A DNA stretch of 64,000 nucleotides, taken from assembly GCA_017532345.1 (NCBI GenBank), contig JAFXJJ010000004.1:1-64000 (forward strand), written 5' to 3'. The notes under the pieces are model-generated. The model was not told where the DNA came from and did no database searches. It worked only from the letters and a program-made list of their open reading frames with translations. This DNA comes from Erysipelotrichales bacterium. Its GTDB lineage: Bacteria > Bacillota_I > Bacilli_A > Erysipelotrichales > Erysipelotrichaceae. Position numbers and translations under genes: made by a program. Below are positions 1 through 64,000 of the stretch, piece by piece. Every line of letters begins with the position of its first letter. The stretch's first letter is position 1.

Positions 1-300
1 CATTGTTTGACCAGTATCAAAGGATACTCCTGCATAGTGTTGACTTTGTAAGCCATGTCCTCCTTCATAGATACGTTTAAAGGCATACCCTACATATATT
101 GGTGCATTATAATTACGTCTTGTTAAATTCCATGCTTCCATTGCTCGAACAGTAGAATATAATAAATTAGATTTACTTGATCCTCTAAATTCACTTAATA
201 ATAATGTTCTTCCATATGTGTATGGCATAGGATCATTTTCTTGTAGTTCATAGTTATATAGCTGATTTGTATTTTCATCATACATTATGACTTTTGTCAT
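1..300 (-). CDS. Cell-wall peptidase-like protein, 5' part only
   Basis: The first 100 residues of a protein whose 3' end lies outside the window. The ATG at 300-298 follows an AAGGAAGGGG ribosome site. The visible part contains a conserved-looking stretch, YVGYAFKRIYEGGHG, followed by QSQHYAGVSFDTGQ. I recognise this from Clostridia-type proteins with an M15-like (D-Ala-D-Ala carboxypeptidase-like) N-terminal region, where SQHYAG..FD holds the possible metal-binding His and Asp, often joined to C-terminal peptidoglycan-binding repeats. The role is therefore probably cell-wall binding or cleavage, but the catalytic half cannot be checked here. No signal peptide is visible at this start. It is transcribed away from the bactofilin gene. 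Confidence 0.6.
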   Translation of the reverse strand, partial: MTKVIMYDENTNQLYNYELQENDPMPYTYGRTLLLSEFRGSSKSNLLYSTVRAMEAWNLTRRNYNAPIYVGYAFKRIYEGGHGLQSQHYAGVSFDTGQTM

Positions 301-422
301 AGAAATCCCCTTCCTTTTCAGAAAAGTTTATGATTTTTAGGTAAATAATATGCATAATAGGCTTTAAAAAGATTGAAAATCATGATAGTATAAGTAAGTA
401 AAAGTATGTGAGGTAATGAATC

Positions 423-992
423 ATGTTAAATGAAAATACAAAAAAAGTCTCTTATATAACTGAGGGTACAGTCATTAAGGGTGATGTAACAACAAATTCC
501 GCATTAATCGTAAAAGGTACGGTAGAAGGTAATGTAACTAGTACTGATGACGTAGAAGTACGTGGTAATGTAACTGGTGGTATTAAAGCTAATAATGTTA
601 ATATTGCAGGATGCAATATTGCTGGTGATATTACTTGTACAGGTAACTTATTTGTTGATAAGGTAAGTTCTGTAACTGGTAATGTTAATGCTAACCAAAT
701 TAAAGTTAGTGGTGCTGTAAATGGTCAAATCGTTGTTAATAATACTGCAGAATTCTTATCATCATCTAATGTTGTTGGTGATGTATATGCAGCAAGTGTT
801 GCGATTGAACACGGGGCTAAGATTAAAGGTTTCTTAGATATTAGAGGTGAAGAGGAAGCTCCTGTAGTTACTCCTCAACAAGTAAATACACCAGCATATC
901 AAACATATACTGCTCCAACTTATGTTGAACCACAACAAACAGCTGTAGCAACTGAATCAAGTGATGATATGTTGTTTGAAGAATTAAAATAA
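423..992 (+). CDS. Bactofilin (polymer-forming cytoskeletal protein)
   Basis: A 189-residue protein of the bactofilin (CcmA/BacA, DUF583) family. Residues about 15-145 are a run of short beta-helix rungs rich in G-x-V/I-x-G and N/V repeats (KGDVTTNSALIVKGTVEGNV is typical), flanked by short disordered ends. Bactofilins polymerise without nucleotide into filaments on the inner membrane face and scaffold cell-wall enzymes, cell shape or appendages. The proline/threonine/glutamine-rich tail (about 147-180) is likely unstructured. It lies just before the flagellar operon but has its own terminator, so it is probably a separate unit. In other Firmicutes bactofilins also occur near flagellar genes, so a role in motility is possible but inferred. 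Confidence 0.9.
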   Translation: MLNENTKKVSYITEGTVIKGDVTTNSALIVKGTVEGNVTSTDDVEVRGNVTGGIKANNVNIAGCNIAGDITCTGNLFVDKVSSVTGNVNANQIKVSGAVNGQIVVNNTAEFLSSSNVVGDVYAASVAIEHGAKIKGFLDIRGEEEAPVVTPQQVNTPAYQTYTAPTYVEPQQTAVATESSDDMLFEELK

Positions 993-1001
993 TAACCAAT
1001 A

Positions 1002-1034
1002 AACACCTTGGTAGAAATACTGAGGTGTTTTTTT
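1002..1034 (+). terminator. Rho-independent terminator after the bactofilin gene
   Basis: Stem AACACCT (1002-1008) pairs with AGGTGTT (1023-1029) and is followed by a T-rich tract. It separates the bactofilin gene from the flagellar operon. Confidence 0.85.
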
Positions 1035-1132
1035 ATTATGCTCATATGTAAAAAATTACACAAACAGCAAAATGGCATGATATTTCCAATGTTTTCCTTT
1101 TAAAATTTGTAAGCGCCAATTTTCGACAATAT

Positions 1133-1161
1133 TTGACAATACACCCGTAAATTGTTAAAAT
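1133..1161 (+). promoter_or_regulatory. Sigma-A-type promoter of the main flagellar operon
   Basis: Perfect -35 TTGACA (1133-1138), 17-bp spacer, -10 TAAAAT (1156-1161), about 57 bp before flgB. A near-copy of the -35 (TCGACA, 1123-1128) lies just upstream. This is the only strong promoter seen before the 23-kb gene run, so it is probably the main start of the operon. Confidence 0.75.
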
Positions 1162-1217
1162 AATATTACGATGGGATTACTGCGTTCTTTTTGTAGTCCT
1201 CTTAAGGAGATGGTTAT

Positions 1218-1589
1218 ATGTTTTTCAACGATCGTACATCAACAATACTACATGCTAGTATGGATGCTTTATGGATGAAACAACAAGTACATACAAATAA
1301 TATTGCTAACTTTGATACACCTAACTACAAAGCAAAAACAGTAGATTTCCAAGAGTTAATGGAAGTTGAAGTTAATCGTGAAACAGGTAAGTCAAAAAAG
1401 AAGTATGATTATGTTGCAACTGTATCTGAAGATAATAATACAGTAATGCGTCTTGATGGAAGCAATGTTGACTTAGAAAAAGAAGAATTAGAATTATGGC
1501 GTGCATATGCACAATACTCATATGTTCAATATAAAGTGAATTCTAACTTTGAAGGTTACAACAGTGTATTAAATAAATTAGGAGGATAG
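1218..1589 (+). CDS. flgB: Flagellar basal-body rod protein FlgB
   Basis: 123 residues, the usual FlgB length. FlgB is one of the proximal rod proteins that join the MS ring to the distal rod; it is exported by the flagellar type III system and has no cleavable signal. The N-terminal heptad region contains the rod/hook-family signature NNIANFDTPNYKAK (about residues 28-41) and the C-terminal helix ends in QYKVNSNFEGYNSVLNKL, as in other FlgB proteins. AAGGAG precedes the ATG. It opens the flagellar operon and is 4 bases from flgC. Confidence 0.95.
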   Translation: MFFNDRTSTILHASMDALWMKQQVHTNNIANFDTPNYKAKTVDFQELMEVEVNRETGKSKKKYDYVATVSEDNNTVMRLDGSNVDLEKEELELWRAYAQYSYVQYKVNSNFEGYNSVLNKLGG

Positions 1590-1593
1590 GCTT

Positions 1594-2016
1594 ATGGCAT
1601 TCTTAAGTTCATTAAATATATCTGGTTCTGCGTTAACTGCACAACGTTATCGTATGGACTTAATTACTCAAAACTTAGCGAATATCGACACTACTAGAAC
1701 TAGTGAAGGTGGCCCATATAAACGTCAAATGGCTGTGTTTACAGAACAAAAATTAGACTTTGACCATATCCTTACTAATACAGTTGGTGGTGGAGTTAAG
1801 GTTACTGAAGTTATTGAAAGTGATGCTGAATTCCGTAGAGTATATGACCCTACGAATCCAGAAGCAGATGAAACAGGATATGTTACATATTCAAATGTTG
1901 ACTCTACAGAAGAACAAGTAGATTTATTAGCGGCTTATAATTCATATCAAGCTAACTTAACAGCTTTAAATGTTATTAAGGCAATGGCTATGAAAGGCTT
2001 AGAAATCGGAAACTAG
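1594..2016 (+). CDS. flgC: Flagellar basal-body rod protein FlgC
   Basis: 140 residues. FlgC is a proximal rod subunit secreted through the flagellar export gate. It carries the N-terminal rod signature (ITQNLANIDTTRTSEGGPYKRQ, about residues 24-45, with the GGPYKRQ step typical of FlgC) and a C-terminal helix with EQVDLLAAYNSYQANLTALN. The GGAGG ribosome site lies inside the end of flgB, so the two genes are probably translationally coupled. Confidence 0.95.
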   Translation: MAFLSSLNISGSALTAQRYRMDLITQNLANIDTTRTSEGGPYKRQMAVFTEQKLDFDHILTNTVGGGVKVTEVIESDAEFRRVYDPTNPEADETGYVTYSNVDSTEEQVDLLAAYNSYQANLTALNVIKAMAMKGLEIGN

Positions 2017-2029
2017 GAGGTAAGTAATT

Positions 2030-2335
2030 ATGGAATTTAAAACAATTACTCCAATTACAAGATTAAGTGAAATTAAAGAACAAATTAAAGTAGCAGAGAC
2101 ACCTAGTAATCCTAGTACGTCATTTGCTGATATGTATATGGGTTTGATTGATAACTACAAAGAAGCTAAAGCAGTTTCTGATGCAGATGCAGTGAAATTA
2201 GCAACTGGCAATATTGATGATTTACATACAGTAACAATCAATGCGCAAAAGGCATCATTTGCTTTAAACTTAACAACAACAGTTACAAGCAAAGTATTAA
2301 ATGCTTATAACGAAATTATGAAAATGAATATTTAA
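2030..2335 (+). CDS. fliE: Flagellar hook-basal body protein FliE
   Basis: 101 residues, the usual FliE size. FliE links the MS ring (FliF) to the rod (FlgB). The C-terminal half contains the conserved TGNIDDLHTVTINAQKASFALNLT segment and ends in the helix VLNAYNEIMKMNI, matching the NEIMRMQV-type ending of the family. An AGGAGG site precedes the ATG. Its place between flgC and fliF is the standard Firmicutes order. Confidence 0.95.
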   Translation: MEFKTITPITRLSEIKEQIKVAETPSNPSTSFADMYMGLIDNYKEAKAVSDADAVKLATGNIDDLHTVTINAQKASFALNLTTTVTSKVLNAYNEIMKMNI

Positions 2336-2388
2336 TAGTATTTTACGCAATTTAGAATAATGTTTTAGGGATTGGAGAGGTAAACAGA

Positions 2389-3984
2389 ATGGAGAAACAA
2401 CTAAAATTAGCGTTAGCGAGTATAACCAATTTCTGGAAGTCGCTAACAAGAAGATTAAAAATAATTATTATGGTTGGCCTAGTAGCTGTTATTTTACTAG
2501 CTGTAGGCGTAAATATCTATTTAAATACTGCACAGTTACCAGATGGGTACAGTATTCTTTATAGAAATGTTTCTACCGAAGAAGCAGCAACTATATATAC
2601 CTCTTTAAAATCTCAGGGATATTCAGTTATTATTGATGATGAATACAATGTTTTAGTTAATGAAAATGAGGTTGAACTAGCACGTATGGAAATGGCTGCT
2701 GTAGGATTACCTACGACTGCACTAACATACGATACATTCACAAATAATTCAGGCTTCTTAACAACAGAGCTTGAAAGAAAATCTTACTTGATATTCCAGT
2801 TACAAGATCGTATCATCGCAACATTAGAAAGAATTGATGGTATTGAATCAGCTGCAGTAACTTTAACTGAAGGTGAAGATGATGAATATGCATGGTCAAG
2901 TTCAGCTAGGGGAGCAACAGCTTCAGTTGGTTTAACTTTACGATATAAATTTAGCTTGGCACCTGACCAAGTACGCGCAATTAAATACTTAGTTGCAAAT
3001 AGTGTTCCAAACTTAGAATATGATGATGTAGTTGTTATTGACTTAGGTACATCAATTCTATTATCGGATGAAGAAATTCTAGCGAATCCAGATGCTAATT
3101 CGAATGAAGTTCAATTAGCCTTCCAAAAAAGTTATGAAGAAAATATGGAAAACAAGATTCGCCAATTATTAAGTCCAATTTATGGTGCTGAAAATGTAGC
3201 AGTTGCTGCAACAGTACAATTAGATTTCGATAAGATGCTTTCAGAAGAAACAATCTATACACCTAGTGGTGATCAAAATACTGGTGTTATTGATTACTTG
3301 GAACAATTCGTTGGTTCAACTGGAAGTACTACAGCAAGTGGAGTTGTAGGTGAAGAAGATAATACAGATATTGCTATTTATCCTACTTTATATGATGAAA
3401 ATGGTGATTTAGTTGAAGAAAATCACGTTGTAGATTATTTAGTAAGCTACATCACAACACAAGTTGAAAAGAATCAAGCTAAGTTAATCAGTGCTTCTAT
3501 TTCTGTTATTATCCGTAATGACAATGAAATGACACAAGAATTAATGGATGCTTTAACTGCTAATGTAGCTGCTGCAGTTAATTTAAATACATCTAATGTA
3601 ATCGTTAATAGTTTCCCTAAAAATGCTACTGATGTTCCAATTATTGTTGAACCAGAGCCATTATTAGATACAACTACAATGATTATTATTGGAATTGTAT
3701 TAGTATTATTAATTGCATTAATCATCGTTGTATTACGTATACGTAAGAAAGCACGCTTAAAGAGACTTGCTGAACAACAAGCTGCAGAAGATGCAGAAAG
3801 AGCTGCATTACTTGCTGAAAAAGAACGTCTTGAACGTGAAAGACAATTATTGGCTGAACAACAACAAGAAGAAAGCAATAAGTTCAAGGGTACAATTGAC
3901 AATATTAAAGAATTTGCTCATGACAACCCAGCAATTGCTGCTTCCTTGATTAAAGAATGGTTAAGAGAAGGCGGTGATCACTAA
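2389..3984 (+). CDS. fliF: Flagellar MS-ring protein FliF
   Basis: 531 residues. FliF forms the MS ring in the cytoplasmic membrane, the base on which rod, switch and export gate assemble. A first membrane segment lies at about residues 25-46 (IIIMVGLVAVILLAVGVNIY). A YscJ/FliF periplasmic-type domain with LPDGYSILYRNVSTEEAATI follows, and a second membrane segment sits at about 427-448. The C-terminal cytoplasmic tail is an alanine/glutamate-rich helix ending in DNPAIAASLIKEWLREGG, the FliG-binding end. The stop codon overlaps the fliG start by one base. Confidence 0.96.
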   Translation: MEKQLKLALASITNFWKSLTRRLKIIIMVGLVAVILLAVGVNIYLNTAQLPDGYSILYRNVSTEEAATIYTSLKSQGYSVIIDDEYNVLVNENEVELARMEMAAVGLPTTALTYDTFTNNSGFLTTELERKSYLIFQLQDRIIATLERIDGIESAAVTLTEGEDDEYAWSSSARGATASVGLTLRYKFSLAPDQVRAIKYLVANSVPNLEYDDVVVIDLGTSILLSDEEILANPDANSNEVQLAFQKSYEENMENKIRQLLSPIYGAENVAVAATVQLDFDKMLSEETIYTPSGDQNTGVIDYLEQFVGSTGSTTASGVVGEEDNTDIAIYPTLYDENGDLVEENHVVDYLVSYITTQVEKNQAKLISASISVIIRNDNEMTQELMDALTANVAAAVNLNTSNVIVNSFPKNATDVPIIVEPEPLLDTTTMIIIGIVLVLLIALIIVVLRIRKKARLKRLAEQQAAEDAERAALLAEKERLERERQLLAEQQQEESNKFKGTIDNIKEFAHDNPAIAASLIKEWLREGGDH

Positions 3985-4985
3985 TGGCAATGGCAGATTT
4001 AACATCGACTGAAAGGGCTGCTGCGGTATTAATTTCGTTAGGTGCCGAAGCTGCGGCAAGTATCTATAAATGTTTAGAGGAAGAAGATATAGAATTACTA
4101 TCTTATGAAATTAGTAGATTAGATTTTATTCCTGATGAGGAAATGAAAGATATCGTCGAAGATTTCTACGGCTTATGCTTAACTAAAAAAGTATTAGCTG
4201 AAGGCGGTGTTGGGTATGCACGTGATGTACTTGAAAAAGCGTTTGGTCCACAAATGGCTATCAGTTATATGGAACGTGTTAATAAATCATTAAAAGCTCA
4301 AGAATTTGAATTCCTACGTAAGATGGATTTCAAAAACTTGGTTTCAATGCTTCAAAATGAACATCCACAAACAATTGCGTTAGTTATGTCTTATTCTGAT
4401 CCTGCACAATGTTCGCAAGTGCTAGCAGAGTTACCAAAAGATAAACGTATTGATGTGGTAGAACGTATCGCAAAGATTGACAGAGCTAATGGTGAAACAT
4501 TAAAGCTAGTTGAACAAATCTTATTTAGAAAAGCTGAGGCAATGGCTGGAAACGAATCTATGGAACTTGGTGGTGTTGTATTCGTTGCTAACATCATGAA
4601 GGGTGTTGACCGTGGGGTTGAAAAACATATATTCGACGAACTTGGAATCAAGGATCCAACATTATTGGAAGCTATTCGTAAGCAAATGTTCGTATTTGAA
4701 GATATCGCTGGATTAGACGATCAAACAGTTCAACGCTTCATTCGTGACGTTGATACAAAGGATTTGGCTGTTGCATTAAAACAAACAAAACCAGAGGTTT
4801 ACGATATTATTATGCGTTCAATGTCATCTCGTATGGCAGAGTCTGTAAAGACAGATATGGAATACTTGACAAGTGTTCGTATGCGTGACGTAGAAGATGC
4901 TCAACAACGTATTGTTAACGTAATTCGTAAACTAGAAAGTGAAGGAGTTATCGTTATTGGTGGAAAGGACGATATAATTGTCTAG
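3984..4985 (+). CDS. fliG: Flagellar motor switch protein FliG
   Basis: 333 residues, typical length. FliG sits on FliF, forms the top of the C ring and makes torque against MotA. The three armadillo-like domains are visible: N-terminal FliF-binding region, middle domain with the EHPQ motif (126-129) that binds FliM, and C-terminal domain with the charged torque helix (MFVFEDIAGLDDQTVQRFIRDVDTKDLAVALK). The intact EHPQ motif matters because no fliM gene is present in this operon. The start used is the ATG overlapping the fliF stop; an ATG two codons later is equally possible. Confidence 0.96.
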   Translation: MAMADLTSTERAAAVLISLGAEAAASIYKCLEEEDIELLSYEISRLDFIPDEEMKDIVEDFYGLCLTKKVLAEGGVGYARDVLEKAFGPQMAISYMERVNKSLKAQEFEFLRKMDFKNLVSMLQNEHPQTIALVMSYSDPAQCSQVLAELPKDKRIDVVERIAKIDRANGETLKLVEQILFRKAEAMAGNESMELGGVVFVANIMKGVDRGVEKHIFDELGIKDPTLLEAIRKQMFVFEDIAGLDDQTVQRFIRDVDTKDLAVALKQTKPEVYDIIMRSMSSRMAESVKTDMEYLTSVRMRDVEDAQQRIVNVIRKLESEGVIVIGGKDDIIV

Positions 4986-5823
4986 GATTTATAAAACCAA
5001 TCCGTATTATGAGATTCCTTCCACTACTGTAAAGATTGTTTATGATGACGATGAACAAGAGTTTGAAGGCGAAGAATTACCAATTGAGGAATTGTCGCTA
5101 GAAACTTTAGATCAAACATATAGTCATACTGAAGAAGAAAAAATAGCTTCAGAAAGAAACTTATTAGAAAAAGAAAAAGCTGAAATAGCTTTAAAACAAA
5201 AAGAAGCAGATGAGATGTTAGCTAGAGCTAAGGAGGTTCTAGCTAAAGCTCAAGCTGATGCAGAGATATTCATGAAAAATACGAAGGAAGAAGCGTATAA
5301 ACTTCGTGATCAAATTATTGATGAAGGACTTTCTCATGTGGATGAGAAACAACAAGAAGGATTTAACGCAGGCTTCGTTGCTCATGAACAAGAAATTAAT
5401 CAAGTATTGATTGGTTTCAACAACATTCTAAAGGATACAATTACTTCCTTAAAAGCTCATGATAAGGAGTATATTGATTCAGTTGAAGAAGGTTTACGTG
5501 GATTATCAATTCAAATTGCTGAGAAAGTATTACGTAAACAAATTGAAGAAGATCCATTGGCAATGTCTTGCTTGACATTTGAGTTACTGGATGAACAAAA
5601 GAAAAGTAAGCATATAAATATTGTATTATCTAATCGAGTTAAACCACTTGTGGAGAAGATTGAAACAGAATTAAAAACAAATCCTAACTACAAGGATCGA
5701 GATATCACTGTAGAGATGAGAGATGTTAGTGATGATACATTATTGATTGAACATGATAGTGGAACTATTGATGCATCAATCTATGCACAGTTAAAGAAGT
5801 TAAAAGAATTCTTTGATATTTAG
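4978..5823 (+). CDS. fliH: Flagellar export apparatus stator FliH
   Basis: 281 residues, starting at a TTG that overlaps the end of fliG by 8 bases; AAAGGA lies 8 bases upstream of it. FliH binds and restrains the export ATPase FliI and docks it to the C ring and FlhA. The N-terminal half is acidic, then a long alanine/lysine/glutamate coiled coil (about 55-125) leads to a V-ATPase E-subunit-like C-terminal domain (about 130-281, containing GLSIQIAEKVLRKQI). The sequence is weakly conserved, as usual for FliH; the position between fliG and fliI makes the assignment firm. Confidence 0.9.
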   Translation: MSRIYKTNPYYEIPSTTVKIVYDDDEQEFEGEELPIEELSLETLDQTYSHTEEEKIASERNLLEKEKAEIALKQKEADEMLARAKEVLAKAQADAEIFMKNTKEEAYKLRDQIIDEGLSHVDEKQQEGFNAGFVAHEQEINQVLIGFNNILKDTITSLKAHDKEYIDSVEEGLRGLSIQIAEKVLRKQIEEDPLAMSCLTFELLDEQKKSKHINIVLSNRVKPLVEKIETELKTNPNYKDRDITVEMRDVSDDTLLIEHDSGTIDASIYAQLKKLKEFFDI

Positions 5824-5842
5824 TAAGGTAGGAGGTCCGATT

Positions 5843-7147
5843 ATGAATTTTGAAGAATACCGTAAAATTCTTGATGGGGCTAAGTTAACTACTGAATATG
5901 GTCGAATTGATAAGATTGTGTCTATGACATTAGAATCAATTGGACCAGAAAGTAATATTGGCGATATTTGTATGATTGAGACGACTGATGGTAGTCGTGA
6001 AATCTTGGCAGAGGTTGTAGGAATCGATGGTATACGTATTTCTCTAATGCCATATGTCGATACTGATGGAATTGGATATGGTTCTAAGGTATACAATACT
6101 CGTCAGAAATTAATGATTGCTTGTAGTAATGATTTAATTGGTAGAGTTGTTGATGCAGTGGGAAATCCACTAGATGGCAAAGAACCAATTAAAACAAAAG
6201 AAAAGATGCCTATTAACGGGATGCCACCTAACCCAATGACTAGACCAAGAATTGATACAACAATGGAACTTGGAGTTAGAGCAATTGATGGTTTAATGAC
6301 ATTTGGAAAAGGTCAACGTATGGGAATATTTGCTGGTAGTGGAGTTGGTAAGAGTACACTACTAGGAATGATTGCACGTAATGTTAAGGCAGATGTTAAC
6401 GTTATTGCACTTGTAGGAGAACGTGGAAGAGAAGTTATCGAGTTCATGGAACGTGATCTTGGTGAAGAAGGTTTGAAGCGTTCAGTGCTTGTTATCGCGA
6501 CAAGTGATCAACCTGCGATGATGCGTTTAAAATGTCCATTAACAGCAACGGCAATTGCAGAATATTTTGCCTCTCAAGGCAAGGATGTATTATTAATGAT
6601 GGATTCATTAACACGATTTGCAATGGCACAACGTGAAGTTGGGTTAAGCACAGGTGAAGCACCTATCGCTCGTGGCTATACACCATCAATTTATACAAGT
6701 TTACCTAAACTATTAGAACGTGCAGGTAAATTTGAAAAAGGCTCAATCACAGGTCTATATACAGTACTTGTAGAAGGTGATGATGCTAATGAACCAATTA
6801 GTGATACAGTAAGAAGTATTATTGATGGTCATATCATGTTATCGCGTAAGATAGCAATGAAAAACCAATATCCAGCAGTTGATGTGTTAGCTAGTCTATC
6901 GCGTTTAATGAATGATATTGTTGGTGATGACCATAAGAATGCTGCTAATAAGTTACGTAATTTATTATCGGTATATACATCAAACCAAGATTTAATTCTT
7001 ATTGGTGCTTATAAAGCTGGTTCAAATCCAGAGTTAGATGAAGCAATATCGAAGATAAATGCTATCAATACTTTCTTAAAACAAAAGGTAGATGAAAAGT
7101 CAACCATGGAACAAACCATTGCAGCTCTTAAGGCTTTATTTAAATAG
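5843..7147 (+). CDS. fliI: Flagellum-specific export ATPase FliI
   Basis: 434 residues from the ATG at 5843, chosen because GGAGG lies at 5831-5835; an in-frame upstream ATG at 5813 lies inside fliH and has no ribosome site. FliI is the F1-beta-like ATPase that helps unfold and deliver export substrates. Walker A (GSGVGKST, about 165-172), a Walker B aspartate in VLLMMDSLTRFA and the FliI/YscN signature ARGYTPSIYTSLPKLLERAG are all present. The N-terminal beta barrel and a C-terminal helical domain complete the family layout. Confidence 0.97.
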   Translation: MNFEEYRKILDGAKLTTEYGRIDKIVSMTLESIGPESNIGDICMIETTDGSREILAEVVGIDGIRISLMPYVDTDGIGYGSKVYNTRQKLMIACSNDLIGRVVDAVGNPLDGKEPIKTKEKMPINGMPPNPMTRPRIDTTMELGVRAIDGLMTFGKGQRMGIFAGSGVGKSTLLGMIARNVKADVNVIALVGERGREVIEFMERDLGEEGLKRSVLVIATSDQPAMMRLKCPLTATAIAEYFASQGKDVLLMMDSLTRFAMAQREVGLSTGEAPIARGYTPSIYTSLPKLLERAGKFEKGSITGLYTVLVEGDDANEPISDTVRSIIDGHIMLSRKIAMKNQYPAVDVLASLSRLMNDIVGDDHKNAANKLRNLLSVYTSNQDLILIGAYKAGSNPELDEAISKINAINTFLKQKVDEKSTMEQTIAALKALFK

Positions 7148-7154
7148 GTGATTT

Positions 7155-7592
7155 ATGAAGAAATTTATGTTTACCTTAGATAAAGTTTTAGACTACAACA
7201 AAATGGTTTATGAACGTGAACGTAATGAGTTATCTAAATTACGTGCTGAATTACGTGAATTAGAAGAACAATTAAATACATTAGAGTTGACATTAGAAGA
7301 AAAAAGTCGTACCTTTAAAGAAAGCATGTCAATTGGTGTTACAGTCTATGAATTACGACAATTCCAGTATTTAAAAGAAAATATGGAAGAGCAAATTAAA
7401 GAAACAAAAAGATTAATAACACTTAAAAGAATAGAGGTTGAAAGTCAATTACGTAGGGTAATTACAGCTGACCAAGATGTAAAGAAAATGGAAAAGCTGA
7501 AGGAAACTCAGCTTGAGGAATATATGAAGGCAGACCAAAAAGAAACCCAGGAATTTATCCTGGAGTCAGTGTCTCGTAAATTAGTTAAGTAG
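7155..7592 (+). CDS. fliJ: Flagellar export chaperone FliJ
   Basis: 145 residues predicted to be almost entirely coiled coil, starting MKKFMFTLDKVLDYN, which fits the (F)xF.L.kvL.yr opening of FliJ. FliJ is the central stalk of the FliI hexamer (like the gamma subunit of F1) and links it to FlhA. It is weakly conserved in sequence but sits directly after fliI, 7 bases away, as in other Firmicutes. The ribosome site is short (AGGTGA). Confidence 0.88.
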   Translation: MKKFMFTLDKVLDYNKMVYERERNELSKLRAELRELEEQLNTLELTLEEKSRTFKESMSIGVTVYELRQFQYLKENMEEQIKETKRLITLKRIEVESQLRRVITADQDVKKMEKLKETQLEEYMKADQKETQEFILESVSRKLVK

Positions 7593-7657
7593 TTCTTTGA
7601 ATTGTTGGTACCCGCATAGACGGTTATCATATATAAAAATAGAAAGGAGGAAGAAAC

Positions 7658-9112
7658 GTGAGTAGTGTGAATTTTGAGTTGATGCAAAGTCTACTCCAAG
7701 TCACACCACAAAGCAAAACTTTTGAAAGTGCCAGTACAACGTCTGATTCATCTGTTTCATTCGAAACTATCCTTAGTGATATGAACGACAAAGGTATCAC
7801 TCTTACTCAAGAAGAGGTAGCTACATATAAAGAAACATTAGAAGAAAATAATGTTGATTTAGAAGAGTTACACAAAGTGTTATCAGCACTTACTCAATTT
7901 GAAAATATTGAAAGTAGCGAAGACACAGAAGGAAAGAGTTTATTAGATGTATTGTTAGAAGCATTTAAATCTACTGAAGAAACTACTACTGAAGAAACTA
8001 CTACTGAAGAAGTAGAAGATAAAGCTGTTATTGAACTTGCGCAAGCACAAGTAGTTAGTTCTATGCTAGTAGAACCAGTTACTTCAAACGAAAAAGTCAA
8101 TACTGAAAACGATACTAAAGAAGTACCAGTAATTGAAACAGAAGAAGTTAAAATCGAAGTAGAAAGTGTTAAGCCAACTGTTACCGACATAACAGAAATG
8201 GCATCTGTAAATTCTTCTACTATTAGTATCGACACAAATCATGAAACAATTAAGAGTGAAACTACATTTAGTGAAACTTTAACAAATGAAAAACAAACAG
8301 TTAAAAATACTTATGTAGCTAAACCTGTGTATCATGAAGTGAATTTTGATACTAATGAGAACGTTATTATTAGCGATGATAGCGTATTAAAACTTGATTT
8401 AATGTTTAAAGGTATGTTTACTGAAGAAGATGCTACTGAATTATCTACTACAGTTAATGTAGATAAAGAAGTGAAAATTGAAGAACCATTACTTACTGCT
8501 GAAAACGTAGAAGTAATTAGTAAAGAAGAAACAGCAGATTTCGAAAAAGCATACATGACATTAAATACTATTAGACCTATAACTCAATCGTTATCGGTTA
8601 ATTCAAATCCTGAATATCGTACTGAAAATGTAAATGCAAGTAAACTAGTTGCTAACGAATTTGGATGGGAAACTCCTATTAAAGTTAATCTTACTGAGCA
8701 AATAACAAATGGTTTTGCGAAGCAAGTGGACTTGAGTGATGAGTTTGTAATCAAATTAAAACCTGAAGGTTTAGGTGAAATCGTTGTTAAGATGGTAAGT
8801 GATGCTGCAGGTAATGCGAGTGTAACTATGATAACAAACAACCAACATGTAAAAGCTTTACTAGAAAGCGATATGGTAGATTTAAGAAACGCCCTTTTAA
8901 ATCAACATGTAGAAGTTAAGGAAGTTGTTTATGATGATCAAAGCAGTTATTTTAGTGAGAGTAACTTCATGGATCAATCAAATAAAGGTCATGGTACTAA
9001 AGAACAATCAACATTTAGTTACTATCAACCAACTAATGATGAACAAGATGTAATTATAGCTCCAACTAATACATATTATTATGGTTCATCGAGATTGCAT
9101 CAGTATGCATAG
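7658..9112 (+). CDS. fliK: Flagellar hook-length control protein FliK
   Basis: 484 residues from a GTG start, 7 bases after AAAGGAGG. FliK is an exported ruler that measures the hook and switches FlhB to filament-type substrates. The long N-terminal part is low complexity and rich in Thr, Glu, Ser and Val, including a tandem TTEE repeat (see 7971-8010). The conserved C-terminal Flg_hook domain is at about 350-440, with the LKPEGLGEIVVKMVSDAAGNASVTM core. The order fliJ-fliK-flgD-flgE supports the call. A 65-bp gap upstream holds no convincing promoter. Confidence 0.88.
   Translation: MSSVNFELMQSLLQVTPQSKTFESASTTSDSSVSFETILSDMNDKGITLTQEEVATYKETLEENNVDLEELHKVLSALTQFENIESSEDTEGKSLLDVLLEAFKSTEETTTEETTTEEVEDKAVIELAQAQVVSSMLVEPVTSNEKVNTENDTKEVPVIETEEVKIEVESVKPTVTDITEMASVNSSTISIDTNHETIKSETTFSETLTNEKQTVKNTYVAKPVYHEVNFDTNENVIISDDSVLKLDLMFKGMFTEEDATELSTTVNVDKEVKIEEPLLTAENVEVISKEETADFEKAYMTLNTIRPITQSLSVNSNPEYRTENVNASKLVANEFGWETPIKVNLTEQITNGFAKQVDLSDEFVIKLKPEGLGEIVVKMVSDAAGNASVTMITNNQHVKALLESDMVDLRNALLNQHVEVKEVVYDDQSSYFSESNFMDQSNKGHGTKEQSTFSYYQPTNDEQDVIIAPTNTYYYGSSRLHQYA
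7971..8010 (+). repeat. 15-bp tandem repeat inside fliK
   Basis: The unit AACTACTACTGAAGA occurs twice in full (7981-7995, 7996-8010) after a partial copy (7971-7980). It encodes a TTEET repeat in the disordered ruler region of FliK. As the unit is a multiple of three, copy changes would lengthen or shorten the ruler without a frameshift. Confidence 0.8.
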
Positions 9113-9126
9113 AAAGGAAAGAAAAT

Positions 9127-9849
9127 ATGGCAAATATTATAACATCTAACTATACATATTATTCAAATCCTACACAAGTTAAGTCTGGAGAATTCTGGTA
9201 TGATGATGGTAGTAGTTCAACTATCTCAATGGATAGTTTCCTATCATTAATGATTGCTGAATTATCTAACCAAGACTTCAACAATGCAACAGATACATCT
9301 GAGTTTACTCAACAATTAGCGGTTTATGCTCAAGTAGAAGCAATGAACCAAATGGTTGAATACTCTCAAATCAATTATGCTTCTAGTCTTATCGGTAAAG
9401 ATATTGCAGTAATTGAACCTACAACTCAACAAGTAAAGTATGGTAAAGTTAATGCGATAAATATGATGAATGGTGAATTAGAAGTATTCGTAGATGGAGT
9501 AACTTATGGTATAGAAGATGTAGTACAAGTTTATCCAACAGAAGAAAAAACAGATTATGACGCTCTAGTTAAGAAATTATTAGACGGAATGGCAGATTTA
9601 AAAAGTGATGCCGACAGTTCACTGTCAAGCTCATTTACAAGCACTCTTGAAAGACTTTTAGAAGCAATTGAAGAATTGTTAGCTGAAAGAGAAGATGTAG
9701 TAGATGATGAAGTAATTGAAGATGTAGAATCAACAGAAGAGGTTGAAACAGAATCAACTACTGAAACTCCTGTTGTTGATACAACAGAGGAAGCTGCACA
9801 AGAGAATGCTTCAAGTGTAGCGTCGGAGGAACTAAATACGACTTTATAA
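9127..9849 (+). CDS. flgD: Flagellar hook-capping protein FlgD
   Basis: 240 residues. FlgD is the temporary scaffold at the hook tip that guides FlgE assembly. The conserved N-terminal part has SMDSFLSLMIAELSNQDFNNATDTSEFTQQLAVYAQVEAMNQM (about 36-79), matching the FLklL..QLknQdP.nP.d..ef..QLAqfs.leq signature. The middle is short (IGKDIAVIEPTTQQVKYGKV...), and the C-terminal 75 residues are acidic low-complexity sequence rather than the FnIII/tudor domains of enteric FlgD, which is common in Firmicutes. A GAAAGGAAAG site precedes the start. Confidence 0.92.
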   Translation: MANIITSNYTYYSNPTQVKSGEFWYDDGSSSTISMDSFLSLMIAELSNQDFNNATDTSEFTQQLAVYAQVEAMNQMVEYSQINYASSLIGKDIAVIEPTTQQVKYGKVNAINMMNGELEVFVDGVTYGIEDVVQVYPTEEKTDYDALVKKLLDGMADLKSDADSSLSSSFTSTLERLLEAIEELLAEREDVVDDEVIEDVESTEEVETESTTETPVVDTTEEAAQENASSVASEELNTTL

Positions 9850-9862
9850 GGGAGGTAAGTGT

Positions 9863-10270
9863 ATGAACGATTTATTATATAATCAATATATAAGAAATAT
9901 TACTACTCCTGTTACTGGTGTTAACAATCAACATCAAGGTAACGTTAAGTCTACAGGTGTGAATGAGGATGGATTAACTTTCGCCGAAGTCTTAAGTAAT
10001 CAAATCTCTCTAAACAGCAATATTGAGTTTTCCAAACATGCTATTAACAGAGTAGTAGAAAGAAATATTGATATTTCAACTAACACAATCGATCGACTAA
10101 ACGAAGGTGTTAAGTTAGCAGAAGAAAAGGGTTTGAATAACACTTTGATTCTAGTAGATTCAACTGCATTTGTGGTAAACGTACAAAACAATAAGGTTAT
10201 CACTACAGTTAATCAAGAAAATTTAAAAGGCAATGTTTTCACGAACATTGATGGTACCGTTATTATTTAG
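9863..10270 (+). CDS. Flagellar operon protein (TIGR02530 family)
   Basis: 135 residues. It matches the small flagellar operon protein family found between flgD and flgE in Firmicutes and spirochaetes (TIGR02530): a variable N-terminus, then FSKHAINRVVERNIDIS, DRLNEGVKLAEEKG and LILVDSTAFVVNVQNNKVITTV. The SxHAxxRxxxR motif is the family hallmark. Its biochemical role is unknown; the position suggests hook assembly. GGGAGG lies 10 bases before the ATG. The hairpin and candidate promoter that follow separate it from flgE. Confidence 0.88.
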   Translation: MNDLLYNQYIRNITTPVTGVNNQHQGNVKSTGVNEDGLTFAEVLSNQISLNSNIEFSKHAINRVVERNIDISTNTIDRLNEGVKLAEEKGLNNTLILVDSTAFVVNVQNNKVITTVNQENLKGNVFTNIDGTVII

Positions 10271-10292
10271 CTGGACATAAACATGGGGCTAA

Positions 10293-10320
10293 GTCAGATT
10301 TGACCGATTGATAATCTGAC
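10293..10320 (+). promoter_or_regulatory. Hairpin in the leader of flgE
   Basis: GTCAGATT (10293-10300) pairs perfectly with AATCTGAC (10313-10320) around a 12-base loop. No T tract follows, so it is not a classic terminator. It overlaps the candidate flgE promoter -35. Possible roles are mRNA processing, partial attenuation or an operator. Confidence 0.55.
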
Positions 10321-10342
10321 AACGGTACGTACTAAATATAAT
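10316..10342 (+). promoter_or_regulatory. Candidate internal promoter before flgE
   Basis: CTGACA (10316-10321), a short 15-bp spacer and TATAAT (10337-10342). The -10 is perfect but the spacing is sub-optimal. Direct repeats GGTACGTA (10324-10331 and 10350-10357) flank the -10. The -35 lies in the right arm of the hairpin at 10293-10320. Confidence 0.35.
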
Positions 10343-10361
10343 AAAGAAAGGTACGTATATT

Positions 10362-12023
10362 ATGTTAAGATCTTTAAGTAGTGGCGTAGCCGGTATGAAG
10401 GCTCACCAAACTCGTCTAGACGTTATTGGGAATAATATTTCCAACGTTAATACATATGGTTTTAAATCATCAAGAACTACATTCAGTTCTGTTTACTATC
10501 AAACAACTACAGCTGCTAAGGCTTCAACAGCTATTAACGGCGGTGGTGTAAACTCTAACCAAATCGGTTACGGTTCTCAAGTTATGGGTATCGACGTATT
10601 GATGTCACGTTCAGGTTTCACATCAACAGGACAATCAACTGACCTTGCTATCGCTGGTGAAGGTTTCTTCCAAGTTATGGATGGTTCAGGAAACATCTAT
10701 TACACTCGTAATGGTGCTTTCAAATTCGATTCAAATGGTTACTTAGTAGATTCAAATGGTAACTATGTATTAGGTGTTAATGGTTCTACATTAGGTATCG
10801 ATGCAACTAACATCCCTATCAAAGTTAATCTAGAATCAATTGACCCTGCTACAGGTTCTTATACAGATAAGATTAATGGGAAGACATTCTCTATTACAGC
10901 AACAAACAAAATGGAAGATGCTAACATTACTTTCACATTCTCTGAAGGAAAAGCAGCTAACTTCCAAGACCCTGAAGATAAAATTGTTGCAACAGTAACT
11001 AACGGGCAAATCGCTATTACAGTTAACCCAGATGCAACATTCGCTGACATGACAGAATTCAACTCAGCTATGAATGAAGCTATCACATTAGCATACGGTG
11101 GTGAACACCCAGCTGGTATCTTTACAGTTGATATGCCAGATGCATTTAGAGATGCTTTAACTGGTGCGGCTATTCCTTTAACAGGTAAAGAAATCTGTTC
11201 TACAGACTACAGCGTTCAATATGGTACAGTAGATACTACTGACGTTATGAAAATGTATGGTATTACAGTTAATACAGTAGGTTCTGAATTTGCAGGAGCT
11301 AAAACTGATGGAACTCAAAATACAGCAAAATTTGAAGTCACTAAAACAACTGATGCTGCAACTAATAAGAATACTTATACAATTACTTATACATTAAATG
11401 ATGATAAGACATATACAAGAACTTTTGATGAATCTATTACAAGTTCAACAGTTAAATTATCAAGAAATGGTGCAACAGATACTGATGATTATATCGTAGT
11501 TAATATTCCTACATTTGAAGATTTCGAAAAGAAATTCGCTTCAGCAACACCAGACACAACTGCAAAAAATATTGAAGCAAAAAACTCTAAATTATCTGAT
11601 GCATTAGGTTTAAGTACATCTAGTTATCAATTATCTGGTGGTACAGTTGGTGGTTTACAAACTATCTCTGACTTAACTAATATCGCTATTGCTAGTGATG
11701 GTGCTATTACAGCAACACATCCTACATTAGGAACAGTAGAAATTGGTACAATTTGTTTAGCAACATTTGCTAACCCTGCAGGTTTAGACCAAGCTAGTTC
11801 AACATACTTTACAGTAAGTGCTAACTCTGGTGAAGCTATTATTACTTATGCAGGTGAAAATGGTTCTGGTACATTACAAAGTAGTGCACTTGAAATGTCT
11901 AACGTAGACTTATCAACTGAAATGGCTGATATGATTACTACAGAAAGAGGATTCCAAGCTGCTTCTCGTATGATTACAGTATCAGATGAAATTTTACAAG
12001 AATTAATTAACTTAAAACGTTAA
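10362..12023 (+). CDS. flgE: Flagellar hook protein FlgE
   Basis: 553 residues. FlgE polymerises into the curved hook. It has the N-terminal signature MLRSLSSGVAGMKAHQTRLDVIGNNISNVNTYGFKSSRTTF, the DFTQTG-like step (GFTSTGQSTDLAIAGEGFFQV) and the C-terminal heptad region EMSNVDLSTEMADMITTERGFQAASRMITVSDEILQELINLKR. Residues about 150-440 are a variable, surface-exposed insert, which makes it longer than enteric FlgE (about 400). Only a modest ribosome site (GAAAGG, 10345-10350) is seen. Codon use in this gene looks biased to highly expressed codons. Confidence 0.95.
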   Translation: MLRSLSSGVAGMKAHQTRLDVIGNNISNVNTYGFKSSRTTFSSVYYQTTTAAKASTAINGGGVNSNQIGYGSQVMGIDVLMSRSGFTSTGQSTDLAIAGEGFFQVMDGSGNIYYTRNGAFKFDSNGYLVDSNGNYVLGVNGSTLGIDATNIPIKVNLESIDPATGSYTDKINGKTFSITATNKMEDANITFTFSEGKAANFQDPEDKIVATVTNGQIAITVNPDATFADMTEFNSAMNEAITLAYGGEHPAGIFTVDMPDAFRDALTGAAIPLTGKEICSTDYSVQYGTVDTTDVMKMYGITVNTVGSEFAGAKTDGTQNTAKFEVTKTTDAATNKNTYTITYTLNDDKTYTRTFDESITSSTVKLSRNGATDTDDYIVVNIPTFEDFEKKFASATPDTTAKNIEAKNSKLSDALGLSTSSYQLSGGTVGGLQTISDLTNIAIASDGAITATHPTLGTVEIGTICLATFANPAGLDQASSTYFTVSANSGEAIITYAGENGSGTLQSSALEMSNVDLSTEMADMITTERGFQAASRMITVSDEILQELINLKR

Positions 12024-12033
12024 TTTGCAGTAA

Positions 12034-12059
12034 GCTTACGCCAATTTTGGCGTAAGCTA
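12034..12059 (+). promoter_or_regulatory. Strong hairpin between flgE and flbD
   Basis: AGCTTACGCC (12034-12043) pairs perfectly with GGCGTAAGCT (12050-12059) around AATTTT. There is no T tract, so full termination is unlikely. It could protect the 3' end of the abundant flgE message or act as a partial terminator that lowers expression of the downstream genes. Confidence 0.7.
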
Positions 12060-12076
12060 TTGCTCATGGAGGAATT

Positions 12077-12304
12077 ATGATAACACTTACAAAGCTAGAT
12101 GGTACGGTGTTTGTATTAAATTGTGACTTAATTGAGGAGATTTTTGCAAATCCAGATACCACAATTCGTCTAGTTAATGATAGAATAGTTATTGTGAAAG
12201 ACACAGTCGCGGAGATTGTTCAAAAGACAATTGATTACCGTAAACAAGTATTTCAATTGATTCTTACTGAACCACTACGCGTTGTTGATAAAAAGGAAGA
12301 TTAA
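12077..12304 (+). CDS. flbD: Flagellar protein FlbD family
   Basis: 75 residues. It fits the small FlbD family of Firmicutes and spirochaetes: MITLTKLDGTVFVLNCDLIEEIFANPDTTIRLVNDRIVIVKDTVAEIVQKTIDYRKQ, with the I.lt.lng.....n...Ie.i...PdT.I.L.nG...vv.esv.ei pattern. This FlbD is unrelated to the Caulobacter transcription factor of the same name. Its role is poorly known but it always sits between flgE and motA. GGAGG lies upstream. It follows the flgE hairpin, so its level may be set separately from that of FlgE. Confidence 0.92.
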   Translation: MITLTKLDGTVFVLNCDLIEEIFANPDTTIRLVNDRIVIVKDTVAEIVQKTIDYRKQVFQLILTEPLRVVDKKED

Positions 12305-12322
12305 AAGTGGGGTGACGTATTT

Positions 12323-13126
12323 ATGGATATTATGTTTATTATTGGTTGGGTAATAGCTGTATTCATGATGTTTTTCGGTATTACATTCGTAATGGGAACT
12401 GGTTTCGTAATGGGCAACTTAATTAACTTCTTCGATGCACCATCGTTAGCAGTTACAGTAGGTGGTTCTATTGCGGTATTAATGATTTCCTATACACCAA
12501 AATATTTTATGGATATTCCTAAGCATATAAAAATCTGTATAATGCCAGAAAAAAATGATCCACTTGCTTTAATTCAAACTATTAGTGAATTTGCTAAGGA
12601 AGCACGTATCAAAGGGTTATTATCATTAGATAGTAAGCTACAAGAAACTGACAATGAGTACTTACGTCATAGTATGCAATTTATTGTCGATGCTGTTGAT
12701 GCGGAAAAGGTACATCAAATTCTTGATAGTGAATTAGGTGCATTAGAAGACCGTCACAATAACGTTATTGGATTCTATCAAAAAGGGGCAGCGTTCGCAC
12801 CGGCTTTTGGTATGATTGGTACACTGATGGGGTTAGTTAACATGCTTAAACAAATGGATGACCCATCTTCAATCGGTCCTGCGATGGCGATTGCCTTATT
12901 AACAACATTCTATGGATGTATTGAAGCCAACGTATTATTCAATCCAATTGCGAATAAATTAAAACTACGTCATGATGAAGAAATGTTGTGTAAGAGTATT
13001 ATTTGCGAGGGTGTATATGCAATCCAAGCTGGGGAAAACCCAAGATTTATTGAAGAAAAATTATTGTTAATGCTTGAAAAGGCACAAACTAGCAAGTTTG
13101 GTAGTGGTGGAGAAAGCAAAGAATAA
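12323..13126 (+). CDS. motA: Flagellar motor stator protein MotA
   Basis: 267 residues with four membrane segments (about 5-27, 33-52, 150-170, 183-203). MotA and MotB form the ion channel that drives rotation. The cytoplasmic loop between segments 2 and 3 carries charged residues (KEARIKGLLSLDSKLQE, and the conserved R-x-G-L-L step) that contact FliG. The two conserved channel prolines are visible in YQKGAAFAPAFGMIGTLMGLV and DDPSSIGPAMAIALLTTFYG. The gene is part of the flagellar operon and 36 bases from motB. Confidence 0.95.
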   Translation: MDIMFIIGWVIAVFMMFFGITFVMGTGFVMGNLINFFDAPSLAVTVGGSIAVLMISYTPKYFMDIPKHIKICIMPEKNDPLALIQTISEFAKEARIKGLLSLDSKLQETDNEYLRHSMQFIVDAVDAEKVHQILDSELGALEDRHNNVIGFYQKGAAFAPAFGMIGTLMGLVNMLKQMDDPSSIGPAMAIALLTTFYGCIEANVLFNPIANKLKLRHDEEMLCKSIICEGVYAIQAGENPRFIEEKLLLMLEKAQTSKFGSGGESKE

Positions 13127-13162
13127 TAAACACATAGATGATTATTAGGAGGTGAAGAACAT

Positions 13163-14077
13163 ATGGCCAGAGCTAAAAAAGCAGCACCAAATGGTGGTGG
13201 ATCGTGGATGGATACCTATGGTGACTTGGTTACGTTACTATTATGTTTCTTCGTATTACTGTTCTCTCAATCTACTATTGAGCAGGCAAAATGGGAAAAG
13301 CTAATTCAAGCGTTCCAAAATCCAACAGATGAACCGCAACAAATTGTTATTAGTCCTGATGATCCAGGAGATTCAATGACTGGTACGATCGGTCAAGAGG
13401 ATCCTACAGTAGAAGAAGAAATTGATTTCTCTGAATTAGCAGAAGTAATCAAAGATATTGCTGAGAGTATGGGACAAAGTGAAAATGTTACGGTTGAAGC
13501 TGGTGGAAATATGATGTTTATTCGTTTCAAGAATGACTTATTATTTGATCCTAACAGTTCTATTTTAAAGAGTGCTGCTAGAAATTTCTTAACAGAAGTC
13601 GGCTCATTATTAAAAGATAGAGAGGAAGAAATATCAGTTATTCGTGTAAATGGACATACAGCTACTGCTAGTGTAAGCGGTGGACAATATATAAATGACC
13701 GTCTGTTATCGAGTGACAGAGCAAATGCAGTATTAATGTATTTAGAAGATGTTATGCACATTGATCCTAAGAAATTAATTTCTATGGGGTATGGTCGTAA
13801 CTATCCAATTGCTCCTAACGATACAGAAGAAGGACGTGCACAAAACCGTCGTGTAGAACTTATGATTTTAGGAGCTACAGGTGGTTCAGCAGATGAGTAT
13901 TGGTCAAGTATATTTAGTGGCAATATGTCAGTTGATGCATATGAAGAGGTTTACCAAGCCTTAGATAAATTGCCTTCTTTAGAAACAGATGTTCCTGAAG
14001 ATGGTATGGATTATGTGGGACTAGGTGGAACTACGGATTCGATTGACAAAATTGATTTAAATAACGCAGGTCAATAA
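13163..14077 (+). CDS. motB: Flagellar motor stator protein MotB
   Basis: 304 residues. A single membrane segment (about 20-38) carries the ion-binding aspartate in TYGDLVTLLLCFFVLLFS. A linker follows, then an OmpA-like peptidoglycan-binding domain (about 105-235; VNGHTATASVSGGQYINDRLLSSDRANAVLMYL and MGYGRNYPIAPNDTEEGRAQNRRVEL). This domain anchors the stator to the wall. About 70 extra acidic residues follow the OmpA domain. I cannot tell from sequence alone whether protons or sodium drive it. Confidence 0.95.
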   Translation: MARAKKAAPNGGGSWMDTYGDLVTLLLCFFVLLFSQSTIEQAKWEKLIQAFQNPTDEPQQIVISPDDPGDSMTGTIGQEDPTVEEEIDFSELAEVIKDIAESMGQSENVTVEAGGNMMFIRFKNDLLFDPNSSILKSAARNFLTEVGSLLKDREEEISVIRVNGHTATASVSGGQYINDRLLSSDRANAVLMYLEDVMHIDPKKLISMGYGRNYPIAPNDTEEGRAQNRRVELMILGATGGSADEYWSSIFSGNMSVDAYEEVYQALDKLPSLETDVPEDGMDYVGLGGTTDSIDKIDLNNAGQ

Positions 14078-14082
14078 AAAAT

Positions 14083-14103
14083 AGCTAGTATAATGTACTA
14101 GCT
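14083..14103 (+). promoter_or_regulatory. Hairpin between motB and the fliN/fliY-type gene
   Basis: AGCTAGTA (14083-14090) pairs with TACTAGCT (14096-14103) around TAATG. Only a weak T-rich stretch follows. It looks like another intra-operon hairpin that could trim or partly terminate the message after the stator genes. Confidence 0.6.
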
Positions 14104-14131
14104 TTAATGCTTATTTAATGGAGGTAATATT

Positions 14132-15145
14132 ATGCAGAAAGATTTTGGAAATGCTAAGGCATATATTAATCTTGAAATCGATGAATTTGATAAGATGATG
14201 GATTATATGGAAAATGCCTTAACATCAAATATAGAAGTATTCTTTGGTGGAGCATCTACAGTTAATAATGCAAATGTAACTGCAAAAGCTTTAAAAGATA
14301 GCGATTATATGGGGATTGATAATGGGTTACTTGTAAAGGTTGTGAAGAGCGATACACAAGAATCACCATTCTCTTTTGTGCTACCTGCGAAGTTTGTACG
14401 TGCATTAATTAATGCTGCTATGGGTGGAGATCAAAGTAATCAAAATATGGAATTTGATGATTTTGACTTATCAACATCAGGCGAAATATTAGGGCAAGCT
14501 ATGAATACTTTTGGTTCAGCTATTTCTTTAGAATATGGAAAGCCAATTGCAGCATATTCTTGTGAAGTATCTGTATTATCGAATTATGCAGTTCTATTAT
14601 CTCAATTAAAACTAGATGGCGATGAAACAATACTACAAACACAATTTGATTTAGGTATTGATGGATTTGATACTTATAAGTGTTTAGCTTATGCGAATAT
14701 ATCTATCTTAAAAGCATTTGTACTTGCTGTTGGAAGACAAAAGGTTGTCGAAGTAGCCCCACCTACACCGGTATATGCTGCTCCAACATCTGCGCCAGTT
14801 CAAGAGGTACAACCAACAACAAGTAATACTTTAAGCGGAGAAACTATAGGAATCTTCCGTGAACCAATTTCTAAGGCTAGTATGGAATTATTAATGAATA
14901 TTCCATTAGAAATTAGTATTCAAATTGGTCAAACTAAGAGAAAAATCAAAGATATCTGTGACTTTACTAACGGTACTGTTATTGAATTAGAAAGACCAAT
15001 TAGTGAACCTATTGAAATCTTGGCAAATGAAAGATTGATAGCTCATGGTGAAGTTGTAGTATTAGGAGATAACTTCGGTATTAAAATTACTGATGTACTT
15101 GATATGAAAGAAATATTATCAGATTTAGATAATTTATTTAAATAG
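14132..15145 (+). CDS. fliY: Flagellar switch protein of FliN/FliY type
   Basis: 337 residues with a two-part layout. Residues about 1-200 look like the CheC/FliY N-terminal domain (FDLSTSGEILGQAMNTFGSAIS resembles the family motif around Glu-x-x-Asn). A Pro/Thr linker (about 208-232) leads to a C-terminal SpoA/FliN surface-presentation domain (about 243-325; SMELLMNIPLEISIQIGQTKRKIKDICDFTNGTVIELE). FliN/FliY forms the lower C ring. The Asn expected three residues after the motif Glu is Gly here, so CheY-phosphatase activity may be lost. It is the only switch protein besides FliG in the operon; neither fliM nor fliL is present. Confidence 0.82.
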   Translation: MQKDFGNAKAYINLEIDEFDKMMDYMENALTSNIEVFFGGASTVNNANVTAKALKDSDYMGIDNGLLVKVVKSDTQESPFSFVLPAKFVRALINAAMGGDQSNQNMEFDDFDLSTSGEILGQAMNTFGSAISLEYGKPIAAYSCEVSVLSNYAVLLSQLKLDGDETILQTQFDLGIDGFDTYKCLAYANISILKAFVLAVGRQKVVEVAPPTPVYAAPTSAPVQEVQPTTSNTLSGETIGIFREPISKASMELLMNIPLEISIQIGQTKRKIKDICDFTNGTVIELERPISEPIEILANERLIAHGEVVVLGDNFGIKITDVLDMKEILSDLDNLFK

Positions 15146-15155
15146 AGGTTAGATT

Positions 15156-15479
15156 ATGTTGGAATATTTATTAAGCTTCATAATTCTAATTGTGATATTA
15201 ATTGCTGCATATTACACTACTGTATTTGTTGCGAAAGCATCTGGTAGTAGTGGGAAAAGTAAATATATGCAAGTAGTTGATCGTCTAGTAATTGATAAGA
15301 ATACATCGATTGTGATTGTTGACATTGATGGTACTTATCAAGTATTAGTGATTGGAGAAAATAAAATTGAAAATCTAGGTGTGGTTGATAGCTTATCAGA
15401 AATACCTGTAGAGAAAAAAGATTTTCAAGATAGTTTTTTAAAAGCTTTAAGTAAAAAAGGTTTGAAGAATGAGGAGTAA
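15156..15479 (+). CDS. fliO: Flagellar biosynthetic protein FliO
   Basis: 107 residues: one N-terminal membrane segment (about 3-25) followed by a short beta-rich cytoplasmic domain (MQVVDRLVIDKNTSIVIVDIDGTYQVLVIG), as in FliO/FliZ. FliO helps assemble the FliP pore of the export gate. It is poorly conserved, and the call rests on this layout plus its place just before fliP. The start follows an AGAGGTTAG site. Confidence 0.85.
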   Translation: MLEYLLSFIILIVILIAAYYTTVFVAKASGSSGKSKYMQVVDRLVIDKNTSIVIVDIDGTYQVLVIGENKIENLGVVDSLSEIPVEKKDFQDSFLKALSKKGLKNEE

Positions 15480-15483
15480 GGCT

Positions 15484-16293
15484 ATGCGTGAGTGGTGGAG
15501 TAAAGTAGATAAAAGGAAATTAATACAATGTATCCTATTTGTATGTATGGTAGGGTTATGTATTTATACATTTACTCATCCTGTTTACGCAACTGATGAT
15601 GCAGCTATATCGATTGATATCGCATCAACGGATGGTTCTGGTAGTCTATCTTCATTAGATGTAATGTTCTTACTAGTAATGCTTTCGGTATTACCTAGTA
15701 TGGTATTGATTTGTACGTGTTTCACAAGAATTATTATTGTATTCTCCTTAGTAAGAAGTGCTCTTGGAACACAACAATCACCACCTAATCAGGTGTTAAT
15801 TGGATTAGCATTATTTATGACTTTGTTTATTATGCAACCAACTGTTGATCGTATGGTGAATGAAGCATACGAACCTTTTAAGGCTGGAGAAATAACTTCA
15901 GAGGAAGCTTTCCAAGTGGCTCAAGTACCACTTAAAGAATTTATGTTGAAACAAGTAGATAAGAGTAGTTTAAACTTATTTCTTGAGATATCAAATGAGA
16001 CAGTAGATGTAAGCGAAGATGGTACACTTAACGAATCTATGATGGAATTACCATTTAGTGTAGTAGCACCTGCATTTGCGACAAGTGAATTGAAACGTGC
16101 ATTTACAATGGGATTCTTAATCTTCTTGCCATTTGTTGTAATAGACTTAGTTGTATCAAGTACGTTAATGTCTATGGGGATGGTAATGTTGCCACCTGCA
16201 TCTATTGCGTTACCTTTTAAAATATTGGTATTCGTTCTAGCGAATGGATGGGAATTGTTGATTTCTACTCTGATTAAGAGCTTTAGAATATAG
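15484..16293 (+). CDS. fliP: Flagellar export gate protein FliP
   Basis: 269 residues from the ATG at 15484, which lies 7 bases after GAGGAG; an in-frame ATG at 15469 overlaps fliO and has a poorer site. FliP forms the core export pore with FliQ and FliR. An N-terminal signal-like segment is followed by the hallmark LDVMFLLVMLSVLPSMVLICTCFTRIIIVFSLVRSALGTQQSPPNQVLIGLALFMTLFIM. The C-terminal end has SMGMVMLPPASIALPFKILVFVLANGW, also typical. Four membrane segments in all. Confidence 0.95.
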   Translation: MREWWSKVDKRKLIQCILFVCMVGLCIYTFTHPVYATDDAAISIDIASTDGSGSLSSLDVMFLLVMLSVLPSMVLICTCFTRIIIVFSLVRSALGTQQSPPNQVLIGLALFMTLFIMQPTVDRMVNEAYEPFKAGEITSEEAFQVAQVPLKEFMLKQVDKSSLNLFLEISNETVDVSEDGTLNESMMELPFSVVAPAFATSELKRAFTMGFLIFLPFVVIDLVVSSTLMSMGMVMLPPASIALPFKILVFVLANGWELLISTLIKSFRI

Positions 16294-16303
16294 GGGGTAG
16301 CAT

Positions 16304-16564
16304 ATGAGTACTGATATTATAAATGAAGTATTCCGTCAGGCATTACTTACAATCCTGCAAATTGCTGGACCTCTGTTATTAGCTAGTATTGTTGTTGGTT
16401 TGGTTATTGCGATATTCCAAGCAGCAACACAAATACATGAACAAACACTAACATTTGCACCTAAATTACTAGTTATTGGAGCAATTCTGATGATTGGTAG
16501 CTCTTGGATGGCAAGTGTATTGGTTGATTTCATTAATACTATATTTAAGTATATGTTGTATTAG
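16304..16564 (+). CDS. fliQ: Flagellar export gate protein FliQ
   Basis: 86 residues with two membrane segments (about 16-38 and 50-72). The loop between them has the family motif AATQIHEQTLTFAPKLLV. FliQ wraps the FliP-FliR pore. AGGGGGTAG precedes the ATG. It lies between fliP and fliR as usual. Confidence 0.95.
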   Translation: MSTDIINEVFRQALLTILQIAGPLLLASIVVGLVIAIFQAATQIHEQTLTFAPKLLVIGAILMIGSSWMASVLVDFINTIFKYMLY

Positions 16565-16567
16565 TAT

Positions 16568-17344
16568 ATGGCATTTGAAATATCAGGTTTGACACAATAC
16601 CTGTTAGTGTTTGCAAGACTAGCATCATGTTTTATGATTAATCCAATTTTTTCAAGAAATTCCATACCTACAATGTTTCGAATGATGTTGGTGCTTTTAT
16701 TGACATTCATTGTAGCTCCTAATGTGTCTAATGTTGGGTTAGAAAATCTTAATATGGCGGCATATTTAGGGTTAGTAGTGAAAGAAGTTATGATTGGAGC
16801 TACACTTGGGTTTGTGATCCAAATCTTCGTGTATATGTTGACCTTTGCTGGTGACTCAATGGATACAGCATTTGGGCTAGCAATGGCTAAAGTAATGAAT
16901 CCAGCTACAGATGTGCAAAATGGTGCTGCTGGTAACATTCTTACATATTTATTTATGTTAATTTTATTTGTTTCAAATTCTCATTTAGTAATGATTCGTG
17001 CATTTATATATACATTTGAATGTATTGAACTAAGTGCATTTGTTGATATCGCAAGTATTTGTTCATTTATATTCTCGACATTTATTAGTGCTTTTGATTT
17101 AGGAATTAGACTATTTATTCCATATGTCGCATGTGAATTAATACTTGAAATCACATTAGGTGTTTTGATGAAGATGATTCCTCAAATACACGTATTCGTG
17201 ATTAATATCCAATTAAAAATTATAGTTGGATTACTTATGTTATTGATGCTTAGTGGACCATTAAGTAGTTTCATGGACTTATATGTAAATGAAACAATAA
17301 CCGCCTTACAGGAAGCGGTAATCAGTTTATCGGTAGATAGTTAG
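16568..17344 (+). CDS. fliR: Flagellar export gate protein FliR
   Basis: 258 residues with six or so membrane segments. FliR is a single-copy subunit that completes the FliP/FliQ pore. Recognisable parts are LVFARLASCFMINPIFSRNSIPTMFRMM near the start and GDSMDTAFGLAMAKVMNPATDVQNGAAGNILTYLFMLILFVSN in the middle. The gene begins 3 bases after fliQ without a clear Shine-Dalgarno site, so translation is probably coupled to fliQ. Confidence 0.93.
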   Translation: MAFEISGLTQYLLVFARLASCFMINPIFSRNSIPTMFRMMLVLLLTFIVAPNVSNVGLENLNMAAYLGLVVKEVMIGATLGFVIQIFVYMLTFAGDSMDTAFGLAMAKVMNPATDVQNGAAGNILTYLFMLILFVSNSHLVMIRAFIYTFECIELSAFVDIASICSFIFSTFISAFDLGIRLFIPYVACELILEITLGVLMKMIPQIHVFVINIQLKIIVGLLMLLMLSGPLSSFMDLYVNETITALQEAVISLSVDS

Positions 17345-17355
17345 GTGGTGAAGAT

Positions 17356-18423
17356 ATGGCAGATACAGGAGATAAAACGGAGAAAGCGACGCCCAAACGA
17401 CGTAAGGATGAACGAAAAAAAGGGAATGTTGTATCTTCAAATGATGTAACTGCTGTAGTTACACTAGCTGTAGTTTTCTTTGCTATTAAGTTTTTTATTA
17501 GTTATACATTAGTAGAACTACAACATTTAGTTGAATATATCTTTTTACTATTATTAGAAGTAACAGAAATAAATGGGAATTCAATGAATGCTCCTATTTT
17601 CCAAATTGCTGAGACAATAGTAATTTGTGTTTTACCGGTTGGATTTATTGCGATGCTTGCAGGTATCATAGGGGCAGGAGCTCAAACAAAATTCTTATTT
17701 AGTAGTGACTTACTTAAACCTAAGTTTAGTAGAATGAATCCTATCGAAGGGATTAAGCGATTATTCTCACTTAGAAGTATAGTTGAATTACTGAAAGCTA
17801 TTATGAAGATTATTGCTCTTGGAGCAATTGTATATATGGTTTTAGGTGATTTTATAGGAGAAATACCTTCTTTATTCTATGTTACACCATTAGAAGCTGG
17901 AGCATGGGTTGGTACAGTAATTATGGAGATTGTGAAGAATGCTCTATACTTATTTATCGCTATAGCTGTAGTAGATTTTGGATATCAGTATTATGAATAT
18001 GAGAAAAATATTCGTATGTCGAAGCAAGAAATCAAAGAAGAATATAAACAAATGGAAGGTGATCCTCAGGTTAAGGGGCAAATTAAAGAACGTCAACGTG
18101 CTATGTCGCAACGACGTATGATGCAAGATGTTCCTAAGTCTGATGTAATTATCCGTAACCCTACTCACTATGCTGTAGCTCTTCGCTATAAACAAGGAGA
18201 AGATCGTGCACCTAAAGTACTAGCTAAAGGTAAGGATTTGATAGCTTTGCGTATTGTTGAAATAGCAGAGAAAAATGATATAATTATGGTAGAAAATGTG
18301 CCTCTGGCAAGAGGTTTATATGAGGCGGTAGAATTAGGTATGGAGATACCTGAAAAATTCTATCAAGCATGTGCAGAAGTACTTGCATATGTATATAGAG
18401 TTAAGCGTGAAGGAAGGAGTTAA
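17356..18423 (+). CDS. flhB: Flagellar export switch protein FlhB
   Basis: 355 residues. FlhB controls the change from hook-type to filament-type export. It starts with the charged DKTEKATPKRRKDERKKGNV segment, has four membrane segments (about 33-50, 85-110, 145-165, 188-208), and carries the self-cleaving NPTH motif at 268-271 followed by YAVALRYKQGEDRAPKVLAKGKD. A separate copy of this C-terminal domain occurs at 36256-36528. The gene is 4 bases from flhA. Confidence 0.96.
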   Translation: MADTGDKTEKATPKRRKDERKKGNVVSSNDVTAVVTLAVVFFAIKFFISYTLVELQHLVEYIFLLLLEVTEINGNSMNAPIFQIAETIVICVLPVGFIAMLAGIIGAGAQTKFLFSSDLLKPKFSRMNPIEGIKRLFSLRSIVELLKAIMKIIALGAIVYMVLGDFIGEIPSLFYVTPLEAGAWVGTVIMEIVKNALYLFIAIAVVDFGYQYYEYEKNIRMSKQEIKEEYKQMEGDPQVKGQIKERQRAMSQRRMMQDVPKSDVIIRNPTHYAVALRYKQGEDRAPKVLAKGKDLIALRIVEIAEKNDIIMVENVPLARGLYEAVELGMEIPEKFYQACAEVLAYVYRVKREGRS

Positions 18424-18426
18424 TTC

Positions 18427-20517
18427 ATGAAATACATTAAGTTGTTAGGTGAGAATTTCGTGTCAGTCATGATGGCTGTAGTTGTATTAATGATTATTAT
18501 TCCTCTTCCTAAAAGTGTATTAGATTTATTATTTGTATTCAATATTGGTTTAAGCTTCTTAATATTATTAATGTCTATGAACATTACAGAAGCATTACAA
18601 TTTTCTATTTATCCCAGTTTATTACTTATCACTACGATATTCCGTTTAGGACTTAATGTATCTTCGACACGTTCAATCTTGTCTAATCAAGGGGATGCAG
18701 GTAAGATAATTCAAACATTCGGTGAATTCGTTATTCAAGGTAATGTATTTATTGGGTTAATTATCTTCTTAATTATCGTTATCGTTAACTTCATGGTTAT
18801 CACTAAAGGTAGTGAACGTGTAGCTGAAGTAACTGCTCGTTTTACACTTGATGCGATGCCTGGTAAACAAATGGCAATTGATGCTGACTTAAGTGCTGGT
18901 ATTATTGATGAAACAGAAGCGAAGAATCGTCGTCAAAAGATTCAAAGAGAATCAGACTTCTTCGGGGCAATGGATGGTGCCAGTAAGTTCGTAAAGGGTG
19001 ATTCCATTGTATCGTTAATTACTACTGCTATTAACTTAATTGGTGGTATTATAATGGGATTTATGCAAAATGTCGGTACATTTGGAGAGATTGTAAACAT
19101 ATATTCTATCGCTACTGTTGGTGATGGTTTAGTTGGACAATTACCTTCATTATTAATTTCAGTTGCTACAGGTATGATAGTAACACGTTCTGCTAGTGAA
19201 GCTAGTATGAACAAAGAATTAATTCGTACCTTCACTAGTCAACCTAAGGTATTAATCCTTACAGGTATTATTATCTGTTGCTTGGCATTAATTCCAGGTA
19301 TGCCATTAGCTCAAATCCTAATGATAGGTGGAACATTCATTGCTCTAGGGGTAGTATTACTTCGTAAAGATAATGAAAGTGTTGAATTAGCTGCAGCGGC
19401 TGCTGGTGCTACGCCAATGGATAGTGATATGCCAACGGAAGAAATTCAATCAGAAACTAGTTATTATAAGAATATTGATAACGTTTATAAACTATTAAAT
19501 GTTGAACAAATAGAAATGGAAGTTGGTTATTCCTTAATACCAATTATTGATGAAAAGAGCGGTGGTAGTTTAATTGATCGTATCGTTATGTTCAGAAAAC
19601 AATTCGCTCAAGAGATGGGGATTGTTGTTCCTTCAGTACATCTAAAGGATAGTGCTGGAATTAACCCTAATCAATATGTTATCAATTTAAAAGGTGAAGA
19701 AGTAGCTAGAGGAGATATCCTAGTAGGCTATTATCTAGCAATCCCTTCTGGTGAAATGGATGATTCAATTCCAGGTATTGAAACAAGAGAGCCAGCCTTT
19801 GGTTTACCTGCTAAGTGGGTAACTGAAGACTTGCGTATTAAAGCGGAAATTGCTGGCTATACATTAATTGACCCTACTAGTGTAATCGTAACGCACTTCA
19901 GTGAAATTATTAAACAACATGCATATGAATTAGTTACACGCCAAGAATTAAATACAATGGTAGATAATCTTAAGAAAACAAATCCTAACTTAGTTAGTGA
20001 TTTAATTCCGAATATTGTTAATATGGCTACACTACAAAAGATTGTATGTAACTTATTAAAGGAAAATATTCCTGTAAGAGATTTAGCGACTATTATTGAA
20101 ACTATTGGGGATTATGCTTTATCGGTAAAAGATTTAGATGTACTTACAGAATATGTAAGACAAGCTCTAAAGCGTACTATATCTCATCGTTTTGCTGATG
20201 CTGGGCAATTAAAAGTATTAACATTAGACCAAAATATTGAAAATATGATTATGCAGTCAGTGAAGAAAGTAGATAATGGTTCTTATCTTGCACTTGAACC
20301 TGCAAATATCCAATTAATATTAAATGCAACCAAGAATGAGGTTGAGAAAGTAAAAGATTTACTACAATATACAATAGTATTAACTGCGCCTATCGCAAGA
20401 ATATATTATAAGAAACTTGTAGATCAGTTCTATCCAAACTTGATTGTATTATCTTTCAATGAAGTTGAAGGAGATATACAAATTCAAGCACTTGGAAATA
20501 TTAGTCTTAGAAAGTAG
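18427..20517 (+). CDS. flhA: Flagellar export gate protein FlhA
   Basis: 696 residues, normal length. FlhA forms the nonameric ring that receives substrates and uses ion flow. About eight membrane segments fill residues 10-310, with the FHIPEP-type signature seen as RFTLDAMPGKQMAIDADLSAGIIDETEAKNRR. The large cytoplasmic domain (about 340-696) includes VPSVHLKDSAGINPNQYVINLKGEEVARG and HFSEIIKQHAYELVTRQELNTMVD. GGAAGGAG precedes the start. Confidence 0.97.
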   Translation: MKYIKLLGENFVSVMMAVVVLMIIIPLPKSVLDLLFVFNIGLSFLILLMSMNITEALQFSIYPSLLLITTIFRLGLNVSSTRSILSNQGDAGKIIQTFGEFVIQGNVFIGLIIFLIIVIVNFMVITKGSERVAEVTARFTLDAMPGKQMAIDADLSAGIIDETEAKNRRQKIQRESDFFGAMDGASKFVKGDSIVSLITTAINLIGGIIMGFMQNVGTFGEIVNIYSIATVGDGLVGQLPSLLISVATGMIVTRSASEASMNKELIRTFTSQPKVLILTGIIICCLALIPGMPLAQILMIGGTFIALGVVLLRKDNESVELAAAAAGATPMDSDMPTEEIQSETSYYKNIDNVYKLLNVEQIEMEVGYSLIPIIDEKSGGSLIDRIVMFRKQFAQEMGIVVPSVHLKDSAGINPNQYVINLKGEEVARGDILVGYYLAIPSGEMDDSIPGIETREPAFGLPAKWVTEDLRIKAEIAGYTLIDPTSVIVTHFSEIIKQHAYELVTRQELNTMVDNLKKTNPNLVSDLIPNIVNMATLQKIVCNLLKENIPVRDLATIIETIGDYALSVKDLDVLTEYVRQALKRTISHRFADAGQLKVLTLDQNIENMIMQSVKKVDNGSYLALEPANIQLILNATKNEVEKVKDLLQYTIVLTAPIARIYYKKLVDQFYPNLIVLSFNEVEGDIQIQALGNISLRK

Positions 20518-20528
20518 AGGTGAAATCT

Positions 20529-21281
20529 ATGGAACAAGCCCTAAAGAATAAGCTAACAGCTTATCGTAATAATCCTAGTGTTGAATTACGTAATGAGCTT
20601 GTTTTAGATTTTACTTATATAATCAAGAAGATTGCGAAATCGACTAGAGGATTGTATCAAAATTATGCTACCTTCGATGATGTAGTGAATAATGGTGTAA
20701 TTACGTTAATTGATGTCATTGAGAAGTATGATGATAGTAAAGGTATGGAATTTGAAGCTTATGCATATACAAGAGTTAAACAAGCAACAATTGACTATAT
20801 TCGCAAGCAAGATTACTTACCAAGACGTGTACGACAAACTGCTAGAGATGTAAGTAAGGCATTTAATGAATTGGCTAATGAGCTAATGAGAGAGCCAACA
20901 GATACAGAATTAGCGAAGTACATGGGAATTACAACAGAAGAGCTTAATCATCACTATAGTGAAATGAGTACTGGTAATTTCTTATCAGTTGAAGAGTTAA
21001 GTATATATCTTAGTAATGATGATTATGAAGATCATAAGATTGATAATGATCCAAAGGCTGTATTTGAAAGAAAAGAACTTAAAGAAGCGTTAATAAAAGC
21101 TATTAAAACATTGAATGAAAAAGAACGATTAGTTGTATCGTTATTCTATTATGAAGATTTAAAATTGAAGGAGATTGCTGAAGTACTTGAAGTTAGTGAT
21201 GCGCGTGTGTCACAAATACATTCAAGGGCAGTAATGAAACTTAAACAAACATTGATTAATGAAATGGAAGGAGGCTTCTAA
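20529..21281 (+). CDS. fliA: RNA polymerase sigma-28 factor (FliA/SigD)
   Basis: 250 residues from the ATG at 20529, placed 6 bases after GAGGTG; an in-frame GTG at 20520 overlaps that site and is less likely. Sigma regions 2 (FDDVVNNGVITLIDVIEKYDDSKGMEFEAYAYTRVKQATIDYIRKQD), 3 (AFNELANELMREPTDTELAKYMGIT) and 4 (LNEKERLVVSLFYYEDLKLKEIAEVLEVSDARVSQIHSRAVMKLK) are complete. It directs transcription of late flagellar genes and is held by FlgM until the hook is finished. A matching promoter occurs at 38786-38812. Position after flhA, before the flgF/flgG-type genes, matches sigD-like operons. Confidence 0.95.
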   Translation: MEQALKNKLTAYRNNPSVELRNELVLDFTYIIKKIAKSTRGLYQNYATFDDVVNNGVITLIDVIEKYDDSKGMEFEAYAYTRVKQATIDYIRKQDYLPRRVRQTARDVSKAFNELANELMREPTDTELAKYMGITTEELNHHYSEMSTGNFLSVEELSIYLSNDDYEDHKIDNDPKAVFERKELKEALIKAIKTLNEKERLVVSLFYYEDLKLKEIAEVLEVSDARVSQIHSRAVMKLKQTLINEMEGGF

Positions 21282-22040
21282 ATGGATAGAATATTCTATC
21301 AGGCAGCGAGTGCAATGATGCTTCAACAACGTAAGTTAGAAACTGTATCTAATAACGTTGCGAATATTAAAACAGCTGGGTATAAACCAGAAACTGTTGT
21401 TACTACATCATTCACAGATGTATTAGCAGCTAGATTAGATGAAGATGGTATTTATTATGATTCTACAGTAATCGGTAATAATGCACCATTATCTATTGTT
21501 GATGAAGTTATGCAGTACTTCTCTCAAGGTGATATTAAAGAAACAACTAGACCATTTGATTTCGCAATATCAGGAGATGGGTATTTCAATATTAATGATG
21601 ATGAAGGAAATACATACTATACACGTAATGGTGAATTTATGTTAGATGAAGAAGGTTATTTAGCATTCTATGGCTATGGACGTGTACAAGGTATGAATGG
21701 TGATATTTATTTAGGAACTTCAGACTTTACTGTAAGTGAACGTGGTATTGTTTATGATGCTGAAGGTAATGAAATAGATACATTACATATTTCTTGGTGT
21801 GATGATATTAATGGTATGCAACATATGGAAAACGGTATGTTTACATACAATGGTGAAGGTGAAATGTATGATTTCCAAACTACAATTTACCAAGGAGCAT
21901 TAGAAGGTTCGACAGTAGATTTAAGTACAGAAATGACACGTATGATGACTATTCAAAGCCGTTTTACAGCAATGTCTTCCGTATTTAAAACTATTAATCA
22001 AATTAATGCTTCCGCTGCAAGTGAAATTGGGAAGATTTAG
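21282..22040 (+). CDS. Flagellar rod protein, FlgF/FlhO type
   Basis: 252 residues of the FlgF/FlgG rod family. N-terminal heptads with LETVSNNVANIKTAGYKPETVV, a middle domain (ISGDGYFNINDDEGNTYYTRNGEFMLDEEGYL) and C-terminal VDLSTEMTRMMTIQSRFTAMSSVFKTINQIN. It is the first of two adjacent paralogues, as with B. subtilis flhO-flhP. FlhO/FlgF is a distal rod component exported by the type III system. Naming as FlgF or FlgG is not certain because the two families overlap. Confidence 0.88.
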   Translation: MDRIFYQAASAMMLQQRKLETVSNNVANIKTAGYKPETVVTTSFTDVLAARLDEDGIYYDSTVIGNNAPLSIVDEVMQYFSQGDIKETTRPFDFAISGDGYFNINDDEGNTYYTRNGEFMLDEEGYLAFYGYGRVQGMNGDIYLGTSDFTVSERGIVYDAEGNEIDTLHISWCDDINGMQHMENGMFTYNGEGEMYDFQTTIYQGALEGSTVDLSTEMTRMMTIQSRFTAMSSVFKTINQINASAASEIGKI

Positions 22041-22052
22041 GAGGGATAATCT

Positions 22053-22796
22053 ATGAATATGTCATTCTATAATGCCTATACGGCACTTAAAGCATATCAA
22101 AGTAATTTAAATGTAATTTCAAATAACATTGCTAACATCAATACAGTTGGGTTTAAAACAGATACTACTAGTTTTGATGATTTGATTTATACAGAAATGA
22201 ATGTACATTTAAACGCTGAAGAATTACTTCATGGTCATGGTGTAAAGGTTGGTAATATTGGGAAAACATTCAACCAAAGCTCATTTACGATGACTAATCA
22301 AGCATTAGACTTTGCGATTGCTGATGAAGATCATTTCTTTGGATTAGAAAGAGCTGATGGTACATTAGCTTATACGAAAGCAGGTAACTTTGCGTTATCA
22401 GTAGAGGATGAAGGTGTATTCCTAGTTAGCTCTAATGGTAATTACGTATTAAATAATGAAGGTGAACGTATTTTAATGGAAGAAAAAGAAGATGGTTCAT
22501 TAGATACTCAAGCATTAGCTAATACGATTGGGTTATTTAAGTTCGACAACAAATATGAATTAAATAAAGATGGAAGTACTACATATTTAGAAACAGAAAA
22601 ATCTGGGGCAGCAACAGCTATGGGTGAAGATGGTAATAGAAAAATCTTAGTACAAGGTTCTATTGAAGATTCATCTGTTGACTTATCAGAAGAAATGGTA
22701 AATATGATTACAGCACAACGTGCATTCCAAGTGAATTCGAAGATACTTCAAGCATCTAATGAAATAGAGGATATTGTAAATCATCTTCGTGGATAG
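22053..22796 (+). CDS. flgG: Flagellar rod protein, FlgG/FlhP type
   Basis: 247 residues, the second rod paralogue. It has the LNVISNNIANINTVGFKTDT signature, the FTMTNQALDFAIADEDHFFGLERADGTLAYTKAGNF middle region and the C-terminal SSVDLSEEMVNMITAQRAFQVNSKILQASNEIEDIVNHLRG. FlgG forms the distal rod that crosses the wall. It is shorter and more acidic than enteric FlgG (260 residues). GGAGGGAT lies 9 bases upstream. Confidence 0.88.
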   Translation: MNMSFYNAYTALKAYQSNLNVISNNIANINTVGFKTDTTSFDDLIYTEMNVHLNAEELLHGHGVKVGNIGKTFNQSSFTMTNQALDFAIADEDHFFGLERADGTLAYTKAGNFALSVEDEGVFLVSSNGNYVLNNEGERILMEEKEDGSLDTQALANTIGLFKFDNKYELNKDGSTTYLETEKSGAATAMGEDGNRKILVQGSIEDSSVDLSEEMVNMITAQRAFQVNSKILQASNEIEDIVNHLRG

Positions 22797-22809
22797 GGAG
22801 TGATTGATA

Positions 22810-24342
22810 ATGGATGGTAAAGCGAATTTCAAAGAATATGCAAATTCAAAGGGGTTTGCGATACATGTAAAGGATGATAAGATGAATGCTTATCTAATAA
22901 TCCGTAAAGGGGCACAAGTAAGTGAAGAAGACGTTAACAGCTACTTGCATGAGCTTGGGATTTGTAATGGCATTCAAAAGAATATTATTCGCGGTATGTG
23001 TAGACAAAGAATCTATGACTATCCATATTTAATAGCGTTTGGCACACCACAAATCGATGGTGATGGACCAAGAGTAATTGAGCGTTATTCACGTGAGAAT
23101 AAAATTAATTATGATATTGAAGACAACAAGCTAAATTTCAGAGATTTAAAATATGCTCGTAATATAAAGAAAAATATGATTATTTGTGACGTTAATGTAG
23201 ATTATCGTGGAAAAGATGGTATCGATATTTACAATAATGTTGTGAAGGCCAGAGCGGGAGCTGTAGATGATTCTCCAATTGAATTAGGAGATAATACAGA
23301 GCTAACTGCTGATGGTAAACATATCGTGGCATCAATTAATGGTAATTTGTATTTCAATAAGACTAAGGGATTATTTGAAGTACAAGATACTATTATTGTG
23401 GAAGGTGAAGTTGATAAGACGATTGGAGACATTAACTTCATTGGTAATCTAGTGATCAAGGGTAATGTACACGATGGATTTAAATTAAAAACAGGTGGTA
23501 ACTTAACAGTTGAAGGTTATGTAGAATATTCTAATATTGAATGTGATGGGGACCTTGAAATCAAGTTAGGTATGATTGGAAACAACAATGGTACGATTGA
23601 TTGTAAGGGAAATGTTAAGGCAGACTTCTTTGAGAATGTTGTATATGTAAAGAGTGGTAAGAATATTATCACTAATATGTCTATTGCCTCTAATTTATAT
23701 GCAATGGATAGTATTAAGATTGAAAATGATGGATTATTAATTGGTGGAGAAACAATTGCTCGTAACTATATTGAGTGTAAAGAAACGGGTACTGAAACAC
23801 ACACACCTACTCATTTATTAGCAGGTCTTTACTATATGGATTATTTCCAAACATTAGAAAAAGAAGCTGAGCTTGAATCTAAAAAAGCTGAATATCAAAA
23901 GCATCAATTAGATATTGAATATTTAGAAGAACGTAAACAAAGCTATAAACTTACTCAAGAAGAAAAGAATACTTTAAAAGCGGATTATAAAGCACTTGAT
24001 GAAATTAATGAACAAATTATTGCGTTAAGAGATGCGATAATTGAATTAAAGAGTAAATATAATCCTAGATGTATGGTAACGATAACTGGTGATATTCATC
24101 CTCTTACTAAGGTTACTTTAGTTGATAAGAAGTTCCTATATGAACACCCAGAAAGTAATCATAAGCTTCATCTAAAAGATCTTAAGCTTAAGATTATTGG
24201 TGAATTCAATCAAATTATTGAAGATGAGGAAGAACCAGAATATGATGAAGAAGGTAACATCATTGAGAAGGAAGTTGAAGAGGTTATCGTTGAAGAAAGA
24301 GATCCACTTGAAGATAGAAAGAAACGACTTGGCAGAGCATAG
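22810..24342 (+). CDS. FapA family protein (DUF342)
   Basis: 510 residues from the ATG at 22810, 9 bases after GGGAG; an upstream TTG at 22804 is less suited. It matches the DUF342/FapA (flagellar assembly protein A) family: an N-terminal region, a right-handed beta-helix core (about 195-320; DINFIGNLVIKGNVHDGFKLKTGGNLTVEGYVE and repeats), a long coiled coil (about 345-420), then GDIHPLTKVTL. FapA-type proteins are implicated in polar targeting of flagellar factors in vibrios; here the role is inferred. It is the last gene of the operon, and the terminator overlaps its last codons. Confidence 0.88.
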   Translation: MDGKANFKEYANSKGFAIHVKDDKMNAYLIIRKGAQVSEEDVNSYLHELGICNGIQKNIIRGMCRQRIYDYPYLIAFGTPQIDGDGPRVIERYSRENKINYDIEDNKLNFRDLKYARNIKKNMIICDVNVDYRGKDGIDIYNNVVKARAGAVDDSPIELGDNTELTADGKHIVASINGNLYFNKTKGLFEVQDTIIVEGEVDKTIGDINFIGNLVIKGNVHDGFKLKTGGNLTVEGYVEYSNIECDGDLEIKLGMIGNNNGTIDCKGNVKADFFENVVYVKSGKNIITNMSIASNLYAMDSIKIENDGLLIGGETIARNYIECKETGTETHTPTHLLAGLYYMDYFQTLEKEAELESKKAEYQKHQLDIEYLEERKQSYKLTQEEKNTLKADYKALDEINEQIIALRDAIIELKSKYNPRCMVTITGDIHPLTKVTLVDKKFLYEHPESNHKLHLKDLKLKIIGEFNQIIEDEEEPEYDEEGNIIEKEVEEVIVEERDPLEDRKKRLGRA

Positions 24343-24357
24343 CCAAGTTGTTTTTCT
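24327..24357 (+). terminator. Terminator of the main flagellar operon, overlapping the fapA-type gene
   Basis: ACTTGGC (24327-24333) pairs with GCCAAGT (24342-24348), loop AGAGCATA, followed by TGTTTTTCTT. The left arm encodes the final residues of the FapA protein and the stop codon (24340-24342) sits at the loop end. Confidence 0.85.
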
Positions 24358-24376
24358 TAAGTTCTAAAGGTATAAT
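24348..24376 (+). promoter_or_regulatory. Promoter overlapping the terminator tail
   Basis: TTGTTT (24348-24353), 17-bp spacer, TATAAT (24371-24376). The -35 lies in the T tract of the flagellar terminator, so one operon ends where the next transcript begins. Confidence 0.6.
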
Positions 24377-24398
24377 GAATCATATCAGAGGTGAGATA

Positions 24399-24917
24399 AT
24401 GTTGCGTAATATAATGTTAAGTATTATTTGTTTGATTGCAAGTGTAAGCATTGTTTATGGGAATACAGAAGCAGATTATAAGATTATTATCCCAAAGGAA
24501 GAAATACAAGTAGATTTATATGGTGAAGGATATACACCATGTACGCAATATGTAGTAATAGATAGTAAAGTAGCTAGTGATGAAAATATCCTAGATTTAG
24601 AAGTAAAACTTACATCATCTAACCAAGGAATGGAGAAAATCCTTAAAAAAACAGACAAAAAATACCAAATTATAATAAAATCTGATATATTTGTATTGAA
24701 TTATAATATTAATGTATATGGCGAAAACGGTGATTTTGTGACACTAGAGGACCTTGATAATGAAATTGGGACTATTACTTTTGAAACAAATTCATTCAAT
24801 CGTTGGGTCATTGTGGAGAAAAATACTAACAATCCTCGATACATACCTATATTATTGTGTGTTATATTTGTGATAGTAATGATTAAATTCATATTTAGAA
24901 AAAGACTAGCAAAATAA
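24399..24917 (+). CDS. Membrane-anchored exported protein of unknown function
   Basis: 172 residues from the ATG at 24399, preceded by AGAGGTGA. I do not recognise the family. A signal peptide is clear (residues 1-20, ending IVYG-NTEA), followed by an external domain of about 115 residues rich in Lys, Asp, Asn and Ile (IIIPKEEIQVDLYGEGYTPCTQYVVIDSK; LEVKLTSSNQGMEKILKKTD) and a C-terminal membrane segment (about 146-165) with a basic tail (KFIFRKRLAK), which is a stop-transfer layout. No LPxTG motif precedes the segment. It has its own promoter and is followed after 37 bases by the PAP2-like gene, so the two are likely co-transcribed. Confidence 0.75.
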   Translation: MLRNIMLSIICLIASVSIVYGNTEADYKIIIPKEEIQVDLYGEGYTPCTQYVVIDSKVASDENILDLEVKLTSSNQGMEKILKKTDKKYQIIIKSDIFVLNYNINVYGENGDFVTLEDLDNEIGTITFETNSFNRWVIVEKNTNNPRYIPILLCVIFVIVMIKFIFRKRLAK

Positions 24918-24954
24918 TACGTATACTTATATAATGATTAGGTGAGGTGTAAAT

Positions 24955-25788
24955 ATGAGAAGAGATAAAATTATAAATCCTAATGATGTAGGAATTGTAT
25001 TTGGAATATTAATTGTTTTACTGATTATTGGTTCACTATTTGATTTTCAAATTACTACTTCAGTGGCAGCACTAAATAATACTGTTTCAACAGTAGTAGC
25101 TACATATGCAATGCTACCATTAACTGCGATGGTTTCATTTCTAGGCTTACAAATAATCGCTGGACGTGATTGTAGAGATAGAACTAAAGATATAGGTGCA
25201 TTAGTAGCAGGATTACTTTTAATGGGAGCTAGTATCGCATTAACGGTTTATAATACAACATTGTATTTTCATGAAATGGAATTATATGTAAATGTTTTAA
25301 TTGCGGCTGCATTAAATATTGGTCTATCGATGTTACTACATAATGTTACTTTAAATAGTGAAGCAGATGAATTATATAGATTTAAGAAGTTCGCTATGAC
25401 TGTAATGATTGTTGCATCATTACTGACATTAATTGGTAGATTACTTTGGGATAGAATGGACTATATTTATTTAGTAGAAAATAATCCATCATTATTCCAA
25501 TCATGGTGGGTGATCACAAGTAATATAAAGATTACTACATCTGAATCATTTCCATCATATTATGTTATGAGCTTTTCATCACTTATGTCACTATCATTAT
25601 TCTCTAGATTGATTTATGCATTTAGACATGACGAACGTTTCTTGTTTTATGTGGGATTCATTGTGGCTTTAGTTTTATCGGCTATATTAATAGTAGGTGG
25701 TTATATTTATATTAGTGACCTAGCTATTTCTATGATGGTTATGTGCTTAGTACAAGTTATTAGTATAAAGGTTATTTATAATGAATAA
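24955..25788 (+). CDS. PAP2-like membrane protein, apparently lacking catalytic residues
   Basis: 277 residues with six or seven membrane segments. The start resembles Firmicutes PAP2 phosphatases (LLIIGSLFDFQITTSVAALNNTV). Later segments align by eye with the three PAP2 motifs: GRLLWDRMDYIYL for the R-P motif, SFPSYYVMSFSSL for SFPSGH and GGYIYISDLAISMMV for SRxxxGxHxxxDVxAG. In each motif the key residue differs: no Arg-Pro, no Gly-His and Tyr in place of the last His. It therefore looks like a catalytically dead relative of undecaprenyl- or phosphatidyl-phosphate phosphatases. The assignment is by pattern, not by alignment. A terminator follows. Confidence 0.6.
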   Translation: MRRDKIINPNDVGIVFGILIVLLIIGSLFDFQITTSVAALNNTVSTVVATYAMLPLTAMVSFLGLQIIAGRDCRDRTKDIGALVAGLLLMGASIALTVYNTTLYFHEMELYVNVLIAAALNIGLSMLLHNVTLNSEADELYRFKKFAMTVMIVASLLTLIGRLLWDRMDYIYLVENNPSLFQSWWVITSNIKITTSESFPSYYVMSFSSLMSLSLFSRLIYAFRHDERFLFYVGFIVALVLSAILIVGGYIYISDLAISMMVMCLVQVISIKVIYNE

Positions 25789-25800
25789 ATAGTAATGAAT

Positions 25801-25824
25801 AAGAAGCGTAAAGCTTCTTTTCTG
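25801..25824 (+). terminator. Terminator after the PAP2-like gene
   Basis: AAGAAGC (25801-25807) pairs with GCTTCTT (25813-25819), loop GTAAA, then TTTCT. It lies directly before the ribosome site of the next gene. Confidence 0.7.
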
Positions 25825-25838
25825 ATAGGAGAATGTAC

Positions 25839-26477
25839 ATGAAAGTTATTTATGAAGATAAAGATATAATTGTGGCATATAAACCTGCTAACATGCTGAC
25901 TCAAAGTGATGAAGATGGAAATGATGGATTAGTAGAACTATTAAGCAAAGAATATAATCAACCCATTCATTTAATACATAGATTAGATTATTCGGTAAGC
26001 GGACTACTAGTATTTGGTAGAAATACTAAGGCAGCAGCAGAACTAAGTAAGATTGTTGGCGAGCATGACTTTGTGAAGGAATACTATGCATTAGTTCATG
26101 GTATACCACAAGATAGTGAAAGAACATTAGAAGATCTACTATATAAGGATAATCGTTTGAAGAAAGCGTTCATCGTGAAAAAGGAACGCAAAGGTGTTAA
26201 GAAGGCAAAGTTAGATTATAAAGTTAAAAAGACAATTAATGATATTTCATTAGTTCATATCCATCTATATACAGGTAGATTCCATCAAATACGTGTACAA
26301 TTTGCATCTCGTAAATTACCATTAGTTGGTGATGGAAAGTATGGTGCAAAGGATAATGAGAAACGTATTGCATTATGTGCATATCATTTAGCGTTTAAAC
26401 ATCCAAGAACTAAAGAAATGATGGATTTTAAAGTTGATATTAATGATGAAGATATATTTAGTAAATATACTTTATAA
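25839..26477 (+). CDS. RluA-family pseudouridine synthase
   Basis: 212 residues from the ATG at 25839, 6 bases after AGGAG; an ATG two codons earlier has no room for a ribosome site. It converts uridine to pseudouridine in rRNA or tRNA. The catalytic motif HRLDYSVSGLLVFGR (Asp about 50) is intact, as are KEYYALVHG and the C-terminal TGRFHQIRVQFASRKLPLVGDGKYG. No N-terminal S4 domain is present, unlike RluD. The exact target nucleotide cannot be told. It begins a three-gene unit with the PHP and GT8 genes. Confidence 0.92.
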   Translation: MKVIYEDKDIIVAYKPANMLTQSDEDGNDGLVELLSKEYNQPIHLIHRLDYSVSGLLVFGRNTKAAAELSKIVGEHDFVKEYYALVHGIPQDSERTLEDLLYKDNRLKKAFIVKKERKGVKKAKLDYKVKKTINDISLVHIHLYTGRFHQIRVQFASRKLPLVGDGKYGAKDNEKRIALCAYHLAFKHPRTKEMMDFKVDINDEDIFSKYTL

Positions 26478-26495
26478 TGAAAGGAAGTATTATAT

Positions 26496-27335
26496 ATGAA
26501 GCAATTAGTTGATTTACACTTACATTCAACTGCATCAGATGGACAGTATACACCTGCGGAGTTAATGACAAAGGTTAAGGAAGCAGGAATAACACGTTGT
26601 GCATTAACTGATCATGATACAATTGCGGGAGTTCAAGAGGCACGAGTTGCATGTGAATCATTAGGGATTGAATTTGTTGCTGGTATTGAAATCAGCACAA
26701 AGGAAGATGTCGAACAACATATACTTGGCTACAACATCGATGAAACCAATGAGGAGCTAATTGCTTCATGTGAATTCTTCAAAAATGAACGTACTAAACG
26801 TGCAAAGAAAATCTATCAATATTTACATGATAATGGTGTAGATTTAGAACTTGGCTCAGTTGAGAGAATTGCAGGAAGCGATAATCTTGGTAGACCGCAT
26901 TTCGCCCAAGCAATGTATGAACAAGGTTATGTTAGTAATGTTAGAGAAGCATTTGATAAGTATCTAGCAACACCAGAATTTGAGAAGAATAATTTCCGTA
27001 AATACTGTACATATAAAGAAGCAATTGAGCTTATTCATAAGGCTGGAGGAATTGCTGTACTTGCGCATCCAGGCTCTACAAAGAAGAAAAGCTTAGAACA
27101 GATGGCGAAGCGTATTGAAGAATTAGTGGGATATGGATTAGATGGTATTGAATGCTACTATAGCACACATGACCGTGAACAAACACTGTTTTATTTAAAT
27201 CAAGCGGAATTATATGATTTAGAAGTAACTATTGGCTCTGATTATCATGGTGAGAAGATTAAGCCACACATTGAACTGGGGCATACAAAAGAATATATGT
27301 TTGATACTAATTATTGGGAGAATAAAAATGACTAG
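26496..27335 (+). CDS. PHP-domain metal phosphoesterase (RNase AM-like)
   Basis: 279 residues, the TrpH/YciV type. PHP metal ligands are visible: DLHLHSTASDG near the start, ALTDHDTIAG, GIEIST, LAHPGS and GSDYHGE near the end. The E. coli relative trims 5S rRNA and degrades 5'-phosphorylated RNA and 3',5'-bisphosphonucleotides; a similar activity is inferred. AAAGGAAG precedes the ATG. Its stop overlaps the start of the glycosyltransferase gene. Confidence 0.9.
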   Translation: MKQLVDLHLHSTASDGQYTPAELMTKVKEAGITRCALTDHDTIAGVQEARVACESLGIEFVAGIEISTKEDVEQHILGYNIDETNEELIASCEFFKNERTKRAKKIYQYLHDNGVDLELGSVERIAGSDNLGRPHFAQAMYEQGYVSNVREAFDKYLATPEFEKNNFRKYCTYKEAIELIHKAGGIAVLAHPGSTKKKSLEQMAKRIEELVGYGLDGIECYYSTHDREQTLFYLNQAELYDLEVTIGSDYHGEKIKPHIELGHTKEYMFDTNYWENKND

Positions 27336-28419
27336 TATTCCTATTTTCTTTGCAGTGAATGATAACTTCGTTAAGTATTTATGTACAGCATTAGAATCAC
27401 TTAAGGAGCATATTTCTAATGATACTGAATATGATATTCGAATACTTTATGGCTCTCTAACGTTAGAGAATCAAAGCTTAATAAAGGCATACACAAGCTC
27501 AAACATCAAGTTCTCATTCTATAATGTATCTTCATATTTCCCAGGAAATTTAAAGGAATCTTATCGTTGGAGTAGAGAAATATATTATCGTTTAATCATT
27601 CCATATATCTTTAAAGATTTGGATAAGGCTCTGTATTTAGATGCAGATATAATATTTATGGAAGACCCAAGGAAGTTATATGATGTTGACATTGGGGATA
27701 ACTATTTAGGTGCAGTATTTGAGCCTAGCAATAAACAAGCTTTAGGTGATGTTAGGTATTATAAAGCATTTGAAAGCTTTGATAACTTACGTATAAATGG
27801 TAATTATTTTGGTAGTGGTGTATTAGTATTTAATATGAAAGCCTTTCGTGAGCATCTAAAGTTTGAAGATATCATTTCGTATATTGAAAGGCATGATATG
27901 GTGTATATTGACCAAGATGCTTTGAATTATTTATGTTTGAATCATACCTATGGATTAGAGCCAAATTGGAACTGCATTTACCATTATCATCAATTTCAAC
28001 TGCAATTAGAGAGCACAGGAAAAGATATGTATATTTACCATTATGCAGGTAAGCTAAAACCAGATAAATATGCATTGCGTGATAAATATTATTTATTTTG
28101 GAAATACTACAAACATACAGTGCTCTATAGTGATGAAGAATATCTAAAGGCGATAGCTAACTATATCTTAGATAGTAGTGATGAAATTAGTCTAGAGGAG
28201 ATAGAGTTAACTGCCCAAGAAACATTCAATGAATATCTATGTATGTTGTATGTAAATCAAGTAAATGAATGGTATGAGAACGGAGAGGTTCTAACGCAAG
28301 CAGCTATTTATCTATTACTATGCTTAAGTAAGTTATATAGCTTTGAAATAGATGAGAGAATAAGCAGTACATTTGATTATCTTATTGAAGAGTGTTATTG
28401 GGATAAGGGCCAGATATAA
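27328..28419 (+). CDS. Glycosyltransferase family 8 protein
   Basis: 363 residues from the ATG at 27328, after GGGAG and overlapping the end of the PHP gene by 8 bases; upstream in-frame starts lie inside that gene. It has the GT8 (LgtC/GspA-like) layout: IPIFFAVNDNFVKYLCTALESLKEH at the N-terminus, the DxD metal/UDP-sugar site in ALYLDADIIFMEDPRKL (about 104-110), NGNYFGSGVLVFNMKAFR, YIDQDALNYL and HYAGKLKPDK (the HxxGxxKPW-type motif). It likely adds hexose to a lipid or surface glycan; acceptor unknown. The C-terminal 80 residues are helical. Confidence 0.88.
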   Translation: MTSIPIFFAVNDNFVKYLCTALESLKEHISNDTEYDIRILYGSLTLENQSLIKAYTSSNIKFSFYNVSSYFPGNLKESYRWSREIYYRLIIPYIFKDLDKALYLDADIIFMEDPRKLYDVDIGDNYLGAVFEPSNKQALGDVRYYKAFESFDNLRINGNYFGSGVLVFNMKAFREHLKFEDIISYIERHDMVYIDQDALNYLCLNHTYGLEPNWNCIYHYHQFQLQLESTGKDMYIYHYAGKLKPDKYALRDKYYLFWKYYKHTVLYSDEEYLKAIANYILDSSDEISLEEIELTAQETFNEYLCMLYVNQVNEWYENGEVLTQAAIYLLLCLSKLYSFEIDERISSTFDYLIEECYWDKGQI

Positions 28420-28435
28420 ATCTGGTCTTTTATTT
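28408..28435 (+). terminator. Terminator after the GT8 gene
   Basis: GGCCAGAT (28408-28415) pairs with ATCTGGTC (28420-28427), loop ATAA, followed by TTTTATTTG. The left arm lies in the last codons of the gene. Confidence 0.85.
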
Positions 28436-28480
28436 GTTTTGATTGGAATCTATTTTAAAAACTAATTTAATGATTACTAT

Positions 28481-28508
28481 TTTAAATATGTGAATTTTTT
28501 AGTATAAT
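28481..28508 (+). promoter_or_regulatory. Candidate promoter of the SNF2 gene
   Basis: TATAAT (28503-28508) is perfect, with a weak -35 (TTTAAA, 28481-28486) at 16-bp spacing in an AT-rich region. Confidence 0.4.
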
Positions 28509-28536
28509 TAAACAACGAGATGAGAGGTGTTTAGAA

Positions 28537-31500
28537 ATGGATTTAACTCTTGAAAATATTAAAACGTTTATTAATAATGTGACTACTTATAATCTGGGAA
28601 TGGATTATTATAAAGAGAAGATGGTTAAAGATGTTAATATACAGTTTAATCGTAATCTAAATTGCACAATGATAGTCGCTAATATATCAGAAACTAAACG
28701 TGTTAAATATACTATTGTTGTAATGTATAATGAACAACAAAATAAACTACTAAGTGCTCGCTGTGATTGTATGCATAGTGAAAGAAATGGTGGTATTTGC
28801 GAGCATGTGGCAGCAGGTTTAATAGCTGCTTATTATAAAGAACATCCTGAGGATGAAAAGGTTGAAGAGAAGCAAGAAGAAGCTGAAGAAATGTCAGTAG
28901 AAGAAAAAGAAGCAGCCTATGAACTTTTGATTCAACAATACCAAAGACAATACGAAATTGATGTAATGCTTGAGATGGAACAAAAGAGTGTTAAGGTTAT
29001 GCCTGTATTAGAAATAGCTGATCATAAGGCTAACCTATCATTTAAGCTTGGTGACAAAAAGATGTATTCAATGAAATCAATTAATAAGTTTGTTGAGAAT
29101 ATTGAACGTGGTATTTATTTTAGTTATGGTAAAGACTTAAGCTTTACACATCATTTAGAAAACTTTGAAAGACCTGCGCTTGTATCATTTATTATGCGTG
29201 AGCTACAGGATAGAGAAAATGATAGTCGCTTATTACCTTTAAGTCCAACATCATTCGATGAATTCTTCTGGCGTTTCGGAACAGATAAGATACATGCAAA
29301 GTGGGATGGCATTGAAAAGATTTTAAAGCGCAATGATATTCTTCCACATATTACACTAATGTTTGAAGAAACAGAAAATGAATTTATATTATCATTACGT
29401 AATCCTATGTTCTATATTGAGGGAAATATGTATGGCTACTATATTACGAATAATGATTTATATTATTGTAGTGCAGCATTCCACAATGCTTGTGGTAAAC
29501 TATTAAATTACTTCAATGAACATTCAAAATTAGTTATCAAAAAAGAAAAGATGCAAGACTTCTATAATTCTGTATTAGTAGAAGCACGTGGCTATATGCA
29601 ATTCTATGGTAACTTAGAAGAATATTTACCAAGTGCTGTCACAAACCGTCTATATATTGACTTCGATAAGAATGTAGCTAAAGGTTATTTGATGCACTAT
29701 TATGGTGAAGATGCAAAGTATATCGCATTTAAAGATGATTACGTAGGTTTAAATCGTAACACTCGTGAGGAATTAAAAGCTAAATTGGCTATTCGTAAAT
29801 ATGTTACGAGTATTGATCAACGTAGTGGTTCCTTCGAAATTCGTAAGAGTATGGATGAAATTTACGAGTTCTTTGCAGTAGGTCTTCGTGAATTATCGAA
29901 ATCTTGTGAGATTTATGCAAGTGAGAGAGTACGTAAGATTAATATTGTACGTAAGGCAAACTTTAAGGTGGGGGTACGCTTTGAAAGTAATCTACTAAAA
30001 CTAGACTTCACAAGTGATTTAGTATCACCTCAAGAAATGGCTGAAGTATTAAAGGCATATCGTGCTAAACAAAAATTCTTTAAATTACGTGATGGAACAA
30101 TCCTACAATTAGGTAATGAATCAATGGAGGCTTTCAATGATGTAGTAGAAAGCTTACATGTAGAAGAGGATGCGATTGCAGATGGTAAGATTGATGTACC
30201 TGCATATCGTTCTCTTACATTAGATGCAACACTTAAACAATATAGTAATATTGAATTAGAAAGAGATGAATTCTATCGTCACTTAGTTGCTAGTATGAAG
30301 ACTATTAAGGATAGTGACTATTCCGTACCTAGTTCAATGAGATCAATTCTAAGAAACTATCAAAAAGAAGGGTATCGTTGGCTTAAAACAATGGCTCATT
30401 ATGGCTTTGGCGGTATCTTAGCGGATGACATGGGTATTGGGAAAACTATTCAAGTCATCGCTTTATTGGAAGACTTAAAATTAAATGGTGGTGGAAAATC
30501 ATTAGTTGTTTGTCCAAGCTCATTGATTTTAAACTGGCAAAGTGAAATTCATAAATTCTCGAAAGACTTGCGTACATATTTAATTGTAGGTTCACAAGAA
30601 AACCGTGCAGACCAAATTAAGTGTGATATTGGTGCAGATGTATGGATTACATCTTATTATTATTTAAAACGTGATTATAAGCTTTATGAAGGTATTGAAT
30701 TTGAATATTTAATTGTTGATGAAGCGCAATATATTAAGAATCAAAATACAAAGAATGCCATCAGTGTTAAGAGTATCAACAGTAAGCATAAGTTTGCGTT
30801 AACAGGTACTCCAATTGAAAATAGTTTAAGTGAATTATGGTCAATCTTTGATTTCTTAATGCCTAATTATTTATTTGATTATTCATTCTTCAAGAAATAC
30901 TATGAAACACCAATTACTAAGTTACAAGATGATGAAGTACTTGCAGACTTAAAGAAAATGGTAGAACCATTTGTACTTCGTCGTGTTAAGAAGGATGTTC
31001 TTAAAGAATTACCTGATAAGATTGAATCAACTATTATGGTTGAATTTGATGAAAAATCTAAACAATTATATGATGCCAACCTTGCACTTATTAGAAGTGA
31101 TTTAGAAACACAATTTGCTAATGGCGGAAACAATCGTATTCTTGTGATTGCGATGCTTACAAAATTACGTCAATTATGCTGTGCGCCATCATTACTATAT
31201 GATAACTTCGATGGTGAAAACGTGAAGTTAAACGCATGTATGGAAATTGTTCATAACTGTAAGGAAAGTGGAAAGAAAGTATTAATCTTCTCACAATTCA
31301 CATCATTACTAGAAATTATCGAACAAACATTAATCAAAGAAGATATTTCATACTACATGCTAACTGGAGCTACAGGTAAAGCACAACGTCAAGCGATGGT
31401 AAATGCATTCAATCAAGATGATACAGAAGTATTCTTAATATCATTAAAAGCAGGAGGTACTGGTCTAAATCTTACTGGTGCTGAATGTGTAATTCACTTT

Positions 31501-31728
31501 GACCCTTGGTGGAATTTATCTGCCCAAAACCAAGCGACAGACAGAGCACACCGTTTCGGACAAGAAAAGAATGTACAAGTATTTAAGTTGATTGTTAAGA
31601 ATAGTATTGAAGAAAAGATTATGGAACTTCAAGAACAAAAGAAAGATTTAAGTGATGCTATCATCAATGAAAATGAAGGTGTTATTACTTCCATGAGTAA
31701 AGATGATATCTTAGATTTATTTAAATAG
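28537..31728 (+). CDS. SWIM-domain SNF2-family DNA helicase/translocase
   Basis: 1063 residues. An N-terminal SWIM zinc finger (CDC...CEH, about residues 76-93) is followed by an acidic linker, a long helical/beta middle region of the bacterial SNF2-associated type (about 150-590), and two RecA-like domains. Motif I ADDMGIGKT (about 629-637), motif II DEAQ (about 728-731), LTGTPIENSLSELWS and the C-terminal LKAGGTGLNLTGAECVIHFDPWWN and QATDRAHRFGQEKNV motifs are intact. It should be a dsDNA translocase that remodels protein-DNA complexes, perhaps during repair. It is a single-gene unit, flanked by its own promoter candidate and terminator. It is not linked to restriction or defence genes here. 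Confidence 0.93.
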   Translation: MDLTLENIKTFINNVTTYNLGMDYYKEKMVKDVNIQFNRNLNCTMIVANISETKRVKYTIVVMYNEQQNKLLSARCDCMHSERNGGICEHVAAGLIAAYYKEHPEDEKVEEKQEEAEEMSVEEKEAAYELLIQQYQRQYEIDVMLEMEQKSVKVMPVLEIADHKANLSFKLGDKKMYSMKSINKFVENIERGIYFSYGKDLSFTHHLENFERPALVSFIMRELQDRENDSRLLPLSPTSFDEFFWRFGTDKIHAKWDGIEKILKRNDILPHITLMFEETENEFILSLRNPMFYIEGNMYGYYITNNDLYYCSAAFHNACGKLLNYFNEHSKLVIKKEKMQDFYNSVLVEARGYMQFYGNLEEYLPSAVTNRLYIDFDKNVAKGYLMHYYGEDAKYIAFKDDYVGLNRNTREELKAKLAIRKYVTSIDQRSGSFEIRKSMDEIYEFFAVGLRELSKSCEIYASERVRKINIVRKANFKVGVRFESNLLKLDFTSDLVSPQEMAEVLKAYRAKQKFFKLRDGTILQLGNESMEAFNDVVESLHVEEDAIADGKIDVPAYRSLTLDATLKQYSNIELERDEFYRHLVASMKTIKDSDYSVPSSMRSILRNYQKEGYRWLKTMAHYGFGGILADDMGIGKTIQVIALLEDLKLNGGGKSLVVCPSSLILNWQSEIHKFSKDLRTYLIVGSQENRADQIKCDIGADVWITSYYYLKRDYKLYEGIEFEYLIVDEAQYIKNQNTKNAISVKSINSKHKFALTGTPIENSLSELWSIFDFLMPNYLFDYSFFKKYYETPITKLQDDEVLADLKKMVEPFVLRRVKKDVLKELPDKIESTIMVEFDEKSKQLYDANLALIRSDLETQFANGGNNRILVIAMLTKLRQLCCAPSLLYDNFDGENVKLNACMEIVHNCKESGKKVLIFSQFTSLLEIIEQTLIKEDISYYMLTGATGKAQRQAMVNAFNQDDTEVFLISLKAGGTGLNLTGAECVIHFDPWWNLSAQNQATDRAHRFGQEKNVQVFKLIVKNSIEEKIMELQEQKKDLSDAIINENEGVITSMSKDDILDLFK

Positions 31729-31735
31729 TTAAAGT

Positions 31736-31765
31736 GAGGTGTAAATGATTACACCTCCTTTTTAT
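31736..31765 (+). terminator. Terminator after the SNF2 gene
   Basis: Perfect 9-bp stem GAGGTGTAA (31736-31744) with TTACACCTC (31749-31757), loop ATGA, then CTTTTTAT. Confidence 0.9.
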
Positions 31766-31833
31766 ATGGTCTATGTATTACTTCATTACTAATATTGTGT
31801 ACCATTTCTGTAATTTTGAGACATGCAGAATAT

Positions 31834-31861
31834 TTGACATTTTTTTCACAAATGTTAAAAT
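31834..31861 (+). promoter_or_regulatory. Sigma-A-type promoter of the flavoreductase gene
   Basis: TTGACA (31834-31839), 16-bp spacer, TAAAAT (31856-31861); a second possible -10, TATAAT, overlaps at 31861-31866. Confidence 0.65.
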
Positions 31862-31900
31862 ATAATTAACACAAAGTCTCATAATGACAGGAGGGATAGA

Positions 31901-34453
31901 ATGAGAAAGCTTATGTGTAAAATTCTTTCGACAGTGTTAATCGTGGCTACATGCTTAACAGGTTGTTCGAAGAGTGACACTTATGTTGCTGGTACTTATA
32001 CAGGTACTGGTGAAGGTTTTGGTGGTGCAGTAACAGCTACAATTACAGTTACTGGCTCTGAAATTACAGATGTTGTACTTGATGGACCAAGTGAAACTCC
32101 AAGTATTGGCGGAGCTGCATTTGAAACATTAAGAGACAAAATCTTAGAAGCTCAATCAGCAGAAGTTGATGTTGTTGCAGGTGCAACTTACTCTTCAAAT
32201 GGTGCTATTGAAGCTGTTAAGGCTGCAATTGAAAATGCGAAAAACGGTAATACAGCATCTGCTGGTGGTAATGTTCCAGTTACTTATACTGCTGGTACAT
32301 ACGAAGGAAATGGTGAAGGTTATCTTGGTAACGTTAAGTTAGCTGTAACATTCACAGAAGATGGTATTTCTGGTATTGAAGTAAAAGAATCAAAAGAAAC
32401 AGCTTATGTAGGTGATGCTGCTTATCCATACTTAATTGCTGATGCTATCGAAGCTAACGGTTCAGGTATTGATGTTGTATCTGGTGCTACATTCACATCA
32501 AAAGCATTCAAAGCTGCATTAACTGAAGCTGCAGAAGCTGCTAAGGCATCTGACATTGAAGGCTTTAAGAAAAATACAGTTACTCATGTAGCTGGACCTG
32601 ATGAAGATTTAGGTACATTCGACGTTATCGTTGTTGGTGCTGGTGGTGCTGGTATGGGGGCTGCTGCAGAAGCTGCTCAACGTGGATTATCAGTATTAGT
32701 TCTTGAATAAAACGCTGAAATCGGTGGTAATACATTAGTTTCAGGTGGTCAATTCCAAGCTGCAATGCCATATTTAGTATGGGATCCAGCTAACCCAGAT
32801 GCTACAGAAGCAACTTGGGAATATGATGGTAAAACATATCCAAAAGTAATGTCTGTTCAAGGTAATATCGATGTGTTAAAGACAATTGCTAATTGGTCTG
32901 AAGAACCATTTGATGAAGCATATTATGCTACACATGAATATGTAGCTGGTGAAATTGATGATATCTCATTACGTGGTGTTCATGCTGATTATTTACCAGT
33001 ATTAAAAGAATTAAAGAAAGAAATTAACGCTTACTTAGCATGGGCTCAACCTAAGCTAGATAAAGGCATTCCAGAAAGTCAAATTACATTATTCTCAACT
33101 AATAACTTACATATTTTCCAAACTTACTATGGTGGTTTAAGAAAAACTGCTGATGGTAGTGAATGGATTTATGGTGATGTTGAATTAGTAACTCAATTCA
33201 TCGAAGGTGGTTATGAATTAAAGACTTGGTTAGAAGATCAAGGTGCTGTATTTAATGATGGTGTTCAATTAACATTAATTGGTGCTTTATGGCATAGAGA
33301 AAACGTTAACCAAGGTTGCGATATTGATGGTGATGGTAAGATGGAAGCTACTGGAAACTGGGGTTCATACTTCCTTCCAACAAAAACTACTCTATTAGAA
33401 ACATCTCCAACAGCTAGTCAAAATAAATTATTAACTAGAACAACTGTTAAGAGCTTAGTAACTGAAAATGGTAAGGTTGTTGGTGTTACAGCTGAACGTT
33501 ATGATGGTACTAAATTAACTGCTAAGGCAAATGGTGGTGTTGTTATCACAACAGGTGGTTATGCTGCTAATGTAGAGATGGTTGTAGAAAATAACACATA
33601 TTGGGATTCTGAATATGTAACTAAAGCTATTAAAACAACTAACCGTTCTTCATTAGTAGGTTCTGGTATTGTAATGGGTGAAGAAGTTGGTGCTGCTACT
33701 ACTGGTATGGGCTTCCCTCAAATGATGCCTATTTCTTGGATTGACAATGGTAACTTAGCATTCGGTGGTGGACAATATGCTGTTTATATTAATCCTACTA
33801 CTGGTAAACGTTTCGTTAATGAATATGCTGAACGTGATGTATTATCATTAGGTGAATTCGCTAATGGTATTACTTATAATGGTGTTAAGGGTGTATTCAT
33901 GGAAATCACAAATGCTAAGACAGCAATCGGTTATCCATATCCATATGACACTTATGTATCTCCAGTAGAAGTTAAAGAATTATCTACAGATGATGTTGAA
34001 TCACGTGTTTACTTCTTCACTAGTCCTGAAGAATTAGGTGAAATCATGAAAGAATATGGTATGAGCGCTGATCCTAAGACAGTTTATGAAACAATTCGTG
34101 CTTATGATGCAAGCATCATGGCTGGTGAACAACCTTCTGATGGTGTTGGCAAATCAAGTGCTTCGACAACTGTTGGTACAGTTAAAGAAGATGGTTCATA
34201 TGCACTTGAAGGTGAATTATTAAGAGTTAGATTAATGGCTCCTTCTACTCACCATACAATGGGTGGCTTAGTTGTTGACTTAGATCGTCATGTATTAAAT
34301 GCTAATGGTGAAGTAATTGAAGGTTTATATGCTGCTGGTGAAGTAACTGGTGGTTTCCATGGTGGTAACCGTCTTGGTGGTAACGCTATTATTGAAATCT
34401 TCGTTTCAGGTAGAACAGCTGCTGATACTATTGCTGAATCAATGGGAAAATAA
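31901..34453 (+). pseudogene. Flavinylated flavocytochrome c/fumarate reductase-type lipoprotein, interrupted by an in-frame TAA
   Basis: Read as one frame this would be a protein of about 850 residues, but codon 270 (32708-32710) is TAA. The parts: a lipoprotein signal (lipobox LTGC, Cys about 22); two FMN_bind domains, each with a flavinylation motif (AGATYS about 93-98 and SGATFT about 193-198) for covalent FMN added by ApbE; then a FAD_binding_2/fumarate-reductase domain from about 245. The stop falls right after the first Rossmann strand-helix-strand (VVGAGGAGMGAAAEAAQRGLSVLVLE), where relatives usually continue with Lys/Gln-x-x-E-I-G-G-N-T, as here (NAEIGGNT). The frame resumes intact for 580 codons. 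Such enzymes are cell-surface reductases for fumarate, urocanate or similar acceptors. Truncation would leave a 269-residue lipoprotein with two FMN domains. Confidence 0.85.
32708..32710 (+). other. In-frame stop codon TAA within the flavoreductase
   Basis: The reading frame is the same before and after, so the lesion is one substitution (for instance AAA, CAA or GAA to TAA), not a frameshift. The next ATG in frame (32765) has no ribosome site, so separate translation of the C-terminal part is unlikely. Confidence 0.9.
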
Positions 34454-34493
34454 ACAATTAATTATCTTAAAGAATAACTTAGTTTAATTATAA

Positions 34494-34529
34494 AACACAG
34501 TTTTCAATTGATGAAAGCTGTGTTTTTTC
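34494..34529 (+). terminator. Terminator after the flavoreductase
   Basis: AACACAG (34494-34500) pairs with CTGTGTT (34518-34524); the stem extends inward with TTTTCA/TGAAAG. A run of T follows. Confidence 0.9.
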
Positions 34530-34658
34530 TAAGTTCATAAAGTATTTAAATAGTCTTAATAATTGTAGTAAAAGTGATTTTGTTATAGAATTTAAGCAGG
34601 GTATTAATAAATTTGGAATTTGACCGATATACTTATAAGAGGGAAAGGGGCAATAATC

Positions 34659-36269
34659 ATGGCAGAATTTTTACGAGTTACACAACCTATCGTGAATCGT
34701 GCAATGAATGTAACAGCACAAGGCAAGCCGTTACAAAATCCAACTGTACCTTTCCAGATTATAGATACTTCTAAAGTACAATCAATGTCGACTGGCAAGC
34801 AAATGTCTGAACAAAATCAAACATTAATTCTGGATGCTGATCAACCATCGATATTATCCCAAATGTTGCAAGATCCATCAGCAACAGTACATTTCTTACG
34901 TACTATTTATTTACTTCAAGAAGTTATTGGTATGATGCCAATGATTGATAGTCCAGTAAGTAAAGAAATAGAAGAATTATTCAATAATCTATTACTACAT
35001 CCAGATGATATTGTTGGAGAAATGATTAAACAAGAACAATCATCAACGTTATTTAAGGGTGAGTTATTTGATAATCTTCGTAATATGATAGATGAAATGG
35101 TTAAGTTTGATGTGCATAACTTAAAGGAAGCTTTAAATGAAGGAAAGAATAGTGGATTCTTATCTAATCTATTTACTTCTAATGAACAAGTAACTAATAA
35201 GACTGCCGAAAACTTAATGCATAATATGCAAAGTGGTGAACTACCACCTGAAGTAACATATGCCATCAAAGAGATGGGAGCTACCAATTATGAAGGGCAA
35301 ATTAAGAATGATATTGCTAGATTATTAAAAAATATGAATGGAGTAGCAAGTCGAAGAGATATACTTACATCGATTGGAAATAATCTTACATATTTATCCA
35401 CAGCATTAGCTCCACATAAAGCATTAGCTGAACAATTGCGTAATTTGGCAGAATGGTTTAAATATCCTAATGAAGAGTTTAATTTTACGAAGCTAAAACA
35501 ACTAGTAGCTGAGTGCACAACACAAGCTGAAAAGAGTGTACTATATAATGAGAAAGTAGCGAAGAATATCTCAATACTTCAATATAATTTCTCACGTTTT
35601 ATGGAGACTACTGAGGGCTTAGAAAAAGCTACTGAAAATATGTTTAAATATCTTTTAGATGAGAAAGATATGATTGAATTTAGAGATATGGTTTATAAAG
35701 AAGTTATTGCCATGAGTAATAAAGAAGGCAAAGAAAGTACTTCTAAAGTAATGACAACACTATGTAAATTGATTGAGAAACAAGTGGAGAATTCTACGTT
35801 AACTAATTTAAATAGTGAAAAGATTGAAAAGATTGTATATAGTTTACTGTCTTCTCCTACTAACTTCACACCACTTCTTCATTATGTAATTCCAGTGGAA
35901 TACATGAATATGAGAGCTTTTGCGGAAGTGTGGGTAGATCCACTATGTGAAGGTGATGAAGATGAAAACGGCAATAAAGGAAGTAAGAGTGACTTAACAC
36001 AAGTGCTAGTAGCATTTGATATTGATAGATTAGGACGTTTTGAAACAGAAATAATGATTAATAAGAACAAAATGAGTGCTTATGTCTATGTTCCTAATGA
36101 TTATTATGAAGTGTTTAAAGATATGAGTTATGATGTGATACAAGCGATAGCGAAAACATCATATACATTTGATAAGGTTGAAGTACGACCACTAGCTGCT
36201 CCACGATCATTGATGGAAGTGTTTAAAACATTACCTATAAGGAGAACGGGAATTAATGTCACAGTCTAG
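34659..36269 (+). CDS. FliK-like protein of unknown function (YlqG-type)
   Basis: 536 residues from the ATG at 34659, 8 bases after AAAGGGG; an upstream ATG at 34620 lacks a site. Most of the protein is helical and not recognised. The last 115 residues (VLVAFDIDRLGRFETEIMINKNKMSAYVYVPNDYYEVFKDMSYDVIQAIAKTSYTFDKVEVRPL) resemble the Flg_hook C-terminal domain of FliK: a core with LGxxxxxIxxxxxxxxxxV followed by a helix pair. It overlaps by 14 bases a gene for an orphan FlhB C-terminal domain. The same pair (ylqG-ylqH) exists in Bacillus, where the function is unsettled. It may interact with the orphan FlhB domain as FliK does with FlhB; this is inferred. Confidence 0.6.
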   Translation: MAEFLRVTQPIVNRAMNVTAQGKPLQNPTVPFQIIDTSKVQSMSTGKQMSEQNQTLILDADQPSILSQMLQDPSATVHFLRTIYLLQEVIGMMPMIDSPVSKEIEELFNNLLLHPDDIVGEMIKQEQSSTLFKGELFDNLRNMIDEMVKFDVHNLKEALNEGKNSGFLSNLFTSNEQVTNKTAENLMHNMQSGELPPEVTYAIKEMGATNYEGQIKNDIARLLKNMNGVASRRDILTSIGNNLTYLSTALAPHKALAEQLRNLAEWFKYPNEEFNFTKLKQLVAECTTQAEKSVLYNEKVAKNISILQYNFSRFMETTEGLEKATENMFKYLLDEKDMIEFRDMVYKEVIAMSNKEGKESTSKVMTTLCKLIEKQVENSTLTNLNSEKIEKIVYSLLSSPTNFTPLLHYVIPVEYMNMRAFAEVWVDPLCEGDEDENGNKGSKSDLTQVLVAFDIDRLGRFETEIMINKNKMSAYVYVPNDYYEVFKDMSYDVIQAIAKTSYTFDKVEVRPLAAPRSLMEVFKTLPIRRTGINVTV

Positions 36270-36528
36270 TCCTAAAAAGGCAGTTGCCTTAAAGTATAAT
36301 CCTAAGCAAGATGCAGCTCCATTAGTAATAGCTAGTGGGTATGGTGCAATAGCTGAGAAGATTATTAATATTGGTGAAGAAAAAGGCATTCCGATTTATC
36401 GTGATGATAGTACAGCTAGTATGTTATGTATGTTAGATGTAGGAAGTCCGATTCAACCAGAGCTATATCAAGTGGTCGCAGCAATTTATGCAGAAATATT
36501 AAAGAGAGCTGAGAAAGTTCAAAAATAA
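36256..36528 (+). CDS. Orphan FlhB C-terminal domain protein (FhlB/YlqH type)
   Basis: 90 residues covering only the cytoplasmic C-terminal domain of FlhB. It runs SPKKAVALKYNPKQDAAPLVIASGYGAIAEKIINIGEEKGIPIYRDDSTASMLCMLDVGSPIQPELYQVVAAIYAEI, matching FlhB after the NPTH site (ALKYxxxxDxAPxVxAxGxGxxAxxI). The NPTH motif itself is absent, so it cannot self-cleave and is equivalent to the already cut fragment. In other bacteria such FhlB proteins can replace the FlhB tail and influence export specificity. AAGGAG lies upstream, inside the preceding gene. Confidence 0.9.
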   Translation: MSQSSPKKAVALKYNPKQDAAPLVIASGYGAIAEKIINIGEEKGIPIYRDDSTASMLCMLDVGSPIQPELYQVVAAIYAEILKRAEKVQK

Positions 36529-36559
36529 AGATGGTTTGAGTAATTGAACCGTCTTTTTC
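36529..36559 (+). terminator. Terminator after the FhlB-type gene
   Basis: AGATGGTT (36529-36536) pairs with AACCGTCT (36547-36554, one G-T pair), then TTTTTCT. Confidence 0.85.
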
Positions 36560-36694
36560 TGTATTATGGTACAAATATATACTAAAGCTAATGATATTGT
36601 GAATTAATTAAAAATATTTCGTCATAAATGATGAAAAAGTTAACAATTTATAGTATTATTATTATTGACATATTATGATTTAGGGAGGCGCCAT

Positions 36695-37456
36695 ATGACA
36701 AAGATAATCACAATCACAAATCAAAAAGGCGGAGTAGGTAAAACAACAACGACTTCATCATTATCTGTAGTGTTGAAACGTCGTGGATATAAAGTATTAG
36801 TAATTGATATGGACCCACAAGGAAACTTGAGTTTCTGTTTAGGGGCAGATAATGTAATTAACGCAACAATTTATGATGTATTACGTGGGGAAATTCGTCC
36901 TCAATTCGCAATTCAACATACGGCAACAGTTGATGTAATACCAAGTAATATTTTATTAAGTGGTATTGAATTAGAGTTCACTAGTGCTGGACGTGAATAC
37001 TTATTAAAGAATGTAATTAATAGTATTAAAGGATTCTATGATTATATATTAATTGATACACCACCAGCATTATCAATCTTAACTGTTAATGCCCTTGCGG
37101 CATCAACGCACGTTATAATACCAATGGTGTGCGATATCTTCAGTGTACAAGGAATTACTCAATTAGTTGAATCGATTGCGAAAGTTAAAGAACTAGTTAA
37201 TGAAGATTTACAAATTGGTGGAGTTTTAGTAAATAAATTTAATAAACGTATTTTATTAAACAAAGAGGTTAAAGGTGCTGCTGAGTTAGTATTCCAAGAC
37301 TTAAATATTCCAATGTTTAAAACAACAATTAGAAATAGTATTGGCGTTACAGAAGCACAAGCATCTCAACAAGATATAACTTCATATGATCCTAAGAATG
37401 GTATTGTAAGAGATTATATTAGTTTAATCACTGAGATGCGTGAGAAAGGAATGTAG
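36695..37456 (+). CDS. ParA/MinD-type ATPase (Soj-like)
   Basis: 253 residues from the ATG at 36695, 4 bases after GGGAGG. It has the deviant Walker A KGGVGKTTT (about 11-19), the Soj-type MDPQGN, and the DTPPALS Walker B region. It lacks the N-terminal FlhF-activating DQAxxLR motif of FlhG. There is no parB gene or visible parS site beside it. Instead it is followed, 3 bases later, by a ComFB-like gene and then a PilZ gene, just before late flagellar genes. I infer a role in placing or partitioning a cellular machine (flagellum, chemoreceptor cluster) rather than DNA. Chromosomal Soj is an alternative. Confidence 0.85.
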   Translation: MTKIITITNQKGGVGKTTTTSSLSVVLKRRGYKVLVIDMDPQGNLSFCLGADNVINATIYDVLRGEIRPQFAIQHTATVDVIPSNILLSGIELEFTSAGREYLLKNVINSIKGFYDYILIDTPPALSILTVNALAASTHVIIPMVCDIFSVQGITQLVESIAKVKELVNEDLQIGGVLVNKFNKRILLNKEVKGAAELVFQDLNIPMFKTTIRNSIGVTEAQASQQDITSYDPKNGIVRDYISLITEMREKGM

Positions 37457-37459
37457 TTA

Positions 37460-37948
37460 ATGGCAACAAAAGCGAAAACAAAGTGTGATTTTGATAAAGA
37501 ATCGATGTATTCTAAAATAATGCCATCTGGGGCTAGAAAAAAAGAATTAGAAGCCGATGGAATTAATGAGGAAGAAATTGATTTATTAGCTGAAGCCAAT
37601 AAAACTTTAAATGAGGCAGCAGCTAGAACAGTGGAAGCACCTAAAGAAAAGAAAGTGTATTCTACTGCAGGTATTCATATTGTGAAGCCTGAAAAACAAA
37701 CGTTATTGATTAATGTTACAGAATATGCAGTTAATCGTAGAATAAACGAAGCATTTGCGAAGTTTAAATGTTGTAAATGCGATCGTTGTATGAAGGACGT
37801 TGCTGCTATAACATTAAATAAATTACCTGCGAAATATGTAGTAGTTGATGAAGATCAACTTGATGAAATAGTTGATGCTAATTCAGCAGATGTAATCCCT
37901 GCATTAGTATCAGCAATTATGGTTGTAAAGGCAAATCCACGCCACTAG
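37460..37948 (+). CDS. ComFB-like protein, possible cyclic-dinucleotide receptor
   Basis: 162 residues. After a charged N-terminus, the C-terminal half (about 80-155) matches the ComFB family (late competence development protein): LLINVTEYAVNRRINEAFAKF, the cysteine cluster C104-C105-x-C107-x-x-C110, and DVAAITLNKLPAKYVV. In the family the cysteines bind zinc, and cyanobacterial and other members have been reported to bind c-di-AMP or c-di-GMP. The ribosome site GAAAGGA is in the end of the parA gene, so the two are coupled. A role in competence is not suggested by the neighbours; motility signalling is more likely. Confidence 0.85.
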   Translation: MATKAKTKCDFDKESMYSKIMPSGARKKELEADGINEEEIDLLAEANKTLNEAAARTVEAPKEKKVYSTAGIHIVKPEKQTLLINVTEYAVNRRINEAFAKFKCCKCDRCMKDVAAITLNKLPAKYVVVDEDQLDEIVDANSADVIPALVSAIMVVKANPRH

Positions 37949-37958
37949 GAGTGATAGA

Positions 37959-38594
37959 ATGTTTGTAATTAACTACAAGTACGAAGGTGCTAGCTGCGAA
38001 ATTAAAAGTTTTGAAAATGAAAAAATTGCGATTGGTAAAATATATCGTACATATGCAGAATATCTTTGGATTTCTACGACGGAATCTTTGCGTAATGTTG
38101 AGAAGTATGAAGATATGCTTGTAAAGGTAGATGTAAGTCATGCATCGCTGACTAGCCTAACACTTATGGGAAAGCTAAGCATCGGTAAGCGTGGTGATAT
38201 CAAAATTACAAATGTTGAATTAATATCTGAAAACAATCAAAGAGAGTATTATAGAGTGAATTTAATGCGAGATGAGAAATTGAACTTAGTTGATAAAAGC
38301 GGTATGATAAATATGCAATTTAACACTAAGGTTATTGATATATCGTTAGGTGGGGCGTTGATTGAAAGTACTCTACAACTTCCTATCGGAAGAGAATTGA
38401 GTTTAAATGTCGAGGTTGGAAATGATAGTATTGTTTCATTAAAAGGAGTAATACTAAGAAAGCCTGATTCAGTAAACGGAAAGAATCGTTATGGAATGAA
38501 GTTTTATGAACACGACCAACTCGATGAATTAGTGACTCTTGGAATGTATTTGTTTAGAGTACAGGAAGAGAGTGATTTGAGGAATCTTTACTAA
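37959..38594 (+). CDS. PilZ-domain c-di-GMP receptor
   Basis: 211 residues. The N-terminal part (about 1-88) resembles a YcgR-type flagellar-brake beta barrel. The C-terminal PilZ domain carries both c-di-GMP motifs: R95-E-Y-Y-R99 (RxxxR) and D127-I-S129-L-G-G132 (DxSxxG). It should bind c-di-GMP and act on the flagellar motor, as YcgR/DgrA do. AGGAGTG lies upstream. It ends the parA-comFB-pilZ unit and fits with the EAL protein at 46553-48601. Confidence 0.88.
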   Translation: MFVINYKYEGASCEIKSFENEKIAIGKIYRTYAEYLWISTTESLRNVEKYEDMLVKVDVSHASLTSLTLMGKLSIGKRGDIKITNVELISENNQREYYRVNLMRDEKLNLVDKSGMINMQFNTKVIDISLGGALIESTLQLPIGRELSLNVEVGNDSIVSLKGVILRKPDSVNGKNRYGMKFYEHDQLDELVTLGMYLFRVQEESDLRNLY

Positions 38595-38607
38595 TCTCAC
38601 TATTAGT
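38590..38607 (+). terminator. Weak hairpin at the end of the pilZ gene
   Basis: ACTAAT (38590-38595) pairs with ATTAGT (38602-38607) across the stop codon. Short stem and no T tract, so termination is doubtful. Confidence 0.3.
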
Positions 38608-38666
38608 TAAGATATATAGTTATTGAAAAATATCACCGAATTATGTTGGAGCAAAGTGTAATGGCG

Positions 38667-38694
38667 ATATTATATATGGGCGTATATATAATAT
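38667..38694 (+). other. AT-rich hairpin in the pilZ-flgM intergenic region
   Basis: Perfect 11-bp stem ATATTATATAT (38667-38677) with ATATATAATAT (38684-38694), loop GGGCGT. It lies in the 269-bp non-coding stretch between pilZ and flgM. It could be a cruciform/operator-like site or part of a structured leader; no known riboswitch consensus was recognised. No T tract follows. Confidence 0.6.
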
Positions 38695-38785
38695 TTAAAA
38701 TTACTGATAATTTGGGGATATTTTCAGTGCGTTTATTTTTGATAACATCAAATCAAAAAAGTATTTAAATTTTTATGAAATTGAC

Positions 38786-38812
38786 TTAAGTTGTCAATGG
38801 AATAGCCGATTA
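38786..38812 (+). promoter_or_regulatory. Sigma-28-type promoter of the late flagellar operon
   Basis: TTAA (38786-38789), 15-bp spacer, GCCGATTA (38805-38812), close to the TAAA-N15-GCCGATAA consensus. It lies about 50 bp before flgM, a classic sigma-28-controlled gene, and the sigma factor itself is at 20529-21281. The -35 lies inside a dyad TTGAC...GTCAA (38781-38797). Confidence 0.78.
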
Positions 38813-38863
38813 CATATATGAAGCATTCTTTAAGATGCCAATGAGAGTAAAGAGGTGACACAT

Positions 38864-39163
38864 ATGAAAATCACAAATAGTACAGTGAATAAAGCATATA
38901 AAACAACATTAAGAATCAAGGAAGAACTATCAGTTAAGAAACAAGATAGTGTTTTTGAGAACACTGACGTTGTATCAATGTCGCAACAGGCTAAGAATGC
39001 AAACTTTGCAAGCAAAGTATCTAAAAATATCTGTGAAGATGTTGAAGCAAATTATAGTGCGGCTAAATTAAATGCTTTAAAACAAAAGATTCAAAATGGA
39101 GAGTACCGTGTATCTGATGAAGCATTAGCAGATGCTTTAATCTCTCATACATGGGAAGCTTAG
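38864..39163 (+). CDS. flgM: Anti-sigma-28 factor FlgM
   Basis: 99 residues from the ATG at 38864, 6 bases after AGAGGTG; an upstream GTG at 38855 overlaps the ribosome site. FlgM holds sigma-28 inactive until it is exported through the finished hook. The C-terminal half shows the family pattern: VVSMSQQAKNANFASKVSK, then AAKLNALKQKIQNGEYRVSDEALADALI. The N-terminus is poorly ordered as expected. A sigma-28-type promoter precedes it. Confidence 0.92.
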   Translation: MKITNSTVNKAYKTTLRIKEELSVKKQDSVFENTDVVSMSQQAKNANFASKVSKNICEDVEANYSAAKLNALKQKIQNGEYRVSDEALADALISHTWEA

Positions 39164-39167
39164 TAAT

Positions 39168-39617
39168 ATGACTGAAAATCAATGCAAGATGAAGGAGTTC
39201 TTAAAGGAATATTTAGAGCTTTTTGAAGGTGTGTTAGTAGATGAAAAGGAAAAGTTAAAAAACTTCACTACTTTTGATATTAATAAAATCAATGCATCTA
39301 TCGCAAAGCAACAAGCAAATGAATTAAAGATTGCGAATATTGAAACTAAAAGAATTGAACTTCAAAAAGTATTGGGATATGAAAATATGACTTTTAAAGA
39401 AATCATCGCTACTTTTGATGATAAGAAGGAAGTTAATGAACTTTATCGTAAAGTTAGTACAACTGTTCATGATATTAAATTCTATAACCAAAAGGCTATG
39501 GAATTAGCAAAAGGACAAATTGCGTTATTTGAAACAGTATCAAAGGAAAGTTCAACATATTCAAAAACAAAACAAAAATTTGAAAATCAAGAACAAATTA
39601 TAAAAGAAAAGTTCTAG
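39168..39617 (+). CDS. flgN: FlgN-type flagellar export chaperone
   Basis: 149 residues, helical and coiled-coil throughout, with the FlgN-like N-terminal LFEGVLVDEKEKLKNFTTFDINKINASIAKQQANELKI. FlgN (YvyG) escorts the junction proteins FlgK and FlgL to the export gate. Sequence conservation is low; the place between flgM and flgK is decisive. The ribosome site is weak (GGAAG), and the 4-base gap from flgM suggests coupling. Confidence 0.85.
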   Translation: MTENQCKMKEFLKEYLELFEGVLVDEKEKLKNFTTFDINKINASIAKQQANELKIANIETKRIELQKVLGYENMTFKEIIATFDDKKEVNELYRKVSTTVHDIKFYNQKAMELAKGQIALFETVSKESSTYSKTKQKFENQEQIIKEKF

Positions 39618-39630
39618 AAAGGAGCTAACT

Positions 39631-41121
39631 ATGGCAGTTAGATCAACTTTTTTAGGTATAGAGGTATCTAAGCGTGGCTTAGCTGTAAGCCAAAAAGGCT
39701 TAGATATCACATCTAACAACGTAGCTAATATTAATACACCAGGATATACTAGACAACGTGTTGATATCTCAAGTGTAAATATGTCAGGAAGTTATCGTTA
39801 TCCTACAGGATCAATTGATAATGCTGGGCAAGGTTCGCAAGTGGATGGTATCGCACAGATTCGTAATAAATTCTTGGATGTTCGTTTCCGTGATTCCAAC
39901 TCAAATACAGGATATTACGAACAACAAGTAAGTATTCTTACAGGTGTACAAAATGCAATTGATGAAATTTCGAGTGATGGGTTATTAACAGTTTACCAAG
40001 AAGCTATGGACGCAATTCAAAATCTTAGCTTAAATCCTAATGACTCAGTTTATGCTGCAACAGCAAAATCAGCTGTCAATAATGTATCATTAATTCTACA
40101 ACAATTTGATAAGTCATTACGTGATGTAGCTGAACAACAAATTTATGATACAAGTGTAATTATTGATAGTGCAAATACATGTTTAGATAAGATTGCAACT
40201 ATTAATAAAGCGTTATTATTAGAAAGTAATAATGAATTAAGTAATGTATATTCATCAAATGAATTAAATGACCAATTAAATTATTTAATTGATGAATTAT
40301 CAGAATACGCAAATATTGATGTTACTTGGGAAGATGATACTACAGTAACAATTAAGATTAATGGACACACAGTTGTTGAGGGTGCTTGGTGTGACAAACT
40401 TCAATTAAATGAACACAACAATTCTACTATTGATGTAATTTATAAATCATCTGGTGAACAAGCTTCATTTAGTGGTGGATCAATTAAAGCTAATACTGAT
40501 TACATTAATGGTGATAGCTCAGTAACTAAAGGTATCCAATACTATATTCATCGTATGGATGACTTTGCAGTACATTTTGCTGGTGTAATGAATAACACTA
40601 TTCAAGAGTATAAGCTTGATGAAGATGGTAATCAGATTTTAGATGCTAATGGAGATCCTGTTGTTCAGTATAAAACATTAATTCAAACTAATGATGGTAC
40701 TGATACAATTACAGCAGGTAATATCACAATTTCTGATATTTGGAGAGCAAATGAATCTTATATTATTAATGATAGACCTGAAGGTACTAACCAAAATACA
40801 TCCTTCTTACAATTAATCAGTAAGATGGAAGGCGACTTGAAGATTGATAATTTCCAAGGAAGTCTAGAAGAGTTTATTGAAACTTTAAATACAGATGTGG
40901 GGGAAGATATTGTCTTCGCAAAATCTAGATATGATGCATGTCAAATCATCACAACTGATTTAGATAACTCACGCGATGAAATTAGTGGTGTATCATATGA
41001 TGAAGAAGGTGCTAACTTAATTATGTATGAAAAGGCATATAGTGCAATGGCTCGTGTAATGACAGCGATGGACGAAGTGCTAGAAAAACTAATTAATGGT
41101 ACTGGATTAGTAGGTAGATAG
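39631..41121 (+). CDS. flgK: Flagellar hook-filament junction protein FlgK
   Basis: 496 residues. FlgK (HAP1) is the first junction protein between hook and filament. The N-terminal signature SQKGLDITSNNVANINTPGYTRQRVDI is complete, with the FLDVRFRDSNSNTGYYEQQ region next, and the C-terminal SGVSYDEEGANLIMYEKAYSAMARVMTAMDEVLEKLIN is typical. AGAAAGGAG precedes the start. The central part (about 230-400) is variable. Confidence 0.95.
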   Translation: MAVRSTFLGIEVSKRGLAVSQKGLDITSNNVANINTPGYTRQRVDISSVNMSGSYRYPTGSIDNAGQGSQVDGIAQIRNKFLDVRFRDSNSNTGYYEQQVSILTGVQNAIDEISSDGLLTVYQEAMDAIQNLSLNPNDSVYAATAKSAVNNVSLILQQFDKSLRDVAEQQIYDTSVIIDSANTCLDKIATINKALLLESNNELSNVYSSNELNDQLNYLIDELSEYANIDVTWEDDTTVTIKINGHTVVEGAWCDKLQLNEHNNSTIDVIYKSSGEQASFSGGSIKANTDYINGDSSVTKGIQYYIHRMDDFAVHFAGVMNNTIQEYKLDEDGNQILDANGDPVVQYKTLIQTNDGTDTITAGNITISDIWRANESYIINDRPEGTNQNTSFLQLISKMEGDLKIDNFQGSLEEFIETLNTDVGEDIVFAKSRYDACQIITTDLDNSRDEISGVSYDEEGANLIMYEKAYSAMARVMTAMDEVLEKLINGTGLVGR

Positions 41122-41134
41122 GAGGTAGCATAAC

Positions 41135-42115
41135 ATGACAAGAGTAACGCAAAAAGCAATTAATCGTACATATCTTTCAGGCTACAACAAAAACCTTTCG
41201 GCCTATAATACTTCAATTAATAAAATGAATACAGGTAGAAGCTTTTTAAAGGTTTCTGAAAATGTATCAGGTGCTGCACGTACTTATAAAGTACGTAAAG
41301 CCTTGTCAAGAGATGAACAATATATTGAAAATATTGAGGATTTATCAGATAGAATTGAATCTGCTGAAGATGGTTTACGCGATATAAATGAATATATTCA
41401 AACTGTTCAAGAAAGATTAGTTCAAGCTCAAGGGACAGCTAGTGAGGAAGAATACAAAGTATTAGCTAGAGAAATAGATGACCTTGTTAATAACTGCATG
41501 CAAGCAATCAATAATTCTAATACTGGTGTTTATGTATTTGCTACTAATGTCAACGAACCACCTTTCACATTAAGTGAAAAGGGTGAACTATTCTTTAGAG
41601 ATGGAACTAATGTAAATGAGATAACAGATCGTTTAGATCATGAAACTGATGTGTATGCGGATATTGGTGCAGGTATGACATTTGAAGGTGATGAACTAAA
41701 TACAGCAAGCGTAACAGCAAACTCAGTTTCAGCACTGGAATGTTTAGGATATGGCACTACTAACGTAGATGGGACTACATATTCAAATAATGTTATTTCA
41801 TTACTTCAACAAGTTGCAGATACAATTCGTACTGGAGATCGAGAAGCAATGGGAAAAATTGAAGGCTTCTTAGATAAAAGATATAAGGATTTCGTAGTTA
41901 ACTTAACGAATGTAGGTAATACTTCAAAGTTCTTAGATGATTGTAAGTCTAGAATCGAAAATGAAGTTGCTGCATTAACAGAACGTCAAAATGATTTAGA
42001 AGCAGTAGATTATGCAGAGGAAGCAATAGTTTCTCAAACATATTACATGGCATATCAAATTAGTATTCAAATGGGCTCTAAGATATTGCCAAAATCAATT
42101 TTCAGTTTTATTTAA
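41135..42115 (+). CDS. flgL: Flagellar hook-filament junction protein FlgL
   Basis: 326 residues, flagellin-like ends. FlgL (HAP3) joins FlgK to the filament. The N-terminal part is MTRVTQKAINRTYLSGYNKNLSAYNTSINKMNTGRSFLKVSENVSGAARTYKVRKAL and the C-terminus ends in YMAYQISIQMGSKILPKSIFSFI, matching the C-terminal flagellin helix (LP.SL.dFL). It is slightly longer than many Firmicutes FlgL. GGAGG is 9 bases upstream. Confidence 0.93.
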   Translation: MTRVTQKAINRTYLSGYNKNLSAYNTSINKMNTGRSFLKVSENVSGAARTYKVRKALSRDEQYIENIEDLSDRIESAEDGLRDINEYIQTVQERLVQAQGTASEEEYKVLAREIDDLVNNCMQAINNSNTGVYVFATNVNEPPFTLSEKGELFFRDGTNVNEITDRLDHETDVYADIGAGMTFEGDELNTASVTANSVSALECLGYGTTNVDGTTYSNNVISLLQQVADTIRTGDREAMGKIEGFLDKRYKDFVVNLTNVGNTSKFLDDCKSRIENEVAALTERQNDLEAVDYAEEAIVSQTYYMAYQISIQMGSKILPKSIFSFI

Positions 42116-42147
42116 AATCTAACATAGAGCGTTAGGAGGGATTAATG

Positions 42148-42762
42148 ATGAGCCAACTATTAAAAATCACGACTACACCAATTAAAATTGCGGTAAACGT
42201 TGAACACGGCCATTATGAAGAAGTAGAACGTAAGGATGCGATTAAGCACGAGATTCAACGTCAACAAAGAGTACAAGCGTTAGAAGCACAACAACAATTA
42301 AAGACTTCAACAAGTACGTACAAACCAACACAACAACAAGTAGAGGCTGCCAATAGAGTAGATTCATATCAACCACAGACTATCTCTACGTCTATTCCAG
42401 TTGAGTTTGCGACAATTAATAATGTTGTTAATATGCGTATTGCTAATTCTCAAAGTCAGTTGAATACTGAAAGTGTTCAGCCTGCCTCTACAGTAAAACA
42501 AAATTATGTTACTAGTTCAAATTCAAATACAGTAGCATATGTTCCTAACACTAGTGATGAAATTAAATGGGAACCTTCAACATTAAATCTTGACTTAGAA
42601 TTTAAATTTAATCCAGTTGAAGAACCTGATACTGAACTTAAATATGTTCCAAGACAAATCTCATTTGAGGTTGAACAATATCCAACTATTAAGATTGAAT
42701 ATTTAGGTGGACCTTTATATGTACCACCTTCATCAGATCCAAATTACGAGGATAAAGAATAA
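42148..42762 (+). CDS. DUF6470 protein (YviE-like)
   Basis: 204 residues; the second of two adjacent ATGs (42148) is 7 bases after AGGAGGG. It follows flgL and precedes fliW as B. subtilis yviE does. The start (LLKITTTPIKIAVNVEHGHYEEVE) fits the DUF6470 pattern of a short beta strand, then a long basic/glutamine-rich linker (about 35-75), and a C-terminal region with repeated KWEPSTLNLDLEFKF. Function unknown; in Bacillus it belongs to the same late operon. The call rests on synteny and weak similarity. Confidence 0.75.
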   Translation: MSQLLKITTTPIKIAVNVEHGHYEEVERKDAIKHEIQRQQRVQALEAQQQLKTSTSTYKPTQQQVEAANRVDSYQPQTISTSIPVEFATINNVVNMRIANSQSQLNTESVQPASTVKQNYVTSSNSNTVAYVPNTSDEIKWEPSTLNLDLEFKFNPVEEPDTELKYVPRQISFEVEQYPTIKIEYLGGPLYVPPSSDPNYEDKE

Positions 42763-42770
42763 AAAAACAA

Positions 42771-42792
42771 GGGATTAACGGAGGTTAATCCC
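42771..42792 (+). promoter_or_regulatory. Hairpin with a GGA loop before fliW-csrA, possible CsrA-binding site
   Basis: GGGATTAA (42771-42778) pairs perfectly with TTAATCCC (42785-42792) around the loop CGGAGG. CsrA/RsmA proteins bind GGA in hairpin loops. The true ribosome site AAGGAGG (42801-42807), holding a second GGA, follows 9 bases later. Two spaced GGA sites would allow CsrA to block its own operon. No T tract, so not a terminator. Confidence 0.6.
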
Positions 42793-42814
42793 TAATTTAT
42801 AAGGAGGAAATACC

Positions 42815-43252
42815 ATGATTATAAAGACTAGAGATTTCGGTGAATTAGAAATGGATGAAAGTGCCATTATCACGTTCACACGTCCAATCTATGGATTTGA
42901 TACATTAACAAAATATGTAATTCTTACAGATGATGAAATTGGAAATAGTATTGTATGGTTACAATCTATTGAAAATGAAAATGTATGTTTTATTCTTATC
43001 AACATTGTTGAATTTGGATATGGTTATGATGAGGAATTGTCTGAAGAAATTAAGAATTTATTAAAAGTTGAAAATAAGGAAGATGTCATTTTCTTAACAA
43101 TGGCAAACATCAGAGATAGTTTGCAAGACGCAACTGTCAATTTAAAAAGTCCAGTATTACTAAATACTGAAACTAAACTTGCTTGTCAAGAAATTCTTGA
43201 TAAGGACTATGACCTTCGCTTCCCGTTATTTAGGGAGGTGGAACAATGTTAG
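42815..43252 (+). CDS. fliW: Flagellar assembly factor FliW
   Basis: 145 residues. FliW binds flagellin or CsrA and so couples flagellin export to its translation. It matches the family: ETRDFGELEMDESAIITFTRPIYGFDTLTKYVIL-type opening (here IIKTRDFGELEMDES), WLQSIENENVCFILIN and LKSPVLLNTETKLACQEIL (usual NL.aPivIN...r.a.Q.il). Its end overlaps csrA by 7 bases, a common arrangement. Confidence 0.95.
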   Translation: MIIKTRDFGELEMDESAIITFTRPIYGFDTLTKYVILTDDEIGNSIVWLQSIENENVCFILINIVEFGYGYDEELSEEIKNLLKVENKEDVIFLTMANIRDSLQDATVNLKSPVLLNTETKLACQEILDKDYDLRFPLFREVEQC

Positions 43253-43488
43253 TTTTAGCTCGAAAAATAGGTGAATCAATTGTTTTAGATGATAAGACAG
43301 TGATTACAATAAAAGAAATAGGTAAAGATGGAGTTAAGATTGCGATTGAAGCTCCAAAATCTGTGAAGATTTTACGTAAGGAATTAATTGATTCAGTTAC
43401 TGATGTAAATAAGGCTGCAGTAGTATCGATTAATCCTAATGCAATGAAATCATTAATGAAGAATGTTCCTTTAAAGAAGGAGAAATAA
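43246..43488 (+). CDS. csrA: Translational regulator CsrA
   Basis: 80 residues. The core MLVLARKIGESIVLDDKTVITIKEIGKDGVKIAIEAPKSVKILRKEL is the full CsrA beta sheet, including the RNA-binding Arg near the end of the core and N-terminal LxLxRKxGE. CsrA blocks ribosome binding on flagellin and other mRNAs, antagonised by FliW. The C-terminus (about 15 residues) is longer and basic. GGGAGG is within the end of fliW. Confidence 0.95.
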   Translation: MLVLARKIGESIVLDDKTVITIKEIGKDGVKIAIEAPKSVKILRKELIDSVTDVNKAAVVSINPNAMKSLMKNVPLKKEK

Positions 43489-43489
43489 T

Positions 43490-43966
43490 ATGGTAGAAGA
43501 AATCTTGAAATTATTATGTCAGAAAGAAGAATTATTAAAAAAGTTCGAGAAGATTTCGGAACAAATGATTAGTAATGAAATAGAAGAATTGTTAGTTTTA
43601 GATGAAGAGAGAATGAAATTAATAGCTGAGATGCAAAGTATTGACAAAATGATAAAAAGTATTTATGAAAATGAATCTGATGCCGATAGTATTAGTAGAG
43701 CAATATCGAATTTAGATAATCGTTCAGAAGTTAATGAAAAATATCTTCCAATATTTGACAAAGCTCAACAATTATTTATGATTGTTTCAAAATTACAATC
43801 GTTTCAAGAGAATCTTGATTTGAAATTACTTCAATTAAAGAAAGAATTACTTGGAGATATTAAACAAAACAATCAAAGTGGAAAAGTGGTAAAATACTTA
43901 AATGCGATGGATCAACAAATGATACCTACAGGTTCATTAATCAGTAGTGGTAATCGCAAGATATAA
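43490..43966 (+). CDS. Coiled-coil protein, possible flagellar chaperone
   Basis: 158 residues, unrecognised family. It is nearly all alpha-helix with heptad patterns (EELLKKFEKISEQMISNEIEELLVLDEERMKLIAEMQSIDKMI; LQSFQENLDLKLLQLKKELLGDI), of the size and form of FlgN/FliT export chaperones. The C-terminus (IPTGSLISSGNRKI) is flexible. It starts 1 base after csrA and lies 12 bases before fliD, so a role as the FliD chaperone (FliT-like) is plausible but inferred. It occupies the place where Bacillus has flagellin. Confidence 0.6.
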   Translation: MVEEILKLLCQKEELLKKFEKISEQMISNEIEELLVLDEERMKLIAEMQSIDKMIKSIYENESDADSISRAISNLDNRSEVNEKYLPIFDKAQQLFMIVSKLQSFQENLDLKLLQLKKELLGDIKQNNQSGKVVKYLNAMDQQMIPTGSLISSGNRKI

Positions 43967-43978
43967 GGAGGTTATTTT

Positions 43979-46018
43979 ATGGCAAATGTATCATCTACAA
44001 CAACTAGTACAAGTACTAGTGCTTATTCAGCACATGGATTAAGTGGTCTAGCATCTGGTTTAGATACTGAATCAATGGTTCAGGCGATGCTTGTTGGGAC
44101 ACAAAATAGAATTGATGCACAAAACCAAAAGATTCAAGTATTAGAATGGAAGCAATCTCAATATCGTGACATTACTAAGTCATTATTGAATTTACAAAAC
44201 TCATATTTTAGTTTTAGTTCTGGAACAACAAACTTACGTACTGCAGCATTCTTTGACCAATTAACACTAAATAGTACTAATAGTGCCATTTCGGTAACTA
44301 ATTCAACTGCAAATGCTGATGTTTCATTCACAATCAATAGTGTTAAGCAATTAGCAACAGCTAGTAAATTAATGGGAAAAACAAACGTAAGTGGTAACTT
44401 AGTATTTAATATTAATCCAGATAAATGGGCTGAAGTTCCTAAAGATAACAAGAAAATTTCATTATCACTTGATGGTGTTAGTAAAGATTTCGTTCTAGAG
44501 GGTGATAATGTTAATGACGTTGTTACAAATTTAAACGAGGATTTAAAAGCTAAGTTTGGTGATAACGTTAAAGCAGTATATGATGAAGCTAATAAAAAGT
44601 TAGAATTCGTTACTTACGATTATCAAAGAGATGATGATGGTAAAATCAAAACTGATGCTGAAGGGAATGCACTAGTTACTATTTCTAATAATCGTAAAGT
44701 TTCAGTAACTGCTAATAATACTGAACTTAAAGCATTCTTAGGTGCAACTGAAAATACTAATTCAAACAAGATTCAACTTGGATTAAGTGCAGCATCTCAA
44801 AATATTAATGGATTAACAGCAGCAATTAGAAAAGAAACTCAAGAAGTTACAACAACAAATGATGATGGTACTACAACTACAGAAACAAAAGAAGTAGATG
44901 TGGGATATTATAAATTCTCAATTAATGGAGAAGAATTCGAATTTGAATCAGATACATCTATCACTGCAATTATGCAAAAGATTAATGCTAGTAATGCTGA
45001 CGTTACCATGGCATATGATTCACTAAATGATAGATTCACATTAACTTCAAAAACTACAGGTGCTGGGGTTGATATTGAATTAGAAGATTTAGAAGGTTCT
45101 AACTTCTTAAAATCAGTCTTTGGTGAAGCAGGCAATGCAGGCTATAAAAAAACAGTTGGTGATAATGCAATTTTAGAAATCAATGGATTAGAGGTTGAAC
45201 GTAACACTAACTCATTTGATGTTGAAGGTGTATTAGTTACATTAAATTCAACAACAACAGAAGCTGCCAAAGTAACTGGTAAGAGTAATACAGATGATAT
45301 CGTTAAGGGCATTACAGATTTTGTTAAAGCTTACAACGAAATGATTACTTCAGTTATTAAGAAAACTACTGAGTCTGCTGATTATGCTGACTATCCTGCA
45401 TTAACAGAAGCTCAAAAGAAAGAAATGTCTGAAGAAGAAATTGAAAAGTGGGAAGCCAAAGCAAAAACTGGTTTATTACGTGGTGATGCAACATTACGTG
45501 GTATGTTGTCAAACTTCCGTTCAGTTTTATATCTAAAAGATGAAGGTGGTTTAGCACTTTATGATATCGGTATTACAACAAATACTGATGGCACATTAAA
45601 AGTTGATGAAAACAAAGTTAAAGAAATGTGTAAAACAAATTTAGAAGGTGTTAAAAATCTATTCGTTGGTAATGGTGAAATTGCTACTGATGCTAGTGGT
45701 AACAAAAAAGCAGCTGCATCTAATGGCTTAGCTGGAAATATCAATTTAATGCTTGATCGTTATGCGAAAACATCTTCAGCAAGTGCAGGTATTTTAGTAA
45801 AGAAAGCAGGTTATGAAAATACAGCATCTGATTCAGATACAGGAAACTCAATTGCTAAAGAAATAAAGAGTTTAAAAGAATACTTAGAACGTCTACAAGA
45901 TAAATATGATTCTGAAAGATCAAGATATTGGAAGAAATTCACTTCATTAGAAAAATTGATTAGTAATGGAAACTCAGTAAGTAGTTACTTTGCATCAATG
46001 AGCGGTGGATACTACTAG
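43979..46018 (+). CDS. fliD: Flagellar filament cap protein FliD
   Basis: 679 residues. FliD (HAP2) caps the filament and directs flagellin folding. The N-terminal domain begins SAHGLSGLASGLDTESMVQAMLVGTQNRIDAQNQKIQVLEWKQSQYRDI, the standard GiaSGlDt..iv..lm......... motif. The C-terminal domain has GLAGNINLMLDRYAKTSSASAGILVKK and LKEYLERLQDKYDSERSRYWKKFTSLEKLISNGNS. The middle (about 230-420) is a variable exposed region. Length is above the enteric norm (about 470) but usual for Clostridia. Confidence 0.95.
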   Translation: MANVSSTTTSTSTSAYSAHGLSGLASGLDTESMVQAMLVGTQNRIDAQNQKIQVLEWKQSQYRDITKSLLNLQNSYFSFSSGTTNLRTAAFFDQLTLNSTNSAISVTNSTANADVSFTINSVKQLATASKLMGKTNVSGNLVFNINPDKWAEVPKDNKKISLSLDGVSKDFVLEGDNVNDVVTNLNEDLKAKFGDNVKAVYDEANKKLEFVTYDYQRDDDGKIKTDAEGNALVTISNNRKVSVTANNTELKAFLGATENTNSNKIQLGLSAASQNINGLTAAIRKETQEVTTTNDDGTTTTETKEVDVGYYKFSINGEEFEFESDTSITAIMQKINASNADVTMAYDSLNDRFTLTSKTTGAGVDIELEDLEGSNFLKSVFGEAGNAGYKKTVGDNAILEINGLEVERNTNSFDVEGVLVTLNSTTTEAAKVTGKSNTDDIVKGITDFVKAYNEMITSVIKKTTESADYADYPALTEAQKKEMSEEEIEKWEAKAKTGLLRGDATLRGMLSNFRSVLYLKDEGGLALYDIGITTNTDGTLKVDENKVKEMCKTNLEGVKNLFVGNGEIATDASGNKKAAASNGLAGNINLMLDRYAKTSSASAGILVKKAGYENTASDSDTGNSIAKEIKSLKEYLERLQDKYDSERSRYWKKFTSLEKLISNGNSVSSYFASMSGGYY

Positions 46019-46043
46019 TATTATTTAGAAACGAGGTATAGAA

Positions 46044-46430
46044 ATGGGATACAATCCATATGCTAATATTCAACAAAAAACAACATTAACAAAAACACCA
46101 GGAGAATTATTAGTTTCTTTATATGATGGATGTTTATTAGACTTAAGTAAAGCTAAGATTGCGATTGAAAATAAGGATATCGCAGAAGCTAATGAAATGC
46201 TTATGAAAAGTCAAAAAATTGTTAGATATTTAAATAATACATTGAATATGCAATATCCAATATCAGAAGATTTAAGAAAACTTTATACATATTTCGATGA
46301 ACAAATTATTCAAAGTAATTTAAAGAAGGATGCAAGTTATATTGATACAATCTATCCAATGATTGAAGAATTGCGTATGACATTTGCGCAAGCTGATCGT
46401 ATTAGTCGTCAGCAAGCTGCAGGTAGATAA
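46044..46430 (+). CDS. fliS: Flagellin export chaperone FliS
   Basis: 128 residues, the normal size. FliS binds the C-terminal end of flagellin and prevents early polymerisation. It starts with GYNPYANIQQKTTLTKTPGELLVSLYDGCLLDLSKAKIAIENKD, the family's Y.....T.sp.eLi.mLYdgal..l..A. motif, and continues with the helical QKIVRYLNNTLNMQYPISEDLRKLYTYFDEQIIQ. It ends the late flagellar cluster, with a terminator after it. Confidence 0.95.
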   Translation: MGYNPYANIQQKTTLTKTPGELLVSLYDGCLLDLSKAKIAIENKDIAEANEMLMKSQKIVRYLNNTLNMQYPISEDLRKLYTYFDEQIIQSNLKKDASYIDTIYPMIEELRMTFAQADRISRQQAAGR

Positions 46431-46443
46431 ATTATTTGCAATT

Positions 46444-46468
46444 AAACCGATGGAAACATCGGTTTTTT
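46444..46468 (+). terminator. Terminator of the late flagellar operon
   Basis: AAACCGATG (46444-46452) pairs with CATCGGTTT (46457-46465), loop GAAA, then TTTC. Confidence 0.9.
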
Positions 46469-46502
46469 CATATTTTGTAAGCATTAAGTAAAGCCATATT
46501 AA

Positions 46503-46530
46503 TCGACACATTGGAAAATTATGCTATAAT
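46503..46530 (+). promoter_or_regulatory. Promoter of the PAS-GGDEF-EAL gene
   Basis: TCGACA (46503-46508), 16-bp spacer, TATAAT (46525-46530), placed just before the ribosome site. Looks sigma-A-type. Confidence 0.6.
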
Positions 46531-46552
46531 TTAAATGCAGGAGGTGTTCATT

Positions 46553-48601
46553 ATGATGTCGAATGATTATACAAACGATATATTTGAAGTGATTGATGAA
46601 ACTGCAAGTGCCAAATATATTTTTATTTGGAATTTAGAAGAAGATATGATTAGATGGACACAACTTGCTGTAGACTACTTCGGCTTAGAAGATATATACA
46701 TGAAGGGCGTTAAAGGGTGTTGGGAAGCACTAATTCATCCGAATGATTTAGAACGTTTTTGGGAAGAGATGAATGCTGTTTTAAATAAAGAAAAAAATAC
46801 GTTCTTCTTAAATTTCAGAATTAAAAATAGTAATGATACATATGTTAATTGTACTAGTAGAGGACGTAAGATGAATGAGAAGAATGCGTTCGTAGGAACA
46901 ATTACAGTAATGAATTCAATTATTAATTATGATGCAGTTACAAATTTAAGTACATTCTATGAACTAATTAGTTCCGTTAATACAGCTATCAGTAAAAAAG
47001 AAGAGTTTACTATCATGGCTATCGAAATAGTACATTTCCATACTATTAACTCAGTGTATGGTGTAGACTTTGGTAATAAACTATTGTTTGAATTAGGAGC
47101 ATGTTTTAAGAGCATTTTCAAAGGAATTGGCAAACCATTTAGACTTGAAGGCACTAAGTTTGCGTTTTTCTTGAAAGGGCATGATATAGATTTAATACAA
47201 CAAAAATACACTAGTATCAAAAACTTAGTGCATCATTTCCCATTAGATGGACAAGTAATTAGTTTAGATATCAATGGTGGTGCTGTTATATCTGGTAATG
47301 TTGAAAGTGATTGCCAAGCATATATTTCATACTTAATGTCTGTACTTGAAAAGTCAAAGGAAGACAGAAACAATGAAATGGTAATCTTCAATGAAAAAGC
47401 CACTACAGATAATATGGAAAACTTAGGCTTGCTAGAAGTTGTTAAGCAATCTATCTTTAATGGCTGTGAAGGCTTCTATCTAGTTTACCAACCACTAGTG
47501 AGTACAATTAATGGTACTGTAATTGGTGCAGAAGCATTAATTCGTTGGCGTAATAATGAGTACGGTAATGTTGGTCCATATCGTTTTATTCCTTATTTAG
47601 AAAATCATCCATCATTTTATGAATTGGGTCTATGGATATTAAGAAAGGCATTAATGGATGCTAAGGTTGTGATGCAAAACATACCATCATTCTTTATTAA
47701 TGTAAATATTTCTTATACACAATTAGAACATCATGGATTTAAAAATGATGTGATTGAAATATTAGAAGAATTAGATTTCCCTAAGCAAAATCTACAATTA
47801 GAATTAACTGAACGTTGCCGTAATTTAAATGTAGAGTTCTTGAAGGAAGAATTAGGCTTCTTCAAATCTAAAGGAATTAAGATTGCGTTAGATGACTTTG
47901 GTACAGGAACATCTGGCTTAAACCTAGTATGTGAATTACCATTGGACTCCTTAAAGATTGACCAAGGTTTTATGCGCAATATTTTAAGTAATAAGACATC
48001 ACAAGTAATTGTTGATACTGCTATTGAATGTGCATCAAGATTAGGTATCAATACTTGTTTAGAAGGTATTGAGAATGAAGATATTCGTAATTTCGCACAT
48101 CTTTATTCAGCCAATTATCATCAAGGTTATTTCTATTCTAAACCAGTAGAATTTGATGAGTTCTTACATCTAATAAGTTACAGTTGGAGTGGGAATAAAC
48201 CAAGATTAATTCGTAGCACAGGACAAGAGGAAATGAATGTGCAAAATATTCTATCTAGAATGCCAGGTGGATTCTTTATTTACTCAGCGACCGAAGGTGA
48301 GCGTATCATTGAAATCAATGAGGCTGCGATTAATATGTTTGGCTGTACAACAATTGATGAGTTTGTTGAGTTAACACAAAACTCATTTAAAGGTATCGTA
48401 CATCCAGCTGATTATGAAAGAGTTGAAAAAGAAATTGAAGAGCAAATAGCTAACTCACATAATGAAATGGATTATGTAGAATATCGTATTATTCGCAAAG
48501 ATGGAGAAATTCGATATGTTAAAGATTATGGACATTTAGTTCATACAGCATACAATGATGACTTGTATTATGTATTTATTATTGAGGATTACAGAAAATA
48601 G
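46553..48601 (+). CDS. PAS-GGDEF-EAL-PAS protein, probable c-di-GMP phosphodiesterase
   Basis: 682 residues from the ATG at 46553, 8 bases after GGAGG. An N-terminal PAS/PAC domain (about 10-115) is followed by a GGDEF-fold domain (about 120-270) whose active site reads EGTKF (about 199-203) in place of GGDEF, so cyclase activity is unlikely. The EAL domain (about 285-545) keeps the active-site EALIRW (about 327), VNISYTQLE, LELTER, LDDFGTGTSGL and LKIDQGF, so it should break down c-di-GMP. A second PAS domain ends the protein (about 565-682). No membrane segments. It is placed directly after the flagellar genes with its own promoter and terminator. Lower c-di-GMP would favour motility through the PilZ protein. 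Confidence 0.9.
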   Translation: MMSNDYTNDIFEVIDETASAKYIFIWNLEEDMIRWTQLAVDYFGLEDIYMKGVKGCWEALIHPNDLERFWEEMNAVLNKEKNTFFLNFRIKNSNDTYVNCTSRGRKMNEKNAFVGTITVMNSIINYDAVTNLSTFYELISSVNTAISKKEEFTIMAIEIVHFHTINSVYGVDFGNKLLFELGACFKSIFKGIGKPFRLEGTKFAFFLKGHDIDLIQQKYTSIKNLVHHFPLDGQVISLDINGGAVISGNVESDCQAYISYLMSVLEKSKEDRNNEMVIFNEKATTDNMENLGLLEVVKQSIFNGCEGFYLVYQPLVSTINGTVIGAEALIRWRNNEYGNVGPYRFIPYLENHPSFYELGLWILRKALMDAKVVMQNIPSFFINVNISYTQLEHHGFKNDVIEILEELDFPKQNLQLELTERCRNLNVEFLKEELGFFKSKGIKIALDDFGTGTSGLNLVCELPLDSLKIDQGFMRNILSNKTSQVIVDTAIECASRLGINTCLEGIENEDIRNFAHLYSANYHQGYFYSKPVEFDEFLHLISYSWSGNKPRLIRSTGQEEMNVQNILSRMPGGFFIYSATEGERIIEINEAAINMFGCTTIDEFVELTQNSFKGIVHPADYERVEKEIEEQIANSHNEMDYVEYRIIRKDGEIRYVKDYGHLVHTAYNDDLYYVFIIEDYRK

Positions 48602-48631
48602 GCGCCATTCACTAATGAATGACGCTTTTTC
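48602..48631 (+). terminator. Terminator after the EAL gene, possibly bidirectional
   Basis: GCGcCATTC (48602-48610) pairs with GAATGaCGC (48617-48625), loop ACTAAT, then TTTTTTC. It sits between convergent genes. Confidence 0.85.
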
Positions 48632-50338
48632 TTATTGCTTAGTTAATAATTCTAATAATGCAGTAGCTGCTTGTTTAATACCATCTTTTGAATCATCTTT
48701 AACACCTAAACGTGTATAGATTTCGCCGACAAAGATATCTTCTTCAAATAAACGGTTGAATGCAGTGTCTAATAGCTTGTCGCAAATATCTTGCTTTTGC
48801 ATTGGCCCGAATGGATTCGCAAAGTATGTTGTTGTGATACCAGATTCATGTGTTGTTCCTAATGCACAACGTTTCCCTTCAACGAATGTTCTCTTAGCTT
48901 CTGCCAAGTTATCGAAACGCCCTAGCCCATATTTATCGTCATAGTTATTAGCATACATTATCATATCAACTTTATGTTCTCTAATAACGTTTTCATAAGT
49001 AGTGGCAGGGATAATAACACGTGCATTATTGTTTTCAGGATTCATGAAGATTGAACGGTCCATATCACGGTATGCTGTACCTTTTTCTAAGTCATCTAAA
49101 CGTACGAATGCACCAGTTTCTGTTCCTTGTGCATAGATTTTCTCGTCAGTAACAGTTAATGATCCCATGTCATCAAATACAATATCCATTTGTTCGATAT
49201 AGTCTTCGCCAACTAAACGTAATGCTTCAATTGTCTCACTCTTACCAGCACCACTATCACCGATGAACATAACACCTTTCTTAGTACCATTCTTTAATGT
49301 AATATCAACCATTGAACCATGGATTGGTAATGCTCCTTGACTCATCTTTTCAAGGTTATGAAGTGTTAAGGCAATCTTCTTCATGTAACCAAAATACTCA
49401 ATCTTTTGATCATACGATAAGTAACCAATATACATATTAGTATTTTCATCATAATAGAAAGTAGTATCTTGTTTTCCATCTTCTACACCAAATAAACAGA
49501 TTAAATCCGGTCTTCTACCTGCATATTCTTCAGTAGTAGCCATTTCAAATAAGTTACCTAATGAAATACCAGAAGAGATAAAGTCACGGTTAAAGTAAAT
49601 AAATGCGATTAAGTTACCAATCTTAGCTGGGAAGCATAACCATTGATTACGATTTAAATCTAAAGTTTTAAATGGATTATCATATACTTCTTCAAAGCTA
49701 CCGTAACGTTTATTGCACTTTGTGTGAAGAATTAAGGGTGTACGCATCATCAATGAATCAATAAATGGAATTCCTTTTAAAGTTTCATATCCATTAGGTA
49801 TTGCCCAATCAACTTCACGAGTAACGATACAGGCATTAGTACCTGCGTTTAATTGACGATAAATACGATTTTTCTTTCCTTGAAGCTTTTCTTCGATTGT
49901 ACGGTATACTTCAAGAATTGATTGATTAAAGCGTTGATCAGCTTCAATAAAGTTTGCTAATTGAAGTCCCGTTGAAGTACGAGTAGAAACTAGTGCATAA
50001 CGACTAGTATGACGCCAGAAATTATATAATTCCTCAACAAAATGTTGGAAAAGAGCAATATCTTTATCTGTTTTTAAGTAAGGTGAATCTATTTCATTTA
50101 AACGGAAAATACAAAGTGCTTTTCCTAAATGAATAATTTCTTTCACAGCAGGTTCTAGTTTACCTTCTGGAACTAAATACTTATATAGTTCTTTGTTTTT
50201 ATTTTCAATACTTCTAATATAGACTTTAATTAAGTCTTTCATTGCATCACTTGACAAGATTTCATCACTAGTAGTTGGATAAAACTTTGTATAATTGATT
50301 AATGCTAATCCTTCTTTATAATAAAATAATTCGCGCAT
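48632..50338 (-). CDS. PEP carboxykinase-like P-loop protein of unknown function
   Basis: 568 residues; ATG after ATAGGAGGA. The C-terminal 230 residues resemble the nucleotide-binding half of ATP-type PEP carboxykinase and, more distantly, HPr kinase: Walker A GDSGAGKS (370-377), FDDMGSLT as the metal-binding step, and AKRTFVEGKRCALGTTHESGITTTYFANPFG, which parallels the PEPCK FxxGYTxKxAGTExGxxxPxxxFSxCFGxPF stretch. The N-terminal 330 residues are not recognised and lack the usual GRSPKDK-type substrate region. I infer a PEPCK-fold kinase or phosphotransferase, not a normal gluconeogenic PEPCK. Similar hypotheticals exist in Firmicutes. Stands alone between two terminators. Confidence 0.65.
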   Translation of the reverse strand: MRELFYYKEGLALINYTKFYPTTSDEILSSDAMKDLIKVYIRSIENKNKELYKYLVPEGKLEPAVKEIIHLGKALCIFRLNEIDSPYLKTDKDIALFQHFVEELYNFWRHTSRYALVSTRTSTGLQLANFIEADQRFNQSILEVYRTIEEKLQGKKNRIYRQLNAGTNACIVTREVDWAIPNGYETLKGIPFIDSLMMRTPLILHTKCNKRYGSFEEVYDNPFKTLDLNRNQWLCFPAKIGNLIAFIYFNRDFISSGISLGNLFEMATTEEYAGRRPDLICLFGVEDGKQDTTFYYDENTNMYIGYLSYDQKIEYFGYMKKIALTLHNLEKMSQGALPIHGSMVDITLKNGTKKGVMFIGDSGAGKSETIEALRLVGEDYIEQMDIVFDDMGSLTVTDEKIYAQGTETGAFVRLDDLEKGTAYRDMDRSIFMNPENNNARVIIPATTYENVIREHKVDMIMYANNYDDKYGLGRFDNLAEAKRTFVEGKRCALGTTHESGITTTYFANPFGPMQKQDICDKLLDTAFNRLFEEDIFVGEIYTRLGVKDDSKDGIKQAATALLELLTKQ

Positions 50339-50423
50339 AGTAATTCCTCCTATTTGCTCAACACATATAGTATAATAGAAAACAATTAAAATTTATAGTG
50401 AAAAATGGATGAAAGCGTTAATA

Positions 50424-50458
50424 AAGAAAAGACGATTTAAGAAAAATCGTCTTTTTAC
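50424..50458 (-). terminator. Terminator of the ABC transporter-TVP38 operon
   Basis: Perfect 12-bp stem AAAAGACGATTT (50427-50438) with AAATCGTCTTTT (50444-50455), loop AAGAA. T-rich on either strand, so it could work both ways; on the minus strand it ends the unit that begins at 54796. Confidence 0.85.
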
Positions 50459-51042
50459 TCACCTAAATGGCGTTTAGATAGCTTCTTAGATATGAAGTAC
50501 AAGATAATCATTGAGATTATTGATAAGATAATCCATACAGGATTCTTTAGAATTTGAGACAAAGAATATCCAAAGAATGCTAGATATCCAATCATAATAG
50601 CTTTGGATAAAGCGATGGTTGGAATGAAGAAGTTGGAATCAATATCCGATAGGCCATACACTATATTAATTAGTGATGAGGGTGTAAATGGTAAGCATGT
50701 TAATAAAAATAGTACATTATAGCCCTTTACTGAAATATAGTTAGCTAATTGATTTAGCTTTTGGTGTTTCTGTATGAATGGAACTAAATGCTTCTTCACA
50801 ACAAGTCTAAATATACTGAATACTAGTACACTACCAATAAATGATCCTATCCAAGAATATATATAGCCTAACCATGTACCATATATACTCACATTAAATG
50901 ATACAATCATAATTAATGGTAAGGCTGGAATTAGTGATTCAATAAAGGTAAGGAAGATAGGAGCTACAGGACCTAAGTCTTTGATACTTTCAATGATTTG
51001 TAACCAGAATTCAAAGCTAGTTATTTTATTCCAGATATCCAC
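50455..51042 (-). CDS. TVP38/TMEM64 (DedA-like VTT) membrane protein
   Basis: 195 residues from a GTG start after AAGGGG. Five or so membrane segments and the VTT/SNARE-associated pattern: IFLTFIESLIPALPLIMIVSFNVSIYGTWLGYIYSWIGSFIGSVLVF and FLLTCLPFTPSSLINIVYGLSDI (with the F..R/C.P..P....N...G motif). Family members are linked to lipid scrambling or undecaprenyl-phosphate recycling. It lies 20 bases after the ABC permease gene in the same direction, so it is probably the last gene of that operon. Substrate unknown. Confidence 0.85.
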   Translation of the reverse strand: MDIWNKITSFEFWLQIIESIKDLGPVAPIFLTFIESLIPALPLIMIVSFNVSIYGTWLGYIYSWIGSFIGSVLVFSIFRLVVKKHLVPFIQKHQKLNQLANYISVKGYNVLFLLTCLPFTPSSLINIVYGLSDIDSNFFIPTIALSKAIMIGYLAFFGYSLSQILKNPVWIILSIISMIILYFISKKLSKRHLGE

Positions 51043-51062
51043 GTTACCCCTTCTTTCTATTT

Positions 51063-53279
51063 TTAATATTTCGTGTTTACATATAGTGATTCCAAGAAAT
51101 CATTAGATGTGGTATTCGTTGATTGCTTATCTTTGATAATACTTTCTATTATATCTTTATGCTCACTACTGATAATATAGAAATCCTCACTATATTCATC
51201 TTTATCGATGCATAAGATATAACCACTTTCATCATAGTACGTATGACTTCGCATGTACGGTTCTAATAATAATATATCATCATAAGTTAATTCAAAGTAC
51301 TCAATATTTAAATCAAAGCGAGAAAAATCATCTAATGGATAGTTTGAATAGAAGAATAATGATGGGTTAGCATCAGTAGAACGAATTAAATAAACATTGT
51401 CGATATCTTTTTCACTAAATGTCTTCTCTGGTTTAATACCAAGTGAATCTAAATATGCGATAGTATTAGTATATGTTTTCTCGATTGGGTAATATCTACC
51501 ATCTAAAGCGGCTGTATGAATAGGATCTTCGCTTGATTCAAGTAAAGTATCACTAACTATGGCTTCAAAACGAAGATATAATCTCATATATGGAGCTTCA
51601 GTACATTCGTAACTATATTTATCTTTGTGATTTTCTAAGTCTTTGCGATAAGCTTCAAAGAATGTTTGCGCATCAAATGTTGCTTCATACTTACTTTCAT
51701 CTAATACGAATGCCTCATTATACATATTGGAATATTCCATATACGTACAAATGATACGGTATTCTGGATTACCAAAGTATTTGGTGATTCCTGAAGGAAT
51801 AAGCTTCGCATTAATTAAATCTTCATTGTTTTCAAGCTCTAATAATGCTTTAGTCCATTTCATAGGAACACGTCGATATTCACGTATAATAGTCTTATCT
51901 TCGGTATGGTATTTGATAGTTATTGGGAAATTAAGAGTGGCATAAATATCATATGGATAGTCATTAATTGCTTCATCATAAACTACTAAATCATCGTGAT
52001 AATCATACTCTGCATATCTATCAAGTAAATACTTATGATAATCTACAATCTTTTGAATGTTTTCTTCAGTTTCAATAGTTAATTGAGTGCCACTAGTGAT
52101 ACCATGTAACTCATTAATATAATAAGGAACCTTTATCTCGATACTTTCAATTTCACTGGCATCTGGAATACGTGTCACATAACCAAATCCATTAGTGAAT
52201 TCAATTGGTGCTAATAATGCGATTGAGATAGAAGCAATAATTAAATATTTTATAGAAGCTCTATATACATTTTTAAATCCTCGATGTGCAATCACATCTA
52301 ATAATAGATAAACTATCAAGCTTAATAAAATCGGATATACTACGCGAATATTGCCACGCATTAATGAGAATACATCAGCATTCATAGCGCTGAATAATAG
52401 TATTAATAAAATAATAGTTGCGACATTACTTACCACAGGGAAGAAATACTTAGTAGTAAATGGTTGTTCACATCGTTCTGATTTGTGGCTTACATATAGA
52501 TGTGAAGAACCAATGAATAAAATTAAAGTACATACAGCATAGTATCCCATTCTTGGTAGCGATACAAATGATGTATTTTCAGTAAAGATAATCTTAAATG
52601 GTGCAACTAATGGTGCTAACAGTTGGAATACTTCATATGACCATTCATCGGCAAAGCCTAAGATAGTTGTATTGCAGTAAGCATAGAATGCCCAATAAGC
52701 TAACATAGGTATCACATGTATAATTACTGTATAAATAGCAGCATCAACAATAGAGCCAGTATTTTGTTTCACTTGTACTGTCATTGTGTAACATAGTGCA
52801 AGTGGTACAATTATTTCTATTAAATGTTTGAATTGAGTAGATAGAATGAAGAATTCTGCTTCACTCAAATAGGAGGAAGAACCCACTACATTTAATACTG
52901 TAGGCCATACACTGGATACATATATAATTCCAATCAACCAGGAAATAATGAATGGTATTAGTAGTATTAATAATCCTACTACATAATTAACACGGAACAT
53001 TGTCTCTTTTTGTAGAGGTAGTGCATCATATACATCTAAACTCTTCTTACTGGAAGTATATTTAAAAATACTTAATGGAATAATAACTGATGCTAGTAAA
53101 GCAACAACTAAATTTAAGCATTGCCCTACTAAGGCATATGTATAGAAGGCATAATATGCATAAGAGTTTAAGAAATATAATAGTAATGGGAATGTAGCTA
53201 ATAGTATTAAAGAATATAAGCCAATCATGCGTTTATTTTGTTTTAGTAAGAATTGGAAATATTTAAATTCAGTCTTCAT
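51063..53279 (-). CDS. ABC-2-type transporter permease (YtrC-like, DUF6449 type)
   Basis: About 738 residues from the ATG at 53279 (MKTEFKYFQFLLKQNKRM...); upstream starts in frame at 53288 and 53315 are possible, and all overlap the end of the ATPase gene. The first half has about nine membrane segments (first at about 19-42). The C-terminal half (about 370-738) is a large extracytoplasmic domain rich in acidic and aromatic residues. Permeases of this form pair with YtrB-type ATPases and GntR/YtrA regulators and respond to cell-envelope stress such as bacitracin- or lantibiotic-type drugs; the substrate here is unknown. Confidence 0.82.
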   Translation of the reverse strand: MKTEFKYFQFLLKQNKRMIGLYSLILLATFPLLLYFLNSYAYYAFYTYALVGQCLNLVVALLASVIIPLSIFKYTSSKKSLDVYDALPLQKETMFRVNYVVGLLILLIPFIISWLIGIIYVSSVWPTVLNVVGSSSYLSEAEFFILSTQFKHLIEIIVPLALCYTMTVQVKQNTGSIVDAAIYTVIIHVIPMLAYWAFYAYCNTTILGFADEWSYEVFQLLAPLVAPFKIIFTENTSFVSLPRMGYYAVCTLILFIGSSHLYVSHKSERCEQPFTTKYFFPVVSNVATIILLILLFSAMNADVFSLMRGNIRVVYPILLSLIVYLLLDVIAHRGFKNVYRASIKYLIIASISIALLAPIEFTNGFGYVTRIPDASEIESIEIKVPYYINELHGITSGTQLTIETEENIQKIVDYHKYLLDRYAEYDYHDDLVVYDEAINDYPYDIYATLNFPITIKYHTEDKTIIREYRRVPMKWTKALLELENNEDLINAKLIPSGITKYFGNPEYRIICTYMEYSNMYNEAFVLDESKYEATFDAQTFFEAYRKDLENHKDKYSYECTEAPYMRLYLRFEAIVSDTLLESSEDPIHTAALDGRYYPIEKTYTNTIAYLDSLGIKPEKTFSEKDIDNVYLIRSTDANPSLFFYSNYPLDDFSRFDLNIEYFELTYDDILLLEPYMRSHTYYDESGYILCIDKDEYSEDFYIISSEHKDIIESIIKDKQSTNTTSNDFLESLYVNTKY

Positions 53280-54159
53280 AAGTTCCATATCCTTTCGCTT
53301 CCATTTCGTAAACAAAGATTTCTTCTAGTTTTAAAGGTATTTCTTCAAATATCGCAGGATTATAAGGCTCTAATAATACTTTTAACTCATCTATACTATT
53401 ACGCATAACTATTGTAGTGATTGAACCAGTAGAAGCTTTATGAACAATATCTAGTTTAGATATGATATCTTCAATATTTGCTTGTACTGAGAATTGTACT
53501 TTATGAAGGCTATGCTTCAATTCATCAACACTACCAGTAGTCACTACATTTCCATCGCTTAAGAATCCAATAGTATCGCAAATATCTTCAAGCTCACGCA
53601 AGTTATGACTTGAGATAATGACAGTTAGTTTACGACTATCAATTTCATCAGCAATAATACGTTTTAGATTTAAACGCATCATTGGATCTAATCCATCAAA
53701 GGCTTCATCTAGTAGTAAATATTCAGTACCACTAGCAAGTGCAAGAATAAGTGTTACTTGACGCTTCATACCCTTAGACATACTGGCAATCTTTGAGTTC
53801 TCTGATACACTGAAGATTGATAATGCTTTACGATATGCTTCTTCAGAGAAGTTTGGGTAGAAGATTTGGTAGAATTCTTTCATATCCTTTAGCGTTGCAC
53901 CAGTAAAGAAAAATGGTTCATCAGCTACAAAGAATATTTTACTTTTCGCATTCACGTTATCATATATTGGTTGTTCATCAAGGGTAAGGAATCCTCCATC
54001 AGCATGTAGGATACCAGCAATTAATCGAAGTAATGTAGACTTTCCACTACCATTGGGTCCTACTAAACCAAGGACTGTACCACTATGAATAGTAAGTGAT
54101 AGATCATTTAATACTTGCTTTGTTTCAAATGCTTTTGATACATTACGAATATCAATCAT
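53269..54159 (-). CDS. ABC transporter ATP-binding protein (YtrB-like)
   Basis: 296 residues. Walker A GPNGSGKST, Q-loop, a non-standard signature region (SMSKGMKRQVTLILALA), Walker B EYLLLDEAFDGLD and the switch His (ISSHNLRELE) are all visible. The C-terminal 80 residues form an accessory domain. It is coupled to the GntR gene upstream (8-base overlap) and to the permease downstream, giving a regulator-ATPase-permease unit like ytrABC. It powers the adjacent permease. Confidence 0.93.
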   Translation of the reverse strand: MIDIRNVSKAFETKQVLNDLSLTIHSGTVLGLVGPNGSGKSTLLRLIAGILHADGGFLTLDEQPIYDNVNAKSKIFFVADEPFFFTGATLKDMKEFYQIFYPNFSEEAYRKALSIFSVSENSKIASMSKGMKRQVTLILALASGTEYLLLDEAFDGLDPMMRLNLKRIIADEIDSRKLTVIISSHNLRELEDICDTIGFLSDGNVVTTGSVDELKHSLHKVQFSVQANIEDIISKLDIVHKASTGSITTIVMRNSIDELKVLLEPYNPAIFEEIPLKLEEIFVYEMEAKGYGTYED

Positions 54160-54517
54160 TGTTTACACCTCCTTCAAGTAATTTATATAAGTCTTCTTTA
54201 CTGCATCCTAGTTTAATTAGTTTCTCATATAAATCTTTAAATTCTACTTTTAAATTTCTTAAATAAGTATTAATTATTTCGGTATTTTCATTCACATAAA
54301 TGCCCTTACCAGCAATAGAATACGTTATATTCTTATTGTCTAGTTCACTATATGCTTTAGAAACAGTATTAGGATTAATACCTAATTCTTTGGCTACGTT
54401 TCTTACAGACGGTAATACATCGTGTGGTTTAAGTATTCCCAGTATTATGTATTCAATGATGTTTTGTTCGATTTGTTCATATACAGGAACACTGGAATTA
54501 GGATTGATTTTAAACAT
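54152..54517 (-). CDS. GntR-family regulator, YtrA subfamily
   Basis: 121 residues, typical of the short YtrA subfamily. The winged-helix DNA-binding domain fills residues 1-75 (VPVYEQIEQNIIEYIILGILKPHDVLPSVRNVAKELGINPNTVSKAYSELDNKNITYSIAGKGIYV), followed only by a short helical dimerisation tail, without an effector-binding domain. It should repress its own operon. A 30-bp dyad over the promoter (54531-54560) is the likely operator. AAAGGAG lies upstream of the ATG. Confidence 0.92.
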   Translation of the reverse strand: MFKINPNSSVPVYEQIEQNIIEYIILGILKPHDVLPSVRNVAKELGINPNTVSKAYSELDNKNITYSIAGKGIYVNENTEIINTYLRNLKVEFKDLYEKLIKLGCSKEDLYKLLEGGVNND

Positions 54518-54530
54518 ACCATACTCCTTT

Positions 54531-54560
54531 CTGTACTACTGTATTAATATAGTAGTACAG
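54531..54560 (-). promoter_or_regulatory. Operator-like dyad for the YtrA-type repressor
   Basis: CTGTACTACT (54531-54540) and AGTAGTACAG (54551-54560) are perfect inverted arms; the centre TATTAATA is also a palindrome, with one mismatched pair. It covers the promoter -10 and the start region of the GntR-ABC operon. Confidence 0.85.
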
Positions 54561-54577
54561 TTTGCTTAAAAAGTCAA
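54549..54577 (-). promoter_or_regulatory. Promoter of the GntR-ABC transporter operon
   Basis: On the minus strand: TTGACT (54577-54572), 17-bp spacer, TACTAT (54554-54549). The -10 is inside the operator dyad. The -35 touches the stop codon of the small gene upstream. Confidence 0.75.
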
Positions 54578-54796
54578 CTATGCTAGTGTTGCTAAGACAA
54601 GTTGACTAGCTCTAGCATAGTCTTTTCCTTTGACGTTAATAATATATTCATGTGAATATAGCTTATTAATAGTAGATATTTCACTACGAGTAATTTCTTC
54701 AAATTTGATGTTGTGACCCATTAATATATTCTTAATAACTGTAAATGTCATTGAGTTATGTGTTTTAATAATCTCTTTTTTATTTAATGTAAGCAT
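54578..54796 (-). CDS. Small protein of unknown function
   Basis: 72 residues; not recognised. AGAAGG lies 6 bases before the ATG, which argues it is real. Sequence is mixed alpha/beta (MTFTVIKNILMGHNIKFEEITRSE, then YIINVKGKDYARASQLVLATL), somewhat like small DUF-type proteins that take the shape beta-alpha-beta-beta-alpha. No membrane segment or cysteine. It ends right at the promoter of the GntR gene and is transcribed toward it; read-through could place it in the same operon. A -10-like TATAAT lies near 54829. Confidence 0.6.
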   Translation of the reverse strand: MLTLNKKEIIKTHNSMTFTVIKNILMGHNIKFEEITRSEISTINKLYSHEYIINVKGKDYARASQLVLATLA

Positions 54797-54854
54797 AAGA
54801 AACCTTCTTTCTAATTACGGTAATATTATAATATATAAATTTGGAAATATTCGG

Positions 54855-54882
54855 TAAGTTACGTGTGATTTTATGTAACTTA
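54855..54882. promoter_or_regulatory. Inverted repeat in the region between the small gene and gpmI
   Basis: TAAGTTAC (54855-54862) and GTAACTTA (54875-54882), perfect arms 12 bases apart. A second dyad lies beside it (GTGAATAT near 54896, ATATTCAC near 54931). Both fall between divergent genes, so they may be regulator sites. No known consensus recognised. Confidence 0.4.
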
Positions 54883-54979
54883 TAGTGAATTATATGTGAA
54901 TATATAAATTCGTTCTAAAATACGTGCAAATATTCACGAAAAGTGATATATTAATAGAGTAATAATGGAGGAAATAAAA

Positions 54980-56554
54980 ATGAGTAAAAGACCTATCGTA
55001 TTAGTAGTAATGGATGGTATCGGTTTATGCGACAAAGAATTTGGTAATGCCGTTAAAGCTGCATACACTCCTACATTAGATAAGTTATTTGCAGAATACC
55101 CAAATATTGGTATTAAAGCACATGGTGAGGCTGTAGGTTTACCAAGTGATGGAGATATGGGTAACTCTGAAGTAGGACACAATGCTATTGGTTGTGGACA
55201 AATTTATAGCCAAGGAGCTAAGTTAGTTAATGAATCAATTGATTCTAAGGCTATCTATGAAAGTGAAACTTGGAAGAGCTTAGTAAGTAATTGTAAAGAC
55301 AATGGAACAATGCATTTCTTAGGTTTATTAAGTGATGGTAATGTACACTCTCATATTCATCATTTAGAAGAAATGGTTAAACAAGCTAAAGTAGAAGGTA
55401 TTAAGAAAGTACGTTTACATATCTTATTAGATGGACGTGATGTACCTGAAACTAGTGGTTTAATTTATGTAGACCAAATTGAAGCATTATTAAGTGAATT
55501 ACGTGATGATTCATTTGATTGCCGTGTAGCTAGTGGTGGTGGACGTATGCAAATTACAATGGACCGCTATGAAGCTGACTGGGATATGGTTAAACGTGGA
55601 TGGGATATCCATGTATTAGGTGAAGGTAGACAATTTGCTAGTGCTAAAGAAGCAGTTGAAACATATCGTAATGAACTTGGTTGCTCTGACCAAAACCTAC
55701 CTGGTTTCGTAATTGCTGAAGATGGAAAGGCTGTTGGTACTATCGAAGATGGTGATAGCGTAGTCTACTTCAACTTCAGAGGTGACCGTGCATTAGAAAT
55801 CTCTCGTGCATTTGATGAAGAAAACTTTGATGTATTTGATCGTGTACGTTTCCCTAAGGTTATGTATGCAGGTATGTTGCAATATGATGGTGACTTAAAG
55901 ATCCCTACAAACTTCTTAGTTAACCCACCTAAGATTCAACATACAATGACTGAATATTTCATTTCTAAAGGTGTTAAGCAATATGCAATTAGTGAAACTC
56001 AAAAATTCGGTCACGTTACATATTTCTGGAATGGTAACAGAAGTGAAAAATTTGATGAAAACATGGAAACATGGGTTGAAGTTAAATCTGATGTAGTTCC
56101 ATTCAATGAACGTCCTTGGATGAAGGCTAGTGAAGTAACTGATTTATTAGTAGAAGCTATTGAAAGCAATGAATATGACTTCTTACGTGTTAACTATCCA
56201 AATGGTGATATGGTTGGTCATACAGGTGACTTCCTTGCAACTCGTATTGGTGTAGAAGCAGTAGACTTAAACTTAAAGCGTGTATTAGATGCAGCTGAAA
56301 AGGTTAATGCCCTAGTATTAATCACTGCTGACCATGGTAATGCAGATGAAATGTATGAAAAACAAAAGACTCCTGAGTCTCCATTAAAACCAAAGACTTC
56401 TCATACTTTAAATAAAGTTCCATTCTTCGTAGTTGATAAGAACGTTGAATTAGCTGAAGGTGATTTCGGATTAGCTAATATCGCTGCAACAACTGCTGAA
56501 TTAATGGGTATTGAACCATTAGATGTATGGGAAAAATCAATGCTTAAGAAATAA
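54980..56554 (+). CDS. gpmI: 2,3-bisphosphoglycerate-independent phosphoglycerate mutase
   Basis: 524 residues from the ATG at 54980, 7 bases after GGAGG; an upstream ATG at 54965 lacks a site. It interconverts 3- and 2-phosphoglycerate in glycolysis using two Mn ions. The alkaline phosphatase-fold metal motifs are present: VVMDGIG, then MGNSEVGHNAIG with the catalytic Ser, the HILLDGRDVPETSG and YEADWD stretches of the phosphotransferase domain, NYPNGDMVGHTGD and LITADHGNADEMYE. Length is normal. Confidence 0.96.
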   Translation: MSKRPIVLVVMDGIGLCDKEFGNAVKAAYTPTLDKLFAEYPNIGIKAHGEAVGLPSDGDMGNSEVGHNAIGCGQIYSQGAKLVNESIDSKAIYESETWKSLVSNCKDNGTMHFLGLLSDGNVHSHIHHLEEMVKQAKVEGIKKVRLHILLDGRDVPETSGLIYVDQIEALLSELRDDSFDCRVASGGGRMQITMDRYEADWDMVKRGWDIHVLGEGRQFASAKEAVETYRNELGCSDQNLPGFVIAEDGKAVGTIEDGDSVVYFNFRGDRALEISRAFDEENFDVFDRVRFPKVMYAGMLQYDGDLKIPTNFLVNPPKIQHTMTEYFISKGVKQYAISETQKFGHVTYFWNGNRSEKFDENMETWVEVKSDVVPFNERPWMKASEVTDLLVEAIESNEYDFLRVNYPNGDMVGHTGDFLATRIGVEAVDLNLKRVLDAAEKVNALVLITADHGNADEMYEKQKTPESPLKPKTSHTLNKVPFFVVDKNVELAEGDFGLANIAATTAELMGIEPLDVWEKSMLKK

Positions 56555-56562
56555 TTATTATT

Positions 56563-56590
56563 AGGAATCTCGTAAGAGGTTCCTTTTTTC
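56563..56590 (+). terminator. Terminator after gpmI
   Basis: AGGAATCTC (56563-56571) pairs with GAGGTTCCT (56576-56584), loop GTAA, then TTTTTT. Confidence 0.9.
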
Positions 56591-56681
56591 TCCTTTAACA
56601 ATTCTTAAACAATTAAGAAACATTTACGAAACAAATGTAGCTTACTATATACACGTAAAGATAAATAGGAGGAATTAGAAA

Positions 56682-56978
56682 ATGAAATTCGCAGATAAAA
56701 TGAGTAATATTGAAAATAGTGTAGTAGGAACATATAATAAGGTAGAAAGCACATTCGTAAATGGATATAAGAATGTTGAATCTAAATTCGTTGATACATT
56801 CTTTAGAAGAAGTGATGAAACGATTGAAGAGGCTAAGGCACGATTAGCTAAACAACCAGAAAGAGTGCAAGTAAATCATAATGCAGCAGTAGAAAGAAGC
56901 TTACGAATGCAGGAAACTATTATTCAAAATAATTTGAAGATGCAAGAAGAGGTTTTAAAGAATACTAGACGTCATTAA
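56682..56978 (+). CDS. Small charged helical protein of unknown function
   Basis: 98 residues; AGGAGG precedes the ATG. I have a sense of similar short proteins in gut Firmicutes but cannot name a family. There is an internal near-repeat (VVGTYNKVESTFVNGY and YKNVESKFVDTFFRR), then EETIEEAKARLAKQ-like helix and a glutamine/asparagine-rich C-terminal helix ending TRRH. It is cytoplasmic by prediction and single-gene, with a terminator behind it. No function assigned. Confidence 0.7.
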   Translation: MKFADKMSNIENSVVGTYNKVESTFVNGYKNVESKFVDTFFRRSDETIEEAKARLAKQPERVQVNHNAAVERSLRMQETIIQNNLKMQEEVLKNTRRH

Positions 56979-56999
56979 TTAAAGCAAAGTTGCAGTATA

Positions 57000-57027
57000 A
57001 AACTTCATCATAAAGGTGAAGTTTTTA
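57000..57027 (+). terminator. Terminator after the small helical protein gene
   Basis: AAACTTCA (57000-57007) pairs with TGAAGTTT (57017-57024), followed by TT. The stem is good and the T run short. Confidence 0.7.
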
Positions 57028-57060
57028 AGGTTTTAATACACAAATAAAAAGATTTAAGTT

Positions 57061-57076
57061 ACAATAGTATTATTGT
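57061..57076 (+). promoter_or_regulatory. Operator-like dyad before the acyltransferase gene
   Basis: ACAATA (57061-57066) and TATTGT (57071-57076), perfect 16-bp dyad just before possible -10 sequences (TATACT 57079-57084, TATAAT 57085-57090). Possible repressor site; low certainty. Confidence 0.35.
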
Positions 57077-57119
57077 GTATACTATATAATGTAAATACAT
57101 ATATTTTGGAGGTTACAAT

Positions 57120-58349
57120 ATGAAACGTTTACTAGATTACTCTGCTTTTCTACATACTGCACTTATGAGCGAAAGCTTCTTCAATACGTTTCGTTTTTCC
57201 GCAACCCTAAAAGAACAAGTAAATCCTGTAGCCTTACAACAAGCAGTTAATCAAACGATTAAACGTTATCCAATGATTTATACTAAGCTAGCTAAGGATA
57301 CGTTTTGGTACTATTTAGAAAGCTTAGATGAACTACAAATCGAAGAAGATACAAAGAATATCTTTAGCTATGTAAACTATAATAATATCTACGATAAAGC
57401 AGTTAGTGTTATTTATAAGGATAAGACAATAAGTATTGAAATATTTCATTCAGTAAGTGATGGTGGAGGAGCTGTACCATTCTTTAAAGAACTTATTAAA
57501 CAGTATATTAGTATTGTGAGTAATGGAGAATTAGTAACAGTAGATGAGTTTTCAACATACAGCGAAAATGAACTAGAGGATAGCTTTGCGAAAGTAAATG
57601 CGAAAGACTTTAAGAAAGCTAAGAAAATAAATCTACCTAATACATATCAATTTCCACGAAGAAAGAAGAATTCACTTGTTTATGTGAGAAGATACGTTAC
57701 TGATGTGAAAGACATTAAGAATGCAGCTACAATGAAATCAGCTAAAATTAATGAATTATTGCTTACGATCTTCTATAAAGCGATAGATCGTTTCAAAGGC
57801 AATGATACAAGAAACATTTGCTTATTATCACCAATTAATATCAGACAGCACTTTAATTCCACAACATTACGTAACTTTACGCTATGTGCATCAATCTTGT
57901 TTAAAGATTCATATAAAAATGAACCATACGAAAAGATATTTGAAGTAATTAGAGAACAAATGATTATTCAAAATACACGAGAACACATGGGGCATGAGAT
58001 AGCGAAGCTTTCTAATTTAATTAATAATCCATTTGTACGTATATGCCCTACTTGGCTTAAGAATATGGGGATATCATTTGTGTATGGACTAATTGGAGAG
58101 AAATCATGCATTACAGTATCTAATCTAGGTAATGTGAGATTTGATGATGAAACAGTACAAAACTATGTGGAAGAAATGACAGTAGCATTAAGTCCAAGAT
58201 ATAGTACGCCATTAAATTGTGGAGTAATCTCTATTCATAATAAATTAATCGTAAGTGTATGTCATGATGGGTTACATGACGCATTCTTTAATGAGTTAGA
58301 AAAGGAATTTACAACATTAGGTATTCCGTATAAAACTGTGAATGAATAA
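57120..58349 (+). CDS. Condensation-domain/alcohol acetyltransferase-like protein
   Basis: 409 residues of the CoA-dependent acyltransferase (chloramphenicol acetyltransferase-like) fold. The active-site HxxxD motif is seen as FHSVSDGGGAVPFFKEL (about residues 104-120). The second half has LLSPINIRQHFNSTTLRNFTLCASI, like the D-x-R-x region, and TVSNLGNVRF, the usual SNLG step. Such proteins join acyl groups to alcohols or amines (AATase, PapA, condensation domains). It is not next to peptide-synthetase or lipid genes, so the substrate is unknown. GGAGG is 8 bases upstream. Confidence 0.78.
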   Translation: MKRLLDYSAFLHTALMSESFFNTFRFSATLKEQVNPVALQQAVNQTIKRYPMIYTKLAKDTFWYYLESLDELQIEEDTKNIFSYVNYNNIYDKAVSVIYKDKTISIEIFHSVSDGGGAVPFFKELIKQYISIVSNGELVTVDEFSTYSENELEDSFAKVNAKDFKKAKKINLPNTYQFPRRKKNSLVYVRRYVTDVKDIKNAATMKSAKINELLLTIFYKAIDRFKGNDTRNICLLSPINIRQHFNSTTLRNFTLCASILFKDSYKNEPYEKIFEVIREQMIIQNTREHMGHEIAKLSNLINNPFVRICPTWLKNMGISFVYGLIGEKSCITVSNLGNVRFDDETVQNYVEEMTVALSPRYSTPLNCGVISIHNKLIVSVCHDGLHDAFFNELEKEFTTLGIPYKTVNE

Positions 58350-58353
58350 AATG

Positions 58354-58382
58354 AGTGCTAATTTTATGATTAGCACTTTTAA
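58354..58382 (+). terminator. Terminator after the acyltransferase gene
   Basis: Perfect 9-bp stem AGTGCTAAT (58354-58362) with ATTAGCACT (58369-58377), then TTTT. Confidence 0.9.
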
Positions 58383-58420
58383 TTATTTTGGGCATTTTAA
58401 AATTTCAGACTAATAATAGA

Positions 58421-58785
58421 ATGAAAGGAGATAGCGATAATTTAAAAGAGTTTTTTCGCTACGTAAATAAATCTACTGATGAAATTGCGAATACGTCAAA
58501 ATGAAAATTAATCAAAAAGATTCATCAGGAATTAGTAGAGATACGAGAAAGTGAAAAGAATGAAGATTATATGACATTCTATAAGATTGCATTTGAGTCA
58601 GAACGACATGGATACATGAAAGGAATTGAAAAAGGAGTAGAGAAAGGTAAATTTGAAGGTGTTGAAGAAAGGATATTGGGAGCACTTGAAAAATAACAAT
58701 GAAATTAAATATAAGTATTGATGAAGCAATGGATATTTTGGATATTCCCGAAGCGATGAGAGAATTATTTAAAGAGATCAGTTAG
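58421..58785 (+). pseudogene. Remnant of an Rpn/PD-(D/E)XK nuclease family gene
   Basis: The C-terminal part of a transposase-like Rpn family protein, with at least two lesions. One frame gives MKGDSDNLKEFFRYVNKSTDE, then an in-frame TGA (58502-58504), then KLIKKIHQELVEIRES, EDYMTFYKIAFESERHGYMKG and EKGVEKGKFEGVEE, then TAA. The expected last segment (ISIDEAMDILDIPEAMRELFKEIS) follows in another frame (from about 58699), so a frameshift is also needed. The GxxxG-type charged repeat before the end is the usual Rpn tail. The N-terminal nuclease domain is gone. This fills the 539-bp gap between genes. Confidence 0.75.
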
Positions 58786-58826
58786 TATTGATTTATATGT
58801 GATAGATATATATTTTAAATTGTCCA

Positions 58827-58855
58827 TTGAGAATTTTGAAAATGTTCATTATAAT
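58827..58855 (+). promoter_or_regulatory. Promoter of the TauE/SafE fusion gene
   Basis: TTGAGA (58827-58832), 17-bp spacer, TATAAT (58850-58855). Confidence 0.7.
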
Positions 58856-58887
58856 TTTATATAGGAATAAAGGAAAGGATGATGGAT

Positions 58888-60405
58888 ATGGAATATGTTT
58901 GGTATGTATTGGCTTCAATTCTCGCGGGTGTCGGTACTGGATTTGCAGGACTATCAGCGGCTACAGTAATGGTTCCAATATTAATCGTTCTTTGTCCATC
59001 GTTTGCCAATGAAACTGGTGCATATCAAGCAACTGCAATTGCATTAGCCTCAGATATATTAGGCTCAGCTGTGACCACTTCTGTTTATATGAAGAATAAA
59101 AATATCGACCTTAAACGCGGGCGAATTATGCTTATATGTATCTTAAGTATGTGTATAGTTGGTAGCTTTGCTGCTTGGCTAGCAGGGAATGTAGTATTAG
59201 GTAGCTTCACATTATTCTTGACATTCTTTATTGGTATTAGATTTTTAGTTAGTCCAGAAACAGAACGAAAGAATACTGCTGATAAAGGTGAAAAATTAGG
59301 AATAATGGAAGTATTCATTTCCTTATTCTTTGGTCTTACAATAGGATTTGGTACTGGTTTTGTGGGTACTGGTGGCGGAATGATGATGCTTGTTGTATTT
59401 ACTGTGTTTCTTGGTATGAACTTAAAAACAGCCGTAGGTACAAGTACCTTCATTATGACCTTTACTGCACTATTTGCTTTTATTGCCCATGCGATTATAC
59501 ATCCAGCAATTATTCTAGAGCGATGGGATGTGTTAGTTATTTGTATTGTATTTGCGACAGTATCTTCGCTAGTTTCGGCACGCTATGCCAATCGTTTCCC
59601 TAATCGCATTATTGGGTTAGTTACAGGCTTAGTATTAACGCTACTAGGTGGAGTTATGTTAATACTTAATTATTGGGATATACTTAGTGAGTATGCAATT
59701 GTAATAGGTGTTTTAGAGTGTTTTAAGAGTTACTTGAAGTTCTTAATACCTGCAGTTATGTTATTGATTATTGTGAAGTTATTTAGTAAGGTTCCTCGCG
59801 AAGTATTCCGTAAGGCACTTCATATAGTGGCATTTATGTCTTCTATCGTAATTGTTTATGTAAGTGATAGTTGGCAAGTGGCATCAGCGACTTTATTTTC
59901 CTTTGCGATAATTGTATATCCTATCCTACACGTTTTAGAGAATTGGAGAGGATATGGTAATTTCTTCATTCAACGTAAGAAAGGAGAAATAAAAAAGAGT
60001 CTATTGCTTTTATTTATTTCTGATGCTGTTTTAGTTGCGATATTCTGGGGAATTTGTGGTCTACAGTACATTGTAGTGGTTGGAATCTTAATGTGGGGAG
60101 TTGGAGATGCGTGTGCAGCTTTAGTTGGAAAGAAAATTGGTAATCACCATATTAATTTACCATTAGCAGATCATCGTAAAACATGGGAAGGCAGTATTGC
60201 TATGGTGATTGCCTCTATTATTGTAGGCTTAGCTATGATGCTGTTGATTACTGATGTACCTTGGTATATGTCATTATTAGTTGTATCTATTACTTCGATA
60301 TGTGGTGCATATATGGAACTAATTACACACAATGGTGATGATACAATCACAGTGCCTGCAATCAATTGTATAGTGTTACTATTACTTCACTTTCTAGTAT
60401 TATAA
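58888..60405 (+). CDS. TauE/SafE transporter fused to a phytol/dolichol-kinase-like domain
   Basis: 505 residues from the ATG at 58888, 8 bases after AAAGGA; ATGs at 58879 and 58882 overlap the site. Residues about 1-255 are a TauE/SafE (TSUP) permease: LASILAGVGTGFAGLSAATVMVPILIVLCPS and GLTIGFGTGFVGTGGGMMMLVVFTVFLGMNLKTAVGTSTFIM are its two signature repeats. Residues about 270-505 are a CTP-dependent polyprenol-kinase-like domain (VTE5/SEC59/cytidylyltransferase type): RKALHIVAF, WGVGDACAALVGKKIG (about 402-417) and KTWEGSIAMVIAS (about 431-443). About 14 membrane segments in all. Substrates unknown; joint action on a lipid carrier or on an anion is conjecture. Confidence 0.78.
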   Translation: MEYVWYVLASILAGVGTGFAGLSAATVMVPILIVLCPSFANETGAYQATAIALASDILGSAVTTSVYMKNKNIDLKRGRIMLICILSMCIVGSFAAWLAGNVVLGSFTLFLTFFIGIRFLVSPETERKNTADKGEKLGIMEVFISLFFGLTIGFGTGFVGTGGGMMMLVVFTVFLGMNLKTAVGTSTFIMTFTALFAFIAHAIIHPAIILERWDVLVICIVFATVSSLVSARYANRFPNRIIGLVTGLVLTLLGGVMLILNYWDILSEYAIVIGVLECFKSYLKFLIPAVMLLIIVKLFSKVPREVFRKALHIVAFMSSIVIVYVSDSWQVASATLFSFAIIVYPILHVLENWRGYGNFFIQRKKGEIKKSLLLLFISDAVLVAIFWGICGLQYIVVVGILMWGVGDACAALVGKKIGNHHINLPLADHRKTWEGSIAMVIASIIVGLAMMLLITDVPWYMSLLVVSITSICGAYMELITHNGDDTITVPAINCIVLLLLHFLVL

Positions 60406-60412
60406 AGAATAT

Positions 60413-60435
60413 GGAGCATTGAGCTCCTTTTTATT
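60413..60435 (+). terminator. Terminator after the TauE/SafE fusion gene
   Basis: GGAGC (60413-60417) pairs with GCTCC (60423-60427), loop ATTGA, then TTTTTATTT. Confidence 0.8.
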
Positions 60436-60463
60436 TGCCACATACATAGTTTTAAGGTACAAT
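60435..60463 (+). promoter_or_regulatory. Promoter of the alcohol dehydrogenase gene
   Basis: TTGCCA (60435-60440), 17-bp spacer, TACAAT (60458-60463). The -35 directly follows the terminator tail of the gene before. Confidence 0.65.
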
Positions 60464-60493
60464 AAAGATATAATAGAAACGAGGTAATGGTAT

Positions 60494-61696
60494 ATGAATA
60501 TTATTAAAAAAGCGTATTGCAGAATCTATCAACAAGCATTTCATCTAGTATTACCAATTTTACCTTTCAGACAACCAAAACTTATTACGGATATGAAAGG
60601 TTTAGCTGAATTATTGAATAATAAAAACATCAAGAAAGTTCTAATTCTAACTGATAAAGGTATATCTAAAATAGGATTAACGGATGAATTGAAGGAAGAG
60701 TTAACTAAGCATAAAATTGAGTATAGTTATTATGATAATACAGTTCCAAATCCAACTATTCAAAATATTGAAGAAGCTAGACAATTATACTTAGATACTA
60801 ACTGTGAAGCTATCATAGCGTTTGGTGGTGGGTCTGCGATGGACTGTGCGAAAATCTGTGCAGCACGTATTGTGAAGCCTAATCAAAGTGTTAGTAAGAT
60901 GGCTGGTTTATTGAAAATCTTAAAGAAGACAGCATTATTAATCGCTGTTCCTACAACAGCCGGAACAGGTAGTGAAACAACAATTGCTGCTGTAATCACT
61001 GATGAGAAAACACATCATAAATATCCTATTAATGACTTCAGTTTAATTCCATCATATGCAGTACTTGACTATCGTGTGACTGTTGGATTACCGAAACATA
61101 TCACTAGTACTACTGGAATGGATGCATTGACACATGCTGTTGAGGCATATATTGGTGGTATGACTACAAGCTTCACAAGAAAAAATGCGAAAGAAGCAGT
61201 AGTTTTAATTCATAAATATTTGAAGCGTGCTTATGATGATGGCAATGATGTAGAAGCACGTAAGAATATGCTACAAGCATCATATATGGCAGGATTAGCA
61301 TTCACTCAATCTTGTGTAGGATATTGTCATGGTATTGCGCATTCCCTTGGAGGAAAATATGGTGTAGCACACGGTCTTGCCAACGCAGTATTACTTCCAT
61401 ATATCTTAGAGGAATATGGTGAAACATGTGCTAGACAACTTGCTGAACTTGCTAGATTAATCGAAATCGCAAGCAATGAAGATACAAATACAGTTGCTGC
61501 GAAGAAATTTATTGATTGGATTAAAGAAATGAATGCTTACATGAATATTCCTACATCTTTCGATATGATTAAAAAGGAAGATGTGCCACAAATGGCTAAA
61601 CATGCTGCTAAAGAATCTAATCCATTATATCCAGTACCTAAGCTAATGGATGCGAATGAATTAGAAGTAATTTATTATCGAGCTGGAAATCTATAA
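60494..61696 (+). CDS. Iron-containing alcohol dehydrogenase
   Basis: 400 residues of the Fe-ADH (group III) family. The NAD(P)-binding part has AFGGGSAMDCAKICAAR and VPTTAGTGSETT. Metal ligands are in GMDALTHAVEAYIGG and GYCHGIAHSLGGKYGVAHGLANAVLLP, all intact. It reduces aldehydes or oxidises alcohols; the substrate (ethanol, butanol, 1,3-propanediol or lactaldehyde-type) cannot be told. The N-terminal 40 residues (IIKKAYCRIYQQAFHLVLPILPFRQPKLI) are an extra hydrophobic/basic segment not usual in AdhB, though similar extensions occur in some gut Firmicutes. Confidence 0.92.
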   Translation: MNIIKKAYCRIYQQAFHLVLPILPFRQPKLITDMKGLAELLNNKNIKKVLILTDKGISKIGLTDELKEELTKHKIEYSYYDNTVPNPTIQNIEEARQLYLDTNCEAIIAFGGGSAMDCAKICAARIVKPNQSVSKMAGLLKILKKTALLIAVPTTAGTGSETTIAAVITDEKTHHKYPINDFSLIPSYAVLDYRVTVGLPKHITSTTGMDALTHAVEAYIGGMTTSFTRKNAKEAVVLIHKYLKRAYDDGNDVEARKNMLQASYMAGLAFTQSCVGYCHGIAHSLGGKYGVAHGLANAVLLPYILEEYGETCARQLAELARLIEIASNEDTNTVAAKKFIDWIKEMNAYMNIPTSFDMIKKEDVPQMAKHAAKESNPLYPVPKLMDANELEVIYYRAGNL

Positions 61697-61733
61697 AAAA
61701 GATGCAGATATGAGAATATCTGCATTTATTTGT
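61694..61733. terminator. Bidirectional terminator between adh and the HAD gene
   Basis: Perfect 10-bp stem ATGCAGATAT (61702-61711) with ATATCTGCAT (61716-61725), loop GAGA. Six A on the left give a T run for the minus strand; TTATTTG on the right serves the plus strand. Confidence 0.85.
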
Positions 61734-62541
61734 TTAGAATGAATTTTTCTATTACTTCAGCCACTGCTCCTTCATTGTTAGTCGCTGTAGTAACATAGTC
61801 TGCATGCTGTTTAAGTTCCTCGACGGCATTCGCAACATAGACACCTAATCCAGCACATTTAATCATGGATAAATCATTGTAATTATCACCAATCGCAATC
61901 GTATCTTTAGGATCAACATGTAGTAGCTTAGCTAAGGTAAGTAATCCAGTTCCTTTATCTACCCCACTATGATTGAATTCTATGTAACGATTACTAGAAT
62001 ATGTCACATTCATATCATTCAGTATATCGCGTAAATCATTTTCGATACCTTTAAGGTAGTTGTAATCCGTATTTATATATAACACCTTCACAATTTCTTG
62101 TCCCTTTAAGAAGTCAATATTTGTGTCGAAAATCTCAGTTATTTTCATTCTAGTAGATGAATACTGTTTTTCTTCATCGGTGTAGTTGTACGCATAAACA
62201 TTATCTTTGGTATAGACTCTGATACCTACATTATAGTTTAAACCACGTCTAAATAATTCAGATGCTTTTCCAAAAGTTATGCCCTCAAAGTGTAGTAAAC
62301 GATTGTTTTTATTCTCAGTAATAGCTCCACCATTGAAGGAAATAACGAATTCATTATCACTATCTAGTAATTGTAGTTCCTCTAATGTTGAACTAACACT
62401 AGTGAAGCCACGACCAGTAGCTGGCACAAATTTTACTCCTAAAGCTCTCGCTCTTTTAATTGCCTCAATGTTTCTTGTAGAAACCTTATGGTTATCATTC
62501 AATAATGTTTCATCTAAATCACAAGCAATAATCTTATACAT
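61726..62541 (-). CDS. Cof-type HAD-IIB phosphatase
   Basis: 271 residues. Motif I CDLDETLLND (about 6-15), motif II ATGRG, a conserved Lys in VDKGTGLLTLAKLLHVDPKDT and motif IV IGDNYNDLSMI all match the Cof/YwpJ subfamily. The C2-type cap domain is at about 85-190. These enzymes dephosphorylate sugar phosphates, FMN or pyridoxal phosphate with broad range. AAGAAGGTGA precedes the ATG, and a good promoter is upstream. Confidence 0.92.
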   Translation of the reverse strand: MYKIIACDLDETLLNDNHKVSTRNIEAIKRARALGVKFVPATGRGFTSVSSTLEELQLLDSDNEFVISFNGGAITENKNNRLLHFEGITFGKASELFRRGLNYNVGIRVYTKDNVYAYNYTDEEKQYSSTRMKITEIFDTNIDFLKGQEIVKVLYINTDYNYLKGIENDLRDILNDMNVTYSSNRYIEFNHSGVDKGTGLLTLAKLLHVDPKDTIAIGDNYNDLSMIKCAGLGVYVANAVEELKQHADYVTTATNNEGAVAEVIEKFILNK

Positions 62542-62562
62542 ATCTTCACCTTCTTTACTATT

Positions 62563-62591
62563 AGTATATAGGTTATCGTGTTATACGTCAA
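62563..62591 (-). promoter_or_regulatory. Promoter of the HAD phosphatase gene
   Basis: On the minus strand: TTGACG (62591-62586), 17-bp spacer, TATACT (62568-62563). It begins immediately after the terminator of the oligopeptidase gene. Confidence 0.7.
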
Positions 62592-62624
62592 AGAATAAAC
62601 GGTTTACCATGTGGTAAACCGTTA
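62590..62624 (-). terminator. Terminator of the oligopeptidase gene
   Basis: Perfect 12-bp arms AACGGTTTACCA (62598-62609) and TGGTAAACCGTT (62612-62623). On the minus strand it is followed by TATTCTTTG, a modest T-rich tail. Confidence 0.75.
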
Positions 62625-62627
62625 TAA

Positions 62628-64000
62628 CTATTTAGTTAATTCTAAGAATTCATCAATTAATGTTGCCATACTTTCTAGTGAAGAACACCAGAACTCTTTA
62701 GTAGTAATATCGATTCCTGCCATCATTGCTACATCTTCAGTATCCATTTGAGATGTTGAGTTTAATAGTTTTTGATATCCTTCTACGAATGCTTGACCTT
62801 CTTTCTCATACTTCGCATATAATCCACGAGCAAATAATGCCCCAAATGCATATGGATAATTATAGAACGAACGAGTTGAATAATAGTGGCTCTTGCATAC
62901 CCACATATATGGATGTAGGAAGTTATGATTTAATCCATCACCATAAGCTTTCTTTTGCGCGTTAAGCATAATTTCTTTTAAGTCATCACCATACATGAAG
63001 GAAGTATTACGTTTCTCAAATACTTCTGTTTCAAATAAGTAGCGTGAATAAATATCACAGATTACTTGTGTGAAATCACTAATAGTACTTTCGATTAATT
63101 TTAACTTCTCATCTTTATCAGTAGCATTCTTAATAGCACTATTCATAACGACTGTTTCATTGAAAGTTGAAGCAGTTTCAGCTAATTGCATAGGGGTATT
63201 GTCGTTAATAATACTATGATCAAAGCTATGAAGATTGTGGTATGCATGGCCTAATTCATGAGCCAATGTCACAACATCACTTAATGAACCGTCAAAGTTA
63301 GTAAGGATACGACTTTGTTTCAAGCAGTGAACACCACCACAGAATGCACCACCCACTTTACCTTTACGAGGTAGGAAGTCAATCCAACGATTATCATATG
63401 CATCTTCAATCATATCGCACATATCTTGTGAGAATGTTTTGAATTGCTTCAATAAGTATTCTTTAGATTCCTCCACTGTATATTTACTTGTAGCACTCTT
63501 ACCCATTGGGGCGAATAATTCATACCAAGGAAGTCCATTTTGATAGCCTAGGACTTCACCCTTACGACGTAAGTATGCATGGAATTTTGGAAGATATTCA
63601 TCAATTGCTTCAAACATTGCATCTAATGTTTTTCTAGTCATATGATTAGAATTTAAAGCACGCTCTAATGGTGATGAGAAGCCACGTAATTCACTGATTG
63701 TATTCACATGTCCTTTAATTGAATTTAAAGAGAAAGCGATACTTTCTTTAATCGCTTCATATGCTTTGATTTCAGCTTCATAAGCATCCTTTCGTTCATC
63801 CTTATCATCACTATACGCAAGATTTCTGGCAGCAGGAAGATTAATCTTTTCACCACGATAATCAACTTCTACAGTACTTGTAAGGAAGTCTTGTAGATTA
63901 CCCCAAGCCGATACGGAATAAACATTTAACTTAGAAATAACTTCTTCAACATCATCACTTAACATGTGAGAAGCATCTTCTTTAGTTTTCTTTAAAATGT
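62628..64000 (-). CDS. pepF: M3-family oligoendopeptidase F-like protein, 5' end missing
   Basis: Frame open to the window edge, so the N-terminus (roughly 130-150 residues) lies outside; an internal ATG at 63965 is in the middle of the family domain, not the true start. The zinc site VTLAHELGHAYHN is at about 63237-63272 on the plus-strand scale (HExxH at 63246-63260), and the third ligand region is PMQLAETASTFNETVV. FLPRKGKVGGAFC and YPYAFGALFARGLYAKYEKEG are typical PepF parts. It is a cytoplasmic metallopeptidase that trims peptides of about 7-17 residues. Confidence 0.92.
   Translation of the reverse strand, partial: ILKKTKEDASHMLSDDVEEVISKLNVYSVSAWGNLQDFLTSTVEVDYRGEKINLPAARNLAYSDDKDERKDAYEAEIKAYEAIKESIAFSLNSIKGHVNTISELRGFSSPLERALNSNHMTRKTLDAMFEAIDEYLPKFHAYLRRKGEVLGYQNGLPWYELFAPMGKSATSKYTVEESKEYLLKQFKTFSQDMCDMIEDAYDNRWIDFLPRKGKVGGAFCGGVHCLKQSRILTNFDGSLSDVVTLAHELGHAYHNLHSFDHSIINDNTPMQLAETASTFNETVVMNSAIKNATDKDEKLKLIESTISDFTQVICDIYSRYLFETEVFEKRNTSFMYGDDLKEIMLNAQKKAYGDGLNHNFLHPYMWVCKSHYYSTRSFYNYPYAFGALFARGLYAKYEKEGQAFVEGYQKLLNSTSQMDTEDVAMMAGIDITTKEFWCSSLESMATLIDEFLELTK

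Follow-up and report, generated by a model that had tools for sequence, protein, structure and literature searches.

The usual flagellum-placing protein is FlhF, an SRP-type GTPase, which in the FlhF-FlhG system stands beside FlhG (also named YlxH, FleN or MinD2), an ATPase of the ParA/MinD superfamily that is linked with flagellar genes. A review suggests that there are "newer regulatory systems" in motile species without FlhF and FlhG (PMC12826062). Partners of ParA/MinD ATPases bind the ATPase through a charged N-terminal peptide, and the remainder of the partner serves the cargo (PMC10241942); in McdA-McdB, PpfA-TlpT and ParC-ParP the partner encoded next to the ParA ATPase has a basic peptide at its N-terminus and a distinct domain for the cargo. 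ComFB proteins such as B. subtilis ComFB and Synechocystis CdgR are encoded with comFA/comFC or hfq. Binding of c-di-AMP and c-di-GMP by ComFBs is known for cyanobacterial homologues only (PMC12313861). Here we analysed a stretch of 64,000 nucleotides from a gut-type Erysipelotrichales bacterium, henceforth the window, in which the genes for a ParA ATPase and for a protein with a ComFB domain stand side by side among flagellar genes. Judged by sequence, this pair recurs across many Clostridia.

The window comprises bases 1-64,000 of contig C10, in an assembly of 2.1 Mb that is 89% complete. A gene for a ParA-family ATPase (36695-37456, plus strand; 253 aa; Pfam AAA_31, 7.4e-56) is followed after 3 bases by the gene for the ComFB-domain partner (37460-37948, plus strand; 162 aa; Pfam ComFB, 1.7e-15) and, 10 bases further on, by a PilZ gene (37959-38594, plus strand; 211 aa; Pfam PilZ, 1.6e-10). 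The initial annotation had described these three genes, their 3- and 10-base spacers and their domains, with flagellar genes on both sides and an EAL protein nearby; re-reading of the open reading frames and Pfam searches confirmed all of this. Upstream lies an orphan gene for an FlhB C-terminal domain (FlhB2; 36256-36528, plus strand; TIGR00789, 2e-24), downstream the flgM, flgN, flgK, flgL operon (38864-42115, plus strand) and then a DUF6470 gene, fliW, fliD and fliS, and a PAS-GGDEF-EAL protein gene is found at position 46535. Hungatella and C. citroniae likewise have FlhB2 next to the locus of the pair. Beside FlhB2 the window encodes a 535 aa protein (34662-36269) with no Pfam family over cut-off, which is conserved at this place in Hungatella and C. 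citroniae. Further upstream (31901-34453) is a flavoprotein reductase whose FMN-binding and FAD-binding halves form two adjacent open reading frames, perhaps a frameshift or a split gene. A hairpin resembling an intrinsic terminator (36527-36556, plus strand) separates FlhB2 from the three genes, and was the only one found by a scan in which 1.1 were expected by chance. Scanning for the sigma-28 promoter pattern gave no signal, and the sigma-70 scan returned fewer matches than chance.

The main flagellar operon occupies positions 423-24342 on the plus strand and comprises bactofilin, flgB/C, fliF-K, flgD, flgE, motAB, fliM/N, fliO/P/R, flhB, flhA, fliA, flgF, flgG and fapA; no flhF, flhG or che gene was identified in it. 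Its first gene (423-992) encodes the bactofilin. In B. subtilis bactofilins are required for hook and filament assembly (PMC4627819); phmmer found no bactofilin homologue in the other fetched flagellar loci. A search of 117 order-level relatives of the window genome revealed no FliF, and ComFB was absent from the same 117 and from 391 other genomes of the phylum sample. We considered a mis-binned contig and rejected it: RicT, encoded at the end of this contig, shares 77% identity with that of a same-genus genome and 47-66% with those of the family and order, a gradient that makes contamination unlikely. The organism is therefore a flagellated member of a clade otherwise seemingly without flagella. 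The full flagellar operon, which shares its contig with the ParA-ComFB pair, would represent an acquisition or a rare retention. The genome also encodes a second, free-standing ComFB of 94 aa without the N-terminal peptide (contig C67; L001 1468-1752), adjoined by aroA- and tyrA-like genes.

A pattern scan of named genomes returned 80 ComFB loci; the pattern alignment included two invented guide rows, and every match was confirmed by tblastn with the window ComFB. An earlier contig scan with a narrow ComFB pattern had returned nothing, as did viral scans with ComFB and a single ParA. ParA and ComFB are adjacent in 25 of the 80 loci from other genomes, a recurrence beyond chance, and phmmer searches of the open reading frames with the window proteins revealed a ParA gene immediately before the long ComFBs, which resemble that of the window, but not before the short ones. 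Near their basic N-terminus the former share a peptide with the consensus DK[ED]xM[YF]xK[IL]MP. ParA lies directly upstream of all 24 peptide-bearing ComFBs and of one of the 56 without the peptide (p = 1.5e-19); because the motif had been derived from these very loci, this value describes an association and not a prediction. The single exception, L182, belongs to a second type of the pair. In a second sample of 295 Lachnospirales genomes, 120 of which contain ComFB, 23 ComFBs of 229-410 aa have ParA directly upstream and fliD adjacent (23/23 type-2 loci). Their N-terminal peptide reads [KR]K[ST][SN]KTAHVLNLIS and goes with a second ParA clade, so that ParA clade and peptide type match (tree branches starred at 100 and 98). 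Two genomes, G670 and G756, have lost ParA and the peptide together and kept the linker and the ComFB domain, and their sisters G684 and G568 keep everything; this loss, a single event, is what one would expect of a peptide that serves ParA.

The window ComFB consists of a basic N-terminus with the conserved peptide, a variable linker and a zinc ComFB domain. Its peptide, DKESMYSKIMP (aa 12-22; codons at 37493-37525, plus strand), is proposed to be the ParA-contacting tag, and forms a short helix in the predicted model. Among 23 aligned homologues D12, K13, M16, M21 and P22 are invariant and the linker varies. Also invariant in these homologues are the zinc-type ligands C105, C107, C110 and H162 of the ComFB domain (aa 83-162; codons at 37706-37945, plus strand), a CxCxxC motif with a distal Cys/His ligand that was assigned by comparison with B. 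subtilis ComFB (PMC4381287). In the predicted structure the ComFB domain is modelled with confidence, whereas the N-terminal part, which contains short helices, has low confidence; its best Foldseek matches are 4wai (B. subtilis ComFB) and 8hja (Synechocystis CdgR with c-di-GMP). The window protein thus shares the fold of the known ComFBs and the zinc ligand pattern of the B. subtilis protein, but differs from them by about 80 extra N-terminal residues that include the peptide, and by being partnered with ParA. A nearby cognate partner with a charged N-terminal peptide is what characterizes ParA/MinD positioning systems, and ComFB looks like this partner for the window ParA; the sequence case for ParA and ComFB as a cognate pair is strong. 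The initial annotation had spoken of a ParA without ParB or parS. No ParB gene adjoins the window ParA, but the wording needs revision because ComFB carries a ParB-like N-terminal peptide and is probably the partner. We found no described system with ParA and ComFB in the open-licence library that was searched. Compared to McdA-McdB, PpfA-TlpT and ParC-ParP, the second domain of the partner is here a ComFB domain, with a cyclic-dinucleotide receptor fold, and the cargo seems to be flagellar.

Flagellar genes stand beside the pair in the window and in 15 of 24 type-1 loci, mostly at the flgM-flgN-flgK operon (14 of these other loci have flgM-flgN-flgK-flgL); in the other nine, the fetched stretch contains no flagellar gene. 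FliF is present in 19 of 21 pair genomes tested. In the two small ones without it (L114 and L119) the pair is found near mreC, mreD, PBP2 and a minD-like gene, possibly reflecting another cargo or the loss of the flagellum. Among the 193 Lachnospirales genomes with FliF, many of the sampled genomes being metagenome assemblies, 24 carry the pair. With G670 and G756 set aside, FlhF was detected in 0/24 flagellated genomes with the pair and in 157/167 without it (Fisher p = 6.6e-23, uncorrected for kinship). It was likewise absent from all 21 pair genomes of the named set (Hungatella is counted in both samples). In the window genome, 89% complete, the best FlhF match scored 76.6 bits (cut-off 174), none was full-length, and the matches were of the level of FtsY and Ffh; no FlhG-like match was found.

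A FliF tree of 90 rows places the pair-bearing flagella, with some unassigned ones, in a starred lineage B of 51 rows that has no FlhF, and all FlhF-bearing flagella outside it. The window FliF groups with type-1 members only, in a starred set of 11 rows. Two lineage B genomes at first classed as "neither" were reassigned to a ParA with a peptide-2 partner: G493 encodes ParA and a divergent ComFB partner with the second peptide (hhalign 97.7%), and G491 encodes ParA and a second-peptide partner without a recognisable ComFB domain; seven genomes, from Oscillospiraceae, stay "neither". Two divergent loci of this kind deserve mention. L352 (7465-8942) has the order PilZ-ParA-divergent ComFB, with the peptide KTNKTNAVLNLL. 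In L354 (7914 to ~9330) ParA is followed by a partner with an STKTKHVMDLV peptide and no recognisable ComFB domain; the second half of the adaptor may be exchangeable. As the tree shows essentially one deep lineage, the exclusion of FlhF does not represent 24 independent events; that count was rejected, since the tree allows only 2-3 independent pairs. The exclusion is strong as a pattern, with few evolutionary events underneath. Within the sample, FlhF-FlhG and ParA-ComFB are mutually exclusive, and they likely share the task of setting flagellar place or number. Unlike FlhF-FlhG, the pair comes without the FlhF GTPase, its ParA is Soj-like and not MinD-like, and its partner is a ComFB protein. 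Because it is almost always found with a flagellum and never with FlhF, the pair is probably another way to set flagellar place or number.

Starting from the directly observed pairing, co-divergence, peptide-linker-domain architecture, flagellar context and absence of FlhF, we propose that ParA and ComFB set the position or the number of flagella, or of a part coupled to them, instead of FlhF-FlhG, with ComFB as a cargo adaptor that may be gated by cyclic dinucleotides; we give this reading a probability of roughly 55%. By analogy with published ParA/MinD systems, the ATP-bound ParA dimer would ride the nucleoid, and the N-terminal peptide of ComFB would dock on this dimer and trigger hydrolysis, so that ComFB would act as a ParB-like adaptor between ParA and its cargo. 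Genomic context suggests that the ComFB dimer would bind the flagellum or a structure coupled to it, a flagellar cargo being probable, and that the pair would take on the control of flagellar place or number that elsewhere falls to FlhF and FlhG. If the ComFB domain binds c-di-AMP or c-di-GMP, as ComFB homologues do, the nucleotide may set the engagement of the adaptor with the cargo or with ParA. This gating is the weakest step of the model, and leans on the cyanobacterial ComFB/CdgR proteins (PMC12313861, PMC13075795).

If the partner is an adaptor, could its cargo be something other than the flagellum? The pair might position chemoreceptor arrays, as PpfA-TlpT and ParC-ParP do, and merely ride along with flagellar genes. 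Arrays are known to be placed by ParA-type systems (PMC10241942), the surroundings of type-2 loci include CheV, CheC, CheD and EAL-HDOD genes (e.g. L240 8147-11965), and CheW adjoins the pair in L112. However, no chemotaxis gene was identified across the flagellar regions of the window, the genes that most constantly stand close to the pair are flgM-flgN-flgK and fliD, and the exclusion of FlhF would be unexpected for an array positioner. We consider this explanation unlikely, though it is the best of the alternatives. Somewhat less likely still is a purely regulatory switch, in which ComFB would bind a cyclic dinucleotide and ParA would switch flagellar expression or a checkpoint with no spatial role. 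CdgR does act through a transcription factor, DevH (PMC13075795), FlhG has regulatory roles too, and the pair lies beside the anti-sigma gene flgM and beside fliD; against this, no DNA-binding regulator is linked to the pair, and in its N-terminal peptide ComFB is built like a ParA adaptor.

The initial annotation had proposed ParA, ComFB and PilZ as one unit whose members should be kept together in relatives. This holds for ParA and ComFB (the 25/80 loci mentioned above), but not for PilZ, which adjoins the pair only in the window, directly downstream, and in L352, directly upstream of ParA. Nine other type-1 loci and the two divergent loci have a PilZ homologue no more than ~10 kb from the pair (at a distance in L112, L113, L115, L117, L120, L124, L131, L134, L144 and L354), and none was seen in 28 scanned Lachnospirales regions, 23 of which contain a type-2 pair. 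The window PilZ protein has both c-di-GMP motifs, RxxxR (REYYR, 95-99) and DxSxxG (DISLGG, 127-132), as do YcgR/MotI-type proteins, and its predicted two-domain fold is MrkH-like and matches 5kgo, 5vx6 (MotI/DgrA) and 5y6f (YcgR) in Foldseek. It shares this fold and these motifs with the YcgR/MotI (DgrA) flagellar brakes, but has low sequence identity to them and is encoded with ParA-ComFB. PilZ is a variable neighbour of the MotI/YcgR type, found around the core but not part of it; it would act as a separate c-di-GMP effector that happens to share a row with the pair in the window genome. A true trio, with the three proteins in one c-di-GMP-controlled complex, is suggested by the co-directional, closely spaced genes of the window, the arrangement in L352 and the ten further loci with PilZ within ~10 kb. 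Considering that PilZ is non-adjacent in most type-1 loci and absent from 28/28 scanned Lachnospirales regions, we regard it as improbable.

The window ParA belongs to the type-1 clade, and has the deviant Walker A motif KGGVGKTT that is typical of ParA/MinD positioning ATPases; no membrane-targeting tail was seen in it, and in the FlhG test it scored far below the MinD cut-offs. It is 50-59% identical to most ParAs of other ComFB pairs, 48% identical to the nearest phage ParA and 42% identical to the genome's own Soj, which is encoded apart from it, in an rsmG-noc-soj-parB locus on contig C87, an arrangement that points to a Bacillota. Four phage ParAs (L028-L031) are 41-48% identical to it, and have a small partner gene that starts at or overlaps the ParA stop. 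In the ParA tree a 100% branch splits the type-1 ParAs, the window protein included, from the phage ParAs and the own Soj, and type-2 ParAs form a separate branch, also apart from these. It shares the ParA fold with Soj of Soj-Spo0J/ParABS, but lacks ParB and falls in another clade. That the pair is a segregation cassette for a chromosome, plasmid or integrated element, left beside flagellar genes, is very improbable: the ParA fold and the 46-48% identity to phage ParAs with a small downstream partner speak for it, but the 100% branch, a partner that is ComFB and not a DNA-binding ParB or RHH protein, the genome's own Soj-ParB, and a neighbourhood kept across orders all speak against it.

Flagellar placement by ParA and ComFB stays our preferred reading. 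It offers a concrete two-gene candidate for the placement of flagella without FlhF and FlhG, and suggests what the ComFB domain may do in motile Clostridia of the gut. The two peptide types allow specificity-swap tests, and G670 and G756 provide a natural case of loss. More tentatively, and with less than even odds, a separate flagellar lineage of Clostridia and their relatives may have swapped FlhF-FlhG for a nucleoid-riding ParA with a cyclic-dinucleotide-receptor adaptor, in a module that moves between orders with the flagellar operon; if such transfer occurs, the window genome, in an otherwise non-flagellated family, would be an example. On this reading the level of a second messenger would directly set the place or the number of the flagella that are built, and the pair may connect cyclic dinucleotides directly with a positioning machine of the ParA kind.
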